64,000 nucleotides of DNA from Prochlorococcus sp. MIT 1341 (GTDB taxonomy: Bacteria; Cyanobacteriota; Cyanobacteriia; PCC-6307; Cyanobiaceae), in contig NZ_CP139304.1 of NCBI RefSeq assembly GCF_034092415.1, positions 1,038,001 through 1,102,000 on the forward strand. The letters are read 5' to 3'. Shown here one piece after another: positions 1-64,000 of this stretch (positions within the stretch are counted from its first letter, which is position 1; every line of letters begins with the position of its first letter). The translations under genes were made by a program, and so were the position numbers. Below the pieces are notes generated by a model that was not told where the DNA came from, did not search any database, and saw only the letters and a list, made by a program, of their open reading frames with translations.

Positions 1-49
1 AGCAAAAAGGAGGCAGAGTAGCTGTTAAGTCGATTCTTTGAGGATCCCA

Positions 50-256
50 ATGGGTGAGTTCTTTTCCAATGTGGCTAAGTATCCCAAATACCTCATCACA
101 ATTATTCTTGGTGTGTTTGCAGCAGGTTTAGAACCCTTAGTTAATCGTAGTTCCAATCCTGTAACTGCTATTTCTTTGATCGGAGCACTTATCAGCGGGC
201 TCATAACCATCGCACTAATTCTTCGTGCCATGGTTTCACCAACATCACTTACATAA
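50..256 (+). CDS. DUF751 family small membrane protein (Ycf33-like)
   Basis: Protein of 68 residues with two hydrophobic stretches (about residues 13-30 and 40-62), fitting the cyanobacterial/plastid DUF751 (Ycf33-like) family by the N-terminal pattern FFxNVxxYPKYLIT. Its function is unknown. I chose the ATG at 50 over an in-frame TTG at 38 because GAGG lies at 40-43 at the right distance. It ends 6 bases before rbfA and is probably co-transcribed with it. Family assignment is from memory of the motif, not a search. Confidence 0.75.
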   Translation: MGEFFSNVAKYPKYLITIILGVFAAGLEPLVNRSSNPVTAISLIGALISGLITIALILRAMVSPTSLT

Positions 257-262
257 AGGAAA

Positions 263-661
263 ATGATGCAAAGTCGTCGCCTTCAAAAAGTGGCTTCCCT
301 AATTAAGAGAGAGGTCAGTGAATTGCTGGTCAACGGAATAAGAGATGCACGAATTCAAAAAACGATGGTCACGATCACTGAGGTTGAATTATCTGGAGAT
401 TTGCAGCATTGCAAAATTTTTGTAAGTATTTTTGGGGAAGCAGGAGAAAAAGAACAAGCACTTGATGGTCTGCAGGCAGCACAAGGCTTCTTAAAAGGTG
501 AACTAGGGAGAAGGCTAAAAATGAGACGTGCGCCAGAAGTAGTATTTCAGTTAGATCGAGGAATTGAAAAAGGTGCATCAATTTTGACTCTACTTAGCAA
601 ACTGGAAGAAGAGAGAAAAGGAAAAGACGAAGTTCCTTATAGTTCTAACAATCAGCCATGA
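263..661 (+). CDS. rbfA: Ribosome-binding factor A
   Basis: RbfA is a cytoplasmic KH-like fold protein that binds the 30S subunit and helps 16S rRNA 5'-end maturation, which matters most in the cold. The 132-residue length and the N-terminal pattern [18 protein letters not shown], followed by the DARI segment and a central VSIFG strand, are typical. Two ATG codons (263 and 266) are possible. The stop codon overlaps the ATG of the next gene by four bases (ATGA at 658-661), so the glycosidase is likely translationally coupled. Confidence 0.93.
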
Positions 662-2307
662 ACATTGAGGAATACAAAACCCTTAGAGAAAAAGTTGCAG
701 GACTATTAATAGTTCGAATAAGCGGTCATTCGCAAGATCAACATCGACAATATCCAAAATGGGAGCTTGACAATGAAAGTCTAAAGAAACTTATAAAAGA
801 AGGTCTAGGAGGAGTGATAATTTTAGGTGGGAATATATATGAGCTTCAAGAAAGATGTACTGAACTTCAGAAATTAACAGCCAAAAAACTCATTTTCTGT
901 GCAGATGTTGAAGAAGGAATTGGCCAAAGATTTGATGGGGGAACTTGGCTTCCTCCCCCTATGACAATTGGTAGGATCTACAAGAATGAACCTAAAAGAG
1001 CAATATCCCTCGCGGAGCATTATGGACATTGCGTTGGGGAACAAGCTAGAGAAAGTGGATTAAATCTAGTTCTTGCTCCTATATGTGATGTTAACACTAA
1101 TCCAGAAAATCCAGTGATCAATGTACGAGCTTGGGGGAGCAACCCATTAACAGTCTCTGAGCTAACATGCGCATTTCAAAGGGGTATCAATAGAGAAGGT
1201 GTTCTTACATGTGCTAAACACTTTCCTGGGCATGGTGACACTCAATTCGACTCACATTTAGAATTACCTATATTAAAACATAGCCTTAGAAGAATCAATA
1301 AAACTGAATTAGTACCTTTCAAATCAATAATTACCAAAGGAGTGGATAGCATTATGAGTGCCCATATCAAATTTAGTAATATTGACAATGAATATCCTGC
1401 TACTCTTTCTTATACCATTTTAACTAAATTACTGCGTCAAGAACTTAATTATAAAGGACTTGTTCTAACCGATGCATTAATCATGAGATCCATTGCAGAG
1501 CAATATGGGCCTGACGAAGCATCAGTCCTAGCAATTAAGGCTGGCGCAGATTTACTTCTCATGCCAGAAGAACCTTTTAAAGCAATCGAAGCTATTTGCA
1601 AAGCTGTTGAGAAGGGAGAAATCACTATGGAACGCATTAATCAATCAACTAATAGAAGAGCCATTGCTCTCGGAAAAATTTCTAATTATTGGATTCAGAA
1701 TCAAGCTAATAGCAAACAAAGAGTACATTATCTAAACAAACATAATGAGGGGGAAATGCTGGCAAAAGAACTTATTGATTCTTCTCTAGAAATTCAAAAC
1801 CCTGGAGGAATTAGATCTACTGATCGTGGTATTAATTTAGTCAGAGTAGATGATTCAATAAACTGCCCTATCCTAACCAGTCCATCTCCAGCACTTGAGC
1901 TACCACAAAAAGCTGGTTTTCAAAGGCTATTAGTAGATAAAAACAGAATATCTCCATGGCAACCAAAAAGAGAAGATCCCCTTAATTTGGTGCATATTGG
2001 AATAGCACCTACTCTAGTGCAACTATTCATAAGAGGAAATCCTTTCACAGGGTTAGGACATACAAAAGAGCCTTGGATTGAGGCCTTAAGACAGCTTCAA
2101 AACAATAATCTATTGGCAGGGGTAATTATTTATGGGAGCCCCTATCTATGGGAAAGAGTTGTTTCAGTGATCAACACAAACATTCCAGCTGGATATAGCC
2201 CAGCTCAGACCAGAGAAGCACAAAATCAAGTTTTGAGGAAACTAATCTGCACCAAGATCTTTCAAAACGATATCAAAGATAAACTATTAGAGGAATTCAC
2301 AGACTAA
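658..2307 (+). CDS. Glycoside hydrolase family 3 (NagZ-like beta-N-acetylhexosaminidase)
   Basis: Residues 1 to about 340 form a GH3 (beta/alpha) barrel. The NagZ signature KHFPGHGDT lies at 187-195 with S199-H200 after it, and the probable nucleophile is D272 in LVLTDALIM. NagZ enzymes cut GlcNAc-anhMurNAc in peptidoglycan recycling, and the His in KHFPGHGDT is part of the acid/base dyad. At 549 residues it is about 200 longer than bacterial NagZ; the C-terminal extension was not assigned to a domain. No signal peptide is visible, so it is probably cytoplasmic. It overlaps rbfA by 4 bases. Substrate is inferred, and a broader beta-glucosidase-like activity is possible. Confidence 0.85.
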
Positions 2308-2499
2308 ATAAATTCCATAGGTTATTTCAAGATATATGATCTCTTCTCATTAAAGACACAAATTAAAAAATTCCCTTACAATAGATATCAAGAAAGGCTA
2401 GAGGGATCTATCTTAAATGAAAGATAAAAGTCTTTCACCCGTGAGAAAAAACTGCCATCTCAAAACCCTTTACTAGAAAAACTTAAGTTATAATCAAAA

Positions 2500-3300
2500 A
2501 TGAAACAACAAGATCAAAGGGCTCTTCTAAACAAAACAATAGTAATTACACGAGCGGAAGGTCAAGCAAGCGAAGCTAAAAAACAACTTATATCTTATGG
2601 AGCAAAAGTCCTCGATCTTCCTGCACTAATAATTGGTCCACCTAAGACATGGAAAAGCCTTGATGAAGCCATTCAAGAAATTAACAACTTCCATTGGATC
2701 ATTTTTTCCAGTTCAAATGGTGTAAACGCTTTAGAAAAGAGGCTAAATTTAATCGGGAAAACACTTTCCAATGACCTAGACAACCTGAAAATTGCTGCAG
2801 TCGGGAAAAAAACTGCTCAAAGCTTAGAAAAGATAGGAGCGAAAGTAGACTTTATTCCTCCTAATTTCATCGCAGACAGCTTGATAAATAATTTCCCTGT
2901 ATCTGGGATTGGCTTAAATATCCTTTTACCTAGAGTAGAAAGTGGTGGCAGAACTTTATTGAGTGAAGCTTTCCAAAAGGCAGGTGCACGAGTGATTGAA
3001 GTTGCGGCTTATGAGTCATCTTGTCCCGAGAAAATTCCACAAGAGACGAAAAAAGCAATTGATTGTGGAAACATAGATGCTATCCTTTTTAGCAGTGCTA
3101 AAACATCAGAACATACAGCCAAATTACTTTTAGAGAGTTATGGAGAAAATTGGCTAGAAAAACTAAATAATGTAAAAATAATCTCTATAGGTCCTCAAAC
3201 AAGTTTGGCCTGCAAAAAGCATTTTGGCCGAATAGATAATGAAGCCAATCCTCACAATCTTGAAGGGCTGATATCCGCATGCATTAGTAGTAATTTATAG
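2500..3300 (+). CDS. hemD: Uroporphyrinogen-III synthase
   Basis: HemD closes and isomerises hydroxymethylbilane to uroporphyrinogen III, the branch point to heme, chlorophyll and bilins. The 266-residue protein shows the two-lobed pattern: an N-terminal TRAEGQASEAKKQL strand-helix, a FSSSNGVNAL segment, AAVGKKTAQSLEKIGAKVDF, and a C-terminal ILFSSAKTSEH plus SIGPQTS segment. HemD is poorly conserved overall, but these SS(N/A)xV and GxxT features are diagnostic. It stands alone, about 190 bases after the GH3 gene, and is convergent with the SRPBCC gene. Confidence 0.9.
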   Translation: MKQQDQRALLNKTIVITRAEGQASEAKKQLISYGAKVLDLPALIIGPPKTWKSLDEAIQEINNFHWIIFSSSNGVNALEKRLNLIGKTLSNDLDNLKIAAVGKKTAQSLEKIGAKVDFIPPNFIADSLINNFPVSGIGLNILLPRVESGGRTLLSEAFQKAGARVIEVAAYESSCPEKIPQETKKAIDCGNIDAILFSSAKTSEHTAKLLLESYGENWLEKLNNVKIISIGPQTSLACKKHFGRIDNEANPHNLEGLISACISSNL

Positions 3301-3338
3301 TCCTATCTTGGCAAAGTTTAGAAAATAATGCATGCCAA

Positions 3339-3803
3339 CTAAATAGCAGTTCTATATCCACTTTCGACTAGGTCACGAAAGCGATCTAAATTCGCTTGCA
3401 GCTCTTTGTTAACCATGCCTCCTAAGATATTTGCTTCCATCAAGGGTGCTAAAACTTTAGGCAATTCATAACTAACTGTTAACTTAACCACTGTATGGTT
3501 AAGTTCTTCTGAGTAAAACCTAACTGCACCTTTTGTAGGCAATCCGCCAACAGATTCCCACTTTAACTTTTGAGCATCAATTCTTTCACTAATCCTTGCT
3601 TTCCATTTAAAACGAAAACCATTAGCAGCCAAAGTCCATTCAGTTAAATCGGGAAGAATTTTAGTCTCTTCTTCTACTGTTTTCACTGATTCAATCCAAC
3701 TCATCCAGAGCGGCATTGCATCCAAGTCACTCCATACTGCCCATACTCTTTCTACTGGGGCATCAATATTGCTAGTGACCGTGTGTTCCAACCAACGTCC
3801 CAT
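3339..3803 (-). CDS. SRPBCC (START/polyketide cyclase-like) protein next to zeta-carotene desaturase
   Basis: Protein of 154 residues with a SRPBCC ligand-binding fold pattern: the N-terminal segment TVTSNIDAPVERVWAVWSDL and the MPLWMSWIESV segment are typical of cyclase/dehydrase or START-like proteins that bind hydrophobic ligands. It begins 6 bases after the stop of zds, so the two are probably one transcript. A role in binding or passing carotenoid or lipid is plausible from context only. No catalytic residues are recognised. Confidence 0.8.
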   Translation of the reverse strand: MGRWLEHTVTSNIDAPVERVWAVWSDLDAMPLWMSWIESVKTVEEETKILPDLTEWTLAANGFRFKWKARISERIDAQKLKWESVGGLPTKGAVRFYSEELNHTVVKLTVSYELPKVLAPLMEANILGGMVNKELQANLDRFRDLVESGYRTAI

Positions 3804-3809
3804 TCGAAA

Positions 3810-5267
3810 CTACCTCTTTAAAGTAAGGAAATGATTATCTTTTTTTTGCAAGATAGCTGCAGCAGCTAGATGTCCGCTCATTGTTGCTCCTTCCATAGAA
3901 TCAATATAGTCCTGTCGGGTATAACTTCCCGCTAAAAAGAAATTTTTAACTGCAGTCGATTGCTTTGGTCTATACGGTTCCATGCCAGGAGCTTCCCTAT
4001 ATAAAGATTGAGCAAGTTTCACAACATTGCTCCAAACGAGTTTTAAGGGCCTTGACGATGGAAATAATTCTCTAACCTGAGCATCAGTATGCTCAGCGAT
4101 CTCCTTAACTGGCTTAGGAATCCAGGGGTCACCAGGAGTTAAAACACACTGAAGCAATGAACCAAGTCCTTCAATTTGATAGTCTTCGGGGCTGGTAAGT
4201 GCTAAATCAGCAAAGCAACTAAAATCAGCATCGGCTGTATACAACAAATTATCTAAACCTCTAGAAAGTTCAGAATCATCCCTATTGGAATCATTTCTAA
4301 CCTCTGTAACCCAGCCATCATAACGTAATTGAACTGTTGCTACAGGAACAGCCTCCAGTCGATAGATTGCTTCGAATTGAGGAAATTTTTTCCACTCTTT
4401 TGGTAAAAGTTTTTGAATCCCAGGGACATCACATGCTGCCAGATATTTATCAGCCCGTATCTGAATATCTCCCTCAGGAGTTCCCAAATTTAATGCTGTT
4501 ATCAACGGATCTTTATCATTTTCATAAAGAACTTCTTTTACTCTATGACGTAAATGAAGCTTGCCACCCCTAGAAATAATGTAATCAATTATTGGACCAG
4601 TAAGCCAACGGTGAGGAGAACCCTTCAAAAGATTCAATTTTGATGCTTCAGTTCGAGTTGCAAACATCAAAAAAATAGTCAGCATACAACGTGCTGATAT
4701 TTGCTCGCAGTCAATAAAACCTAAGGCATAAGCTATAGGGTTCCACATTCTCTGAATACTTTGATGACTACCACCATGATTCAAAAACCAATTCTGAAAA
4801 CTAATTGAATCAAGCTGACGTATTGTGCTCATTGCTCCTTCATAGTCAAGCAAGCCTCTCACAATTGGGCTTGTCCCAAGTGCAAGGGCATTCCTAAGTT
4901 TATCAAGGGAATTCAACTGGGAAGTAGTAAAAAAGGCTTTCAACCCATTGAAAGGTGCTCCTAACGCAAAGCGAAAGTCCAAAGATCGAAGGTCTCCTCC
5001 CCGATTCACAAATAAGTGCGTATGTTCTTTTGGAAGAAGATTGTCAATTGCTCCTACCTTTTTCATCAATGCAAAGAGATTCGCATAGTTAAAAAAGAAA
5101 ACATGGAGACCCATTTCAATATGGTTTCCTTGGGGATCTTCCCAGCTGCCAACTTTCCCCCCAAAGAAAGGCCTTGCCTCATAAAGATCTACTTGATGGC
5201 CATCATCAACAAGATCTACTGCTGCCGTTAGTCCAGCAAGTCCAGCTCCAATAATTGCTACCCGCAC
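3810..5267 (-). CDS. zds: Zeta-carotene desaturase (plant-type)
   Basis: FAD-dependent amine-oxidase-fold enzyme that desaturates zeta-carotene to lycopene with plastoquinone as acceptor at the thylakoid membrane (also named crtQ). The dinucleotide-binding motif GAGLAGL is at residues 7-13, followed by [14 protein letters not shown]. The C-terminal [22 protein letters not shown] is the usual FAD-contacting motif of the Pds/Zds family. It is 485 residues, as expected. The start is GTG. A second desaturase (crtP) lies at 44.2-45.6 kb and is closer to phytoene desaturases, so this copy is assigned to the zeta-carotene step. Confidence 0.92.
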
Positions 5268-5372
5268 CCTCTTTCAGAAAAACTACCTCCTGACTCTATG
5301 AAGATGTCGAGCCAAAATGCAGAAAACGAAATAGCTTATTTCTATTAAATTAGTTTAAAGCTTTAAAAAACC

Positions 5373-5765
5373 ATGAGCAGCCTCGAGAACACGGCTGTTA
5401 GCCACACAGCTAAAGATGGAAAAGGTATTCTTATAACAGAAACTGCGATGCAGCAGTTGGCAAAACTTTGTTCAGAGCAAGCTCAGACTCAGGTCTTAAG
5501 AGTGGGTGTCCGATCAGGAGGTTGTAGCGGCATGAGCTACACAATGGACTTTGTTCCACGTTCTGAGATCCATCAAGATGATGAAGTGTACGAATACAAA
5601 GCTTCTGAGGGGAATTCCTTCAATGTCATATGTGATCCTAAAAGTCTCCTATATATCTATGGCATGCAACTTGACTTCAGCACAGCTCTAATTGGAGGAG
5701 GCTTCAACTTTACAAATCCAAATGCTACTCAAACCTGTGGCTGTGGAAGCTCATTCGCGGTGTAA
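5373..5765 (+). CDS. A-type iron-sulfur carrier (IscA/SufA/HesB family)
   Basis: A-type carriers hold or transfer Fe-S clusters to apoproteins. The three conserved cysteines are visible: C51 in SGGCSGMSY, and C122 and C124 in the terminal CGCGSSF. The 130-residue protein has a 15-20 residue N-terminal tail ahead of the domain. It is divergent from zds with about 105 bases between start codons, which should hold both promoters. Whether it is the SufA or IscA type cannot be decided here. Confidence 0.92.
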   Translation: MSSLENTAVSHTAKDGKGILITETAMQQLAKLCSEQAQTQVLRVGVRSGGCSGMSYTMDFVPRSEIHQDDEVYEYKASEGNSFNVICDPKSLLYIYGMQLDFSTALIGGGFNFTNPNATQTCGCGSSFAV

Positions 5766-5823
5766 GTGAAGTTCAGTCATTAAAGTATGAATCTAATAAT
5801 TCTGGAAATTTTCAAATCACACA

Positions 5824-6243
5824 ATGGAGTCAACAGAAGAGACCCTTTTCGACCAAGCTTTGACTCGTTATCAAGAAGGAGCCAAAGCTAATGAATTGCT
5901 GAATGATTTTATTAACATCACGACAAACTCACCAAACCATTCTGCCGGTTGGACATGTCTCGCTTGGCTGCAATTACTTTCTGATAAGCCTGAAGAAGCA
6001 CTGCGATCCGCCCGAACAGCAATCAAACTAAACGCCCAAGACCCTCAAGCAAGAATCAATCTCAGCCTTGCTCTTCTGGAGACTAACTCGAAAGGTGTAA
6101 GGGAACAGATTGAGATAGTGAAAAAAATTCTTTTTACAGTTCCTGAACTTCAAAAAGATTTAAAAGAATCAATAGCTGACGGATTAAGTCGAAAACCAGA
6201 TTGGAACGCTCTTCAAAAAATCAAACAATGGCTGGAGCTTTAA
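5824..6243 (+). CDS. TPR-repeat protein
   Basis: Protein of 139 residues with helical repeats of the tetratricopeptide type; the clearest unit is around residues 43-80 (AGWTCLAWLQLL...PEEALRSARTAIKLNAQDPQARINLSLAL, shown in parts). TPR units bind partner proteins. No partner can be named. It is followed after one base by the LpxB-like gene, so the two are probably co-transcribed. No signal peptide or membrane segment is visible. Confidence 0.7.
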   Translation: MESTEETLFDQALTRYQEGAKANELLNDFINITTNSPNHSAGWTCLAWLQLLSDKPEEALRSARTAIKLNAQDPQARINLSLALLETNSKGVREQIEIVKKILFTVPELQKDLKESIADGLSRKPDWNALQKIKQWLEL

Positions 6244-6244
6244 A

Positions 6245-7453
6245 TTGGGGAACATTCTTCTACTAAGTAATGGGCATGGAGAAGACCTCTCAGGCGCACT
6301 GATAGGAAAAGCTCTCAGGTCATTGGGGCATCAAGTAGAAGCTTTACCTCTTGTAGGAGCAGGGACTTCCTATAGTAAAGAGAAAATCAAGATATTATAT
6401 AAAGGCAAGGAATTTAGTACCGGTGGTCTAGGATATACGAGCATAAAAGGAAGACTAAAAGAAATATTCCAAGGTCAAATTATATACCTGATTAATCGTA
6501 TTTTGCGGTTAATGACTATCTCAAAAAAATATGATCTTTTAGTCATCATTGGAGATATTGTTCCAATATTTGCATCTTGGTTAACAACTCGTCCAGTAGC
6601 TGCCTACATTGTTGCATATTCAAGTCATTACGAAGGCCAACTAAATCTTCCATGGCCATGCAAGGAATTTCTTCAAAGCAAAAGATTTGAAAGAATTTAC
6701 ACCCGCGATGCTCTAACTGCCGAAGACTTGAGCAAACAGTTAAAGCGTAATGTCATGTTCTTAGGAAATCCATTCATGGATGCTTTAGAAAAGACTAATA
6801 CCAGGCTTCCAAAGTGCTCATTTCGCATAGGGCTTATTCCAGGCAGCAGGTTTCCAGAAATAGAGAAGAATTTATTGTTAATGCTTTCAGTGGTAAAAAT
6901 TTTGGCCGATGAAATGTTAATTCACGAAGAAGTAAGCCTTGACCTTGCACTTGTAAATACATTAAGTGATAGCAACCTGCATAGACTTGTTAATTGTCTT
7001 GGATGGAGAGTAGAGAAAAATATAAACACACAAAGCACCGAGCTTATTAAAGGAAATTGCACAGTCTCGGTACGTAGAGAATCATTCGGACAAATCCTTC
7101 ATTCCAGTGACCTCGTTCTAGCAATGGCAGGTACAGCAACTGAACAAGCAATTGGACTCGCCAAACCAGTCCTGCAAATCATTGGAGAAGGGCCACAATT
7201 TACATTTAGATTTGCAGACGCTCAAAGGCGATTACTCGGTCCAACTGTATTTTGTGCAAATGGAAAGCCCGGTAGTACGAAAACACTTGAAGAAACAGCA
7301 CAAATGGCAACAAGTCTTTTAAAAAGAATAAAATCAGATGTTAATTTTCAGAACGAATGTAATCTTCAAGCTATTCATCGTATTGGGAAAAGTGGAGGAA
7401 GCAAACGAATAGCTGAATCGATCTCAAATTACTTGCTTAAGCCGTCAAGATGA
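6245..7453 (+). CDS. Lipid-A-disaccharide-synthase-related protein
   Basis: Protein of 402 residues that resembles LpxB (GT19, GT-B fold) but matches the separate cyanobacterial family usually named lipid-A-disaccharide synthase-related. Visible features are the N-terminal LLLSNGHGEDLSGALIG, a central FLGNPFMDAL and GLIPGSRFPEI (compare the LPGSR of LpxB), and MAGTATEQAIGLAKPV near the C-terminus. The true substrate is unknown. The start is TTG at 6245, one base after the TPR gene stop, and the conserved N-terminus begins directly there. Confidence 0.8.
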   Translation: MGNILLLSNGHGEDLSGALIGKALRSLGHQVEALPLVGAGTSYSKEKIKILYKGKEFSTGGLGYTSIKGRLKEIFQGQIIYLINRILRLMTISKKYDLLVIIGDIVPIFASWLTTRPVAAYIVAYSSHYEGQLNLPWPCKEFLQSKRFERIYTRDALTAEDLSKQLKRNVMFLGNPFMDALEKTNTRLPKCSFRIGLIPGSRFPEIEKNLLLMLSVVKILADEMLIHEEVSLDLALVNTLSDSNLHRLVNCLGWRVEKNINTQSTELIKGNCTVSVRRESFGQILHSSDLVLAMAGTATEQAIGLAKPVLQIIGEGPQFTFRFADAQRRLLGPTVFCANGKPGSTKTLEETAQMATSLLKRIKSDVNFQNECNLQAIHRIGKSGGSKRIAESISNYLLKPSR

Positions 7454-7501
7454 TAAAAAAATTTAGAAATAAGCTCTTAATTGACTTCTATGATCTAAAA
7501 G

Positions 7502-8434
7502 CTAATGAGAAAAATCGGAACAGATGGCCTCTTTTAAAGAAGGGAATTCAAATCGAAATCCAAGCTTTTCCAATCGTTCAGAAACCACATTTTGCCCTTC
7601 TAAAACAACCTTAGCCCCATCGCCGAGCAGCAACTTTAAAATTGGACTTGGTACAGGCAAAATTGCTGGTCTACCCAAGCTCTGACCTAAAGTAGATGCG
7701 AAAGTAGACATTGATACTGTTTCAGGAGCAACAGCATTGATTACACCTTTCCATGATCTTTTAACTAATGCCTGACTGATAAGTTCACAAAGATCGGTTC
7801 TGTGAATCCAGCTCATCCATTGAAGTCCTGTACCTATTGGACCTCCAAACCCCGCTCGAAAAACTGGCAACATTTTTGCCAAAGCACCACCATCAGCACC
7901 TAGAACTATCCCTAGTCTTGGTATAACTAGTCTTGTCCTTCGTGGCTTCAGGCTAGCCGCGTCCTCCCATCCGACACAAAGACGCCCTAAGAAATCATCT
8001 CCAGGGGGACTACTTTCAGTAAATTTACTCTCTAAACTCGTTCCGTAATAACCAACTGCAGATGCATTCACTAATACCTTCGGAATACTTTTAACTTTAG
8101 CCATTGCCTCCACCAGAGACCTTGTTGTTTCAATGCGACTTCCAAACAGCTCTCTGCAATGAGAAGGGGTCCATCTCTTTTCAGCTATTGGTTCCCCGAC
8201 AAGGTTAATTACTCCATCGGATTCCTCTAACCCCCTTAACAAAGAGTCTTTTTCCCAATTAATTGGCTTTGATGGATCAATTCTCAAATTAACCAACTTG
8301 TCTGAATTCTCCTTACTGGCAAAACCAGGTGCTTCTTTCCTACTGACAAGAATGCCAGTATGACCGTCCTCTAATAACCTTGGCACCAACTCTCTGCCAA
8401 TAAAACCTGTGCAGCCAAGTAGCAAGAGACGCAT
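7502..8434 (-). CDS. NAD-dependent epimerase/SDR protein (TIGR01777, YfcH-like)
   Basis: Extended SDR protein of 310 residues. GxxGxxG is at residues 7-13 (GCTGFIG). The segments VINLVGEPIAEKRWT and VNASAVGYYGTS are characteristic of the YfcH/TIGR01777 family, once loosely named cell-division inhibitor homologues. The C-terminal DUF1731-like part with RPAILPVPSP is present. The substrate is unknown. It lies convergent with the LpxB-like gene, and no operon partner is evident. Confidence 0.88.
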   Translation of the reverse strand: MRLLLLGCTGFIGRELVPRLLEDGHTGILVSRKEAPGFASKENSDKLVNLRIDPSKPINWEKDSLLRGLEESDGVINLVGEPIAEKRWTPSHCRELFGSRIETTRSLVEAMAKVKSIPKVLVNASAVGYYGTSLESKFTESSPPGDDFLGRLCVGWEDAASLKPRRTRLVIPRLGIVLGADGGALAKMLPVFRAGFGGPIGTGLQWMSWIHRTDLCELISQALVKRSWKGVINAVAPETVSMSTFASTLGQSLGRPAILPVPSPILKLLLGDGAKVVLEGQNVVSERLEKLGFRFEFPSLKEAICSDFSH

Positions 8435-8585
8435 CTTTAAGATCGAGCACTCCTAAAAGGTTAAGGCAATTCACTAAACGACCATATGAAATAAATTAAA
8501 CAATGCTTATATAGAAATGCTTTTAGAAAATGCACTCAGGAATGAAAATCTCTTTCCTCTGTTGGAAGTGGCTAGGTAGCGCACT

Positions 8586-8858
8586 ATGACTGAAACACCC
8601 AAAGATGATTTGGAAATCACATCCCGAAAAAACCCGCCTCAAAACTTTAGGAAAGGGGCTCTTGTTCGAGTTAATCGCAGCAAATATTCAACTAGTCTCG
8701 AATCAAAAGCAAGCGACCCAACACCTCCCAGATACATTTTTGAAGGCCCAGGGGAGGTGCTCACTGTCAAAGGAGAATACGCCCAAATGCGTTGGAGACT
8801 TCCAGTTCCAGACACTTGGTTACGAGTAGACCAATTAGAGGAATGGTCAGATAAGTAG
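8586..8858 (+). CDS. ndhO: NAD(P)H-quinone oxidoreductase subunit O
   Basis: NdhO is a small oxygenic-photosynthesis-specific subunit of the thylakoid NDH-1 complex, on the connecting side near the ferredoxin-binding arm. The 90-residue protein has the conserved core KGALVRVNRSKY, then YIFEGPGEVLTVKGEYAQMR and the C-terminal PDTWLRVDQLEEW pattern. It is a single gene convergent with the glycosyltransferase at 8864, only 5 bases away. The N-terminal 20 residues are variable in the family. Confidence 0.93.
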   Translation: MTETPKDDLEITSRKNPPQNFRKGALVRVNRSKYSTSLESKASDPTPPRYIFEGPGEVLTVKGEYAQMRWRLPVPDTWLRVDQLEEWSDK

Positions 8859-8863
8859 AATTA

Positions 8864-10960
8864 CTAACCTGACGAAGATAATGATTTCTCGACCACTTCA
8901 ATACTCTTTGGGAGAGAACGTTTTAATTGAGGCAAGCGCCAAACGGCTCCACTAAGCACACTACTCAAATCAGCAATCCCAAAAAGCAATGGATTGGAAT
9001 GTATCTTTTGAGCTTCATTTGCTATTGCTTTGGCTTTCCATGGGTTCCAATTAGCAATGGTTACGACACATTGATAAATACTTGGCCAAGGATTTTCAGG
9101 ACTAATCTTCTCTAAAACAGCGAAGTGCTTTGCTGCCTGCCCAGGACGATTAGCTAAAACTGACAATAGAGCAAGTGACCAGTGTGCATCAGCATCTAAT
9201 GCATTCACAGCCAATTTTCGAACAGCAATTTCTCGAACCCTATCCTGATAAAGAAAATGTCCATCAAGCATATGATGAACAGCTACCGCACTAAAAACAG
9301 GTTCAAGTCCTTTAAGTCCTTGGCTTAAGCCAATTGCCAATGAAGGAAATGTTGACGCGAAGGTAGGAAAAGATGGTGCTTCAGGACTTCTACGCCAAAG
9401 GGAATAACTATCCCCATTGCCGCGAGGGAAGGAACGAACCATAACAAATACATCGCTTGCTCGCACTGCACGATCTAGTAATAACGCGGAGTCACGTACT
9501 GATCCCTGATCGCCCTCAGCAAGAACCAACCACTGTGCATATTTTAAAACAAGATCTATATCGTCTTTACTACTTCCGAGTTGGCGTCCAACTAAATTTC
9601 CACCTGTTCTCCGTCCAAAGTAACTCACATTGTGTTGATTTAAATCAGGGGTACTTGGAACAACAATTAAAGTAGTTGGCGGTAAGTTTGGATTGGCTCC
9701 CCCTGCCGCAATGACGATTTCTTCAAGAGGTCCCTCATGTCTCTGAGAAAGACGACTTTTCTGAGAGAGCCATGAAGCTGGTAAAACAGCGAAGACACTT
9801 GCAAACAGTAGGTAAGAGAAAGAACCTTTAAAAAAAATAGGCCAACGAGACCTTAACCATATGTTCCATTGCATCCAACCTCTTGCTAACAAAAGAACTA
9901 ATAGTGGCAATAAGGGAGCTATATACCTATCACCTTTATTTGGACTAATACTTGTCAAAAGCCAACCCCCTACCAATGTACAAATCAACCAACGCCATTC
10001 ATAAGAATCATCAGCAAATAGTTTGTCTGGCAATAAATCCCTACAACTCTTTTGCCGCCTTAAAATCAAAAGTACCAGGCCACTGACTCCAACAAGAAGT
10101 ACAGCAGATCCTAATTGTCCAGGCAAAATCCGAGGGTACCAAATCCAATTTTCCAAAGTCCACAACATTGGATCCCCTTCTCGGGCTGCAGATTCAATTA
10201 CCGCACGATTTGTCCCACCCAAAGTTGTAATCCAATTGTGATGCAACCATGGAAGTACTCCTATCACAACGACTAGAACACCAGAAAAGAGTTGATATCG
10301 ATATGTTTTACTTCGGGTAAAGATATTCCAACTGGCATAAAAAAACATTGGTATGAGAAGCAATAAGGCACTCTGTTTAATCATCACGGCAGACAGGCAT
10401 AACAAAGCAGCAGTGAATACCTGAGACCATTTTTCACCAGTTTTAGGATGCCACCAACTTCCCAAACTAGAGATGGCAAGAGTCATAACAGCTGTCAAAG
10501 GCATTTCAAGTAGATAATCCAAACGAAGCTGCAATAAAGCAGGTGTAATAGCTACAAAAACTACAGACAATAAAGCCACAATCTGACCACTTAATCTCAA
10601 TCCCCACAAAGCCACCCCAAACAAAAGCATTCCGTGCCAGAGACTCAAACTCCACGCTGCTTGAGAGGGCGAATCTCCAGCGAGTGCAATAACGGTTCCA
10701 TTAACAAGAGAAGCCAGTGGTGGAATTTTTGGAGAAAGATCCAACAAAGCCGCCACTCCCTTCCATTGACCTCCTGGTAACAAACCTAAAGCGCGACCAT
10801 GGTCTAAAGCACTATTTAAATAATCAGCCTGATCCCAAGAGGGAAGACCTGCGTAATGACTCCACCAAACCCGATCAACAATTGTCGACAGCACCCATAT
10901 GGATGTTACAAAAACCCAAAATCGAAAATTACTGTTCACAAATTTTTCAGGCGGCGACAC
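8864..10960 (-). CDS. GT-C membrane glycosyltransferase (PMT/ArnT type) with TPR-like tail
   Basis: Protein of 698 residues with an N-terminal transmembrane helix, then the acidic luminal-loop motif D43-x-x-D46 (WDQADY) typical of dolichyl/undecaprenyl-phosphate-sugar glycosyltransferases. At least nine further hydrophobic helices run to about residue 390. A soluble part follows. Residues about 590-690 look TPR-like (DADAHWSLALLSVLANRPGQAAKHFAVL in parts). Acceptor and sugar are unknown. The start is uncertain: GTG at 10960 overlaps the J-domain gene by 25 bases, and GTG at 10939 would give a classic 4-base GTGA overlap. It is the last gene of the cysK unit. Confidence 0.82.
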   Translation of the reverse strand: MSPPEKFVNSNFRFWVFVTSIWVLSTIVDRVWWSHYAGLPSWDQADYLNSALDHGRALGLLPGGQWKGVAALLDLSPKIPPLASLVNGTVIALAGDSPSQAAWSLSLWHGMLLFGVALWGLRLSGQIVALLSVVFVAITPALLQLRLDYLLEMPLTAVMTLAISSLGSWWHPKTGEKWSQVFTAALLCLSAVMIKQSALLLLIPMFFYASWNIFTRSKTYRYQLFSGVLVVVIGVLPWLHHNWITTLGGTNRAVIESAAREGDPMLWTLENWIWYPRILPGQLGSAVLLVGVSGLVLLILRRQKSCRDLLPDKLFADDSYEWRWLICTLVGGWLLTSISPNKGDRYIAPLLPLLVLLLARGWMQWNIWLRSRWPIFFKGSFSYLLFASVFAVLPASWLSQKSRLSQRHEGPLEEIVIAAGGANPNLPPTTLIVVPSTPDLNQHNVSYFGRRTGGNLVGRQLGSSKDDIDLVLKYAQWLVLAEGDQGSVRDSALLLDRAVRASDVFVMVRSFPRGNGDSYSLWRRSPEAPSFPTFASTFPSLAIGLSQGLKGLEPVFSAVAVHHMLDGHFLYQDRVREIAVRKLAVNALDADAHWSLALLSVLANRPGQAAKHFAVLEKISPENPWPSIYQCVVTIANWNPWKAKAIANEAQKIHSNPLLFGIADLSSVLSGAVWRLPQLKRSLPKSIEVVEKSLSSSG

Positions 10961-11649
10961 TCTCCTTTGAGATAGCTACGTCGCTTCTTCGCTTCACTAA
11001 GCATTTCTCTACCATCATGAAGGTAGCCATCAACATAACCCATTGTGTAGCGTTCCAATTCGGACAAGCCATCTTCAACTTGTGCAAGACATTGGTAGAG
11101 ACTCAAGCCAAATTCCTTCAAATAAGAAGGAACAGGTTTTGACCTATAAATAGTATTTACCTTCTCAATCCTATGACGACTCTTTGCTAAAAATCCAACA
11201 AAAGAATCCATTAATGAGTCGTCATAAGGATCCGCAGAAAGGGCACGAAGCTCACGGGGGAGAGGGTTGATAATCAGACCTAAAAGACGGTCAACAGGTG
11301 TATAGATATCTTTCAACCAATCCTCAACAGCACCTTTAAGCTCAACTGTATTCTCTTTTACTTCTTTAGCAGCGGTACTCGCTCGAGCATTGCGTGCACT
11401 CCGTTGATGAAGTGATTCAGCATTGTGATGCTTCCTATCAAAAACTCGTCGATTTTCTGCATCACCAATGATTTCCCAGGCTGCATTTAATTGCAAGATC
11501 TTTTGAACATCACCACCTGCATCAGGGTGGTATTTTTTCGCTAAATCTCGATATGCTGCTTTTAATTCAACTGTAGATGCAACAGGACTAACTCCAAGAA
11601 TCTCATATGGGTCTTGGTCAGGTACCAAGTCAGGCTTGATCTGGCTCAT
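10936..11649 (-). CDS. DnaJ-like J-domain protein
   Basis: The J-domain occupies residues 13-76 (YEILGVSP...[15 protein letters not shown]), with the Hsp70-stimulating HPD at 41-43. There is no Gly/Phe region, zinc-finger or canonical C-terminal substrate domain, so this is a type III J-protein. The remaining 160 residues are helical and unassigned. The start ATG overlaps the cysK stop (ATGA, 11646-11649) and its end overlaps the glycosyltransferase, so the three genes form one translationally coupled set. The DnaK partner is not in the window. Confidence 0.88.
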
Positions 11650-12614
11650 AAGTTTCCCTCTCCTAAAGCAGAAGTTGGCAAGGCACCACTAAACATTGGC
11701 GTAGAAAGATATCTCTCACCAAAACTCGGTAAAACCACAACAAGTCGCTTGTTAGACATCTCAGGTCGACCTCCAATCTCAATTGCTGCGGCAACAGCTG
11801 CTCCACTACTTACGCCACACAACAATCCCTCCTCACGAGCAAGTCGCCTACCAATATCAATAGCTTTTTGATCAGTAATCTGGATAACTTCATCGATCAG
11901 AGATATGTCTAGAACTGTGGGTATAAATCCAGCTCCTATACCTTGAATCAAATGAGAGCCAGGCTTACCACCTGACAACACAGCACTTGATTCTGGTTCA
12001 ACCGCAATCACACAAAGATTGGGATTACGATTTTTAAGGACTCGGGCACAACCTGTCAATGTTCCACCCGTACCAACTCCACATATAAGACAATCTAAAC
12101 GTCCATCACAATCATTCCATATCTCCTCTGCAGTAGTTAATTCATGAACTTTTGGATTAGAAGGGTTGTCAAACTGCTGCAACAAATATGAATCTGGCAA
12201 AGTCGAGACCAATTCATTTGCTAAATCAATTGCACCTGATATTCCCTCATCCCCAGAAGTCAGCTGTAATTCAGCCCCATAAGCCCTCAGCATTGAACGC
12301 CGTTCAATGCTCATTGTGTCAGGCATCGTGAGAATTAACCTATAACCTCTAGCCGCCGCAACCATTGCTAAAGCAATACCTGTATTGCCACTAGTAGGTT
12401 CAACTAAAATGGTTTTACCTGGAACAATAATTCCTGATTCCTCAGCTGCCATAACCATTGCACCAGCAATGCGATCCTTAACTGAAGCCGTTGGATTGAA
12501 ACTCTCTAGCTTCGCCAACACCTCAGCAGAGCAATCAAAGCTTTGGGGGAGACGATTAAGGCGAACTAGAGGTGTTCCACCAACTAATGCTGTGATATCT
12601 GGTGCTATAGACAT
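11646..12614 (-). CDS. cysK: Cysteine synthase (O-acetylserine sulfhydrylase)
   Basis: PLP-dependent fold-type II enzyme making cysteine from O-acetylserine and sulfide. The PLP lysine is K46 in PTASVKDRI, the substrate loop TSGNTG is at 74-79, and the phosphate-binding [10 protein letters not shown] is near residue 176. The 322-residue length is normal for CysK/CysM. It is first in the three-gene minus-strand unit with the J-domain protein and glycosyltransferase. CysK and CysM cannot be separated with certainty by eye. Confidence 0.93.
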
Positions 12615-12842
12615 TAGTGATCACTGAATAGTCATCCCACTCCCCAAAGAACTTACTTTTAGATGCAAAAAAAGCAAGTTCCATAAAAACTAAATTGGGA
12701 AATTTTGGGTAAGAGATAAATGAACTTTCTTGGATACTAATTCAGTGCAAAGAAAGAAAATTTAAATCTCACAAAAAAAACCCCCAGCGAAATATTCGCT
12801 GGGGGTTGAAGACTCAACTTGGAAATAAAGCAGAGTCGCTTA
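12615..12842. other. Intergenic region between porin and cysK
   Basis: This 228-base stretch holds the porin terminator (12772-12805) and the upstream region of cysK. AT-rich sequence at 12660-12735 should contain the cysK promoter, but no clear -10/-35 pair stands out by eye. No coding potential was seen. Confidence 0.5.
12772..12805 (-). terminator. Rho-independent terminator of the porin gene
   Basis: Read on the minus strand, a GC-rich perfect hairpin is followed by a run of eight T. The arms are CCCCCAGCGAA (12781-12791) and TTCGCTGGGGG (12795-12805), and the A-run on the plus strand is 12773-12780. It starts about 37 bases after the porin stop codon. This is one of the two strongest terminators in the window, fitting a highly expressed monocistronic porin. 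Confidence 0.93.
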
Positions 12843-14507
12843 TCAGAACTTGAAGGTTGTCTTAACAAGTGCACCTAGGTTCCTAAAGGTGGAATCCTTA
12901 GAACCAGCATCTCCACCATGGGTGTCTTGTCTGCCATCAGTCCAGTCACCGTATGGGCGAGTCAGGTAGAACATCGCAGGGGTAACTGTGATGTTGTCTG
13001 AAACCTGAATCTTGTACCACCATTCCAGTGCATAGTTGCCATCCTCGGCATCATCATCACGAGTTGTTGTGTCGTAATCGATGTCCGTTACGAAAGTAGG
13101 CTGACCAAAGGCAAAGCCAAGATCATTACCATCAACGAATGCGTCGGCCCACTCAAGACCTATGTACCATGACTGTGATGTTGCACTGTCATAAGTGGCA
13201 TGATTACCGCCACCTCTAGCGTCATCATTATCGTCGGTGGTATTCATACCCCAACCAGCGCTAACGCTAGGGATAAGGCCGGACTCAGAAGGAAGCCACC
13301 AACCGCTAAGAGCGTAAGAATTGGTTTCTCCAATGTTGTCAACAGTTGCTGCAAGAGGAGTTCCCTTACCACCTGAAATGGCAGCATTCCAGTTGTCGCT
13401 AGCTGTATTTGCATAAGCAGCGGCTAAACCCCAGCTATCTTGGGTGTAAGCAATTTGGAGAGAGGATGCATTACCACCACCCTCAGTCATAACACCACCA
13501 GTGTGGGGGTTAGAACTCTCAGCATTAGTTGAGATGTAAGTTGCAGTTACATCAAAGTTGCCAGAATTCCAAGAAATACCAGCACCACCGCCATTCGCCA
13601 AGTTATAGGCTCCTGGAGCACCTGCATAAGTGAAGAAGTCAAGAACGCTGTCAGATGGGTAAGCACTTGGCCAAACGGCAAGCATGTCATCTTGACGAAC
13701 CTCAGGACCAACGGTCACTGTGAAGTCATCGCCCCAAGGGAACGAATAATAGAGGCGATCAACTTTGATGGCATCGGCGTTGCTGTTAGCAACTTCCAAA
13801 GCGGCCATTTGAACATAGCCACTACCACTGAACGCATTGCTGCCAAAATTGCCGGTACGAAGCCTTGTTTTTAGAAGGTCCTCACCAGTGAAACTTGTGT
13901 CAAGGCTCAACTTATAGTCATAGTTGAAGCTCACTGCACCATCAGACTCACCAGCCTTGGCATGACGAGGATCGCTGTCATCCATGTTGGAATCGTTCCA
14001 ATCCTTACCGTAAGCATCATCACCACTAAAGGCATTGCCGCCAACAACAAAGGTTGCTACGCCGCTTAGCTTGGTAGTGGTTGAAAACTGACCTGCAGCC
14101 ATGTCGCCAACGCGAGCTTCGATGCCATCAACTCTGCCCTTAAGAACAGCAAGCTCAGGACCGAATTCTGAAAGAAGACGCTTGACGTCATCACTAACTT
14201 CAGTGACGCGATCAAGACATGCATTCAATAATGCAGCTGCCTCGTAACGAGTGATTGAACGGTTACCACCGAAAGTTCCACCGGGGTATCCGGCTACACA
14301 GCCGTAACGCTCGGTCAAACTTGAAAGAGCTTGGTATGCCCAATCGGTTGGATAAACGTCAGAAAATTGAGAGACGCTGGTGACCTGCTCGCCGGCTGCT
14401 GAATAATCAGACACACCGTCAATGTTGAGGTCTGCGGCTTGTGCAGCCATTGGTGCCATAAGGCCCAATGCAGCAGGAGCCACCAGCAATTGCTGGAAGA
14501 GTTTCAT
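12843..14507 (-). CDS. som: Outer-membrane porin (Som/SLH-OprB type)
   Basis: Major cyanobacterial outer-membrane porin of 554 residues. A signal peptide (residues 1-24, ending MAAQA) is followed by an S-layer homology domain at about 50-95 (YPTDWAYQALSSL...CVAGYPGG...SITRYEAAALL), which anchors to peptidoglycan-linked polymer. A short coiled coil (about 98-132) follows, then a beta-barrel rich in Gly, Asp and Asn ending in FKF, the usual C-terminal aromatic for barrel assembly. It likely passes small hydrophilic solutes and inorganic nutrients. It is monocistronic with its own terminator. The GTGTGAGGA before the start may be a Yfr1 sRNA target. Confidence 0.93.
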   Translation of the reverse strand: MKLFQQLLVAPAALGLMAPMAAQAADLNIDGVSDYSAAGEQVTSVSQFSDVYPTDWAYQALSSLTERYGCVAGYPGGTFGGNRSITRYEAAALLNACLDRVTEVSDDVKRLLSEFGPELAVLKGRVDGIEARVGDMAAGQFSTTTKLSGVATFVVGGNAFSGDDAYGKDWNDSNMDDSDPRHAKAGESDGAVSFNYDYKLSLDTSFTGEDLLKTRLRTGNFGSNAFSGSGYVQMAALEVANSNADAIKVDRLYYSFPWGDDFTVTVGPEVRQDDMLAVWPSAYPSDSVLDFFTYAGAPGAYNLANGGGAGISWNSGNFDVTATYISTNAESSNPHTGGVMTEGGGNASSLQIAYTQDSWGLAAAYANTASDNWNAAISGGKGTPLAATVDNIGETNSYALSGWWLPSESGLIPSVSAGWGMNTTDDNDDARGGGNHATYDSATSQSWYIGLEWADAFVDGNDLGFAFGQPTFVTDIDYDTTTRDDDAEDGNYALEWWYKIQVSDNITVTPAMFYLTRPYGDWTDGRQDTHGGDAGSKDSTFRNLGALVKTTFKF

Positions 14508-14809
14508 TTAGTTCCTCACACGGAAATAGGCGCAATACGCCTGAATATATTTTCGCGGTTAATGCTGCTTTAATCACTCCCTAATGTGACACATTTTACA
14601 ACGGCAATTGGCCAAGAAAAGACACTGGTTATTGCGACAGGGATTAGCAAAAGCTAATTATTGGATTTATAACTGACAATCCTTAAATTCCAATAGCAAC
14701 ATTCATGTAGACCGACAGACTCAAAAAATTTAATTAACCACCCAGATTTCAATAAAATAATGTCAAGAAACTAAAGCTCCTTTATATTCCCACTTGAAAA
14801 GGTATCCCA
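14508..14809. other. Divergent intergenic region, porin / ArnT-like gene
   Basis: The 302-base AT-rich stretch holds the porin 5' UTR and divergent promoters. A short inverted repeat ATTAGC-4 nt-GCTAAT lies at 14643-14658. No ORF worth calling was seen. Next to the porin start is the putative Yfr1-pairing site (14513-14521). Promoter boxes could not be fixed by eye. Confidence 0.5.
14513..14521 (-). promoter_or_regulatory. Putative Yfr1 sRNA pairing site over the porin Shine-Dalgarno
   Basis: On the minus strand GTGTGAGGA ends 5 bases before the porin ATG and contains the Shine-Dalgarno GAGGA. It is the exact complement of TCCTCACAC, the unpaired core of the cyanobacterial sRNA Yfr1, which is reported to pair with Som porin mRNAs near the start codon in Prochlorococcus MED4. 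The complementarity is seen; the regulation here is inferred. Yfr1 itself is not in the window. Confidence 0.6.
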
Positions 14810-16435
14810 ATGCGAAGGGCACCCAATACTGATCTAGCAATAAATGCCATCCCCATTAGAGGCTTGATTGGGTTATGGATCATTGGCTTATTAGTTGGCC
14901 TAATAGGCCTTGGAGCGGTTCCCCTTAGAGACTTTGATGAAGCGATAGTAGCCAGAGTAGCCCTTGAACTTAGTCATCACAAAGGAACTGGGGCATTGCT
15001 TCCAACCCTTTGGAATGAACCGTATATAAACAAGCCCCCAGGTTTACATTGGTTAATTGCAATTCTTATAAATCTAAATAGTGTTTTAAACCCTCACGGA
15101 TCGCAACCACCACCAGAGATAGTAATACGTCTTTTCCCTGCAATAATTTCGTCACTAATAATTCCAATCTGTGGATTAATTCAATGGCAATTAAAACCCG
15201 GTGAGCAATTTCCTAGTCTGGCTACATCAGCAATCTTTCTGACACTGCTACCTATCGCACGACATGGTCGGCTAGCCATGCTTGATGGGCCATGCATTAC
15301 TGCAATGGCATTGATTTGGCTACTTCTTTTATCAAACAACCGTACTATAATTGATTATCTACGAATGCTTGCTATTGGAATAACAAGTAGTTTTATTTTA
15401 ATGTTAAAAGCACCTCTATTAGTTCCTACTATATGTGCAGCATTGATACCAATTTTTTGGGGAAGGGAATTGAAGAAGTGGTGGAGATGGCCACTTGCTA
15501 TTGTTCTATTAATAGGACTATTACCTGGCATAAGTTGGCATATTTGGCATGGAATTAGTAGAGGAGATGCTGCCTTATGGCTTTGGGGTGGAGACGGTGC
15601 TGTACGAGTTTTATTTGATCCAGGGGAAGGAAGTGATTTGGGTTGGAAGGTACCATTAATTGAAATTTTAGAAGGGGGTTGGCCTTGGCTTTTGCTCTGG
15701 CCAATTGCTATAGCTTGGGCCTGGAAATCAAAGTACACTCGCTGGGGAAAATGGACACTTGGCACTCAAATAACTTTAGCTTTAACCATCCTGCCCTTAA
15801 AAACTCAACTTCCCTGGTATAGCCACCCTCTTTGGATTCCTTTTGGCTTGCTCTGTGGCCCAATATTGTCCTGGCTAATCACAAGAGAAAATAAACATCC
15901 AATAGTTTGTAAAAAAGTCTTAGAGAAGATTCCATTGGCATGGATTTTACTCGGTTCAATTATTCTATTACTGGGCTTGATTGGTACTTTGGGGTTAGTA
16001 AAGGAACTAAAGCCTTACAGCACTCTTGCCTTAGCAGGAGGTTTAGGTTGGGCAACAGGAGGACTACTAATTTATAAGCGTTCAAAAACAAAACGTCGCT
16101 TTGGGTTCCTAGCACTCTTAGCAGGAAATATCACAGCTCTAGCATTACTAATGGGATCGTCATTGTGGCTATGGGAGCTAAATGAGAGTTGGGCAGTGCA
16201 ACCAGTTGCAAAACTAATAGAAAAAACCAAAGACCATACTGTTGTAATTGCTGGTAGCGAAGAACGACCTAGTCTAAATTGGTATGCAGGGAAACAAATC
16301 AAACGACTGCAAGATGATCCAAGTGCAAAATGGATCCTCACTAAGAATCCAAAGGAATTTAAAAAGTTAAATCCTGCTAGAGATTGCTCTAGTTACATTA
16401 GTAATGAAGAATGGACATTACTTTCTTGTAATTAA
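14810..16435 (+). CDS. ArnT/PMT-like membrane glycosyltransferase
   Basis: GT-C enzyme of 541 residues with about 11-12 membrane helices. The first periplasmic loop has the acidic motif D41-x-D43-E44 (RDFDEAIVARVA), and K75PPG follows (INKPPGLHW), the hallmark pair of ArnT-like transferases that use an undecaprenyl-phosphate sugar donor. The C-terminal soluble part is short. It opens the plus-strand cluster and is followed 50 bases later by a GT2-GtrA protein that could make the lipid-linked sugar. The acceptor (lipid A, glycan or protein) is unknown. Confidence 0.85.
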   Translation: MRRAPNTDLAINAIPIRGLIGLWIIGLLVGLIGLGAVPLRDFDEAIVARVALELSHHKGTGALLPTLWNEPYINKPPGLHWLIAILINLNSVLNPHGSQPPPEIVIRLFPAIISSLIIPICGLIQWQLKPGEQFPSLATSAIFLTLLPIARHGRLAMLDGPCITAMALIWLLLLSNNRTIIDYLRMLAIGITSSFILMLKAPLLVPTICAALIPIFWGRELKKWWRWPLAIVLLIGLLPGISWHIWHGISRGDAALWLWGGDGAVRVLFDPGEGSDLGWKVPLIEILEGGWPWLLLWPIAIAWAWKSKYTRWGKWTLGTQITLALTILPLKTQLPWYSHPLWIPFGLLCGPILSWLITRENKHPIVCKKVLEKIPLAWILLGSIILLLGLIGTLGLVKELKPYSTLALAGGLGWATGGLLIYKRSKTKRRFGFLALLAGNITALALLMGSSLWLWELNESWAVQPVAKLIEKTKDHTVVIAGSEERPSLNWYAGKQIKRLQDDPSAKWILTKNPKEFKKLNPARDCSSYISNEEWTLLSCN

Positions 16436-16484
16436 GAAGCATTAACTTAAATTCTTCAAGACTCAAAGAAGTAACATCGTAATC

Positions 16485-17597
16485 ATGCCAATGCCACCGA
16501 CAATAAAACGCCTTTCGGTGGTTCTGCCCACATATAACGAAAGAGAGAATATTAGCCCTCTAATAAATAAGCTTCTTCAACTTACACAAACTTCTGACGT
16601 GGAGATAATCGTTGTTGATGATGACTCGCAAGATGGTACGGCAGAGATCGTCAAAAAAATCTCACAGGAAAATTGCAGAATTCGTCTGATTCGAAGAGTT
16701 GGACGTTCCGGACTCGCTAGCGCAATCAAAGAAGGGTTGCTTGCAGCCACTGGAGATATTGCTGCTGTAATGGACAGTGATGGCCAGCATGAACCAATTG
16801 CATTAATAAATGCATTAGCTCTTCAACAAGAGGCAAACTTAGACCTAGTTGCTGGAAGTCGTTTCCTTGAAGGTGCAGAAATCCATGGACTTAGCAAAAG
16901 GAGAACAGGAGGATCAACATTAGCCAACAATTTTGCGCGTATGAGTCTCTCAAAAAACTACCGTCAGCTGACCGATTATATGAGCGGTTGCTTTGTGATA
17001 AAACTCAAATCTTGTCTCAATATTATATACAAAGTTGATGTAAATGGATTCAAATTTCTGTATGAGATCCTTTCTGTCAGTCGTGGAAAGCTAAAGGTTG
17101 GAGAAATACCATTATCTTTTCAACCTCGCTCGTATGGGAACTCAAAATTAGATTTAGCGATTCTCTGGGATTTCTTGATATCAGTTCTGCATACTCTAAC
17201 CTTAAGGCTATTACCAAGAAGGGCAATTAGTTTTGCATTAGTTGGCAGTGGCGGGGTATTGGTTCAACTTTTATCCACTGAAGTGCTTATGATAATTTTC
17301 CAACTAGCTTTTCAAAAAGCTCTACCAATTTCAGTAATTATTGCAGCTACCTCAAACTATCTAATAAATAATGCACTAACTTTTAGATCTCAAAGGCTAG
17401 TTGGCAAAAAGTTAGCAAAAGGACTTTTAAAATTTCTTCTCGTGGCTTCTTTACCTGTAATCGCAAATGTTGGTTTGGCAACAACTTTTTATAACTTAAT
17501 CTCACCGAATCCAGTAATTGCTCAACTAGCAGGAATAATTGTAGTGTTTGTATGGAACTATGCAGCTTCTTCAAGGTTTGTATGGAATACTCCCTAG
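16485..17597 (+). CDS. GT2 polyprenyl-phosphate glycosyltransferase fused to GtrA-like membrane domain
   Basis: Residues 6 to about 230 are a GT2 domain of the dolichyl-phosphate-mannose synthase type: SVVLPTYNERENI, then VVDDDSQDGTAEI, then VMDSDGQHEP, then the GSRFLEGAEI segment. Residues about 240-370 carry four hydrophobic helices of the GtrA type, thought to flip or scaffold lipid-linked sugars. The protein would charge undecaprenyl phosphate with a hexose at the inner face of the plasma membrane. Sugar identity is unknown. The next gene starts inside its last 16 bases, so it and the downstream PMT-like enzyme are coupled. Confidence 0.88.
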   Translation: MPMPPTIKRLSVVLPTYNERENISPLINKLLQLTQTSDVEIIVVDDDSQDGTAEIVKKISQENCRIRLIRRVGRSGLASAIKEGLLAATGDIAAVMDSDGQHEPIALINALALQQEANLDLVAGSRFLEGAEIHGLSKRRTGGSTLANNFARMSLSKNYRQLTDYMSGCFVIKLKSCLNIIYKVDVNGFKFLYEILSVSRGKLKVGEIPLSFQPRSYGNSKLDLAILWDFLISVLHTLTLRLLPRRAISFALVGSGGVLVQLLSTEVLMIIFQLAFQKALPISVIIAATSNYLINNALTFRSQRLVGKKLAKGLLKFLLVASLPVIANVGLATTFYNLISPNPVIAQLAGIIVVFVWNYAASSRFVWNTP

Positions 17598-19147
17598 CGA
17601 AAGTGTTGCCCAAAATACAACCACATACAAGAAAATATAATTTTTTCCTACCAATATTAATTGGTTTTTCCCTACGTCTAATCAATTTAAATATGCCAGT
17701 CCTAGGAGTACATAGCTGGCGACAAGCAGATACTGCAGCAATGGCTAGGCACTTTGCTATTAACAATACGCCTATTTGGCTACCTCAAATTGACTGGGGC
17801 GGTGCAACAGATGGCTTAGTGGAAGCTGAATTCCCAATATACTCTTATCTATTGGCAAAGTTTTATCAATACATAGGAATAAATGAATGGATTGGTCGAG
17901 GACTTTCCGCTGTTTTCAGTTCACTAACTATTGCACTAATAATAAAGATTTGTACAAAACTTTTAGATGAGAAAAGTGCTTGGTGGGGTGGATTATTCTT
18001 CGCAATTTGTCCGATTGGTGTGTATTACGGTAGAACAGTTCAAGCCGAGTCATTACTTTTACTATTGGGTGCATTGAGTATTAAGAGTATGATGGATTGG
18101 AAATCTAATAAAAGCTTTTTGAGGCTAATAGTTAGCTGGGTTGCATATACACTTGCCTGTCTTATCAAAGTTCTACCTTTGGCATGGTTAGGCTTACCTA
18201 TATTAATTATATTTATCGGCTCAGGGGATTATTCAAGAAAATTAGATCTAACTCATATTATCATATTAATCAAAGGAATGCTCAGAAAGATTGGTCCATG
18301 GCTATATCTATTAGGTTCTTTATTAATGGTTCTTTTCTGGTATTCATACTCATATAACCTTGGTAAGGTGAATGGATTAAGTTTCGGCTTCTGGGGTGAA
18401 AGCTCTGATAGAAGTAGTCTAAAGCTTCTAATAGATGCAGGGATATGGTCAAATCTTATTCTAAGGGTAACTCTCAGAAATCTTTCGATTTTTGGTCTTC
18501 CTCTCCTGATAATTGGCATTATAAAATCCTTTAAAACTGAAGGAGGAAAAATCTTGTTTTCTGGATTAACTGGTGTCTTTATTTGTACATTATTTGCACT
18601 CCGAGCTAGTGCAACCCATGAATACTATCAATTACCACTTCAACTATTCTTCTGCCCGCTAATGGGGAAAGGATTTGCAGAATTCCTAAACTTAACTCAA
18701 TCATCTTTAAAGCATTGGAATCTTATTATTATTTCACTACTTATTACGACTAGCCTTATAATTCTTTCCCTAGATTATTGGTCTTTAGAGCAACGCCAGA
18801 ATAGAGTCTGGATGCCTTTAGCAAAGGAAATACGTGCAAAAGTTCCAGAAAATAATTTGATAATTAGTGTTACTGGAGCCGATCCAACACTGCTTAATTT
18901 AGCACGTAGACAAGGATGGATACTATCTGTAAAAGATGTCACAAAGCAGTATCTACAATTATTATCAGAGCAAGGTGCAAAATATATCGTGGGAAGCCTC
19001 AACTGGGAAGAGACTCACATACCTCTTAATGAAAAGAAAATCAAGAAAGATATAGAGGAATTATTATGTATAAATAATGGCCAAGCTAATTGTATCGAAA
19101 GCAATAATTTAACTTATATATTTAACCTTAAGGAAGTACTTCAATGA
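17582..19147 (+). CDS. PMT-family membrane glycosyltransferase
   Basis: GT-C protein of 521 residues from the chosen ATG at 17582, which has AAGG upstream and overlaps the previous gene by 16 bases; a start at 17552 would overlap by 46. The motif D50 in HSWRQADTAAMARHF and the EAEFPIYSYLLAKFY loop are typical of the dolichyl-phosphate-mannose-protein mannosyltransferase (GT39/83) superfamily. About ten hydrophobic helices are seen, with a C-terminal soluble stretch. It would accept the lipid-linked sugar made by the GT2-GtrA neighbour. Acceptor unknown. Confidence 0.8.
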   Translation: MEYSLAKVLPKIQPHTRKYNFFLPILIGFSLRLINLNMPVLGVHSWRQADTAAMARHFAINNTPIWLPQIDWGGATDGLVEAEFPIYSYLLAKFYQYIGINEWIGRGLSAVFSSLTIALIIKICTKLLDEKSAWWGGLFFAICPIGVYYGRTVQAESLLLLLGALSIKSMMDWKSNKSFLRLIVSWVAYTLACLIKVLPLAWLGLPILIIFIGSGDYSRKLDLTHIIILIKGMLRKIGPWLYLLGSLLMVLFWYSYSYNLGKVNGLSFGFWGESSDRSSLKLLIDAGIWSNLILRVTLRNLSIFGLPLLIIGIIKSFKTEGGKILFSGLTGVFICTLFALRASATHEYYQLPLQLFFCPLMGKGFAEFLNLTQSSLKHWNLIIISLLITTSLIILSLDYWSLEQRQNRVWMPLAKEIRAKVPENNLIISVTGADPTLLNLARRQGWILSVKDVTKQYLQLLSEQGAKYIVGSLNWEETHIPLNEKKIKKDIEELLCINNGQANCIESNNLTYIFNLKEVLQ

Positions 19148-20775
19148 AGATAAATATCTTACCAAATTCCAATAAGCCATCTTCAAAAATTGTTCTTCTT
19201 TGGATAATTTGTTTCTCTATTGTAATTTTTACACTGCAAACATGGAGGATATTTAGTCTTAATGCAACTTATGATCAAGGTCTTTTCCTCCAAGAAATCT
19301 GGAATACGTTACAGGGAAGGCCATTTGAAAGCACATTAGCTTCAGAACTTTCTTCACCAGTTAAATTCGAAGGTGAGCTTCCCGAGCTTGGATATAGACA
19401 TTTAGCTCAACATTTCACCCCTCTTCTAGCTATCTGGGCTCCTTTGGTAGGGCTTATAGGAATCTGGTCTCTCCCCTTTATTCAAGTCGCAGTAATTGCT
19501 TCCGCAGGATGGGTGTTATTCCTTTTAGGTAAAGAATACCTGCCAGAGCAACTTGCTGGTTGGATTGCTTGTAGCTTTTTCACAACTGGAACAGTTCTAG
19601 GTCCATCACTTGAAAATTTTCACGATCTTTGCATCATTCCATTACTTGTCTTTAGTTTAATTCTAGGGATAAGTAGGGAACAAAAGCTTTTATATTTTAT
19701 CCCAGCACTTCTACTTCCCCTTGTAAGAGAAGATGTTGGATTAATGACATTTAGTATTGGTATTTGGATGGTTTTTCGAAAACCTAATTGGAGAGTGTGG
19801 GGAATAGGCCTGTGCATATATGCTTTAACTGCTGTACTTATAATTACAAATCAAATCATGCCTTTATTTGGCTCTGAACTATCAACAAGGTTTATCCAAG
19901 AGAGATTTGGTCAGTATCTAAATGGAGAGACAGGCGGGACAATAGATGTTCTAATTAGTATGGCTAAACAGCCCGGCTTATTGCTAAAAGAGCTAATTTC
20001 ACCTATAGGAAGTACAGTTAGGCTTTTCGTAACACTATTTCTTCCGTTAGCTTTTATACCTTTGTTATCAATAGATGTTTGGTTTCTCATAGCGGTTCCG
20101 CTCTTTGTTGCACTTAGTTCACAAGGTGGAAATGCAATGTCTGTGCATCTCCGATTTATGCTTTACCTAGTCCCTGGTGTCTTTGCAGGTTCAATTTTTT
20201 GGTGGAGTAAAAAGCATCATTTATTTCAGGTGAAAAGATATCAAAGCATATGGAAAATTTGTATGGTGATAGGCATATTTTTCACCTTAACTGGAAACCC
20301 ACATCGTTCACTATCAGTCATAATACCGGATAGTATTGATCCTTGGGTACATATACCAATTCATAAACAATTGATACGCGGAGTTAATGCACAAAATCTT
20401 TTTTCTTTAATTCCACCCGACTCATCTGTGGCTGCAGAAACACATCTAATACCTCAACTTTCTGAAAGACGAATTCTTCTTCGCTTCCCAGAAAACTATA
20501 TGTATAAAGACTTAAACGGAAAAAGAAAAGAAGTGGATTATATCATCAGCCAACCAGCTTATAATGCAGACTATTCTTCTGCGTTTAGACATCATAGAAT
20601 TTGGGTCCTAAGAAGCAATCAAACTCTAGAAAAGCTAGTCAATTCTAAAGCATATGGTGTCTACTATTGCGACCCATATTCAATTATTCTGAGAAAAGAT
20701 TTACAATCTCTAGCTAAAGATAAGAAGTGCATGGCAACCCAGTTAAAAAAAACAATGCGCAAGTCACTTCAATAA
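19144..20775 (+). CDS. DUF2079 membrane protein, copy 1
   Basis: Protein of 543 residues with about 10-11 membrane helices, matching DUF2079, an uncharacterised family with the look of GT-C transferases. The first loop has YDQGLFLQEIWNTLQG with a conserved Asp, then LGYRHLAQHFTPLL and a PLVREDVG motif near residue 195. The C-terminal part has LIPQLSERRILLRFP. Its ATG overlaps the previous stop (ATGA at 19144-19147), coupling it to the PMT-like gene. It is closely similar to the gene at 22514. Function unknown. Confidence 0.8.
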   Translation: MKINILPNSNKPSSKIVLLWIICFSIVIFTLQTWRIFSLNATYDQGLFLQEIWNTLQGRPFESTLASELSSPVKFEGELPELGYRHLAQHFTPLLAIWAPLVGLIGIWSLPFIQVAVIASAGWVLFLLGKEYLPEQLAGWIACSFFTTGTVLGPSLENFHDLCIIPLLVFSLILGISREQKLLYFIPALLLPLVREDVGLMTFSIGIWMVFRKPNWRVWGIGLCIYALTAVLIITNQIMPLFGSELSTRFIQERFGQYLNGETGGTIDVLISMAKQPGLLLKELISPIGSTVRLFVTLFLPLAFIPLLSIDVWFLIAVPLFVALSSQGGNAMSVHLRFMLYLVPGVFAGSIFWWSKKHHLFQVKRYQSIWKICMVIGIFFTLTGNPHRSLSVIIPDSIDPWVHIPIHKQLIRGVNAQNLFSLIPPDSSVAAETHLIPQLSERRILLRFPENYMYKDLNGKRKEVDYIISQPAYNADYSSAFRHHRIWVLRSNQTLEKLVNSKAYGVYYCDPYSIILRKDLQSLAKDKKCMATQLKKTMRKSLQ

Positions 20776-21030
20776 GTTTAAATGTCAAAAATTAAAATAA
20801 GAAAAGAACTCAACTAATAGGCTTAAAACAAAAAATATATCAGGTTTTCACTTATTTCTGAAGCAAGCTGCCGAATAGAAAGGAACCTAATGCAAAATGG
20901 AGTGTTGAAACTATAATTAATGGACATATGCCAAAATCAGTATGTCAACTAATTCAGAAACTTAATCTCTTTTAATTGAATTCTCCTCAAACCATCTCAT
21001 CAAAAACCTAAATCATAAGGCCTAAACAAT
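20776..21030. other. Intergenic region inside the DUF2079 cluster
   Basis: The 255-base AT-rich gap between DUF2079 copies 1 and 2 is much longer than the overlaps before it, so a new promoter is plausible. No terminator-like hairpin and no convincing ORF were seen. Confidence 0.4.
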
Positions 21031-22425
21031 TTGATAGAAACACTAAAACCACGAATCAGACTAACTACAGTCTGTACAGCAATTTTCCTATTATTCTGGA
21101 TACTTTCCTCCACTAGACATTGGCTTCTACAAAGCAATGCATATGACTTAGGGCTCTTCGACCAATGGATATGGCTGATTAGTAAAAGACTACCTCCTTA
21201 TTCCTCTATGGAAGGAGTTCATGTACTTGCTGATCATGGAGCATTATCGCTCTATATAGCAGCTATACCTTATCGAATTTTTTCCAGTGTTCACTGGCTC
21301 CTAGCAAGTCAAGCTGCGGCACTTAGCTTTACTGCCATACCTTTGTGGTGGCTTTCCGAGAAGGCAGGACTTAGCAGAAAGCTCTGTTGGCTTGCATGTG
21401 GCCTCTGGTGGCTTCAACCTGTTGTATTTAATGTAAATCTTTTTGATTTCCACCCTGAAGTTTGGGCAATGCCAGCTCTTGCAATCAGCTTCTGGTGTAG
21501 TCGGAACGAAAAATTTTGGCTTTGGCTCCTCTCATTATTCTTTCTACTTAGTTGCAGGGATGGTTTAGTACTAATCATTCTTGGAATTGGAATAGAACAG
21601 ATTTTAAGGAAAAGATGGCAATGGGGAATTACAGCTATCGGGATTTCTTTCGGCTGGCTAATTATTTTAAATAATTTGCTATACCCATTTCTAACAAAAA
21701 ATAATTCGGGTCCTAAAGCTATTGGAACTCTCTTTTCCTATCTCGGAAACAGTCTGGAGGAGGTTGTAATTAATCTATTAACCAAGCCAAATCTGCTTAT
21801 TCAAAACGTAAATTGGCTAGATGGAATCTTTTATTTGATTCTTATATCAATATCTTTAGCACCTTTCTGGAAAAAACAATCAGTATTTGCATTGTCATCA
21901 GGAATTCCTTTAATAATAGTGAATTTCCTATCTTCTGAGGCACCTCAAAGGACACTTATACATCATTACAGTCTGCCAATTGCTGTCATAACGGTTATTG
22001 GTGCAATCGACGGACTCGCCATAAACCCAAGACAAAACATTCCTTATACAAAACTCTTTTGGAGTACTCTATGTTGGGTGACACTTGCAAAGCCATGGTT
22101 TTTTGCTGGTCATTATTTAAATCGCATCCAATATATTGGGGTTATTAGAGAAGTAACAACAGAAATACCAAAGGAAGCTAAACTAATCACAACTAGCTAT
22201 TTGGTACCCCATTTCAGCCATAGAGTCAAAGTTGACTTTCCAAGAGAAGGCAATGATTTAGAACTTATTAATGATACTGATATTTTGTTGCTTAATCCTA
22301 TTGATCCTGGATGGGGGTCAACTAACAATATTCAATCTGATCTAATAGAGGCTGTGAAAGAAAAGGAATGGAATTGTAGTCATATTAAAGAAGAGTTAGT
22401 GCTTTGCAAAAAACCTCAGGCTTAA
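21031..22425 (+). CDS. DUF2079 membrane protein, copy 2 (divergent)
   Basis: Protein of 464 residues starting at TTG 21031 with AAGG about 10 bases upstream. The DUF2079 signature is present: SNAYDLGLFDQWIW in the first loop, then DFHPEVWAMP and, at the C-terminus, LVPHFSHRVKVDFP. About nine hydrophobic helices are seen. It is clearly more distant from copies 1 and 3 than they are from each other, lacking the STLxSxLSS insert. Family function is unknown; a GT-C type transferase is a guess from topology. Confidence 0.78.
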   Translation: MIETLKPRIRLTTVCTAIFLLFWILSSTRHWLLQSNAYDLGLFDQWIWLISKRLPPYSSMEGVHVLADHGALSLYIAAIPYRIFSSVHWLLASQAAALSFTAIPLWWLSEKAGLSRKLCWLACGLWWLQPVVFNVNLFDFHPEVWAMPALAISFWCSRNEKFWLWLLSLFFLLSCRDGLVLIILGIGIEQILRKRWQWGITAIGISFGWLIILNNLLYPFLTKNNSGPKAIGTLFSYLGNSLEEVVINLLTKPNLLIQNVNWLDGIFYLILISISLAPFWKKQSVFALSSGIPLIIVNFLSSEAPQRTLIHHYSLPIAVITVIGAIDGLAINPRQNIPYTKLFWSTLCWVTLAKPWFFAGHYLNRIQYIGVIREVTTEIPKEAKLITTSYLVPHFSHRVKVDFPREGNDLELINDTDILLLNPIDPGWGSTNNIQSDLIEAVKEKEWNCSHIKEELVLCKKPQA

Positions 22426-22513
22426 GCTAATTAAAATAAATAGTTAACTTTATAATAAAAGATCGTGAATCTTGAGCAATCTTCTCTATTGTAATCAGAT
22501 CTATAAAAACTTA

Positions 22514-24139
22514 ATGAAGCCTGCTATAGAACAAAGTTTTACTTCTGACAGACATGTCTGGTTAGCTGCAAGCATTTTCTTTTTCACTTGCCTTCTTCTA
22601 CAAGTTTGGCGGATGCAAAGTCTTACATCTTCAATGGACCAAGGCATCTTATATCAAATTCTATGGAACGGTCTCCAAGGGCATCCTTTCGAAAGCACTT
22701 TATCCTCTCAACTATCATCCAACGTCGTACATACTGGTGATATACCTACAGTTGGTTACCACAGATTAGGGCAACATTTCACACCAATCCTAATCATCTG
22801 GCTTCCTCTTATAAGTTTAATGGGGAAATGGGCCCTACCGATATTACAGGTCGCGCTTATTACACTTTCCGGATTATTTCTCTATCAATTAGCAAAGCTA
22901 CATCTGAAAAAAAAAGTGGCTTCAATGATAACATTTTCCTATCTTGGGGCAAATGCTGTTATAGGTCCTTGTCTTGGTAATTTCACAGACCTAGCACAGC
23001 TTCCTCTTACAGTATTTGCATTAATTATAGGAATAGAAACACGCAACAAATGGCTAATATTAATTCCTGCTCTTGCTATTCCGCTAATACGTGAAGATAC
23101 AGGTGTAGTCCTTATGGGAATAGGTTTATGGGTAATTTTACGTCAAAGAAAAAATTTGCTTCTTGGAAGTTTACTTCTCTTTTATGGTGGGGCTTGGGTG
23201 CTGATAGCTACTAATTTACTTATGCCTATCTTTAGCGACGACACATCTAAAAGATTTATGGTAGAAAATTTTGGTCAATACTTACAAGGGAAAAACGAGG
23301 CCAATAGTCTCGAGGTTATTAAATTAGCCCTCCAGCAACCTCTGGTAATTATCAAGGAAATAGTTACACCACCAGGGCAAACATTGAGATATCTTCTAGG
23401 TCAATTTTTGCCTCTAATGTTTATTCCTCTCATCTCACTCGATAGCTGGGTTATTATGGGACTCCCTCTTTTAGGGCTTTTAATGGCACAAGGTAATCCA
23501 CTTGCCATCAATTGGAGATACACATATCTAGTCGTTCCTGGAATATTTTCTGGAAGCATATACTGGTGGAAAAACAATCCAAATATTACACTTAATAGTA
23601 GGCTTAAGAGTATCTGGGTAGGGTGTATTTTATTATCATTGATTTTTACATTAACTAGCAACCCGAATCGTACTATTTCTTGGCTTATGCCGGAAAGTAT
23701 TAATCCCTGGGTCTATCATTCTCCTTTTAAACAATGGAAGCATTCTCGAATAGCACTAAAGTCAATTCAACAGATTCCTCCTAACGCATCTGTATCAGCT
23801 AGCTCAACATTAGTACCTCATCTTGCTTCAAGAGAAGCACTCATCCGTTTCCCTTATCACATTCGCTACAAAAATAGGCAAGGAGAGACAGCCTATGTGG
23901 ATTGGGTTGTTGCCGACATATATCATCACCAGAAATATGCTTCTTCTTTCAAGAATGAATGGAAGGATCTTCAGGAAATTATCCAAGTTCTTCAAAATAT
24001 GGAAGGAAAATATTCTCCGGTTTTTACCGAAGATGGAATTGTTTTATTTCAATTAAATGGCAAAAACAATCCAAAGGTAAGTAGTAATTACAAAAAACTA
24101 CTGGAAAAGATCTCCTCAATCACTCCACCAAAACCCTAA
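22514..24139 (+). CDS. DUF2079 membrane protein, copy 3
   Basis: Protein of 541 residues from the ATG at 22514; a TTG at 22472 would add 14 residues with no homology to copy 1. It is collinear with copy 1: MDQGILYQILWNGLQG, then FESTLSSQLSSNV, GYHRLGQHFTPIL, PLIREDTG, and LVPHLASREALIRFP near the C-terminus. These shared blocks mark the two as paralogues, split by copy 2. About ten hydrophobic helices. Function unknown. Confidence 0.8.
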   Translation: MKPAIEQSFTSDRHVWLAASIFFFTCLLLQVWRMQSLTSSMDQGILYQILWNGLQGHPFESTLSSQLSSNVVHTGDIPTVGYHRLGQHFTPILIIWLPLISLMGKWALPILQVALITLSGLFLYQLAKLHLKKKVASMITFSYLGANAVIGPCLGNFTDLAQLPLTVFALIIGIETRNKWLILIPALAIPLIREDTGVVLMGIGLWVILRQRKNLLLGSLLLFYGGAWVLIATNLLMPIFSDDTSKRFMVENFGQYLQGKNEANSLEVIKLALQQPLVIIKEIVTPPGQTLRYLLGQFLPLMFIPLISLDSWVIMGLPLLGLLMAQGNPLAINWRYTYLVVPGIFSGSIYWWKNNPNITLNSRLKSIWVGCILLSLIFTLTSNPNRTISWLMPESINPWVYHSPFKQWKHSRIALKSIQQIPPNASVSASSTLVPHLASREALIRFPYHIRYKNRQGETAYVDWVVADIYHHQKYASSFKNEWKDLQEIIQVLQNMEGKYSPVFTEDGIVLFQLNGKNNPKVSSNYKKLLEKISSITPPKP

Positions 24140-24249
24140 TTGCATGAAGATTCAACCTCTCAAATATGTTCAAAATTAAATATAAGAGCTCCTAATTGCA
24201 CAAACGAAGGTTGCACTGCAATATTAATAAGAGACTTGTAAGCTTTGCC

Positions 24250-24513
24250 GTGTATGTCATCGAATTAGCTCTCAAATATAGCCCTTTCCCTTTATCTGTG
24301 GAGCGCAAAGAATATACCCAGGCTGAGGCTCTTTACCATCAGGTAAGAAATGCTCTGGAGAAAGGTCGTCCAGAACTCCTAGACCTGACTTGTGAGAAAC
24401 TTGAGAGCAAAAAGATAGCGGTTCTCGTCAGCGAAATTCTTGCAGTTCAAATCTATGAAAAAACTGCTTCCTCAATAGGGACTAAACGACCTGGGTTCAC
24501 AGTGGATGCTTAA
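24250..24513 (+). CDS. Conserved small cyanobacterial-type protein, unknown
   Basis: The reading frame runs from 24196 (TTG) to 24513. I placed the start at GTG 24250, because the well-formed part begins [20 protein letters not shown], but neither start has a strong ribosome site. The protein is 87 residues from this GTG, helical, and soluble ([15 protein letters not shown], then [17 protein letters not shown]). It lies 24 bases before the ABC ATPase gene and may share its transcript. I do not recognise a named family. Confidence 0.6.
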
Positions 24514-24537
24514 ACAAATTACCAAAAAGAAGCAAAC

Positions 24538-25236
24538 GTGCTACACACCAAACGCATCGCACAACCAATTTTAGAAATTGAAAACATATCCTTTACTTGG
24601 CCTTCTGGTGAGAAAGCATTATCCAATTGCAGCTTCTCAATACCAGGTCCAGGACTATGGATGCTTGTTGGGAGAAATGGCAGTGGCAAGAGCACACTCT
24701 TCAGAATCATCAGTGGACTATTAAAGGCTCAAGAAGGCCAATTCAAATGCAACGTCAAACCAGCATTGATGTTTCAAAATCCTGATCATCAAATTCTGCT
24801 CCCAAGTTGCGGAAGTGATGTATCTCTAAATCTGCCAGCCCACCTAAATAACCAAACGCGCCATGATCTAGTGAAATCACTTTTGAAAGAAGTCGACTTA
24901 AGTGGCCTTTCCTACAGACCAATACACACGCTGAGTGGTGGGCAAAAACAACGTTTAGCTCTTGCAGGTGCATTGGCAAGCGATTCCGAGCTGCTTCTTT
25001 TAGACGAACCAACTGCATTGCTCGACCCTGAAAGTCAGGTGGCAATTTTAAAAACAGTTAAAAAGCTATGCCATCGCAAACAAAAGCCTCTTACAGCAAT
25101 CTGGATCACCCATCGCCTCGAGGAACTAGAGCATGCAGATGGAGCAACCAGAATGGAAAATGGGAAGATCGGGAAATGGCAATCAGGTAATCAACTCAGA
25201 AAATCTTTAGATCCCCTTGCCGTTTTACCAGCATGA
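24538..25236 (+). CDS. ABC transporter ATPase (ECF/CbiO-like)
   Basis: Single ATP-binding domain of 232 residues: Walker A GRNGSGKST (45-53), Q-loop FQNPDHQILLP, signature LSGGQKQRLALAGALA, Walker B LLLLDEPTALLDPE and the H-loop ITHRLEE. The Q-loop and signature resemble ATPases of energy-coupling-factor (cobalt/vitamin-type) transporters. No permease gene is adjacent, so the partner and substrate are unknown. The start is GTG. It precedes tRNA-Asn by 25 bases. Confidence 0.88.
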   Translation: MLHTKRIAQPILEIENISFTWPSGEKALSNCSFSIPGPGLWMLVGRNGSGKSTLFRIISGLLKAQEGQFKCNVKPALMFQNPDHQILLPSCGSDVSLNLPAHLNNQTRHDLVKSLLKEVDLSGLSYRPIHTLSGGQKQRLALAGALASDSELLLLDEPTALLDPESQVAILKTVKKLCHRKQKPLTAIWITHRLEELEHADGATRMENGKIGKWQSGNQLRKSLDPLAVLPA

Positions 25237-25261
25237 GCTGTAAGTTCTTCGGGATAGCCAT

Positions 25262-25333
25262 TCCTCGGTAGCTCAGCGGTAGAGCGGTCGACTGTTAATC
25301 GATTGGTCGCAGGTTCGAATCCCGCCCGGGGAG
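25262..25333 (+). tRNA. trnN: tRNA-Asn (GUU)
   Basis: A 72-base cloverleaf without encoded CCA. The acceptor arms are TCCTCGG and CCGGGGA with discriminator G, the D-stem is GCTC/GAGC, the anticodon loop is CTGTTAA with anticodon GTT, and the T-loop is TTCGAAT. The acceptor stem contains one T-G pair. In the T-stem GCAGG faces CCCGC, so position 51 A opposes position 63 C, a mismatch not expected in this tRNA. All other features are normal for asparagine. Confidence 0.97.
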
Positions 25334-25346
25334 TTTTTTATCCCTC

Positions 25347-25383
25347 AAAAGACCCCCACAGCAATCCAGGGGTCTTTTTTTTT
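25347..25383 (+). terminator. Rho-independent terminator after tRNA-Asn
   Basis: The hairpin AAAAGACCCC (25347-25356) pairs with GGGGTCTTTT (25369-25378) around a 12-base loop and is followed by more T. It sits 13 bases after the tRNA and can end the tRNA transcript. The A-rich left flank would let it act on the minus strand too. Confidence 0.9.
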
Positions 25384-25972
25384 GCCGTGACTGAGGTCAA
25401 GCGCACCCTTAAACGAACGATCCCTTGAGCGAAATCAGGATGGGGCTGCATGGACTTTGAAGATTGGCTCCAAGAAACCAACAAGACATCTCTAAGCGTG
25501 TTCCTGTGGGCATGGAGACCCTGAATGGAGAATACAGATACAGACAACCATTCTTTATCAGTGGGTGAGTGCCTTTTCTGTGAAGCGCAGATAAAGAGGT
25601 TTAAATGGTTCCAAGCAATTTGGAAGTTCCCCTGCTTGACTTTGAGAGCAGAGCAATGAAAGTTAACGTCAATCTCTACCAAGGTAGTCAGGCCTTTAAA
25701 GCATAATGATTGTCAGTAAGTTTTAAGATGCCTTTCAGACGGCAAAGAGTGAAACTCCAAAAGCAACGACAATTGCTATGAAAGCAGTTTTGGAATAATG
25801 ATTAAAACAAAAAACATAAAAAAGATTCCGCATGAATTGCGAGAAGTTTGGTTGAATTCTGGCTTGAAAGATAAGAATTTGAGATAAATAGCTTTCTTAG
25901 CATGATATTTGTTCCAATGGAGTCATTAACTGAAAACAGAGTGCTAGATTAGTTGATAGATATGGGCTTTTC
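25384..25972. other. Gene-poor 589-base region after tRNA-Asn
   Basis: No ORF of convincing size is present. Two short in-frame ORFs abut (24 codons at 25450-25524 and 44 codons at 25525-25659), separated by one TGA. Another frame over the same bases reads LNGEYRYRQPFFISG. This mixture of protein-like fragments in two frames could be a decayed gene. The rest up to 25972 is AT-rich with no visible feature and should carry the promoter of the next gene. Confidence 0.4.
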
Positions 25973-27304
25973 ATGTTAAATAAAAATAAGCTTCACGAGT
26001 TATCTAAAAGTTGGCTTAATTCATCGAGTTATTTCTTACAGAAAGTTACAGCAAAGCTATCAACTTTAAAACAAAAAAACAATTTTTTGAACAACATTTT
26101 CTTTTTAATCATAGCAAGTGGTTTGCTTCTTGGTGCCAGTTCAAGTGCATTTCTGCAAGCATCAAATCAAGATTATGGTGTACATACCGTTTCCATGATC
26201 ACTCCTTATTGTTTGGCGATCCTGTATATAGGAATCTGTACCTTCCTAGGCCAGCTTAACAAGAATAGAGCTCTAAAAAGTATTATTATATTTGTCATTT
26301 TATGCATTCCATTGATTCCTTATTTATCAATAACGATCGCTCATGGAATGGACGATGCAAACAGATATGCTTTATATGCTCATAACATAATTAGCGAAAG
26401 AACGTTGTGGGGGTCTGATGGACTTATGTATGAAGGTAAGCTCAATTACATAGACCAGCCAGGATATAGATATTGGCTAGCTCTGTTAATGTGCATATTT
26501 AATGGTGAAACACGTGCTCTTCAAATATTTAACCTTGGTGTGCTCTTACTTTGTTCTTTAGGATTACTTCTATCAATAAAGCCAAGGTTAAATAGCATCG
26601 ACATTTCTAAGATTGCTCTCTTTTTCATGCTTTCATCTCCCTATGCTGCTAAAAACATCTTAATGGGATTAACCGAATGGTTTTCAATAGTATTATTTCT
26701 AGGATATATAACCTTCTTAACACTTAATAAGCCATTAATATCAACTATACTAGCGGCACTTCTACCATTTATAAGGCAAAACCTTTTTATTACCTCAGGG
26801 GTTCTAGCCATGCTCTTATTTATACAGTTTCGTAAGCGATGGATAATATTACTCTACCCCACTATAGCAGCATTGCCGCTATACCATAATCTATACTTTG
26901 CAGGAAAATTTAAACTACTGGTTGAGAATACAGGTACATCCGTTGATAGGTTTAATAGCTTAAATATTATTACTCCATTAAAATATATCTTCGCTGCAGC
27001 CTTACGTTCTTTAGAGTATATAGGTTATGAACCAGAAACAAATATTCTTGCTCTAGCAATAGCCTGGATCTTTGTTCCTATTGGAACATTCCTAGTCCTA
27101 AAAGAGTTCCTTTCCAAAAGAAAACAAACAAGAAAAATTGCTTTCCTATTATTGTTAGCGACTATTGGTCCAACTCTGGTGTTCGGATATGCATATTACC
27201 CTCGATTTGTCTATGTTAGCCAAACAATTTCGCTTATATCTTTGATCGTTTTACCTAAATTAATAACTAATACAAAACAAAAGAGTCACTATGAATTAGC
27301 ATAG
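25973..27304 (+). CDS. Multi-pass membrane protein, GT-C glycosyltransferase-like
   Basis: Protein of 443 residues with a soluble N-terminal 40 residues and about ten hydrophobic helices. The loop DDANRYALYAHNI and the following YIDQPGYRYWLAL resemble the acidic loop and aromatic motif of polyprenyl-phosphate-sugar dependent GT-C enzymes, but no family could be named. Codon use is very AT-rich, as in the DUF2079 cluster 2 kb upstream. It stands alone between gene-poor stretches, after a tRNA. A transferred or strain-specific gene is possible. Confidence 0.65.
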   Translation: MLNKNKLHELSKSWLNSSSYFLQKVTAKLSTLKQKNNFLNNIFFLIIASGLLLGASSSAFLQASNQDYGVHTVSMITPYCLAILYIGICTFLGQLNKNRALKSIIIFVILCIPLIPYLSITIAHGMDDANRYALYAHNIISERTLWGSDGLMYEGKLNYIDQPGYRYWLALLMCIFNGETRALQIFNLGVLLLCSLGLLLSIKPRLNSIDISKIALFFMLSSPYAAKNILMGLTEWFSIVLFLGYITFLTLNKPLISTILAALLPFIRQNLFITSGVLAMLLFIQFRKRWIILLYPTIAALPLYHNLYFAGKFKLLVENTGTSVDRFNSLNIITPLKYIFAAALRSLEYIGYEPETNILALAIAWIFVPIGTFLVLKEFLSKRKQTRKIAFLLLLATIGPTLVFGYAYYPRFVYVSQTISLISLIVLPKLITNTKQKSHYELA

Positions 27305-27476
27305 TTTCTAAAGATTGCCCTTTTGATGCCTGATATACCAAGATTATCTCTTCTACCAAGAAATAAATTGAGCCCCTTTTGCTACTAAAGGATTGCCCGT
27401 TATTTAAAGGGTCTTTATATGACTCCAATTCTCTTCATTATCCAGTAATAGGTCACCCTCGAAGCAAGCAAAGCTA
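27305..27476. other. Convergent intergenic gap
   Basis: AT-rich 172-base gap between the GT-C-like gene and the small Lys-rich protein gene. There is some A/T-rich repeat structure around 27380-27418, but no clean terminator. No ORF seen. Confidence 0.35.
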
Positions 27477-27722
27477 TTAACCACCATTACAGAAGCGAAC
27501 CGCAGCAGAAGGAGTCTGACCACTTTTTCTAATTTCTTGAACACACTCATTAAAAACCGTTGATTCCTTCTTAATAGAGCAAAAACTCAATGCAATTGCA
27601 GCAAGTGAAACGGCAGAGATGACTCTTGCACCAAGAGTAGTGAATCCAAAAGCAAGCATTAACCCTTTTTTAGTGCCACAGTTCTTCTTGTTTTTTTTGT
27701 TTTTTTTGTCTTCTTTGCTCAT
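27477..27722 (-). CDS. Small Lys-rich single-pass membrane protein, unknown
   Basis: Protein of 81 residues. The N-terminal 19 residues are highly charged (KEDKKNKKNKKN); one membrane helix spans about 22-47; the C-terminal part has two cysteines (ECVQEIRKSGQTPSAAVRFCNGG in parts) that could form a disulfide outside the cytoplasm. The gene has an ATG start and low-complexity A-runs in its 5' end (two A8 tracts on the coding strand). No family is recognised. The C-terminal patch looks conserved in type and supports a real gene, although it is short. Confidence 0.55.
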   Translation of the reverse strand: MSKEDKKNKKNKKNCGTKKGLMLAFGFTTLGARVISAVSLAAIALSFCSIKKESTVFNECVQEIRKSGQTPSAAVRFCNGG

Positions 27723-28224
27723 TGTTTTTCAAAGAGAATGCTCAAGCACAATATTAATTCAATTGATTGCACGCAAGATGGGAAGGCAGTGAAAACCGCA
27801 AGACATTAAGAAAGGCATCCTTTGCAATACGGACAAGTGGATGCCTTTCTCTAAAAGCCAGGACTATTTTCTCTGAGCATTGCCCTGACATTTTCTGTTC
27901 TAGTAAAGGATTGAGTACATGGTCAGCAAGTAAAAATTCCTATTTTGTTGGTGAAGCCACGGCTGCGAGGTTTGGGAATATATAAAAGTCATTCAATCCG
28001 CAACAGAGCATGGAGAGATTCGGAAGAATTCCTAAAGAGAGATGACTTCGAAAATTGCCTTGAAACACCCTAAATGCCTTTATTTGCAGCTTATCTCGGT
28101 CAAATGAGGAAAGAGACCTTGATCCAACCCACCCCTGCAAAGTAATACAAATCTTGAGAGAATCAGTGAATTCTCCATCTAACAGCTTTTTGCTGACTAT
28201 GGATTTCACCAAAAAGGCGATCTA
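27723..28224. other. Gene-poor 502-base region upstream of rpaA
   Basis: Open reading frames here look like noise. A perfect 12-base inverted repeat, AGAAAGGCATCC at 27809-27820 and GGATGCCTTTCT at 27839-27850, is separated by 18 bases; it resembles a terminator or the stem of a small RNA. A small CAGC-T5-GCTG hairpin lies at 28183-28195, close to the rpaA start. The rpaA promoter and leader must lie in the last 100-200 bases. Confidence 0.5.
27809..27850. repeat. Perfect 12-base inverted repeat, possible terminator or sRNA stem
   Basis: Left arm AGAAAGGCATCC, right arm GGATGCCTTTCT, loop 18 bases. The flanks are AAGACATTA on the left and CTAAAAGCC on the right, with no long T-run on either strand. 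It is about 90 bases from the small membrane protein start and 375 from rpaA. Confidence 0.7.
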
Positions 28225-29016
28225 ATGAAGCCCTGCATCCTGCTAATCGAAGATGACCAGGACATGCGTGACCTTGTGAGTGGTCATTTAGAGCACAGTG
28301 GTTTTGATGTGCAAAAAGCAGGGGACGGAATAAAAGGTCAAGCGCTTGCTCTTCAGTACAGCCCAGATCTAATACTTTTAGATCTAATGCTACCCAACGT
28401 TGATGGGCTGACCATCTGTCAGAGATTAAGAAGAGATGAAAGGACCGCAGGAATCCCAATACTGATGATCACAGCTTTAGGAGGAACTAAAGACAAAGTA
28501 AGTGGTTTCAATTCTGGAGCTGATGATTACCTCACCAAACCATTTGATCTAGAAGAACTTGCAGTACGAGTTAAAGCACTCTTAAGGAGAACACATAGGG
28601 CCCCTATTGGCTCAAGTAGCCACCAAGAAATTCTTAGTTTTGGACCGTTAACACTTGTTCCAGAAAGATTTGAAGCAATTTGGTTTGACAGAGCAGTCAG
28701 GCTCACCCATCTCGAATTTGAACTACTCCACTGCCTATTACAAAGACATGGACAAACTGTTGCTCCATCTCTCATCCTGAAGGAAGTATGGGGGTATGAG
28801 CCTGATGACGATATTGAAACTATTCGCGTTCACGTCCGGCACCTCAGAACCAAATTAGAACCCGATCCACGTAAGCCAAGGTTTATTAAAACTGTTTATG
28901 GAGCGGGATATTGCCTTGAGCTACCCACTGGTGGCGAGATAGCGATAATGCAAGATGTTCTCGCTAAAGCTCGAGAAGAGAGGGAAAAGAAAAAAAACGA
29001 AAGAGAAAGTGCCTAA
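28225..29016 (+). CDS. rpaA: OmpR-family response regulator RpaA
   Basis: RpaA is the DNA-binding output regulator of the Kai clock in cyanobacteria, phosphorylated by SasA. Receiver domain 1-118 has the acidic pair D10/D11, phospho-acceptor D53, T83 and K105. A winged-helix DNA-binding domain (about 135-235) follows. The block [21 protein letters not shown], the CRLRRDERT-like stretch and [19 protein letters not shown] are specific for RpaA. The last 25 residues are a charged tail. It is monocistronic, convergent with holB (overlap of 4 bases). Confidence 0.93.
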
Positions 29017-29975
29017 GGAAAAGAAAATATTTCCAATAATGCAACTTCCCATGCAAGTCTTGGCTGAACAAAAGACAATAAGTGCTTTCTAAGCTTTTCT
29101 AATCTTATTAAAGGGCTTGAATGCAACTCATTCTGCCAAAGATGATATTCCCACCAATTTAGAACCCAAAGCTGATCCTGAACATCTAAAACATCTGTCA
29201 AATCTTTCGCAAGAGAAAGAATTTCAAGTGAATTAGACGGCCTTATTTTTAATCGTCCAATGAGATCCTTTGGTAATGCCTCCCAGATCATGGAATTCTT
29301 CAGAAGCATTCCTGGGGAACCTGCAGCAAGTGCACACAACTCAGGTTCATCTAATTGAGCAAATAATTTCTCTTCAAATTGATTATCCATTTTCGTTAGA
29401 ACTTCCCTAATAGCTTGACGGCTCAAACGACCAAAAATAATTTCTTGACATCTTGAACGAATCGTTTGCAATAACCTTTGAGGGGCTGAACAAAGCAGTA
29501 TTAGCAAACCATTAGACGGTTCTTCTAGTGTTTTTAAAAGAGCATTAGCTGCAGCCTCTGGCATTGCTTCAGCTGCCTCAATTACAACCATTCCCTTTGA
29601 AGCCTCAACCGGTCTTCTCCCTAAAAAACTTTTGATAGCTCGTATTTGCTCTAAACGGATTTGAGGTGGGGTCTTTCTGCTAACTCCTTCTCGATCTGCA
29701 AGAGATTGAGGCACGAGACGCCCCTGATGAGAATAAGCAGGCTCTACCCATAGCAAATCAGGATGATTTCCTTGCTCCAACCTACGTCTTGTTCTTAATT
29801 GCGGGTCTCTAGAACTAATAACCCCCTCTAAGAATCTAAATGCTGCTAACCGGCGGCCAACACCTTCAGGGCCAGAGAAAATATACGCTGGGGCAAAGGC
29901 TCCGTTTGCAATCGCCGCTTCCAGCAAAGAAACCGCGAAAGGCTGACCAATAACATCATCAAAAAGAGATCCCAT
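29013..29975 (-). CDS. holB: DNA polymerase III delta' subunit
   Basis: Clamp-loader subunit of 320 residues with an AAA+ fold. The P-loop is degenerate as expected for delta' ([11 protein letters not shown]), and the sensor region carries [20 protein letters not shown] appears in the [17 protein letters not shown] motif, typical of delta'/DnaX-like proteins. It follows tmk with an 18-base gap, the standard tmk-holB order, and is last in the copper ATPase-tmk-holB unit. Confidence 0.92.
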
Positions 29976-29993
29976 TTCTATAAAAATTCCATA

Positions 29994-30635
29994 TCAAGAG
30001 TCTCCTGCAAATCCAAAATTCTTGAGGGCATTCTCTATCGATCTACTTACATCAGTAGAACTTTGATCAGCACATATTTTTGTCCAATTTCGAGCATGAG
30101 CAATATTAGAGAAACCCTCTGATACCCTTTGCAAAAACTCCAACCCCTCACCTTCCATTCGATCATCGATAGTCCACATCCTGCGTGAAACACTTTCTTT
30201 AACTGGCAAGTGCAACCAGAACGTCATATCTGGAACAATCCCAAAAGTAGCAATATGCTCAAGATTCAGAATTAAATCTCGATCAAGTTGCCTACCATAC
30301 CCTTGATATGCAAGCGTAGATCCACTAAACCTATCAGTAATAACCCAGTCTCCCTTATGAATTAATGGTGCAATAAATGTAGATACATGCTGTGCTCTAT
30401 CGGCTGCATATAGCAGTAATTCAGTTAATGGTTCTGGAGAAACTTCATCTTTTGTGTCCAGTAAAAATTTTCTCAAAGCTTTTCCTAGAGGTGTACCTCC
30501 CGGTTCCTTTGTGATATGTAATTTTGCATCTTTTGGCATCAAACCACTTTGTGGAAGCCACTGTGAAAGATGCTTCAACTGTGTAGATTTTCCACAGCCA
30601 TCAATACCCTCTAAAGCAAAAAGCCGACCTTTCAT
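29994..30635 (-). CDS. tmk: Thymidylate kinase
   Basis: dTMP kinase, making dTDP for DNA synthesis. The P-loop is GIDGCGKST at residues 10-18, the TKEPGGTPLG loop is present, and the nucleotide lid part DRFSGSTLAYQGYGR follows. The protein is 213 residues. Its ATG overlaps the stop of the copper ATPase (ATGA, 30632-30635), so translation is likely coupled. Confidence 0.95.
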   Translation of the reverse strand: MKGRLFALEGIDGCGKSTQLKHLSQWLPQSGLMPKDAKLHITKEPGGTPLGKALRKFLLDTKDEVSPEPLTELLLYAADRAQHVSTFIAPLIHKGDWVITDRFSGSTLAYQGYGRQLDRDLILNLEHIATFGIVPDMTFWLHLPVKESVSRRMWTIDDRMEGEGLEFLQRVSEGFSNIAHARNWTKICADQSSTDVSRSIENALKNFGFAGDS

Positions 30636-32956
30636 GTGGTTCGCAATGTCAAAGCATTTAGAACAACCGTGATTGAACTTAGTGCCATCAATAATGCCGC
30701 TATAGGTGGGGAAAGCAACAAACCATAGCTTGGTAAAAGTATTCCTGCCGCTATGGGAAGAGCAATTAAGTTATAACCAAAAGCCCAAAATAGATTCTGG
30801 CGAACTTTACTCATTGTTCTCCTAGCTAATAAAAGAGCTTCAGGTAAACCTTCCAGTCTGTCTCCTAGTAAAACCAAATCAGCAGTTTCCTGCGCAATTT
30901 GGGTACCCGTTCCAACAGCTATGCCAAGATCTGCGGCAGCTAAGGCAGGCGCATCATTAATACCATCACCAACCATTGCTAATGGACCAGAACTTTTAAG
31001 TTGCTCTAACTGTGAGAGTTTTTTTGCTGGTAATAAATTCCAAAAAAGTTGGTCATTCTTAAAGCCAAGTTTTTGTCCTAAACGTTCTACAGATTCTCTG
31101 CGATCTCCACTCAAAATCGCCATTTTTAGACCTTCTTCGCGCAACCTGGCTAATGCAAGATGCGAATCTGCTCTGGGGGAGTCCTCAATCCCGATAAGTC
31201 CTAGCAACTCTTCCCCACAAGAAACACCAACTACAGATTGCCCCTTGCGAGATGCATCCTTAAGAGCTTTTTGAATCTCTTCATTCCAAAAAATTCCTTC
31301 AGATCGAATCCATTCCGGATTTCCTACTCGCACTGTTCCTTCAATTCCTTCAATTTCTCCCGCAATACCAGAACCTGCAATTGTGGATGTGTTCAAGGGC
31401 TTCAATATTGGCATTTTGTACCGCTGTGCCTCCTGGATGACTGCGTGAGCCAAAGGATGGCGACTGTTCTCCTCCAAGCAAGAAGCAAGCTGAAACATTC
31501 TTGCAGGCTCTTTTGCAAGCATTACTGCCGAAACGAGGGGTCGACCAAGGGTAAGGGTGCCTGTCTTATCAAAAACTATTTGTTTGATTGAAGCTGCCAT
31601 TTCGATGACATCACCACCACGAAATAGCCAGCCCCTACGAGCAGCTTGACCAGAAGAAACAGTGATAACGGTTGGAGTAGCCAACCCCAAAGCACAAGGG
31701 CAAGCAACTACAAGCACCGCAATAGCAAGCTGTAAGGCCAAGCCCAAAGGGGTCTCAGCACCGCTACCTAGTGATCCATGCAAGCTGTGACCATGCAACA
31801 AACCTTGTCCTGAAGCATGTAAGACATGTGGCCACAATCGCGAACCAATTAACCACCAAAAGAAAAATGTTCCCAATGCAAGTACTCCAACGCCATAGCA
31901 GAATCTGCCTGCTATTCGATCCGCCAAACCTTGGATTGGAGCCTTTCTAGATTGTGCCCTCTCCACTAACGAGATTATGCGAGCTAATGCGGTCTGGGCT
32001 CCTACACGTCTAACCGCCAAAACAAGGGTTGATTGAAGATTAAGGCTCCCGGAGGAAAGTTCCGTACCTGGGGATGCCTCTAATGGCAAAGGTTCCCCTG
32101 TCAGGCTTGAGATATCTACCGCCGAAGAACCCTCCTCTACAACACCATCAACAGGAATTCGATCTCCTGCCAATAATTGAACCCTATCCCCAATCCGAAG
32201 AGAACCAACTCGCACTTCTCTAATAAGACCATTACCCAAAAGGAGTCTCGCGCTATCAGGCTGTAATTGAGCCAATTGCTTCAATGCTCGACCTGTTCGA
32301 AATCGAGCACGCTCCTCCAAAAAGCGGCCCAATAAGACAAATCCAAGAAGCATTACCGGTTCATTAAAAAAGCATGGCCAACCAACCTGAGGCCATATCA
32401 ATGCCACAAGACTTGCAAGATAAGCACTTAAAACACCCAGACCGACCAAAGTGTCCATTGTTGGTGTAGCAGCTAAGGCAGCTAAAGCTCCACTTGTAAG
32501 GATTGAGCGTCCGGGTCCAAAAAGTGCAAAAGTTGCCAATGCAGCATGAAAAGGCAAAGCGCCTAAGACAGGAAGCGTTAAGAAACCACCTTCAGCTAGA
32601 TGGCCTAAGACGGAAAGCAACAACAAAAGCAAAGCAAAAACCAAGCTTTTCCACTGTCGCCAAAGCTCACCAGCAGAATCAGCCTCAGAGTCTTGCAAGT
32701 TTTCTAGAGGGTTCTTATCCCTTAACTGAGCAGGGAAGCCTCTATGAGCTAGTGCTTCAAGTATTTGAGCAAGATTTGTAGATGGATCCTCCAAATCCAA
32801 ATAAGCAGTTCTTGAGACCAAGTTCACGCTCGCACTTGAAACACCAGTCTGTTCAAGCAAAGTGGTCTCAACAGATCGCACACAACCTCCACATTTCATG
32901 CCCTCAACATCGAGCAATATGGTTTCTTTCAAAGAATGCTTTTGAAGTGAGCTCAC
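30632..32956 (-). CDS. Copper-transporting P1B-type ATPase
   Basis: P-type ATPase of 774 residues. The N-terminal metal-binding domain has GMKCGGC (C22, C25). The actuator domain has SLTGEPLPLE, the membrane metal site is CPC in VACPCALGLATPT, the phosphorylation site is DKTGTLT, and the hinge is GDGINDAP. Eight membrane helices are expected. Cyanobacteria use two of these, CtaA (plasma membrane) and PacS (thylakoid, for plastocyanin); which one this is cannot be decided. The start is GTG. It is first in an unusual unit with tmk and holB. Confidence 0.93.
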   Translation of the reverse strand: MSSLQKHSLKETILLDVEGMKCGGCVRSVETTLLEQTGVSSASVNLVSRTAYLDLEDPSTNLAQILEALAHRGFPAQLRDKNPLENLQDSEADSAGELWRQWKSLVFALLLLLLSVLGHLAEGGFLTLPVLGALPFHAALATFALFGPGRSILTSGALAALAATPTMDTLVGLGVLSAYLASLVALIWPQVGWPCFFNEPVMLLGFVLLGRFLEERARFRTGRALKQLAQLQPDSARLLLGNGLIREVRVGSLRIGDRVQLLAGDRIPVDGVVEEGSSAVDISSLTGEPLPLEASPGTELSSGSLNLQSTLVLAVRRVGAQTALARIISLVERAQSRKAPIQGLADRIAGRFCYGVGVLALGTFFFWWLIGSRLWPHVLHASGQGLLHGHSLHGSLGSGAETPLGLALQLAIAVLVVACPCALGLATPTVITVSSGQAARRGWLFRGGDVIEMAASIKQIVFDKTGTLTLGRPLVSAVMLAKEPARMFQLASCLEENSRHPLAHAVIQEAQRYKMPILKPLNTSTIAGSGIAGEIEGIEGTVRVGNPEWIRSEGIFWNEEIQKALKDASRKGQSVVGVSCGEELLGLIGIEDSPRADSHLALARLREEGLKMAILSGDRRESVERLGQKLGFKNDQLFWNLLPAKKLSQLEQLKSSGPLAMVGDGINDAPALAAADLGIAVGTGTQIAQETADLVLLGDRLEGLPEALLLARRTMSKVRQNLFWAFGYNLIALPIAAGILLPSYGLLLSPPIAALLMALSSITVVLNALTLRTT

Positions 32957-33104
32957 GAGTCGGTGAGGGCTAAATACACGTTAATAAATACAGCTCCGTT
33001 AAAGAACAATTAATTCATTCCAAAACGTATAAAGCAATTTAAATAAGCAAAAAGGAACAATTTCAGTCAGGATGGTTACCATCAAAGCTTTCTGAAGGCG
33101 AACC

Positions 33105-33626
33105 GTGCCCCTTAGTCAAAAAAAAGACAATTTCATCGACAAAGCCTTCACGGTGATGGCTGAGTTAATAGTCAAGATGATGCCAATCGCAGAAAACGAA
33201 AAGAAAGCTTATATCTACTATCGAGAAGGGCTTTCCGCTCAAGACTGCGGAGACTATTCTGAAGCACTTGAATGCTATGAAGAAAGCCTGAAACTTGAAG
33301 AGAATGCGGTTGATAGAGGAGAGACACTTAAAAACATGGCCATCATTTACATGAGCAATGGTGATGAAGAGTTAGCACTTGAGACTTACCAAAAGGCCCT
33401 TCTCGAGAACCCTAAACAGCCCTCTTGTCTAAAAAACATGGGTTTAATATATGAAAAGCGAGGAAGGCTTGCAGAGCAGGCTGGAAAAAAAGATGAAGCT
33501 GACAGCTGGTTTGACCAAGCAGCTGAAGTCTGGGCAAAAGCCGTCAGACTTTATCCAGGAGGATATTTAGATATTGAGAATTGGCTTAAAACAAGTGGTA
33601 GAAGCAACATCGATGTATATTTCTAG
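33105..33626 (+). CDS. ycf3: Photosystem I assembly protein Ycf3
   Basis: TPR chaperone needed to assemble PSI on the thylakoid, conserved from cyanobacteria to chloroplasts. The 173 residues begin [19 protein letters not shown] and contain three TPR units: around 35-68 ([22 protein letters not shown]), 72-105, and 113-150. The C-terminal [16 protein letters not shown] is specific for Ycf3. The start is GTG 33105 with GAAGGCG upstream. It is divergent from the copper ATPase and convergent with radA. Confidence 0.95.
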
Positions 33627-33646
33627 GCCCTAAGATTTTCCTCTTA

Positions 33647-35029
33647 TTACTTATCAACTTCTAATGACATTATGATTGCCTCGTTAATATTAACTACCTG
33701 TATTAACTCAATTGATTTTAAGAACCCTATAGATTCCAACCCACTACCTCGAGGGACAACAGCACGATTGAAACCTAATCTTTCTGCTTCCTGAAGGCGC
33801 TGAGAAATTTGTCCCACCGGTCTCAATTGTCCTCCAAGGCCCAATTCCCCAATCAAAACAGTCCCCTTAGGCAAAGATACATCCTTAAAGCTAGAAACAA
33901 TTGCTGCAGCAATGCCAAGATCTGATGCAGGCTCCTCTACTTCTAAACCACCTGCCACAGCAAGATAACAATCATAACGAGAGAGAGGAAAACCCATATG
34001 TTTTTCAAGTACAGCCAAAATTTGATGTAGACGGTTAGTCCCAACCCCAGTAGCAGTTCTTCGTGGGCTGGGATAACTTGTTGAACTAACTAAAGCCTGT
34101 ACATCAACCAGGAGTGCTCTAGTCCCTTCACATGCAACGATCGTCGCAATACCAGCTGCTGAAGTCCCACTCAAAAACAACTTACTGGGGTTAATAACCT
34201 CAGATAGGCCCCTGCCCTGCATTTCAAAAACGCCTAATTCATTTGTTGCTCCAAAACGGTTTTTAACAGCACGCAAAAGTCTATGACTTGCAAATCTATC
34301 TCCTTCAAAAGTTAAAACTGCATCGACTAAGTGTTCTAGAACTTTTGGTCCTGCAAGTAGTCCTTCCTTGGTGACATGTCCTACCAAGATCATGGCTATA
34401 GAAAGCTTTTTGGCAAGACGCTGCAAAGCAGCTGCGCATTCCCTTACCTGCGCAACTGACCCTGGAGCACTAGATAATTCAGCATCATGTAATGCCTGAA
34501 TGCTGTCCACAATTGCCACCTCAGGTCTCAAAGATTCCAATTCCTTCAGAACATTCTCTAAATCAGTTTCTGCCAAAAGATGTAAATTTGTCTCCGCTCC
34601 TTTAAGACGATTCCAGCGGAGTTTCACCTGTTGAGCAGATTCTTCCGCACTGACATATAAGACAGAACGACTAATTGCCATGGCAGTGGCACTTTGCAAC
34701 AACAAAGTGCTCTTTCCAATCCCAGGGTCTCCTCCAAGCAAAACAAGTGATCCCGGGACTAAGCCGCTTCCAAGAACCCTGTCAAACTCTTGATATCCAC
34801 TTCCTAACCTTAATAAAGGATTTTCCTTCAAAGATGCCATTGGCATTGATTTAATACTCCTTGGCTCCTGATCAAAATCAACACTGTTTCGGCGAAGTCT
34901 TCCATCAATTGATTGAGCTGATTGCTCAATTAAGGAGTTCCAGTCCCCACAGCTTGAGCAACGTCCAAAGAACTTCTTAGTTTGAGCTCCACAGCTCTGA
35001 CAAACAAAAAAAGATGTCGTTCTGACCAC
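33647..35029 (-). CDS. radA: DNA repair protein RadA (Sms)
   Basis: RecA-like branch-migration helicase for recombinational repair. The N-terminal zinc finger is C10-x2-C13 and C24-x2-C27. The ATPase Walker A is GGDPGIGKST, the RadA-specific KNRFG is in AVKNRFGATNELG, and a Lon-protease-like C-terminal domain completes the 460 residues. The start is GTG. It is divergent from rpaB with only about 100 bases between. Confidence 0.95.
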   Translation of the reverse strand: MVRTTSFFVCQSCGAQTKKFFGRCSSCGDWNSLIEQSAQSIDGRLRRNSVDFDQEPRSIKSMPMASLKENPLLRLGSGYQEFDRVLGSGLVPGSLVLLGGDPGIGKSTLLLQSATAMAISRSVLYVSAEESAQQVKLRWNRLKGAETNLHLLAETDLENVLKELESLRPEVAIVDSIQALHDAELSSAPGSVAQVRECAAALQRLAKKLSIAMILVGHVTKEGLLAGPKVLEHLVDAVLTFEGDRFASHRLLRAVKNRFGATNELGVFEMQGRGLSEVINPSKLFLSGTSAAGIATIVACEGTRALLVDVQALVSSTSYPSPRRTATGVGTNRLHQILAVLEKHMGFPLSRYDCYLAVAGGLEVEEPASDLGIAAAIVSSFKDVSLPKGTVLIGELGLGGQLRPVGQISQRLQEAERLGFNRAVVPRGSGLESIGFLKSIELIQVVNINEAIIMSLEVDK

Positions 35030-35129
35030 TTAGGTTTATGTAAAAAGTTAAAGTTGGGGAGATTCATCCCCCACGAAAGAGCGCAGGGGATTTATCTAGG
35101 TTCCAACCTCACTAACACAAAAGAGAGTT

Positions 35130-35876
35130 TTGACGGTATCAAGTCCATCAAAAGAAACGATACTCGTGGTCGATGATGAGGCCAGCATTAGACGAATACT
35201 GGAAACTCGTCTGTCGATGATCGGATACCAAGTCGTAACTGCCAGCGACGGTAAAGAAGCTCTAGAACTTTTTCGAAATAACGAACCAGACCTCGTAGTT
35301 CTTGATGTCATGATGCCGAAATTAGACGGCTACGGCGTCATTCAAGAGATAAGGAAAGAATCAGATGTGCCTGTTGTCATGTTGACAGCCCTTGGTGATG
35401 TTGCCGACAAAATCACGGGCCTTGAGCTAGGCGCAGATGACTACGTAGTGAAACCATTCAGCCCTAAAGAACTTGAAGCTAGAATTAGATGTGTACTTCG
35501 GCGGGTTGATAAGGAAGGCATTGCAGGCATCCCAAATTCAGGTGTCATACAAGTCACAAATCTCCGAATAGATACCAACAAACGTCAAGTCTTTCGAGCA
35601 GATGAGAGAATTCGTCTGACAGGTATGGAGTTCAGTCTTCTTGAACTCCTAGTCAGCCGATCAGGCGAACCATTCAGTCGAGGTGAAATCCTTAAAGAGG
35701 TCTGGGGTTATACACCAGAGCGACATGTGGATACTCGCGTTGTAGATGTCCACATTTCTAGACTGCGGTCAAAGCTCGAGGATGACCCAGCCAACCCAGA
35801 GCTTATTCTTACAGCCAGAGGAACAGGCTACTTATTCCAGCGCATTGTCGACTCCCTTGCTTCCGAAGGACCCTGA
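35130..35876 (+). CDS. rpaB: OmpR-family response regulator RpaB
   Basis: Essential redox/high-light regulator that binds HLR1 sites. Residues 1-125 are the receiver (acidic pair D15/D16, phospho-acceptor D59, MMPKLDGYGVIQEIR, VKPFSPKELEARI) and the rest a winged-helix domain ([32 protein letters not shown] in parts), typical of RpaB/Ycf27. The start is TTG 35130. The plsX coding frame begins within or just after its 3' end, and the downstream lipid genes may be co-transcribed with it. Confidence 0.93.
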   Translation: MTVSSPSKETILVVDDEASIRRILETRLSMIGYQVVTASDGKEALELFRNNEPDLVVLDVMMPKLDGYGVIQEIRKESDVPVVMLTALGDVADKITGLELGADDYVVKPFSPKELEARIRCVLRRVDKEGIAGIPNSGVIQVTNLRIDTNKRQVFRADERIRLTGMEFSLLELLVSRSGEPFSRGEILKEVWGYTPERHVDTRVVDVHISRLRSKLEDDPANPELILTARGTGYLFQRIVDSLASEGP

Positions 35877-35901
35877 TATAAATCCTGTCCCTGAATCCAG
35901 G

Positions 35902-37218
35902 GTGAGGTCTAGCCGTCCACGTGCAATAAGGCGGCTGGTTATTTGGTATCGCAGAAATGCAGCAGTAACAACAATTGTAGATACCGCGACAAACTCAGCC
36001 TCTGCAGCTGGAAATGTTGCAGGTACGGTTGTTTCAAGTGCTAGCTCTGTTGTCACAAATGCTGGTTCGATGGCTGGAAATATGCTGCAGCCACTCGTCT
36101 TCGATCCATTAAGAAGGCTGCAAAGTTCTGAAAGTGAGCTTGGCCAAACCCAGCTAAGCAACAAAGATTATCTGTGGATCGCCGTAGATGGCATGGGTGG
36201 AGATAATGCCCCTGGCCCTATTCTTGAAGGTTGCATAGAGGCACTCGAACGTCTGCCAATAAAGATCAAATTCGTTGGCGAATCCGACAAAATTGAAAAA
36301 GCTACGCAAGCTTTAGGCTTAAAGGATATTTTTGAAGAAGCAAAGACATCCGGACGCATCGAAGTAATAGCTAGCGGTCCTTCAGTAGGAATGAATGAAG
36401 AAGCAACTGTTGTTAGAAAGAAGCGTGACGCAAGCATCAACATTGCGATGGATCTAGTCAAGAAAGGAGAGGCCACGGCTATGTATTCGGCAGGCAACTC
36501 GGGGGCATTAATGGCATCGGCTATTTTCCGTCTAGGACGGCTTAAGGGAATTGATAGGCCTGCAATAGGAGCTCTATTTCCCACAAAAGATCCTGGCCAA
36601 CCAGTACTAGTACTTGATGTGGGTGCAAACATGGATTGCAAACCCACCTATCTTCATCAATTCGCTTTACTTGGGAATATCTACTCACGAGATGTTCTCC
36701 AAACTAAAATCCCTAGAGTTGGATTATTAAATATTGGTGAGGAAGAATGTAAAGGTAATGATCTTTCCCTACGTACACATGAACTCCTAACTCAAGAAAC
36801 ACGCCTTAGCTTTGCAGGAAATTGCGAAGGAAGAGATGTTCTTTCAGGAGATTTCGACGTTGTTGTTTGTGATGGTTTCACAGGAAATGTGCTGCTCAAA
36901 TTTTTAGAATCAGTTGGGAGTGTTCTTCTTGATGTTCTTCGAGCAGAATTACCGCGAGGTAGGCGTGGCAAAGTTGGTTCCGCCTTCCTGCGAAGTAATT
37001 TAAAAAGAATCAAAAAAAGATTAGATCATGCTGAGCATGGAGGGGCATTGCTCCTAGGGGTAAATGGTATATGTGTCATAGGTCACGGGAGTAGCAAAGC
37101 TTTATCTGTTGTAAGTGCGCTTCGGCTAGCCCACTCAGCAGCTAGTCACGGGGTAATGGATGATTTAGCTGAACTACAAAAAACCCAACCGAGTGTGTCT
37201 AGGACTATGAAGGTCTAA
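35902..37218 (+). CDS. plsX: Phosphate acyltransferase PlsX with long N-terminal extension
   Basis: PlsX makes acyl-phosphate from acyl-ACP for phospholipid synthesis. The frame is open from 35746, but the earlier part lies inside rpaB in another frame. I placed the start at GTG 35902, 26 bases after the rpaB stop; TTG 35857 is an alternative and neither has a clear ribosome site. The conserved enzyme begins about 90 residues in (LWIAVDGMGGDNAP), and the preceding Ala/Ser/Thr/Val-rich stretch is not part of typical PlsX. The body (SAGNSGALMA, LNIGEEECKGND, DVVVCDGFTGNVLLK) is normal. Followed by fabH, fabD and plsC. Confidence 0.9.
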   Translation: MRSSRPRAIRRLVIWYRRNAAVTTIVDTATNSASAAGNVAGTVVSSASSVVTNAGSMAGNMLQPLVFDPLRRLQSSESELGQTQLSNKDYLWIAVDGMGGDNAPGPILEGCIEALERLPIKIKFVGESDKIEKATQALGLKDIFEEAKTSGRIEVIASGPSVGMNEEATVVRKKRDASINIAMDLVKKGEATAMYSAGNSGALMASAIFRLGRLKGIDRPAIGALFPTKDPGQPVLVLDVGANMDCKPTYLHQFALLGNIYSRDVLQTKIPRVGLLNIGEEECKGNDLSLRTHELLTQETRLSFAGNCEGRDVLSGDFDVVVCDGFTGNVLLKFLESVGSVLLDVLRAELPRGRRGKVGSAFLRSNLKRIKKRLDHAEHGGALLLGVNGICVIGHGSSKALSVVSALRLAHSAASHGVMDDLAELQKTQPSVSRTMKV

Positions 37219-37258
37219 CCTCGTTGACTGACTTTCAAAACCTAGGACTGTTTACTCC

Positions 37259-38278
37259 TTGCTTGAACCCTCTAGAAACGTGCCCGGAATAGCTTTAGTT
37301 GGTTCAGGGAGCGCTGTACCTTCACAAACTCTTAGCAATGAAGAATTAGGGCTAAGAGTCGAAACCAATGACTCTTGGATAAGAGAAAGGACTGGTATCG
37401 CTAATCGTCAAATCATTGGTAAAGATGAAACTCTTACAAGCCTTTGTTGTAAAGCTGGATCACTGGCAATCCAAATGGCGGGCTGGGAACCTGAAAGCGT
37501 TGATTTAATTATTCTTGCCACCTCAACTCCGGATGATTTGTTTGGAACTGGACCGGAAATTCAGGGAAAACTAGGCGCAACCAATGCTGTTGCCTTTGAT
37601 TTAACAGCTGCCTGCAGTGGCTTTCTATTTGCCTTAGTTACTGCAGCACAATTCATTAAAAATGGAGATATGAATCGTGCAATTGTTATAGGCGCAGATC
37701 AACTAAGTAGTTGGATTGATTGGGATGACAGGAGAAGTTGCATATTATTTGGAGATGGTGCAGGGGCAGTTGCTTTAGAAAAAACAAGTTACGAAAAAAA
37801 TGGGCTATTGAGTTTCAAGCTAAAGTCAGACGGAAGAAAAAGAAATTGCCTCAATTTAAAACAATCAACTGACCACCTATCTCTAGTAAAAGATAAAAGT
37901 CATCAAAAAGGAAGTTACTTACCAATTCAAATGAATGGTCAGGAAGTTTATAAATTTGCGGTCAAAGAAGTTCCTGCAATCTTAGATTTACTCTTAAAAT
38001 CCTCCAATATTGAATCAAGTTCAATTGATTGGCTGCTACTGCATCAGGCAAATCAAAGAATTCTTGATTCGGTTGCAGATCGTTTCTCAATACCACATGA
38101 AAAAGTACTTTCTAATCTTTCAGAATATGGCAATACTTCGGCTGCGACTATCCCATTAATGCTTGATGAGGCTGTAAGAGATGGCCGAATAAACACTAAC
38201 AACCTAATTGCAACAAGTGGTTTTGGAGCTGGCCTTAGCTGGGGTGCCGCCTTGCTCCGCTGGCAAGGTCCCTCCTAG
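37259..38278 (+). CDS. fabH: Beta-ketoacyl-ACP synthase III
   Basis: Starts fatty acid elongation by condensing acetyl-CoA with malonyl-ACP. The thiolase-fold protein has the active Cys in TAACSGFL (C119 from the TTG start), the His in LLLHQANQRI and the Asn in EYGNTSAAT. The start is TTG 37259, or GTG 37280 seven codons later; both keep all conserved parts. It lies 40 bases after plsX and 26 before fabD. Confidence 0.95.
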   Translation: MLEPSRNVPGIALVGSGSAVPSQTLSNEELGLRVETNDSWIRERTGIANRQIIGKDETLTSLCCKAGSLAIQMAGWEPESVDLIILATSTPDDLFGTGPEIQGKLGATNAVAFDLTAACSGFLFALVTAAQFIKNGDMNRAIVIGADQLSSWIDWDDRRSCILFGDGAGAVALEKTSYEKNGLLSFKLKSDGRKRNCLNLKQSTDHLSLVKDKSHQKGSYLPIQMNGQEVYKFAVKEVPAILDLLLKSSNIESSSIDWLLLHQANQRILDSVADRFSIPHEKVLSNLSEYGNTSAATIPLMLDEAVRDGRINTNNLIATSGFGAGLSWGAALLRWQGPS

Positions 38279-38304
38279 GCTTATTTGCTCTTTCCAATCA
38301 TTCG

Positions 38305-39201
38305 ATGACTATTGCTTGGGTGTTCCCTGGACAAGGATCACAAAAAATCGGAATGGCTGATCATATTCTCAGTCTTGAAGGTGCTACAGAAAGATTTGGG
38401 CTGGCATCAAAAATAATCGGCAGAGACTTATTAGAAATCTGTAAAGGTTCTAAAAGCTCTGAGGATAGTCTTTTCAGCCTAAATGACACCAGAAACACCC
38501 AACCAGCCCTATTTGTTATTGAATCTATCCTTGTAGATGATTTGCACCGTCAAGGGCGACAAGCATCCTTAATGGCAGGACATAGCTTAGGTGAACTTGT
38601 CGCGCTCTATGCATCTCATGTTTTCAATGCAGAAACCGCATTAAAGCTCCTTTATCGACGATCGGAATTAATGGCTTCAGCCGGAGGGGGCGCCATGACC
38701 GCAGTTTTAGGGTTTGACCGCAAACAACTAGAAGACTTAGTAAACACAACTGAGGGGGTAGTTATCGCTAATGACAACAGTGAGTCCCAGATTGTCTTAT
38801 CAGGAAGCCCAGAAGCTGTGTCATCAGTTAGCGAAAGACTAACTTGCAAAAGAACAATTCCGCTCTCTGTTTCTGGAGCATTTCATTCTCCTTATATGAA
38901 AGAAGCCGCTGATATATTTGCTCAAGAACTCGATAAAGTCGCTTTCAACAATGCAAGTGTGCCAGTTCTAAGCAATTCAGACCCAACCCCAACTACTGAT
39001 TCAGCATTGCTGAAGCAACGTTTAAAGCAGCAAATGACAACCGGAGTTCGTTGGAGAGAAAGCATGGAAATTATGCAACAAGAAAATATCAATACAATTG
39101 TCGAAATTGGCCCTGGAAATGTTTTAAGCGGTCTTGCCAAACGGTCAATGAAAGGAATGATATCAACACAAATCTCAAATGCAAATGATTTAGGACATTA
39201 A
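38305..39201 (+). CDS. fabD: Malonyl-CoA:ACP transacylase
   Basis: Transfers malonyl from CoA to ACP. The N-terminal FPGQGSQKIGM, catalytic S94 in AGHSLGELVALY, and the His in SGAFHSPYM are all present; 298 residues is typical. The ATG start is clear. It ends 3 bases before the plsC start, so the two are co-transcribed. Confidence 0.95.
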   Translation: MTIAWVFPGQGSQKIGMADHILSLEGATERFGLASKIIGRDLLEICKGSKSSEDSLFSLNDTRNTQPALFVIESILVDDLHRQGRQASLMAGHSLGELVALYASHVFNAETALKLLYRRSELMASAGGGAMTAVLGFDRKQLEDLVNTTEGVVIANDNSESQIVLSGSPEAVSSVSERLTCKRTIPLSVSGAFHSPYMKEAADIFAQELDKVAFNNASVPVLSNSDPTPTTDSALLKQRLKQQMTTGVRWRESMEIMQQENINTIVEIGPGNVLSGLAKRSMKGMISTQISNANDLGH

Positions 39202-39204
39202 CCA

Positions 39205-39882
39205 TTGCTAAACCTCATCTTACATCCAAACAAAACTTCTAAAAAATCACACAAAATAAAGCCAAGTATTATATACTTGGCTATTAGTTATTTGTTGGTA
39301 TATCCGATTTTTCGGGGTTTATTTCGAGGGAAAATATCAGGCCTAGAAAAAGTACCGCTGAAAGGCTCTTTAGTTGTCGTAGCTAATCATGGGTCACATC
39401 TTGATCCTCCAATTCTTGGGCATGCTTTAGGGCGGCCTATTGCATTTATGGCAAAAGCTGAACTATTCAAGATTCCTTTATTGGGAAAGATTATCAAAGC
39501 CTGTGGTGCTTACCCTGTAAAAAGAGGCGGAAGTGACCGTGATGCGATCCGTATGGCAACAAAAATGCTATTAGAAGGTTGGGCAACTGGGATTTTTCTT
39601 GATGGAACAAGACAAGCCAATGGACGCATAAATCAACCTATGGCAGGAGCTGCTTTACTCGCCGCAAGAAGTCAATCTAAATTGCTACCTGTTGCAATAG
39701 CTAATTCACACAAAGTACTACCTAAAGGCAGGCTTTTACCAAGACTAATCCCTATTTACATAAGGGTTGGTGATCCAATTAAGCCACCTAAATCAAGAAA
39801 AAAATCAGATCTAGAAGCAACAACATTAAAACTAAAAGATCAAATAAACTCCCTTTTAGATAAGCAGATTATAAATGAATAA
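39205..39882 (+). CDS. plsC: 1-acyl-sn-glycerol-3-phosphate acyltransferase (PlsC)
   Basis: Adds the second acyl chain to make phosphatidic acid, at the inner membrane face. The HX4D motif is H62-D67 in NHGSHLDPP, with one N-terminal hydrophobic helix. The usual FPEGTR block is FLDGTR here, which changes the conserved Glu to Asp; related cyanobacterial enzymes may also vary here. The start is TTG 39205. It ends the rpaB-plsX-fabH-fabD-plsC run. Confidence 0.9.
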   Translation: MLNLILHPNKTSKKSHKIKPSIIYLAISYLLVYPIFRGLFRGKISGLEKVPLKGSLVVVANHGSHLDPPILGHALGRPIAFMAKAELFKIPLLGKIIKACGAYPVKRGGSDRDAIRMATKMLLEGWATGIFLDGTRQANGRINQPMAGAALLAARSQSKLLPVAIANSHKVLPKGRLLPRLIPIYIRVGDPIKPPKSRKKSDLEATTLKLKDQINSLLDKQIINE

Positions 39883-39887
39883 ATTAC

Positions 39888-40475
39888 TCAAGCTGCACTA
39901 AATAGTTGAGGCCATTTTAATGTTAGCAATGCCTTCATATCTTTACCAGTTAAGATCCAAACAAAAGATCGAACAAGATCAAAAGCTTTCTTCTGCCACT
40001 TCTCCTCTATACACAAAGAATTACAAGGAACAGATAATCCCGTCAGATGAATTCCTCTGCTTCCAGCAACCATCCAACCAACTAACATCGCTCTTGATAA
40101 ATGATCTTCACTTGTTATTAGCAAGACATGACTAATACCGTCAATTAGAAATTCATCTACCAAAGAAGTGAAATTTCCAAGAGTATCTTGAGCTCGATAA
40201 TCAAGTTTTACTAATTCTGGAGGCAAACCTGCACTCCTAATCAACCAATCAGCATGCTCTGGATTACTGCCTCCACTAACTACTAATGGCAATTTCAATT
40301 CATTTGCAAGACGAACTCCGACATGCTCTCTATCCACGTCACCACCAAGGACCAAGATCAGCTGTGGGGGATCTAAATTGAAAATAGCAGTTCGATATGA
40401 TCTCAAAAAACTTATTTCAAAAAGACCATAAACTAATCCGCTAAAAACTAATACCCTCAAAGAGAAACGTAACAC
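39888..40475 (-). CDS. YdcF/ElyC-like DUF218 protein
   Basis: Protein of 195 residues with one N-terminal membrane helix (residues about 5-20) and a DUF218 domain: LILVLGGDVDREHVG, then PLVVSGGSNPEHADW, DTLGNFTSLV and LLITSEDHLSRAM. E. coli members (ElyC, SanA, YdcF) act in cell-envelope maintenance or are uncharacterised. The GTG start overlaps the tsaB stop by one base (TAGTG), so it is in the ycf34-tsaB unit. Its role here is unknown. Confidence 0.88.
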   Translation of the reverse strand: MLRFSLRVLVFSGLVYGLFEISFLRSYRTAIFNLDPPQLILVLGGDVDREHVGVRLANELKLPLVVSGGSNPEHADWLIRSAGLPPELVKLDYRAQDTLGNFTSLVDEFLIDGISHVLLITSEDHLSRAMLVGWMVAGSRGIHLTGLSVPCNSLCIEEKWQKKAFDLVRSFVWILTGKDMKALLTLKWPQLFSAA

Positions 40476-41152
40476 TAAGAATTATCCACAGGAGAAGTAG
40501 GGTAAATGGGCAGAACATCAACCCAGTTTCCATCTTTACTGGTCAAATGGGCTTCTAAAGATAATTCTAGAAGATGTTGAACATCAGTCTCTACATCCTC
40601 CTCAACATCAACTGAAGGTTCCAACTTGGCATCACACGCTAACAATTTTGGAACCTCTAGTTCCATTGCCTTTCTAACGGAATTCTCCTTGGAATGAGAT
40701 ATCAATTGATAGCAACCTGCAACAATTCCTCTTCTATTTAATTGTTGAGTAATCCAAAAAGGTTTATCCATGAACTTTGGATCTAATTTTTCTGAAAGTC
40801 GTGTAGCCATTAACGCAAAACTACTGATCCCATCTAAAGGGCAAGCAATTTGCTGAGCCAAGGTTCTTGCCATAACAATAGTCAAACGCGTACCAGTAAA
40901 TCCACCTGGACCTGTTGCGACAGCTAATCGAGCGAGTTGCTTCCAGTTTTCATAAGGACAAACCTCATTGATACAACTCAATAGACTATTCGAGAGATCT
41001 CTTCCTAATGGAAAGGTCCTCTTTTTCAATTTCAAAGGAGTTTCTCTTAAATCCATGCAAGCAACTCCCAAAGTCTCAGTCGAACTATGCAAAGCCAACA
41101 CAATGTTTCTGTTCTTCTTTATAAACAAGGGTTTTTCTAAAACTGTTTTCAT
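40475..41152 (-). CDS. tsaB: tRNA t6A biosynthesis protein TsaB
   Basis: TsaB is the non-catalytic partner of TsaD in threonylcarbamoyl-adenosine modification of ANN-decoding tRNAs. The ASKHA fold shows LALHSSTETLGVACMDL at the N-terminus and the diagnostic VATGPGGFTGTRLTIVMA motif near residue 84. The protein is 225 residues. The start overlaps the ycf34 stop by four bases (ATGA). Confidence 0.92.
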   Translation of the reverse strand: MKTVLEKPLFIKKNRNIVLALHSSTETLGVACMDLRETPLKLKKRTFPLGRDLSNSLLSCINEVCPYENWKQLARLAVATGPGGFTGTRLTIVMARTLAQQIACPLDGISSFALMATRLSEKLDPKFMDKPFWITQQLNRRGIVAGCYQLISHSKENSVRKAMELEVPKLLACDAKLEPSVDVEEDVETDVQHLLELSLEAHLTSKDGNWVDVLPIYPTSPVDNS

Positions 41153-41400
41153 CTAGGAATGTCCTGCCCAGGTCTTAAACGTTGCCATTTGCCCGAGTCT
41201 TCTAGGAAACTTCCACAAGAACGAACATCCCATTCAACACCAGTAACACCCTCAGAAATTTCAATCACACTGACATGGATATATGGGTCAATGGGCTTCA
41301 GGTCGGGACTCTCAGTGAGATGATCCACTCCATGCTGTCTCTCAACTGCGTGATAGGCATAGCAGCGGTCAACCCAGCGGCAGTCAACACAAATGCACAT
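41149..41400 (-). CDS. ycf34: Ycf34 iron-sulfur protein
   Basis: Conserved cyanobacterial/algal plastid protein that binds an Fe-S cluster and affects photosynthetic electron transport in Synechocystis. The N-terminal cysteines are C2, C4, C7 and C13 (MCICVDCRWVDRC), followed by the conserved YHAVERQHG. The protein is 83 residues. It opens the minus-strand ycf34-tsaB-ydcF-like unit. The start codon overlaps that of the divergent pcnB gene. Confidence 0.92.
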   Translation of the reverse strand: MCICVDCRWVDRCYAYHAVERQHGVDHLTESPDLKPIDPYIHVSVIEISEGVTGVEWDVRSCGSFLEDSGKWQRLRPGQDIPR

Positions 41401-42637
41401 GTCTAGTCCTCTTCAGGCAAAAGTCATACTTGAAGGCGATCGAAATATTCTGGCGCATAAGCTATTCAAAAGAATTAATCCCCATAAATGGCCCATCTCA
41501 ATTGAAAATCTACCAAGTGAAGCTGTCTTAGTTGGCGGTGCTATTCGAGATAGTGTCCTAGGGAAATCGCAAGAAAAACCAGATCTAGATCTTATCGTCC
41601 CAAAGAATGCATCTGTATTAGCCAGAGAGTTTGCAATAAAACAAAAAGGAACCTTTGTGCTCTTAGATGCATCAAGAGATATCGCAAGAGTAATCATTAA
41701 GAACTGGACTCTGGATTTTGCCGCCCAAATGAGTTCTAGTTTAGAAAAGGATCTTTGGAGACGTGACTACAGGATCAATGCTATTGCTCTATCTCTTTGT
41801 GATGAGCCAAGGCTCATAGACCCAACTGGAGGATTAGAGGATTTGGCACACAAGAAGATTGTGGCAGTAAATGAACAAAACCTTATCGAAGATCCCTTGC
41901 GTTTAATTCGCGGATTGCGACTAATAGCAGAGTTAAACCTAACCCTCGAAGATCAAACAAAAACATGGATGCACAAAAACCATGCACACCTTGAAAAGGC
42001 TGCTCCCGAAAGAATTAGCTCAGAGATTGACAAACTTATCAAAGCAGAATTTTTCGATAAGATTGTCCCCTTAATTCAAGAGCTTGAACTCCTAAAGAAA
42101 TGGCAAGAACCTCAAAAAATTATCAAGGCAGAAAGCTTATCCAATGATCGTTGCAAAGCGCTTACTGTCCAAGAAAAGGCCAGAGCACTTCCATTAGCTC
42201 GTTTAACCAGCCTGTTGAGCGATAAAGGCCTACAACTACTTAGATTCAGTCGCGTGCAGCAAGAACGTTGCAAAAGACTTCGTTATTGGAAACAAAAAAA
42301 TACAGACTACGCGTTTAAAAATCTCAATGAAAATGAACTACTGAAACTGCATGAACAACTAGAAAAAGACTTACCTGCCTTAATAATTGAACTTTCTTTT
42401 ACGGAACAAACAACCTGGTTAAAACGCTGGCGCAATGAAAAAGATCCCCTATTCCACCCCTCATCTCCTATCGACGGGAATACGCTTCAGGACTGCCTTG
42501 GAGTGCCTTCAGGGCCTTTGCTAGGAGAGTTAATACATCACCTAACTCTTGAAAAAGCTTTCGGAAGATTAGAGAATCAACAAGATGCTCTTCTCTCCGC
42601 ACGTTACTGGTTGAAACACAAACAGACCTTGTTGTGA
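41393..42637 (+). CDS. tRNA nucleotidyltransferase / poly(A) polymerase family protein
   Basis: Class II nucleotidyltransferase of 414 residues. The head has VLVGGAIRDSVLG and DLDLIVPK with its DxD, then DLWRRDYRINAIAL and the RNA-binding segment IEDPLRLIRGLRLIAEL. These fit the CCA-adding enzyme / PcnB family. It should add or repair the tRNA CCA end, but a poly(A) function cannot be excluded. The start is 41393 or the ATG at 41399, which overlaps the divergent ycf34 start. Confidence 0.88.
   Translation: MHMSSPLQAKVILEGDRNILAHKLFKRINPHKWPISIENLPSEAVLVGGAIRDSVLGKSQEKPDLDLIVPKNASVLAREFAIKQKGTFVLLDASRDIARVIIKNWTLDFAAQMSSSLEKDLWRRDYRINAIALSLCDEPRLIDPTGGLEDLAHKKIVAVNEQNLIEDPLRLIRGLRLIAELNLTLEDQTKTWMHKNHAHLEKAAPERISSEIDKLIKAEFFDKIVPLIQELELLKKWQEPQKIIKAESLSNDRCKALTVQEKARALPLARLTSLLSDKGLQLLRFSRVQQERCKRLRYWKQKNTDYAFKNLNENELLKLHEQLEKDLPALIIELSFTEQTTWLKRWRNEKDPLFHPSSPIDGNTLQDCLGVPSGPLLGELIHHLTLEKAFGRLENQQDALLSARYWLKHKQTLL
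41398..41401. promoter_or_regulatory. Shared start-codon palindrome of ycf34 and pcnB
   Basis: CATG at 41398-41401 contains an ATG on each strand: plus 41399-41401 for the tRNA nucleotidyltransferase and minus 41400-41398 for ycf34. If the ATG at 41393 is the true plus start, the genes overlap by 8 bases instead. Either way no promoter space exists between the genes. Confidence 0.75.
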
Positions 42638-42709
42638 TTAACTAATTGGACATGAATTCAACATGCCGATCAGTTTGATCCCCAATTTTCTTCTATCTCC
42701 TCCCCTTTC

Positions 42710-43144
42710 ATGAGTGTTCGCCTCTACATCGGCAACTTGCCGCAAAACTTCGATAACAAAGAACTAGAAGCCTTGCTGGCAAGTGTTGCTGAAGGTATTC
42801 GCTTCAAAGCTGTCCTCGACAAAGAAACCGGTAACTGCAGAGGTTTTGGCTTTGCCAATATTGATGACAAAAAAGTCGCGAACACACTGATAGATCAGTT
42901 AAATGGCCGCGAATTTAATGGCAATAACCTACGAGTTGAACGATCCGAACGCCGTGATTCAAATAATGGGAATGCACGCCGAGGTGGCGGAAACTCTAAC
43001 AACAATTCTCAAGGAGGGAATCGCAAAGGAGCCAAAAAAATCGTGCATAGCGATGCACCTAACCCAGAAGCGCCAGATCCTCGCTGGGCAGGAGAGCTAT
43101 CTAAACTAAAAGAGTTGCTCGACAACCAAAAAACAGCTGTCTAA
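42710..43144 (+). CDS. RNA-binding protein, RRM domain (Rbp)
   Basis: Cyanobacterial Rbp of 144 residues. The RRM covers 1-82, with RNP2 LYIGNL at residues 5-10 and RNP1 RGFGFANI near 45-52. A Gly/Asn-rich linker (about 85-110) and a short C-terminal helix follow. These proteins bind RNA and in other cyanobacteria are linked to cold response and mRNA targeting. It is a single gene, convergent with crtB. Confidence 0.92.
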   Translation: MSVRLYIGNLPQNFDNKELEALLASVAEGIRFKAVLDKETGNCRGFGFANIDDKKVANTLIDQLNGREFNGNNLRVERSERRDSNNGNARRGGGNSNNNSQGGNRKGAKKIVHSDAPNPEAPDPRWAGELSKLKELLDNQKTAV

Positions 43145-43148
43145 AAAT

Positions 43149-43186
43149 AATACTTAGGGTTCATTTTCTTAAAGAATTCTAAGTAT
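43149..43186. terminator. Possible bidirectional hairpin between rbp and crtB
   Basis: ATACTTAG (43150-43157) and CTAAGTAT (43179-43186) are inverted with a 21-base spacer that itself holds TTCTT/AAGAA. It could end both convergent genes, but the stem is AT-rich and no clear T-run follows, so this is a weak call. Confidence 0.35.
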
Positions 43187-43194
43187 CTTATTGC

Positions 43195-44130
43195 TTACCG
43201 TGACTGAGAAATTGCATAGGCAATTGGTAGATTAAACAGTTTTACCCAATTGCTTACATAAGCACGATTATTAAATACATCATAATCAAGTTTTTCAATA
43301 GAATCTAATATCCCTCTATAGAGCCTAAGTGATGTCCAAACTGGCCATCGAGCGTCGCCAGAAAGCCATCTAACGCCGGATTCCGAAAGCGCGAACCATT
43401 CACGGGCTCGCTCTAACTGGAATGCCATCAAGGACCTCCAATTATCATTTACTCTGCCTTGCATAAGATCTTCTTCTGAATAATTAAATCTCACTAGATC
43501 TTCTTGAGGAAGATAAATTCTGCCACGTCCTCTATCTTCACCAACATCTCGAAGAATATTTGTCAGTTGATTGGCTATGCCTAAAGCAACAGCTGCATCT
43601 GAAGGGTCTGGAGCAGAGCTCCATGGGGCAGATGTATAGGCTGAATCTAAGCCCATAACACCCTGTGTCATCAATCCAACTGTTCCAGCAACCCTATAAC
43701 AATACAGCTTTAAATCATCAAATGTTTCGTAACGATGAAGATTTAAATCCATCCTTTGCCCTTCAATCATATCCAAATAAGGCTGAATATCCATTGGAAA
43801 TTTTTCAAGCATATCCACCATAACTGCATCAAATTCATTATTAATCTTTCCCTTAAAAACTTCTCTAGTTCGCTCCTCCCAATTATCTAATCGATCAGAC
43901 AATTGATTAATAGGAAGCTTCATTGCCTCTGGGCTATCCATTAACTCATCGGTACGTCTACACCAAACATAAATAGCCCATATAGCTTTTCTTTTAATAG
44001 GTGGAAGTAATAATGTCCCTAAATAAAAAGTTTTTGCCCACTTTGCAGTCTCCTCTCTACAGACCTCATAGGCCGAGTCGAGATTAATAGTCTCTAAATT
44101 ATTCAAACTTTTAGAGTCTGAATTAGTCAT
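43195..44130 (-). CDS. crtB: Phytoene synthase
   Basis: Squalene/phytoene synthase of 311 residues that joins two geranylgeranyl diphosphates. The two Asp-rich metal-binding motifs are visible: RRTDELMD near residue 60 and DVGEDRGRGRIYLP near 195. It follows crtP by 42 bases on the same strand, giving the usual crtP-crtB operon for the entry into carotenoid synthesis. Confidence 0.95.
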   Translation of the reverse strand: MTNSDSKSLNNLETINLDSAYEVCREETAKWAKTFYLGTLLLPPIKRKAIWAIYVWCRRTDELMDSPEAMKLPINQLSDRLDNWEERTREVFKGKINNEFDAVMVDMLEKFPMDIQPYLDMIEGQRMDLNLHRYETFDDLKLYCYRVAGTVGLMTQGVMGLDSAYTSAPWSSAPDPSDAAVALGIANQLTNILRDVGEDRGRGRIYLPQEDLVRFNYSEEDLMQGRVNDNWRSLMAFQLERAREWFALSESGVRWLSGDARWPVWTSLRLYRGILDSIEKLDYDVFNNRAYVSNWVKLFNLPIAYAISQSR

Positions 44131-44172
44131 CTTTCATAATCTAATAATGCGAAAGAAAAGCAGCTCATAGAT

Positions 44173-45570
<1,398 letters not shown>

Positions 45571-45665
45571 TCAAGAACAACATTAAAAGGGTCAGACCCC
45601 CTTTTGCTACGTAGAGTTCTATAAAGTCAAGGAACGGTCCGACTATTTGACTGGTCTCAAACACT

Positions 45666-46013
45666 ATGACCGATACACAACTTAAATGCACTACACGCCA
45701 TATAAGGCTTTTCACCGCAAGGGTTGAGGAGGACAAGCTAGTGGCTGATCCCAGCCAACTAACTCTAGATCTTGATCCTGATAACGAGTTCATATGGACA
45801 GATGAGGTTATTCACAAAGTGCATCAACGCTTCAATGAATTAGTCGAAGAAAACGATGGGAAAGAACTCAGTGAATACAACCTCAGGCGAATTGGCTCAG
45901 ATCTTGAAGGTACTATTCGCCAACTTCTCCAAGAAGGTCAATTGAGTTACAACCCCGATTGTCGTGTTCTCAACTATTCAATGGGACTACCCAGAACAAG
46001 TGAACTGCTGTGA
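45666..46013 (+). CDS. ndhM: NAD(P)H-quinone oxidoreductase subunit M
   Basis: NdhM is a peripheral subunit of the cyanobacterial/chloroplast NDH-1 complex. The 115 residues match well: [30 protein letters not shown] and the C-terminal [15 protein letters not shown]. It is divergent from crtP. Its stop overlaps the start of the DUF3172 gene (GTGA at 46010-46013). Confidence 0.95.
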
Positions 46014-46657
46014 CTAGATCTCCCTACAACCGACAATCCCGGAGAGACTTCGGGGAAAGAAGCAGAAAAGGTGGTAACAGATACGGACCTAATGAAAATT
46101 TTGGGCGAGTCAACTATGGCCAAAGGTCAAACTATGACTCCTCTTCTGGTGGCAAAGGGGGTGGAGGTGGGTTTTCTATGAATACAGGCACAGTTGCAGT
46201 GATTGCAGGAGTACTAGTAGTAGGAATTGGTATAGGCAGCGCAATTACAAGCACCACTCAAGGAGGTCAAGGCAATATTGCTAGTCAACAACAACTGGAC
46301 ATGGCAGTCCCAGATCCTGAGTTTTGTAGACAATGGGGAGCAAGTGCATTTGTAATCGATGTAGAGATGTATACAACACTCAACCCATCAACTAGTTTTG
46401 TGACCCAGCCTGCCCTGCAACCAGGTTGCGTAATAAGAAGGGAAAACTGGACAGTTCTACAAAAACAAGGCGCAATAACTAACGAAGACGTAAGAGAATG
46501 TAAACAAAGAATGAACACATTCGCTTATATAGGTTCAATCAGAGATAACCCTGTAGTTCGTTGTGTTTACCAAGCAGATATCAATGAAAACAAATTTATT
46601 ATTAAAGGGGCAGCCGAAGATGCTGTGGGAGTGAATCAAGAGGCAGTGCAATTCTGA
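46010..46657 (+). CDS. DUF3172 membrane-anchored protein
   Basis: Protein of 215 residues with a basic Gly/Ser/Asn-rich N-terminal 60 residues, one membrane helix (about 62-83) and a C-terminal domain with conserved Cys, including [26 protein letters not shown] and REC in [12 protein letters not shown]. This matches the cyanobacterial family DUF3172, of unknown function. The GTG start overlaps the ndhM stop by 4 bases, so it is translated together with an NDH-1 subunit. A link to NDH-1 assembly is inference only. Confidence 0.85.
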
Positions 46658-46663
46658 ACCGTC

Positions 46664-47635
46664 TTATCTCTTTCCTTCAGCAGAAAAACCTATAGTCTTT
46701 CGAAGAGGACTATCTTCACTCGCAAAAAGAGGCAGCACATCCTGCCTAAAAGCCTCTGCAGCACGGGAACGATATCTAGCAGGATGTGTAATTAATTTAA
46801 GTTGTCTGGAAACTTTCAGATCTGCCACAACCGGCCTATGAACAGTACCTGCTTCTAACTCACGCTCAATTGATACCACTGGAAGAAATGCTGCTCCCAA
46901 GCCTGAATGGACAGCATTTTTAATTGCTTCTAGCGAATTCAACTCCATTTCTATTCGGAGCCGCTGTACATCTAATCCTGATTGTGAGAGTAATTGATCA
47001 ACCATCTTTCGTGTTGTGGATTGCGCATCAAGGCTTACAAACCCAAGACGATAGAGATCCTCCTTGGTTAATTCACTCAACCTTGCCAAAGGATGCTTTA
47101 TAGGCAACACAAGTGCCACTTCATCGCTTGCATAGGGAACTACTTGAAGCAACTCATTTAATTCTTGAGGGAGCTCACCCCCAATAATCGCAAGATCAAT
47201 TTGGCCATTGGCAACACTCCAACCTGTCCTGCGTGTGCTATGCACCTGAAGCTGAACAGCCACCTCTGGAAATTTACTTCTAAATAATCCAATCATCCTT
47301 GGCATTAAATAGGTACCTGTTGTCTGGCTTGCACCTACGACTAAAGAACCCCCCTTTAAGTTGTGCAAATCATCTATTGCTCTGCAAGCTTCCTGGCATT
47401 GACTCAGAATTCTTTCGCAATAACCCAAAAGAAGCTGTCCAGCCTCAGTGAGCTGAGCTCTACGGCCGCCTCTATCAAATAGAACAACCTCTAGTTGTTT
47501 CTCTAAATTCTGAATCTGCAGGCTGACTGCAGGCTGGGTCACATAAAGGCTATCGGCAGCTTTTTTAAAGCTGCCTTCTCGCTCTATGGCTCTTAGAATT
47601 CGAAGCTGATCGAGAGTGAAAGGCAGTTCGGCCAT
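46664..47635 (-). CDS. rbcR: LysR-type regulator RbcR (Ycf30)
   Basis: LysR-family regulator near the RbcR/Ycf30 family, associated in cyanobacteria and algae with RuBisCO and CO2-uptake gene control. The frame is open from 47716, but family members start [17 protein letters not shown], so I set the start at ATG 47635. The helix-turn-helix ([20 protein letters not shown]) is near residue 28, followed by the effector-binding domain. About 324 residues. Confidence 0.92.
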
Positions 47636-47723
47636 GACAGCTGCCAAGCTGGCAGCAACAATAGAAAAAACTCTACGCGGGAATCTAGTAATCCCTATGT
47701 TCCCTAACCATTTCAACTAGCAA

Positions 47724-48470
47724 TTGCTACAACTCTCTGCAAATAGCACGCATCACAGCAGTGGTGTAATGGTGCTCCTGATCCTGGGCTTCGCTGTTAT
47801 TCATAGTGGTGGAGCTGCTTTACGTTCGCGTGCAGAGAAAAGAATCGGAGCAAGGGCATGGCGTTTGATTTTTGCCACTGCAAGTATTCCATCTGCCATT
47901 CTTCTAATTGGGTATTTCCTAGCTCATCGTTATGACGGGCTTCGCTTATGGAACCTTCAAGGTCTACCTGGGATGGCAACATCTGTCTGGGTTTTAACTG
48001 CCTTAAGCTTTTTCTTTCTCTACCCAGCCACATACAACCTTTTAGAAATTCCCGCATTGCAGAAACCAACTGTCAGGCTTTATGCAACTGGAATAATTCG
48101 AATTAGCAGGCATCCTCAGGCTATTGGCCAAATCCTCTGGTGCTTTGCACATTCACTCTGGATTGGCAGTTCATTTATGCTGGTTACTTCTGCTGGTTTG
48201 ATTGCACATCATCTTTTTGCAATCTGGCATGGTGATCGAAGATTAAAAAACAAGTTCGGTTTAGCATTCGATGAATTAAAAATTAAAACATCCGTAATCC
48301 CATTTTTGGCCGTATTGGAGGGTCGTCAGAAATTGGAGCTTCATGAATTTCTCAGGCCTGCACAGCTAGGTATAGGCATTGCAATTGGTTTAATCTGGTG
48401 GTCCCATCGTTTCATTTCTCTATCTAGCAATGCATTCATCTCTTCACACCTATCCAAACTGATGGGATGA
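47724..48470 (+). CDS. NnrU-family membrane protein, probable 15-cis-zeta-carotene isomerase
   Basis: Protein of about 248 residues with six hydrophobic helices. It belongs to the NnrU family, whose plant/cyanobacterial branch is Z-ISO, a heme enzyme that isomerises 9,15,9'-tri-cis-zeta-carotene between the Pds and Zds steps. Conserved His-containing motifs are FAVIHSGGAALRSR, the ISRHPQAIGQILWC block and LIAHHLFAIWHGDRRL. The start is TTG 47724, or ATG 47769; the family has variable N-termini. It is divergent from rbcR. crtP and crtB are 2-4 kb away. Family is confident, the Z-ISO role is inferred. Confidence 0.82.
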   Translation: MLQLSANSTHHSSGVMVLLILGFAVIHSGGAALRSRAEKRIGARAWRLIFATASIPSAILLIGYFLAHRYDGLRLWNLQGLPGMATSVWVLTALSFFFLYPATYNLLEIPALQKPTVRLYATGIIRISRHPQAIGQILWCFAHSLWIGSSFMLVTSAGLIAHHLFAIWHGDRRLKNKFGLAFDELKIKTSVIPFLAVLEGRQKLELHEFLRPAQLGIGIAIGLIWWSHRFISLSSNAFISSHLSKLMG

Positions 48471-48504
48471 AATGCCTACACTCGCAGGAGCCTAAAAAGT
48501 ACGG

Positions 48505-50523
48505 ATGCCCTCGGCTGCAGAATTTGCCTGGTTAATACCTGTACTCCCTCTAATAGGAGCAGTATTTGTAGGCCTGGGATTAATTGGTTTCAATAAATGG
48601 GTTAATGACCTTCGAAAGCCCGTTGCAATAACCCTACTTAGCTGCGTAGGTGCCTCAGCAATACTGAGCTATGCGGTTCTTATTGAGCAAATCAATGGAG
48701 GACCTGTTGTTGAGCACCTGTTTGTTTGGGCTAGTGCAGGAAGTTTCATCCTTCCAATGGGCTATGTGATCGATCCACTAGGAGCAGTAATGCTCTCACT
48801 AGTAACAACAGTGGCTCTATTGGTGATGATCTATTCGCATGGCTATATGGCTCACGACAAGGGCTACGTAAGGTTTTTTACTTATCTTGCACTTTTTAGC
48901 AGCTCAATGCTCGGGCTAATTGTCAGTCCAAACCTCCTTGAGGTTTATGTCTTTTGGGAATTAGTAGGAATGTGCTCATACTTACTTGTTGGCTTTTGGT
49001 ATGACAGAGAAGCTGCAGCTCATGCAGCACAAAAGGCATTTGTGGTGAATAGGGTTGGTGACTTTGGACTATTGCTTGGGATTCTTGGTCTTTTTTGGGC
49101 TACTAACAGTTTTGATTTCCAAGGGATAGCTGATGGTCTTGCAAGTGGACTTGCGTCAGGGAGCATTCCTGAATGGGCAGCTTTGACTTTGTGTTTATTG
49201 GTATTTATGGGGCCAATGGCAAAGTCTGCGCAATTCCCACTTCATGTTTGGCTACCAGATGCCATGGAAGGACCTACGCCAATTTCTGCCCTGATACATG
49301 CAGCAACAATGGTCGCAGCAGGGGTTTTTCTAGTAGCGAGATTAGATCCTCTCTATAGCCAGTTTCCTAGCGTAGGAATGGTTATAGCAATTATTGGAAC
49401 TATCACATGCTTTCTTGGTGCATCCATAGCCCTAACCCAAATGGATCTTAAAAAAGGCCTGGCATATAGCACTGTTTCACAATTGGGCTACATGATGCTT
49501 GCTATGGGTTGTGGAGCTCCAATTGCAGGCATTTTCCATCTGATAACACATGCCTTTTTTAAAGCAATGCTTTTCCTGGGATCAGGTTCGGTAATACATG
49601 CGATGGAAGAGGTTGTGGGTCATGAACCAATCCTTGCTCAAGATATGAGACTCATGGGCGGATTAAGAAAAAAAATGCCTATTACTTCAATTACCTTCCT
49701 TATTGGTTGTGTGGCAATTAGCGGAATACCTCCACTTGCAGGATTCTGGAGCAAAGATGAAATCCTAGGTCAAGCGTTTAATACTTTTCCATTCCTATGG
49801 GCAATAGGCTTCCTGACAGCTGGGATGACTGCTTTTTATATGTTTCGCCTTTATTTTCTTACATTTGAAGGTGATTTCCGTGGTGAGAATAAAAACCTTC
49901 AAACCGAATTACTTGCTCTTGCAGGACAAGTCACTGATGGAGATGAAGACGAAAACAATCATTCGCAAGAATCAGGCATTTTGCATGAATCTCCCTGGTC
50001 AATGACCTTCCCTTTAGCTGTTCTAGCAGTCCCTTCAGTGCTTATTGGACTACTCGGAACACCCTGGTCAAGCAAATTTGCAAATTTATTAGACCCAGAG
50101 GAAGCAATGGAAATTTCAACAAATTTCCATTGGGGGGAGTTTCTTCTTTTAGCAGGAGCATCTATCTCAATCTCAGCTATAGGTATCAGTGTTGCTTTTT
50201 CAGCTTATTATCTAAATCGATTAGACCTCAAGAGTTTATTTGTCAATCGCTTCTCCAAGATCAATAGTTTTCTTCAAAATAAATGGTATTTAGATGATAT
50301 AAATTACAAGATCTTTGTTAAAGGAAGCAGAAAACTAGCAAAAGAAGTACTTGAGGTTGACGCAAAAGTTGTTGATGGCGTGGTTAACCTAACAGGCCTA
50401 TTAACACTTGGTAGCGGGGAAGGGTTGAAATACTTTGAGACAGGAAGAGCACAATTCTATGCATTGATCGTTTTTGGAGGTGTTATCGCTCTAGTACTAC
50501 TTTTTGGTGTTCTCGGTGGATAA
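48505..50523 (+). CDS. ndhF: NDH-1 subunit NdhF (subunit 5)
   Basis: Proton-pumping subunit at the far end of the NDH-1 membrane arm, 672 residues with about 15-16 helices. Typical motifs are LEVYVFWELVGMCSYLLVGFWY, FPLHVWLPDAMEGPTPISALIHAATMVAAG (in parts) and the KGLAYSTVSQLGYMM block with its key Lys residues. The charged stretch near residues 458-498 and the C-terminal lateral-helix region are present. It is followed by ndhD about 150 bases downstream, as in other cyanobacteria. Confidence 0.97.
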   Translation: MPSAAEFAWLIPVLPLIGAVFVGLGLIGFNKWVNDLRKPVAITLLSCVGASAILSYAVLIEQINGGPVVEHLFVWASAGSFILPMGYVIDPLGAVMLSLVTTVALLVMIYSHGYMAHDKGYVRFFTYLALFSSSMLGLIVSPNLLEVYVFWELVGMCSYLLVGFWYDREAAAHAAQKAFVVNRVGDFGLLLGILGLFWATNSFDFQGIADGLASGLASGSIPEWAALTLCLLVFMGPMAKSAQFPLHVWLPDAMEGPTPISALIHAATMVAAGVFLVARLDPLYSQFPSVGMVIAIIGTITCFLGASIALTQMDLKKGLAYSTVSQLGYMMLAMGCGAPIAGIFHLITHAFFKAMLFLGSGSVIHAMEEVVGHEPILAQDMRLMGGLRKKMPITSITFLIGCVAISGIPPLAGFWSKDEILGQAFNTFPFLWAIGFLTAGMTAFYMFRLYFLTFEGDFRGENKNLQTELLALAGQVTDGDEDENNHSQESGILHESPWSMTFPLAVLAVPSVLIGLLGTPWSSKFANLLDPEEAMEISTNFHWGEFLLLAGASISISAIGISVAFSAYYLNRLDLKSLFVNRFSKINSFLQNKWYLDDINYKIFVKGSRKLAKEVLEVDAKVVDGVVNLTGLLTLGSGEGLKYFETGRAQFYALIVFGGVIALVLLFGVLGG

Positions 50524-50669
50524 GAAATTTTCCAGCCTGAGATGCTGTTATGTGTCAACGCCTATAAAGGAGGTGCGAGAGCTTCCAGTATTTCTACACT
50601 CCTTGAAGTAAACCGCTTGAAGTGCTGCAGTCTCATTGTCTCGCAACACTTGAGCTTACCCATGGCCTA

Positions 50670-52277
50670 ATGGAAGAACTAATTACAGACGATCTCCCAT
50701 GGCTAAGCCTGTCAATACTTTTCCCTATTGCCGGAGCTTTCCTAGTCCCTTTCATTCCTGACAAAGGAGAAGGGAAGCAAGTGCGTTGGTTTGCATTAGG
50801 AATTGCTCTAGCGACCTTCCTTATAACCGTTGGTGCTTATGCAACTGGCTATGACCCAAGCATCAAAGGTCTTCAACTTTCAGAACAAATCAGTTGGCTA
50901 CCAGACCTAGGCCTGAATTGGTCAGTCGGAGCAGATGGTCTTTCGATGCCACTGATTCTTCTAACTAGTTTCATTACAGCCCTAGCGGTTCTTGCAGCAT
51001 GGCCAGTCAGTTTCAAGCCAAAACTTTTCTTCTTTCTGATTTTGGCAATGGATGGTGGCCAAATAGCGGTCTTCGCTGTGCAAGACATGCTGTTGTTTTT
51101 CCTTGCATGGGAGCTGGAACTTTTACCTGTCTATCTGTTACTAGCAATATGGGGAGGTAAAAAAAGACAATATGCAGCGACAAAATTTATTATCTATACG
51201 GCAGGTAGTTCTTTATTCATATTATTAGCCGCCCTTGCTATGGGCTTTTTCGGTGGAGGTAGTCCAAATTTTGAATATACAGTTCTCGCAGAAAAAGGGT
51301 TTAACACTAGTTTCCAACTGCTCTGTTATATAGGTCTTCTGATTGCCTTCGGCGTCAAGTTACCTATTGTTCCTTTACACACTTGGCTGCCAGATGCCCA
51401 TGGAGAGGCAACTGCTCCTGTGCATATGCTGTTAGCCGGCATCCTCTTAAAGATGGGTGGATATGCACTTTTAAGGTTCAATGCACAACTTCTACCTGAT
51501 GCCCATGCACAATTCGCTCCCCTTTTAATCATCCTTGGAGTTGTAAATATCATCTATGCAGCCCTGACCTCTTTCGCCCAGAGAAATCTGAAACGAAAAA
51601 TTGCTTATAGCTCAATCAGCCATATGGGTTTTGTACTGATAGGGATAGGTAGTTTCAGTGCCTTAGGGACGAGTGGTGCAATGCTGCAAATGATTAGTCA
51701 CGGACTAATCGGGGCAAGTCTTTTCTTCCTGGTAGGTGCAACTTATGACCGCACCCACACACTTCAATTACAAGAAATGGGAGGAGTTGGCCAAAAAATG
51801 AGAATAATGTTTGCCCTCTGGACTGTTTGCTCCCTCGCCTCTCTTGCACTTCCTGGAATGAGTGGCTTTGTTTCAGAGCTAATGGTTTTTGCAGGATTTG
51901 TTACTGATGAGGCTTACACCCTTACATTCAGAGTTGTAATCGCAGCTCTAGCAGCAATAGGAGTCATTCTTACCCCGATTTATTTACTCTCAATGCTTCG
52001 TGAAATCTTTTTTGGTAAAGAAAATAGAGAGCTGGTATCAAATACAAATCTTGTTGATGCAGAACCAAGAGAGATCTACATAATTGGTTGTCTTCTTGTT
52101 CCCATAATTGGCATCGGTCTTTACCCAAGGCTTGTGACAGATAGCTATACAGCTTCTATTGAAGCTCTCGTGAAACGAGATGTCTTGGCAATCGAACAAC
52201 TAAAGAAACCCAGTGCTCCAATTTTTCGAAATAAAAATCTAATTCCTGCCTTTATAAGCGCCCCTAAAATTGAATAA
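50670..52277 (+). CDS. ndhD: NDH-1 subunit NdhD (subunit 4)
   Basis: Proton-translocating subunit of NDH-1. The frame is open from 50622, but the ATG at 50670 gives [19 protein letters not shown], the usual family start. About 14 helices. Motifs include [21 protein letters not shown] and [28 protein letters not shown] (in parts), plus [10 protein letters not shown]. It probably forms a transcript with ndhF. Confidence 0.96.
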
Positions 52278-52410
52278 GAAGAAGTCTTGAATTTTTTCAC
52301 CTGAAACCTCCTAATCAGAATCCTCTCTATAAATCTCCACCACAACCAAAGAGATTAAACTGGCAAGTTTGCGTTAATCCAGATACCTTTCGAAAAAGCT
52401 CTTTCCAACC

Positions 52411-53301
52411 TTGCAAGAAGATGGACACAATAAAGGCGTTAATTCGGCTGCACGACTTGCCATCCGTCTTCTCCAAGATGCTGCTGAGAAAGGTGATCTA
52501 GATCCATGGGATGTGGACGTAATAGCAGTTATAGATGGATTTTTAGATCAATTACGACAAAGGATCGAAATCCCAAGACGAGTTGCCAATCAAATCCATC
52601 AACATGGTGGAAGTTACGAACATGATTTAGCAGAAAGCAGCGAAGCTTTTCTTGCAGCATCAATCTTGGTTGGATTAAAAGCTGAAGTCCTTGAAGCTGA
52701 AACCTTTCCCCCAGCGCAAGTCGAAGATGAATACTTTGATAGTGAATTAACCGAACAAGGATGGCTTGATCCAAGCTTTGTGCTGCCTATAAGGCCAGAA
52801 AGACATCTATTAAGACGTCCTGTCGCTCCTCCTCCTTTACGACGACCTGTAAGCCTTGGAGAGCTCATTGAACAGCTAGAAACAATTGCAGCCCAGCTTG
52901 AATCTGACGAACTTGAGCATAGAAGAAGGAATAAAAAAAAGCGATTTAGCGAAAGAGAAGCAATTGCTCAAGTTACAGCCTTAGCCCATAGAGAAAAGCT
53001 TCCAGAGACAACAGCTGCTTTAGGAGTTTTCCTGAAGAGCTGGGAGCCAGCTTTGTATTGGACAGACTTTGAAATGTTGATTCAGAAATGGCAACAAGCT
53101 GCTAAAGAAGATTTAGACACTGATCGAGTTGGAGTGTTTTGGGCCCTTCTATTTCTATCCTCACAAGGCCAAATAGAGCTTGAACAAAAAGGTTCTTTGT
53201 ACGCTCCTATTCGACTAAAACGAATACTTCCACAAGGCAGCTTCGCGCAACTTCCACTAAAAACCATCAACGTGCCACCTGCCACGCCGGCCGCTGCATA
53301 G
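52411..53301 (+). CDS. scpA: Segregation and condensation protein A
   Basis: Kleisin subunit of the SMC-ScpAB condensin that organises and segregates the chromosome. The N-terminal AARLAIRLLQDAAEKGDLDPWDVDVIAVID segment (in parts) is diagnostic, and the SLGELIEQLETIAAQLES helix and C-terminal winged-helix part (GVFWALLFLSSQGQIELEQ) are present. The start is TTG 52411; no better codon precedes the conserved part. It stands alone between ndhD and the nucleotidyltransferase. Confidence 0.9.
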   Translation: MQEDGHNKGVNSAARLAIRLLQDAAEKGDLDPWDVDVIAVIDGFLDQLRQRIEIPRRVANQIHQHGGSYEHDLAESSEAFLAASILVGLKAEVLEAETFPPAQVEDEYFDSELTEQGWLDPSFVLPIRPERHLLRRPVAPPPLRRPVSLGELIEQLETIAAQLESDELEHRRRNKKKRFSEREAIAQVTALAHREKLPETTAALGVFLKSWEPALYWTDFEMLIQKWQQAAKEDLDTDRVGVFWALLFLSSQGQIELEQKGSLYAPIRLKRILPQGSFAQLPLKTINVPPATPAAA

Positions 53302-53357
53302 AAGTGATGGTTCATGGCCGTCTATGTTGTCTGACTAGCTGAGGCCTACAAACGCCT

Positions 53358-54536
53358 ATGAAGGCGATGATACTGGCGGCCGGAAAGGGTACAAGAGTCC
53401 AGCCGATCACCCACGTGATCCCAAAGCCCATGATTCCAATTCTGCAGAAGCCTGTGATGGAGTTTCTGCTGGAACTTCTTAAGGAACATGGGTTTACGGA
53501 AGTGATGGTCAATGTCTCTCACCTGGCCGAAGAAATCGAAAATTATTTCAGAGATGGTCAAAGGTTTGGTGTTGAAATTGCATATAGCTTTGAGGGGCGT
53601 ATTGAAGATGGTGAACTGATTGGGGACGCGCTTGGGTCTGCAGGAGGATTAAAAAAGATCCAAGACTTCCAACAGTTCTTTGATGACACATTTGTAGTCT
53701 TATGTGGCGATGCGCTTATAGATCTTGATCTCTCAGAAGCCGTAAAAAGACATAAGGCCAAAGGGGCAATGGCAAGCTTAATTACAAAGCGAGTATCGAA
53801 AGATCAAGTAAGTAGTTATGGCGTTGTAGTTACCGATGAAAACGACTTAGTAAAAGCGTTCCAAGAAAAACCTCAGGTTGGCGAAGCACTTGGCGACACA
53901 ATTAACACAGGAATATACCTTTTTGAACCAGAAATTTTTGAACACATTCCTTCTGGAAAACCTTTTGATATCGGCTCCGACTTATTCCCTAAGCTAGTAA
54001 ATATGAAAGCACCATTCTATGCACTTCCAATGGATTTTGAATGGGTTGACATTGGAAAAGTACCCGACTATTGGAAAGCCATTAGAAGCGTTCTTCAAGG
54101 CGAGGTAAGGCAGATTAGAATCCCAGGCAAGCAAGTCAAGCCTGGCATCTTTGCAGGATTAAATGTAGCCGCTAACTGGGACAAAATAAATGTTAAAGGC
54201 CCTATATATGTTGGAGGAATGACTAGAATTGAAGACGGTGCAACTATTATCGGGCCATCAATGATTGGTCCAAGTTGTTGCATCTGTGAAGGCGCAACAA
54301 TAGATAACTCAATCATCTTTGACTACTCACGAATTGGGCCAGGCGTGCAACTTGTTGAAAAACTTGTCTTTGGCAGATATTGCGTTGGTAAAAATGGCAA
54401 CCACTTTGACCTGCAAGAGGCAGCACTTGATTGGCTAATCACTGATGCAAGACGTCAAGATCTTGTCGAGCCATCTCCCCAACAAAAGGCCATGGCAGAA
54501 CTTCTAGGTACAGACTTAACATCTCCTGCTAATTAA
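53358..54536 (+). CDS. Sugar-phosphate nucleotidyltransferase (NDP-sugar synthase type)
   Basis: The N-terminal GT-A-like domain has MKAMILAAGKGTRVQPITHVIPKPM in parts (GxGTR motif), with FVVLCGDALIDLDLS and INTGIYLFEPEIFE. The C-terminal part has hexapeptide left-handed beta-helix repeats (GPIYVGGMTRIEDGATIIGPSMIGPSC in parts). Related enzymes make GDP-mannose, UDP-GlcNAc or dTDP-glucose; substrate cannot be decided. 392 residues. The 3' end overlaps metF on the other strand by 8 bases. Confidence 0.88.
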   Translation: MKAMILAAGKGTRVQPITHVIPKPMIPILQKPVMEFLLELLKEHGFTEVMVNVSHLAEEIENYFRDGQRFGVEIAYSFEGRIEDGELIGDALGSAGGLKKIQDFQQFFDDTFVVLCGDALIDLDLSEAVKRHKAKGAMASLITKRVSKDQVSSYGVVVTDENDLVKAFQEKPQVGEALGDTINTGIYLFEPEIFEHIPSGKPFDIGSDLFPKLVNMKAPFYALPMDFEWVDIGKVPDYWKAIRSVLQGEVRQIRIPGKQVKPGIFAGLNVAANWDKINVKGPIYVGGMTRIEDGATIIGPSMIGPSCCICEGATIDNSIIFDYSRIGPGVQLVEKLVFGRYCVGKNGNHFDLQEAALDWLITDARRQDLVEPSPQQKAMAELLGTDLTSPAN

Positions 54537-55410
54537 AACCTGCCTTCGCGAGAATCTTTGGAATGAGGTTCTCAGCCTTAACGGCCATTAGATGAACTCC
54601 CTGTGCAATCTCCACATAATTTTTCACTTGCTCAGAAGCTATAGCAACTCCCTCTGAAAGTGGATCAGAAGCTTTTTCAAGCCGCTCTACAAGAGCTTCA
54701 GGAATACAAGCTCCAGGAACAACTTTATTGATAAATCTCGCATTGCGAGCTGATTTAAGTAAAAACACCCCTGCTAAAACTGGCAAATCTAAAGGCTTCG
54801 CAACCCTTGAACAAAATTCTTCCAACACAGTCGATTCCATAACCATTTGTGTCTGTAAAAACTTGGCGCCAGCAGCTTTTTTCCGTTCCAAACGTTTATA
54901 TAAACCTGAAAAACTTCTACAATTCGGATCAGCAGCAGCTCCAGGGAAAAAATTGGTACCTTTATCCGGTAAAAAGCCCTTTACGGGATCCTCCTGTCTG
55001 TTAAAGCAATCTATTTGCTGAAGAAGTCTTACCGATTCGTAATCATTAACAGCTTTAGCCTCAGGTTGATCTCCAACTCGTACGGGATCCCCAGTAAGAC
55101 AGAGCACATTCCTTATTCCCAAAGCATGTGCCCCAAGCAAGTCACCCTGAATAGCAATACGATTCCTATCTCTACAACCCATCTGCAAGATGGGTTCTAA
55201 ACCAGCATCAAGCAACAACTTGCACAAGGCAAGACTGCTCATTCTCATGAAGGCGCGGCTTCCATCCGTGACATTAATTGCATTCACGCAGCCCCTCAAA
55301 GTCTCTGCCATTGCTAGAGACTTTGAGGGGTCAGCACCTCGTGGAGGCATTATCTCAGCAGTAATTGTTACGGCTCCGACCTCAAGAGACCGCTGAAGCG
55401 TTGCAATCAA
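54529..55410 (-). CDS. metF: Methylenetetrahydrofolate reductase
   Basis: FAD enzyme making 5-methyl-THF for methionine synthesis. The TIM-barrel protein of 293 residues has ITAEIMPPRGADPSKSL, ALGIRNVLCLTGDPVRVGD and the FLQTQMVM motif with AGVFLLKSARNARF. The start is TTG 55410 with GGAGG a few bases upstream. Convergent with the nucleotidyltransferase by an 8-base overlap. Confidence 0.9.
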   Translation of the reverse strand: MIATLQRSLEVGAVTITAEIMPPRGADPSKSLAMAETLRGCVNAINVTDGSRAFMRMSSLALCKLLLDAGLEPILQMGCRDRNRIAIQGDLLGAHALGIRNVLCLTGDPVRVGDQPEAKAVNDYESVRLLQQIDCFNRQEDPVKGFLPDKGTNFFPGAAADPNCRSFSGLYKRLERKKAAGAKFLQTQMVMESTVLEEFCSRVAKPLDLPVLAGVFLLKSARNARFINKVVPGACIPEALVERLEKASDPLSEGVAIASEQVKNYVEIAQGVHLMAVKAENLIPKILAKAGFN

Positions 55411-55497
55411 AACCCTCCTGCATTTAGCTACTTACTATGGGTTATCGCATGGCACAAGTCTGCCTAAGATGTGTTGCATGGGCTAAAAGGCAGGTGG

Positions 55498-55776
55498 ATG
55501 ACGCCAGGCGAATTCTCTGATTCAAGTCAAATGTCCCTTTCTGCAAGGGAAATGGAAATTATTGAATTAGTAGCAAGTGGTCTTACAAACCAGGAAATTG
55601 CTGAGCGACTCACCATCAGCAAACGAACCGTGGACAACCATGTAAGCAACATGTTTACAAAAACTGGTTCCAAAAATCGAGTTGGTCTTCTCAACTGGGC
55701 AATGGACCATGGCAAAATTTGCCGAGAAGGGTTTAATTGCTGTTCATTACAAGACGAACCCTCTTCCGACTCTTAG
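55498..55776 (+). CDS. pedR: Small LuxR-type regulator PedR
   Basis: PedR is a redox-sensing LuxR-type regulator that responds to photosynthetic electron transport. The protein has a C-terminal LuxR HTH (LSAREMEIIELVASGLTNQEIAERLTISKRTVDNHVSNM in parts) and then NRVGLLNWAMDHGKIC with CC near the end, as in PedR proteins. No receiver domain. I prefer the ATG 55498 with AGGTGG just before it over GTG 55471. The 3' end overlaps the next gene on the opposite strand by 44 bases. Confidence 0.85.
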   Translation: MTPGEFSDSSQMSLSAREMEIIELVASGLTNQEIAERLTISKRTVDNHVSNMFTKTGSKNRVGLLNWAMDHGKICREGFNCCSLQDEPSSDS

Positions 55777-55939
55777 CCTCGTGAAGTTCTGTCTCGGGTA
55801 ATGACATCAACGAGCATGCAGCCGTAGGGAGTTCAAATAATTCTGCATAAGCTAAGCAAGCTTCTCTATCTGCGCCTATAAATCGCAAAATGCCGTCGGT
55901 ATCGTACAAACCAAACAATTGAACCTCCTTACCTTTCAT
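55733..55939 (-). CDS. Conserved small protein, unknown
   Basis: Protein of 68 residues, soluble, with the segments VQLFGLYDTDGILRFIGADREACLAYAELFEL (in parts) that look like a conserved small cyanobacterial family. ATG start with GAGGG upstream. It is convergent with pedR and overlaps its 3' end by 44 bases. Not recognised by name. Confidence 0.7.
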   Translation of the reverse strand: MKGKEVQLFGLYDTDGILRFIGADREACLAYAELFELPTAACSLMSLPETELHEAKSRKRVRLVMNSN

Positions 55940-56011
55940 CCCTCAGAGTTAGCCCTGGCATACCAGGCCCTAATGAAAGTATAAAGAGAATCTAAAGGAT
56001 CGAGGTGCTCT

Positions 56012-56512
56012 TTATTCCCTGAAGAAGGCTTTTTGTTGCTTTACCTCCCACTGCGAAAATGGAACTCGAGCGAGTGATGCATTACTGAAGCTAATTTCAC
56101 CTGTAATTTCCTCCCCGCACCATTCAGGAATATCCACTGGAAAATCCTCCGTAGGAAGCTCAACTTCTGCTAATACAAGAGGGAAATTTTCCCCCTCAAA
56201 ACAATCCACAATCCAATCACCCCCGTCTATAGCTAATTGATAACGTGTTTTCACTAAGCGATGCTGAGATACAGTCCAAAGTGTTTGTGCATCCTTGTTG
56301 GGAATCAAATATTCAAATTCATGATTTGCAATACCCTTGGCAGGGGCTTTTATGGTCAACCAGCTCTGATGATTAGAAATAATTCTTACCCGTACAATTA
56401 TTCCTGTTTCGGAAGCTAAAAGATAACACTGTCTGAATGATTTCGAACCATTAGCTTTACTCTTCCAATCATCAGAAGCAACAAGAAAACGTCTTTCAAT
56501 CTCCAAACTCAT
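56012..56512 (-). CDS. CYTH-domain phosphohydrolase
   Basis: CYTH (triphosphate tunnel) protein of 166 residues. The ExExK-type motif is E4-x-E6-x-R8 (LEIERRFLV), and later Lys/Glu strands (SWLTIKAP, VVLAEVELP-like) are typical. Bacterial members act as inorganic triphosphatases. Probably co-transcribed after nadK, starting 10 bases from its stop. Confidence 0.85.
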   Translation of the reverse strand: MSLEIERRFLVASDDWKSKANGSKSFRQCYLLASETGIIVRVRIISNHQSWLTIKAPAKGIANHEFEYLIPNKDAQTLWTVSQHRLVKTRYQLAIDGGDWIVDCFEGENFPLVLAEVELPTEDFPVDIPEWCGEEITGEISFSNASLARVPFSQWEVKQQKAFFRE

Positions 56513-56521
56513 TTTGTCAAA

Positions 56522-57451
56522 TTAAAACTGACTAACACCTTTGACAAAACTTCCTGCCCAATGAAGTTTATGTGTCAGGCTTCGATAATAAGAAGGACTA
56601 TCTTCAAGCCACAACATATGTGCATAACTCCTTGATCGTTGAACTTCACAAAACTGGCCTGGCTCTAACAAAGCTATACTAACTCCGTCTTTCCAAAGCT
56701 TTGTTCTTCTAGAAGCATCACCCAAAGGTCTAATAATCAATCTTGACTTGGGTGGCACGACAACAGACCTACTTGAAAGACTCATTGGAGATATGGGGCT
56801 AACAATTATTGCCTCAATATCTGGGTGCAAAATTGGACCTCCCGTAGCCAAAGAATATCCTGTGGAACCAGTAGAAGTTGCAAGAATTAAGCCGTCGCCT
56901 TTGTATTGGTCAACCACCTCTCCATCAATCTCCAATTCCAACGTACATGTGGGTGAAATCTCATCTCGATAAGAACGCATATAGAAATCATTTAATGCAA
57001 GATGAGAGTTAGGAGTAATTTCAACTTCTGTATTAGTAGATATTTCTTGATTAGATAAAGTGTTTGTTTTGGAATGGATAGTTGCCTGAAGCAGCATTCG
57101 TCTTTCTATAACAAAAGCATCTTCAAAAAGTTCATCCCAAAGGTTTCTCTTTTGTAATAAACGAGAATCATGCGTAAGAAATCCCAAATGTCCGCCAACA
57201 TTAAAACTTAAAATTGGAACTTCATGGATAGCAAGATGTCGAGCTGCACCTAAAACAGTTCCATCTCCACCAAGTACAACAGCTAAATCTGGTACTTGAG
57301 AATTCGACTCGAAAAGTGCAAGCTCTGATTTACTTAATGATGTCATTACCTGAACACCCAAAGATTCAAGCTCCTTTGAACAAGTTTCCGCTGCTTTTTT
57401 TGCCTGAGGGCTTTCTCCCCGATAGATCACCCAGACCAAATCGAGACGCAT
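56522..57451 (-). CDS. nadK: NAD kinase
   Basis: Makes NADP from NAD. The [14 protein letters not shown] motif and the [21 protein letters not shown] block are diagnostic. I placed the start at ATG 57451 with GGAGG upstream (a GTG at 57469 would overlap ndhE more). About 309 residues. It follows ndhE by a few bases, at the end of the ndh operon. Confidence 0.94.
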
Positions 57452-57462
57452 TACTTTCCTCC

Positions 57463-57795
57463 CTACCACCTCAAAAGATTGAAACGCTCCATATCAACAG
57501 TTACACGATTTCTATAAAGGGACAAAAGAATTGCTAAGCCAACCGCAGCTTCAGCTGCGGCTACAGTAATTACAAAAACAGCAAAGACCTGTCCTCTAAT
57601 CAATTGTCCATCTATATAGGAAGAAAATGTCATTAGATTTATATTTACAGCATTCAACATCAACTCAATACTCATAAGTACTCGAACTGCATTACGGCTA
57701 TTAATCAAACCCCATATTCCAATACAAAACAGAAAAGCAGCCAGCAACAAGTATGCTTCTATTGAGACATGGCCATTAGCAAAAAGATCTTTCAT
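57463..57795 (-). CDS. ndhE: NDH-1 subunit NdhE (4L)
   Basis: Small membrane subunit (subunit 4L) of NDH-1, 110 residues with three helices. Motifs include [27 protein letters not shown] in parts and [23 protein letters not shown], with the membrane glutamates seen in 4L proteins. It follows ndhG by 28 bases in the ndhA-I-G-E order. Confidence 0.95.
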
Positions 57796-57823
57796 CGCAA
57801 TTGTGATAATGATTGGTGTTTGA

Positions 57824-58423
57824 TTAGGTTGAATTATCAGTCAAAAGTGGCGTTTTTGCCTTCTCAAGAAGACCTTGATCAACCGGATCACCAGTAGCAA
57901 TATCTTCAATTAGCACATCTCTACGTGCTAAAACAATTGCTCCAATCATTGCCATAAGCAAAAGTACAGAAGCAAGTTCAAATGGCAAAAGATAATCAGT
58001 AAAAAGATGCTCACCTATTCTCTCAGTAGCTTCTTCTCCAATGGCATTTGGACCAGGAACTGCCCAAGGTGTAGTAAAAACAACACGAATCAATAAAGAA
58101 AGCATTCCAACACAGACACCTCCTGATACCAGCCTCCTAACCTGCAATCCTTTAATAGGCTTTAATTCCTCGCGTTTATTAACTAACATAATTGCAAAGA
58201 GAATAAGAACATTTACAGCGCCTACATAAACTAAGACCTGTGCAGCCGCTACAAAGCTCGCATTAAGTAGAAGATAAAGGCCTGCTATAGCCATAAACAC
58301 ACCCCCCAACAAAAATGCTGAATAAACAATATTGCTAAGAAGAACTACCCCTATACCACCAATGACTACAACTATGGCCAGAACCAAAAAACAAATCGAC
58401 TCAGCAGTAATAGGAATTGTCAT
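57824..58423 (-). CDS. ndhG: NDH-1 subunit NdhG (subunit 6)
   Basis: Membrane subunit 6 of NDH-1, 199 residues with five helices. The ATG at 58423 overlaps the ndhI stop by one base (TGATG); an upstream TTG adds one codon. Motifs include [29 protein letters not shown] in parts and [20 protein letters not shown]. Part of ndhA-I-G-E. Confidence 0.95.
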
Positions 58424-59076
58424 CAATCAGATTTGTCTTTGCTTTCTGGTACTTGTGAGGAAACATCTTGATCTCTAGGGCCAGGATCGGCCTTCTTCAT
58501 TTCCTGGAAGACCTCAGAAGGTAACCTTCCCACACGAGTCTGATTGGAAGGCACGTCATGTGGATCCATTATTCCTGAAGGTAGATAAGCCAACTCTCGA
58601 AGAGGTTGTACGGATGGATCTGTGGTGACACTAGTAGGTAATCGACCCAACGCCACATTATCAAAGTTCAAACTATGTCGATCAAAAGAAGAGAGTTCAT
58701 ATTCCTCAGTCATAGAAAGACAGTTGGTAGGGCAATATTCAACACAATTACCACAAAAAATACATACTCCAAAATCAATAGAATAATTTCGCAATTCTTT
58801 CTTCTTAGTCTCTTTATTCATGACCCAATCAACAACAGGAAGATTTATTGGACAAACTCTCACGCAAACCTCACATGCAATGCATTTGTCAAACTCGTAA
58901 TGGATCCTTCCGCGATATCTCTCTGAAGGGATCAACTTCTCATAAGGATACTGAACGGTGATTGGCCTTCTGCGGAGGTGATCAAATGTCACAGCTAGCC
59001 CTTGGGCTAAATAATTAGCTGCATCAACCGCCTCACGGGTGTAATTAGAAACCTTCTTAAGGAACCCAAACATCAC
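58423..59076 (-). CDS. ndhI: NDH-1 subunit NdhI (iron-sulfur)
   Basis: Ferredoxin-type subunit with two [4Fe-4S] clusters that pass electrons to the quinone. The cluster motifs are [12 protein letters not shown] and [12 protein letters not shown]. About 217 residues (216 if the ATG at 59073 is used instead of GTG). The C-terminal 40-50 residues are a charged tail as in cyanobacterial NdhI. Between ndhA and ndhG. Confidence 0.96.
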
Positions 59077-59190
59077 AACGGACCTAGCTCAACGCGTGCA
59101 CATACACATTGCAAATCTTACAAGCCCTTGGATCATGATAGGTATAACTACGTTGAATTGTCTCGAGAATGACTTGCCTGCGACAAGGAA

Positions 59191-60351
59191 TCAACCCCCA
59201 AAAGCAATGGGGAAAACCAGTTTGAGGCCTGCAGTAACTAGCAAATTTACTAAAGAGATAGGCAAAAGAAATTTCCAACCCAAATCTAATAATTGATCAA
59301 TACGTACTCTTGGCGTCGTCCATCTAAGTAATATTGCAAGAAATACAAGCAAATATGCCTTAAGAACAGTCATAACTATTCCTACTGATCCAATGACTAT
59401 CTGAATAAGAGGAGCATCTTGAGACTGCCCAAGCCAAGACGTAAGCCATTCCACCGGAAAGGGAAACCCCCATCCACCTAGATACAGAACAGCAACCAAT
59501 AAAGCTGATAAAACCAAGTTGATATAGCTTCCTAAATAAAAAAGAGCGAATTTCATACCTGCGTACTCAGTCTGATAACCAGCAACAAGCTCTTCCTCTG
59601 CCTCAGGCAAATCAAAAGGTAATCTTTCGCACTCAGCAAGTGCACAGATCCAAAAAATCAAAAAACCAACTGGTTGTCTCCAAATATTCCAACTGAGCAA
59701 ACCAAAACCATTTTGTTGCTCAACAATGTCAACTGTGCTCAAAGAATTACTCATCATTACAACTGCAAGAACAGATAAAGCAAGAGGGATCTCATAACTG
59801 ATTGACTGCGCAGCTGCCCTCAAACCACCTAGTAAGGAATATTTGTTATTAGATGCATAACCACTCATCAATAAACCAATGGGCTGAATGCTACTTAAGG
59901 CAATCCAAAGAAAAATCCCAATACCTATATTGCTTATCAATAGATTCTGCCCAAAAGGGACAATTAGCCAAGACAAAATCACTGGAACCAAAACCAAGAC
60001 AGGACCCAGGGTGAACAACAGCCCATCCGCCTTGGCAGGGATAACATCTTCCTTAACTAACAACTTCAACCCATCTGCCATTGGTTGAAGAACCCCAAGT
60101 GCTCCAGCATATTCAGGTCCAATCCTCTGCTGCGCTGCTGCTGAAATTTTCCTCTCCAGCCAAACTGTCACCAAAACCCCAACTATTGCAGCTATCAAAA
60201 CCAGCAGCATTGGGAAAGGCAGCCAAAGTACATGGGCTAACTCAGAGGAAAACCCCAAACCTTGAAAGACATTCGTAAAACTCAACTCAAGATCAATTCC
60301 TGATCCAGCAGTGCCAAGGAGTGTTGTGACAAAAGTGTTCACTAATTTCAT
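59191..60351 (-). CDS. ndhA: NDH-1 subunit NdhA (subunit 1)
   Basis: Quinone-site membrane subunit of NDH-1, 386 residues with eight to nine helices. The conserved [30 protein letters not shown] (in parts) is diagnostic. First of the ndhA-I-G-E run on this strand, with citrate synthase just upstream. The gap to ndhI is 114 bases. Confidence 0.97.
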
Positions 60352-60369
60352 GACTTTAATAACAGCAAA

Positions 60370-61536
60370 TTAAGCATCCATTTCTAAGGTGCGCTCTTCT
60401 ACAGGACACCAAGCTCGGGTTACCTTACCTGTATAAATCTGTGAAGGCCGAAAAATCCTATTAGCGCCAAGCTGTTCACGCCAGTGGGCAAGCCAACCCG
60501 CGACACGAGATATTGCAAAAACTGGAGTAAAAAGATCTCTAGGAATTCCCAACTTCCTATAAACCAAACCCGAATAAAAATCTACATTTGGATAAATGCC
60601 TTTAACAGCTAGAAGAGAAGAGGCTTCTCTCTCAAGAGCTGTAGCAACATCGTACATATCATCTCTGCCAAACCTTGCAAACATTTCCTCCGCAAGTCCT
60701 TGCAAAATGGAAGCCCTTGGGTCCTTCACTCTGTATTCCCTATGGCCAAACCCCATGATTTTCTGTTTATTTTCAACGGCTTTCTTTAAATAAGCAGCAG
60801 CCTGATCCGGCGAAGAAATCTCCTCGAGCATTGCCAAGACATCTTCATTCGCCCCTCCATGAAGTGGCCCGGCAAGTGTGCCTACAGCCGAAGCAACGAC
60901 CGCATAAGGGTCTGTAAGAGTACTCGCTGTAACGCGTGCACTAAAAGTGCTCGCGTTAAGACTGTGCTCAGCATGAAGTATTAGACATCGATCAAAAATA
61001 CGAGCGGCGATGGGATCCGGTTCCCGCTCTGTAAGCATGTATAAAAAATTGGCCGAATAAGCCAAATCATCCCTTGGTTGAATCGGATCTTGTCCCTTCC
61101 GAATCAGTTGAAAAGCCGCCACCATTGTTGGGATCTTGGCAATTAATCGAATCACAGCGTCATAAACATATTTAGGTCTATCAATGGCCCTTCGAGAGTA
61201 AAAAAGCCCTAAAGATGCAGCACTTGACTGCAGAGCATCCATGGGATGCCCAGTAGCTGGGAAACACTTCATCATGTCTCGAACACGAAAACTAACCCTC
61301 CTATGCCTCTGCACTTCTGCTTCAAAATCATGAAGTTGCTCTTCTGTTGGCAACTCACCCCATATCAATAAATAAGCTGTTTCTAAAAAAGTGCTATGTG
61401 CAGCAAGGTCCTCTATGGAATACCCCCGATAAGACAAATGACCGTTCAAGCCATCTATGTCGCAAATTGCAGAGTGGGTGACTGGAACCCCCTCCAAACC
61501 TGGACGGAAAATTATTTCATGCGCTCCATTACTCAT
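60370..61536 (-). CDS. gltA: Citrate synthase
   Basis: Condenses acetyl-CoA and oxaloacetate; in cyanobacteria this feeds 2-oxoglutarate for nitrogen assimilation. The substrate and catalytic motifs ILHAEHSLNASTFSARV, GPLHGGANEDV and GFGHREYRVKDPRA are present. 388 residues, typical of the short type. It starts the minus-strand gltA-ndhA-I-G-E stretch. Confidence 0.95.
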   Translation of the reverse strand: MSNGAHEIIFRPGLEGVPVTHSAICDIDGLNGHLSYRGYSIEDLAAHSTFLETAYLLIWGELPTEEQLHDFEAEVQRHRRVSFRVRDMMKCFPATGHPMDALQSSAASLGLFYSRRAIDRPKYVYDAVIRLIAKIPTMVAAFQLIRKGQDPIQPRDDLAYSANFLYMLTEREPDPIAARIFDRCLILHAEHSLNASTFSARVTASTLTDPYAVVASAVGTLAGPLHGGANEDVLAMLEEISSPDQAAAYLKKAVENKQKIMGFGHREYRVKDPRASILQGLAEEMFARFGRDDMYDVATALEREASSLLAVKGIYPNVDFYSGLVYRKLGIPRDLFTPVFAISRVAGWLAHWREQLGANRIFRPSQIYTGKVTRAWCPVEERTLEMDA

Positions 61537-61986
61537 TGCAAGAACCTATTTTGCAATTTCTAAATTGATTCATCACTCCTCTTATTTAATGATAAAAACA
61601 ATACGTCACCCCAAGGAAAGGAACGTAAAAATTTGAATCCCTGAGACCTCATAACACTCCAAAGGCCCCTGGACTAGAAGCAAGCTCTTCAAAGCAACTT
61701 AAAAGGTTTATATAAATCTGCATCAAAATCGATGGTCGCCATACCTCAAATTGATTTTGATTGGACTCAGCCTCTAGAGCAATGATTGCGCGCAGACAAT
61801 CTTCTCCTGAACATTTAGGAAATTTTATTTGATTCAGAGGCAGCCCAAAAACCTTTATCATGTTTTCTTTTACTGCAAGGCTTTAATTGTTTGTCTCCAA
61901 CATTCTAATTCTCAAGCCTCTTCTGAACTTAGGCACATCCTTGTAAATTTGACCTGAAAAAACCACATCAATCAAAAAATAAACAA
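61537..61986. other. Intergenic region around a short ORF
   Basis: 450 bases between gltA and the rhodanese gene. They hold the 70-codon minus-strand ORF (61649-61861) and AT-rich sequence that must carry the divergent promoters. No terminator seen. Confidence 0.4.
61649..61861 (-). CDS. Possible small protein, unknown
   Basis: ORF of 70 codons with ATG start. The sequence is balanced (one segment DCLRAIIALEAESNQNQFEVWRPSILMQIYINLL in parts) with hydrophobic positions spaced like helices, and looks coding, but it is short, with no recognised family or clear ribosome site. Confidence 0.5.
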   Translation of the reverse strand: MIKVFGLPLNQIKFPKCSGEDCLRAIIALEAESNQNQFEVWRPSILMQIYINLLSCFEELASSPGAFGVL

Positions 61987-62340
61987 ATGGCTCAACTCCA
62001 ACCAAAAAGAATTTCTCCAAAGGATTTATCAAGTTGGCTGAACCAAGAAGTCACAAAGCCATTTTTGATAGATGTCCGAGAAGAAGAAGAACTGAATATT
62101 GCTCCTTTCCCTGCTCAAGCAATGCATCTTCCGCTAAGCCAAGTAAATAATAGGCTAAAAAACTTACAAGTAGAAATACCAAAAGATAAATCTGTTGTTG
62201 TTATTTGCCATAAAGGAATCAGAAGCTGGAATTTTGGGATGTGGCTATTAGAACAAGAGTTTGGTTATGACGTTTGGAATCTTGATGGAGGAATAGATGC
62301 ATGGAGTACTGAGATTAGCCCAGAAACCCCAAGGTATTAA
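61987..62340 (+). CDS. Rhodanese-like domain protein
   Basis: Single rhodanese domain of 117 residues. The catalytic loop Cys is in VVVICHKGIRSW, and the conserved LIDVREEEELNIAPFPAQAMHLPLS (in parts) precedes it. Such proteins carry sulfur as persulfide or have regulatory roles. ATG start. Followed by hrcA on the same strand. Confidence 0.9.
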   Translation: MAQLQPKRISPKDLSSWLNQEVTKPFLIDVREEEELNIAPFPAQAMHLPLSQVNNRLKNLQVEIPKDKSVVVICHKGIRSWNFGMWLLEQEFGYDVWNLDGGIDAWSTEISPETPRY

Positions 62341-62417
62341 AAGGTTAAAAACAAGTCTAAAATTTGTTCTTAACAGCATATTGAAGCTCGTAATATCGAG
62401 TCAACTTACTAAATCAA

Positions 62418-63416
62418 GTGGAGACGCTGTCCTTTAGACAAAAACAAGTTCTACGTTCAACGGTTCGTCACTACGTAGACACAATCGAGCCAGTAAGTAG
62501 CAAAACACTTGTTGAACGGTTTGGATTAAAAGCAAGTGCTGCCACTATTCGCACTGCAATGGGAGCACTTGAACAACGAGGTTTACTAACTCAACCACAT
62601 ACCTCGTCTGGTCGAATACCTAGCCAGAGAGGTTATCGGCATTACGTCGACTGCCTTCTCCCGCCACCAGCAGCAACAATTAATCATTTAGAACATGAGC
62701 TAACCAATTTAGGCTTGCAATGGGCAGCACTAGATGACTTACTTGTACATCTTGCAAAGAGACTTACTGATTTCACAGGACTAATGAGTCTGATTGCAAA
62801 GCCTAAAAAACTAAAACATGGACTTCAAGACATTCGACTTGTCAAAAGCGGTACAAGACTTCTAGTAATGCTTGTAAAAACATCAGATCAAGCAACCCTC
62901 TTAAACCTTCAGCTACCCCATGACACCAATCTGGAACTAGAAGGGCTCGAGGCTTGGACGCAAGACCAATTAGAAAGATCAAATGATGGTTTTATTAACT
63001 GGGCCAACCTCCCTTCCCATCTCAATTTAAGTGGCTCTTTCCTTAAAGAAGCCATCCAAAATCATAAACAAGCGCCAACAAACACCGAAGAAATTGTCAT
63101 CACACGAGGAATCTCACAACTTGCCTCCCAACCAGAATTCAAAGAAAGCAATAGTTTTAGACCTTTTTTAGAACTTATGGATAGTCAACCATCAGCAGTG
63201 GTTCCGGAATTAACTAAAAGGAGTAATAGTGTCTGGATTGGAGCAGAACACCCTGAAAGTGCTTTAAAACACTTCTCTGTTGTCCAAGCTGCTTATAAAA
63301 GTTCCACCAATGGTATTGGACACGTCGCTTTGATAGGTCCAATGCGCATGGCCTATTCAACAGCAATAGCTGCTGTTACCCATGTAGCAAAGCACCTGGA
63401 GAGACTTTTAAATTAA
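62418..63416 (+). CDS. hrcA: Heat-inducible transcription repressor HrcA
   Basis: Repressor of chaperone genes through CIRCE sites. 332 residues: the N-terminal winged helix has SSKTLVERFGLKASAATIRTAMGALEQRGLLTQPHTSSGRIPSQRGYRHYVD (seen in parts), which is diagnostic, and the C-terminal GAF-like/inserted part ends GPMRMAYSTAIAAV. The start is GTG 62418. No CIRCE site was found in the window. Confidence 0.95.
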   Translation: METLSFRQKQVLRSTVRHYVDTIEPVSSKTLVERFGLKASAATIRTAMGALEQRGLLTQPHTSSGRIPSQRGYRHYVDCLLPPPAATINHLEHELTNLGLQWAALDDLLVHLAKRLTDFTGLMSLIAKPKKLKHGLQDIRLVKSGTRLLVMLVKTSDQATLLNLQLPHDTNLELEGLEAWTQDQLERSNDGFINWANLPSHLNLSGSFLKEAIQNHKQAPTNTEEIVITRGISQLASQPEFKESNSFRPFLELMDSQPSAVVPELTKRSNSVWIGAEHPESALKHFSVVQAAYKSSTNGIGHVALIGPMRMAYSTAIAAVTHVAKHLERLLN

Positions 63417-63423
63417 AAGCACC

Positions 63424-64000
63424 TCACAAATCAACACCTAATTTGTTAGCAACTGTATTTACATCCTTATCACCTCGCCCTGAACAATTAATAACAATTT
63501 CTTTCCCTGGCTCCAATTTGGGACAAAGCTTTTCCAACCAAGCAAAAGCATGCGCTGTCTCCAATGCCGGAATTATTCCTTCTAGTTGACTAACCAATTG
63601 CAAAGCTTCAAGTGCTTGCTGATCAGTTACCGCCACATACTCCGCTCTTCCAATTTCAGCAAGATAACTATGTTCAGGACCAACTCCTGGATAATCCAAT
63701 CCAGCACTTATCGAATGTGCTTCTTGGACTTGCCCTTCGGAATCCTGTAATAAAAAGCTCATAGCCCCATGCAAAACCCCAATACGACCCTCTGTAAGAG
63801 TTGCGGCATGTCTTCCAGTTAATACTCCATCTCCAGCAGCTTCAACACCAATCATTCTGACTTCAGTGTTCTCAACAAATGGATGAAACAAGCCCATGGC
63901 GTTAGATCCTCCACCTACACAAGCTAGAAGTACATCAGGAAGTCTTTCAAATGCCTCCTGACACTGCAGCTTTGTTTCTTGTCCAATTACTGCATGAAAA
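63424..64000 (-). CDS. trpB: Tryptophan synthase beta subunit (3' part, truncated by window edge)
   Basis: PLP enzyme making tryptophan from indole and serine. The visible C-terminal 190 or so residues include [34 protein letters not shown] (PLP phosphate loop GGGSNA), [15 protein letters not shown] and the C-terminal [12 protein letters not shown]. The gene runs off the window at 64000; the methionine at 63897 is internal. It is convergent with hrcA. Confidence 0.96.

Follow-up and report, generated by a model that had tools for sequence, protein, structure and literature searches.

Three-component transmembrane glycosylation systems have been described as GtrA/GtrB/Gtr*, CsbB-GtcA-YfhO, and GtlA-GtcA-GtlB, whereby a GT2 polyprenyl-phosphate-sugar synthase, a GtrA-type part, and a PMT_2-type GT-C glycosyltransferase are encoded together (PMC8035078, PMC11127046). 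Such multi-component systems are the closest described systems to a cluster of six genes, G1 to G6, which we analyzed within a 64,000-nt stretch of DNA (the window). The window is part of a single-contig genome of 1.94 Mb, and the genus group of this genome also holds the Prochlorococcus single-cell genomes AG-363-M17 and AG-363-P08. As in the described systems, the cluster comprises a GT2 synthase, a GtrA domain, and an adjoining PMT_2-type gene (G3), which nearly always occurs with the synthase. In contrast to these systems, the GtrA part is fused to the GT2 part, and the cluster contains four additional GT-C-type genes, three of which encode DUF2079 proteins; the distribution of these four does not follow that of the GT2-GtrA gene. 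The cluster is a variant of the multi-component type that includes DUF2079 and has more GT-C-type members than is typical, and we regard it as rather likely that it functions as a multi-component transmembrane glycosylation cluster. Since one lipid-sugar loader and five GT-C-type membrane proteins adjoin, the cell surface is probably decorated with a previously undescribed sugar structure.

Organization of the Gene Cluster

The cluster extends from position 14810 to 24139 of the window and consists of six uninterrupted ORFs, all on the plus strand, in the order G1, G2, G3, G4, G5, and G6. This agrees with the initial annotation, which had described six consecutive plus-strand genes with overlaps of 16 bases and ATGA. 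Both overlaps were found, namely 16 nt between G2 and G3 (17582–17597) and the 4-nt ATGA between G3 and G4 (19144–19147), whereby the former hinges on the choice of start codon (an alternative ATG for G3 is located upstream at 17552) and is absent from the nearest relative (L076), where G2 ends at 4746 and G3 starts at 4768. G4 and G5 are separated by a gap of 255 nt. The ORF of G6 opens with a TTG at 22472 and offers an alternative ATG at 22514, which is probably the actual start because of the start positions in homologues. Fused DUF2079 proteins, which were suggested by open frames of approximately 1100 aa in the search table, were not confirmed by the ORF maps, in which stops separate them.

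Folds and Families of G1, G2, and G3

G1 (14810–16435, plus strand) encodes a putative ArnT/GT83-like GT-C glycosyltransferase of 541 aa. The first gene had been annotated as ArnT/PMT-like, and this likeness was brought out by structure: G1 has no Pfam match and no relevant NCBIfam family above cut-off, and a search of its alignment profile against the PDB sequences yielded no ArnT chain at E ≤ 1, with one weak irrelevant match. The predicted model (pLDDT 88.9) aligned to ArnT (5F15) with a Z of 32.4 and an rmsd of 3.6 over 477 residues, followed by the next group at Z 25. According to this model, G1 has the ArnT fold from end to end. Unlike ArnT, G1 escapes the sequence family models, and the common fold does not imply an L-Ara4N function for G1. 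An alignment of 42 rows revealed the invariant residues R40, D41, D43, E44, N74, K75, and P77; the first outer loop carries an invariant RD-x-DE motif, which is followed downstream by NKPP.

The second to sixth genes had been annotated as GT2-GtrA, PMT-like, and three DUF2079 genes, which is in line with the Pfam results, as the GT2, GtrA, PMT_2, and DUF2079 domains all exceed the Pfam cut-offs. G2 (16485–17597, plus strand) harbors a GT2 domain (PF00535) and a GtrA domain (PF04138, E 2.4e-21). Its residues 9–369 match the dolichol-phosphate mannose synthase (DPMS) of Pyrococcus furiosus (5MLZ) with an E value of 1.8e-38, whereby the architecture is common to all of G2 and the catalytic MDxDxQHxP motif is retained. 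On the basis of this full-length match, G2 is predicted to be a DPMS-type polyprenyl-phosphate-sugar synthase in which the GT2 part is fused to a GtrA-type membrane domain. G3 (17582–19147, plus strand) encodes a protein of 521 aa that is assigned by its domain match (PF13231, E 4e-10) to the GT-C family PMT_2 and shows the invariant motifs HSWRQADT and EFP. The alignment profile of G3 gave no match to the PDB sequences at E ≤ 1.

The DUF2079 Proteins Have a Predicted GT-C Fold

The remaining three genes of the cluster, all on the plus strand, are clear members of the DUF2079 family (PF09852), which Pfam presumably places in the GT-C clan. These are G4 (19144–20775, long type, 543 aa, E 3.2e-125), G5 (21031–22425, short type, 464 aa with an uncertain TTG start, E 2.6e-114), and G6 (22514–24139, a second long-type paralogue of 541 aa, E 1.2e-125). 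Their scores of 419, 383, and 421 bits (all E < 1e-113) compare with a gathering cut-off of 28.2 bits. DUF2079 occurs in 127 of the 386 genomes sampled from the cyanobacterial phylum, thus in about one third, and no function for it was found in the literature searched.

An AlphaFold model of G4, built from 84 homologues, reached a pLDDT of 92.9 and a pTM of 0.92. Foldseek matches of this model at E ≤ 0.001 were OST/STT3, ArnT, ALG12, DPY19, and PglB, as well as one other that is labelled by its complex title. Structural alignment yielded 53 chains with Z ≥ 8, and the 50 entries listed, with Z values between 9.1 and 19.2, consist without exception of GT-C proteins and of GT-C-like subunits (PIG-U of the GPI transamidase). 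Hence the comparison of the DUF2079 structure with GT-C folds, which had been suggested as a check, revealed a GT-C fold for G4. By its model, DUF2079 is clearly GT-C-like in fold, which by itself does not prove catalysis; G5 and G6 are assigned to GT-C by their membership in the family of G4. The alignment profile of DUF2079 gave no match to the PDB sequences at E ≤ 1, and hhalign comparisons among the DUF2079, G1, and G3 alignments gave no significant match; thus, the link between these three is by fold only.

Among the entries listed, the highest Z values were obtained for STT3A of the STT3/OST group (19.2, over approximately 420 residues), ArnT (18.9), and PglB (17.6). This order would suit oligosaccharyltransferase-type GT-C enzymes, which move a whole lipid-diphosphate oligosaccharide independently of G2 or any DPMS. 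However, Z values within 1 of each other count as tied, so that STT3 does not stand out from ArnT, and GT-CA folds look alike for monophosphate and diphosphate lipid donors, so the fold leaves the donor class of DUF2079 undecided.

Seven columns are invariant in the DUF2079 alignment. Four of them (D44, Q50, S63, and H90) are located in the first outer loop, and three (Q114, P166, and R442) elsewhere. D44, which lies between TM1 (13–37) and the helix 93–130, is present in 84 of 84 sequences of both the long and the short type, and the same sequences all share H90. The essential acid of GT-C enzymes sits in the first outer loop, where D44 provides DUF2079 with a conserved acidic residue. A review speculated about a possible requirement of small GT-C enzymes for helper proteins (PMC8035078), and the presence of three DUF2079 genes in a row, from a family without known activity, would fit non-enzymes with a GT-C fold that serve G1 and G3 as acceptor-binding or flippase-like helpers. 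We consider this very improbable, as it is at odds with the invariance of D44 and H90 and with 12 genomes that carry DUF2079 without G1 and G2. With a predicted fold, candidate catalytic residues, and partners, DUF2079 becomes a family whose function can be tested in those tractable cyanobacteria in which it occurs.

Phylogenetic analysis of 81 DUF2079 proteins, performed with a quick method and subject to composition and long-branch warnings, showed a deep split between the long and the short type. Different clades hold G4, G5, G6, the members of a fourth long group, and the two DUF2079 copies that this genome carries elsewhere. As each position in the row forms an old clade of its own, a recent tandem duplication was rejected; the tree rather suggests that the three genes are old paralogues that were kept together. 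The two copies outside the row (L056 7555, near 269.7 kb, and L057 7993, near 774 kb) represent a separate divergent clade.

Conservation of the Cluster Across Genomes

G1 to G6 are present in identical order in single-cell genomes, e.g., AG-363-M17, AG-409-M05, AG-363-B04, AG-409-J16, and AG-409-J19, and because of this recurrence the cluster does not represent a chance arrangement. In the Prochlorococcus single-cell genomes the row is flanked on one side by a porin gene (NF033921) and cysK and on the other side by genes for a small conserved protein (PRK13683), an ABC ATPase, an OmpR-type response regulator, and a DNA polymerase III delta-prime-like protein. The location of five GT-C-type genes in a single row next to the porin gene is indicative of an envelope glycan in this Prochlorococcus. 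Sugars on the cell surface can play a role in grazing and in the entry of phages. Several relatives are devoid of both G2 and G3, some also of G5 or G6; in L043, L067, L068, L069, and L072, G2 and G3 are jointly absent from otherwise retained clusters. No relative was found in the viral contigs searched.

The initial annotation had suggested a comparison across Prochlorococcus genomes, and in 151 genomes of the family the genes were found to co-occur and to co-localize. DUF2079 is present in 83, G1 in 79, G2 in 91, and G3 in 47 of them, and all pairwise associations are positive, with Fisher p values of 1.7e-10 for G2-G3, 7e-13 for DUF2079-G1, and 4e-7 for DUF2079-G3, which serve as a guide only since the genomes are related (and some are incomplete single-cell assemblies). 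Of the genomes that carry both genes of a pair, 34 of 39 have DUF2079 and G3 within 8 kb, 36 of 41 have G1 and G3, and 47 of 63 have DUF2079 and G1. The gene order varies; judged by coordinates it is G3-G1-DUF2079 in G048, G108, and G037, and it is DUF2079-G1-G2-G3-DUF2079 in L055. This difference in order between lineages speaks for a kept association rather than the mere shared descent of one block: G1, G3, and DUF2079 have remained neighbors despite several rearrangements, and the set is inherited together.

These data also bear on the question of whether the genes merely share a location, i.e., a hotspot island beside the porin gene that collects envelope membrane genes with unrelated products. 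Conserved flanks around a variable content, a GC dip to 0.36 inside the cluster, and a nearby tRNA-Asn gene (25261–25334) would fit such an island. We nevertheless regard it as quite unlikely, because G1, G3, and DUF2079 are found together in different orders and at different sites and are statistically interdependent, and because all genes of the row are of the glycosyltransferase type.

With regard to local composition, the GC content is 0.36–0.39 from G2 to G6 (16001–24000 of the window) and 0.42–0.46 immediately on either side. Just past the tRNA-Asn gene, a low-GC stretch harbors the gene for a further multi-membrane protein of 443 aa (25973–27304) with a weak match to a cell-surface glycopolymer family. 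This protein is absent from that place in the relatives mapped, and the gene is possibly a recent insertion. On the other side, beyond cysK and the porin gene, a PMT-family GT-C protein of 698 aa (8864–10960, minus strand; PF02366, E 3.9e-8) is encoded outside the row as a possible associate. In several loci of Synechococcus and Vulcanococcus, relatives of this protein (approximately 40–45% identity) directly adjoin DUF2079, and the locus maps show the DUF2079 gene there to be of the G6 type.

The GT2-GtrA Synthase Tracks G3

The cluster had been annotated with the GT2-GtrA enzyme as the sugar supplier for the whole row, which did not hold up, as G2 tracks G3. Wherever G3 is present, G2 is found as well in 45 of 47 genomes, and since G3 occurs almost only together with G2, the pattern fits a synthase and its transferase. 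A role of GT2-GtrA as the common donor of the row was not supported: DUF2079 and G2 are linked within 8 kb in 25 of the 58 genomes that carry both, 23 genomes possess DUF2079 without a G2 orthologue, and G1, like DUF2079, often occurs without a GT2-GtrA orthologue or far from one. All 12 checked genomes with DUF2079 but without G2 contain at least one other DPMS/GtrB-type GT2. In genome G071 (L049), G1, G3, and two DUF2079 genes are located together, and the GT2-GtrA gene is 20 kb away.

The frequent presence of DUF2079 without G2 would again suit the oligosaccharyltransferase type, as would some loci of distant cyanobacteria (L155, L158, L169, and L171) in which DUF2079 is co-oriented with a gene for GT4, a kind of enzyme able to build lipid-linked oligosaccharides. 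On the other hand, picocyanobacterial DUF2079 genes repeatedly adjoin synthases of the GT2-GtrA or the GtrB-like type, the latter at L058, L059, L071, L075, L094, and L097 (RCC307). Taken together, we consider a transfer of whole oligosaccharides by DUF2079 to be unlikely. A general adjacency of DUF2079 to GtrB-type GT2 genes was not found in distant cyanobacteria: in 20 of them, most DPMS/GtrB-type GT2 genes are located at a great distance from DUF2079, the exceptions being G189 and perhaps G210.

In the preferred reading as a multi-component glycosylation cluster, G2 would use a nucleotide sugar to load polyprenyl phosphate at the cytoplasmic side, after which the sugar, linked to its lipid, would reach the periplasmic side via the GtrA domain of G2 or otherwise. 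G3, which tracks G2, would transfer the G2-made sugar, and G1 and the DUF2079 enzymes may carry out further steps on the same periplasmic acceptor, whereby their donors might be those of G2 or other lipid-linked sugars from separate GtrB-like GT2 enzymes. The cluster could serve to decorate an envelope glycan, lipid A/core, or a glycoprotein. The GtrB-like GT2 and GT4 neighbors of DUF2079 agree with this reading, and the weak linkage between DUF2079 and G2 counts against it. The suggestion of the initial annotation that the DUF2079 genes encode further transferases for a surface glycan or glycoprotein pathway is thus strengthened by the GT-C fold and the co-localization, loses the common GT2-GtrA supply, and stays conjectural as regards the product. 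More tentatively, DUF2079 might represent a set of GT-C transferase families that serve marine and other cyanobacteria as exchangeable modules in combination with ArnT- and PMT-like enzymes, which would result in a lineage-specific periplasmic glycan of new structure.

In four of the 20 distant loci (L154, L155, L156, and L158), a long-type DUF2079 gene is located near sasA (in L156 identified by similarity only), and some of these loci also have the GT4 gene beside it. sasA encodes the histidine kinase of the circadian clock that contains a KaiB domain. In the window, the OmpR-type response regulator, which is kin to RpaA or RpaB and scores below the RpaB cut-off, is encoded 4 kb past the cluster.
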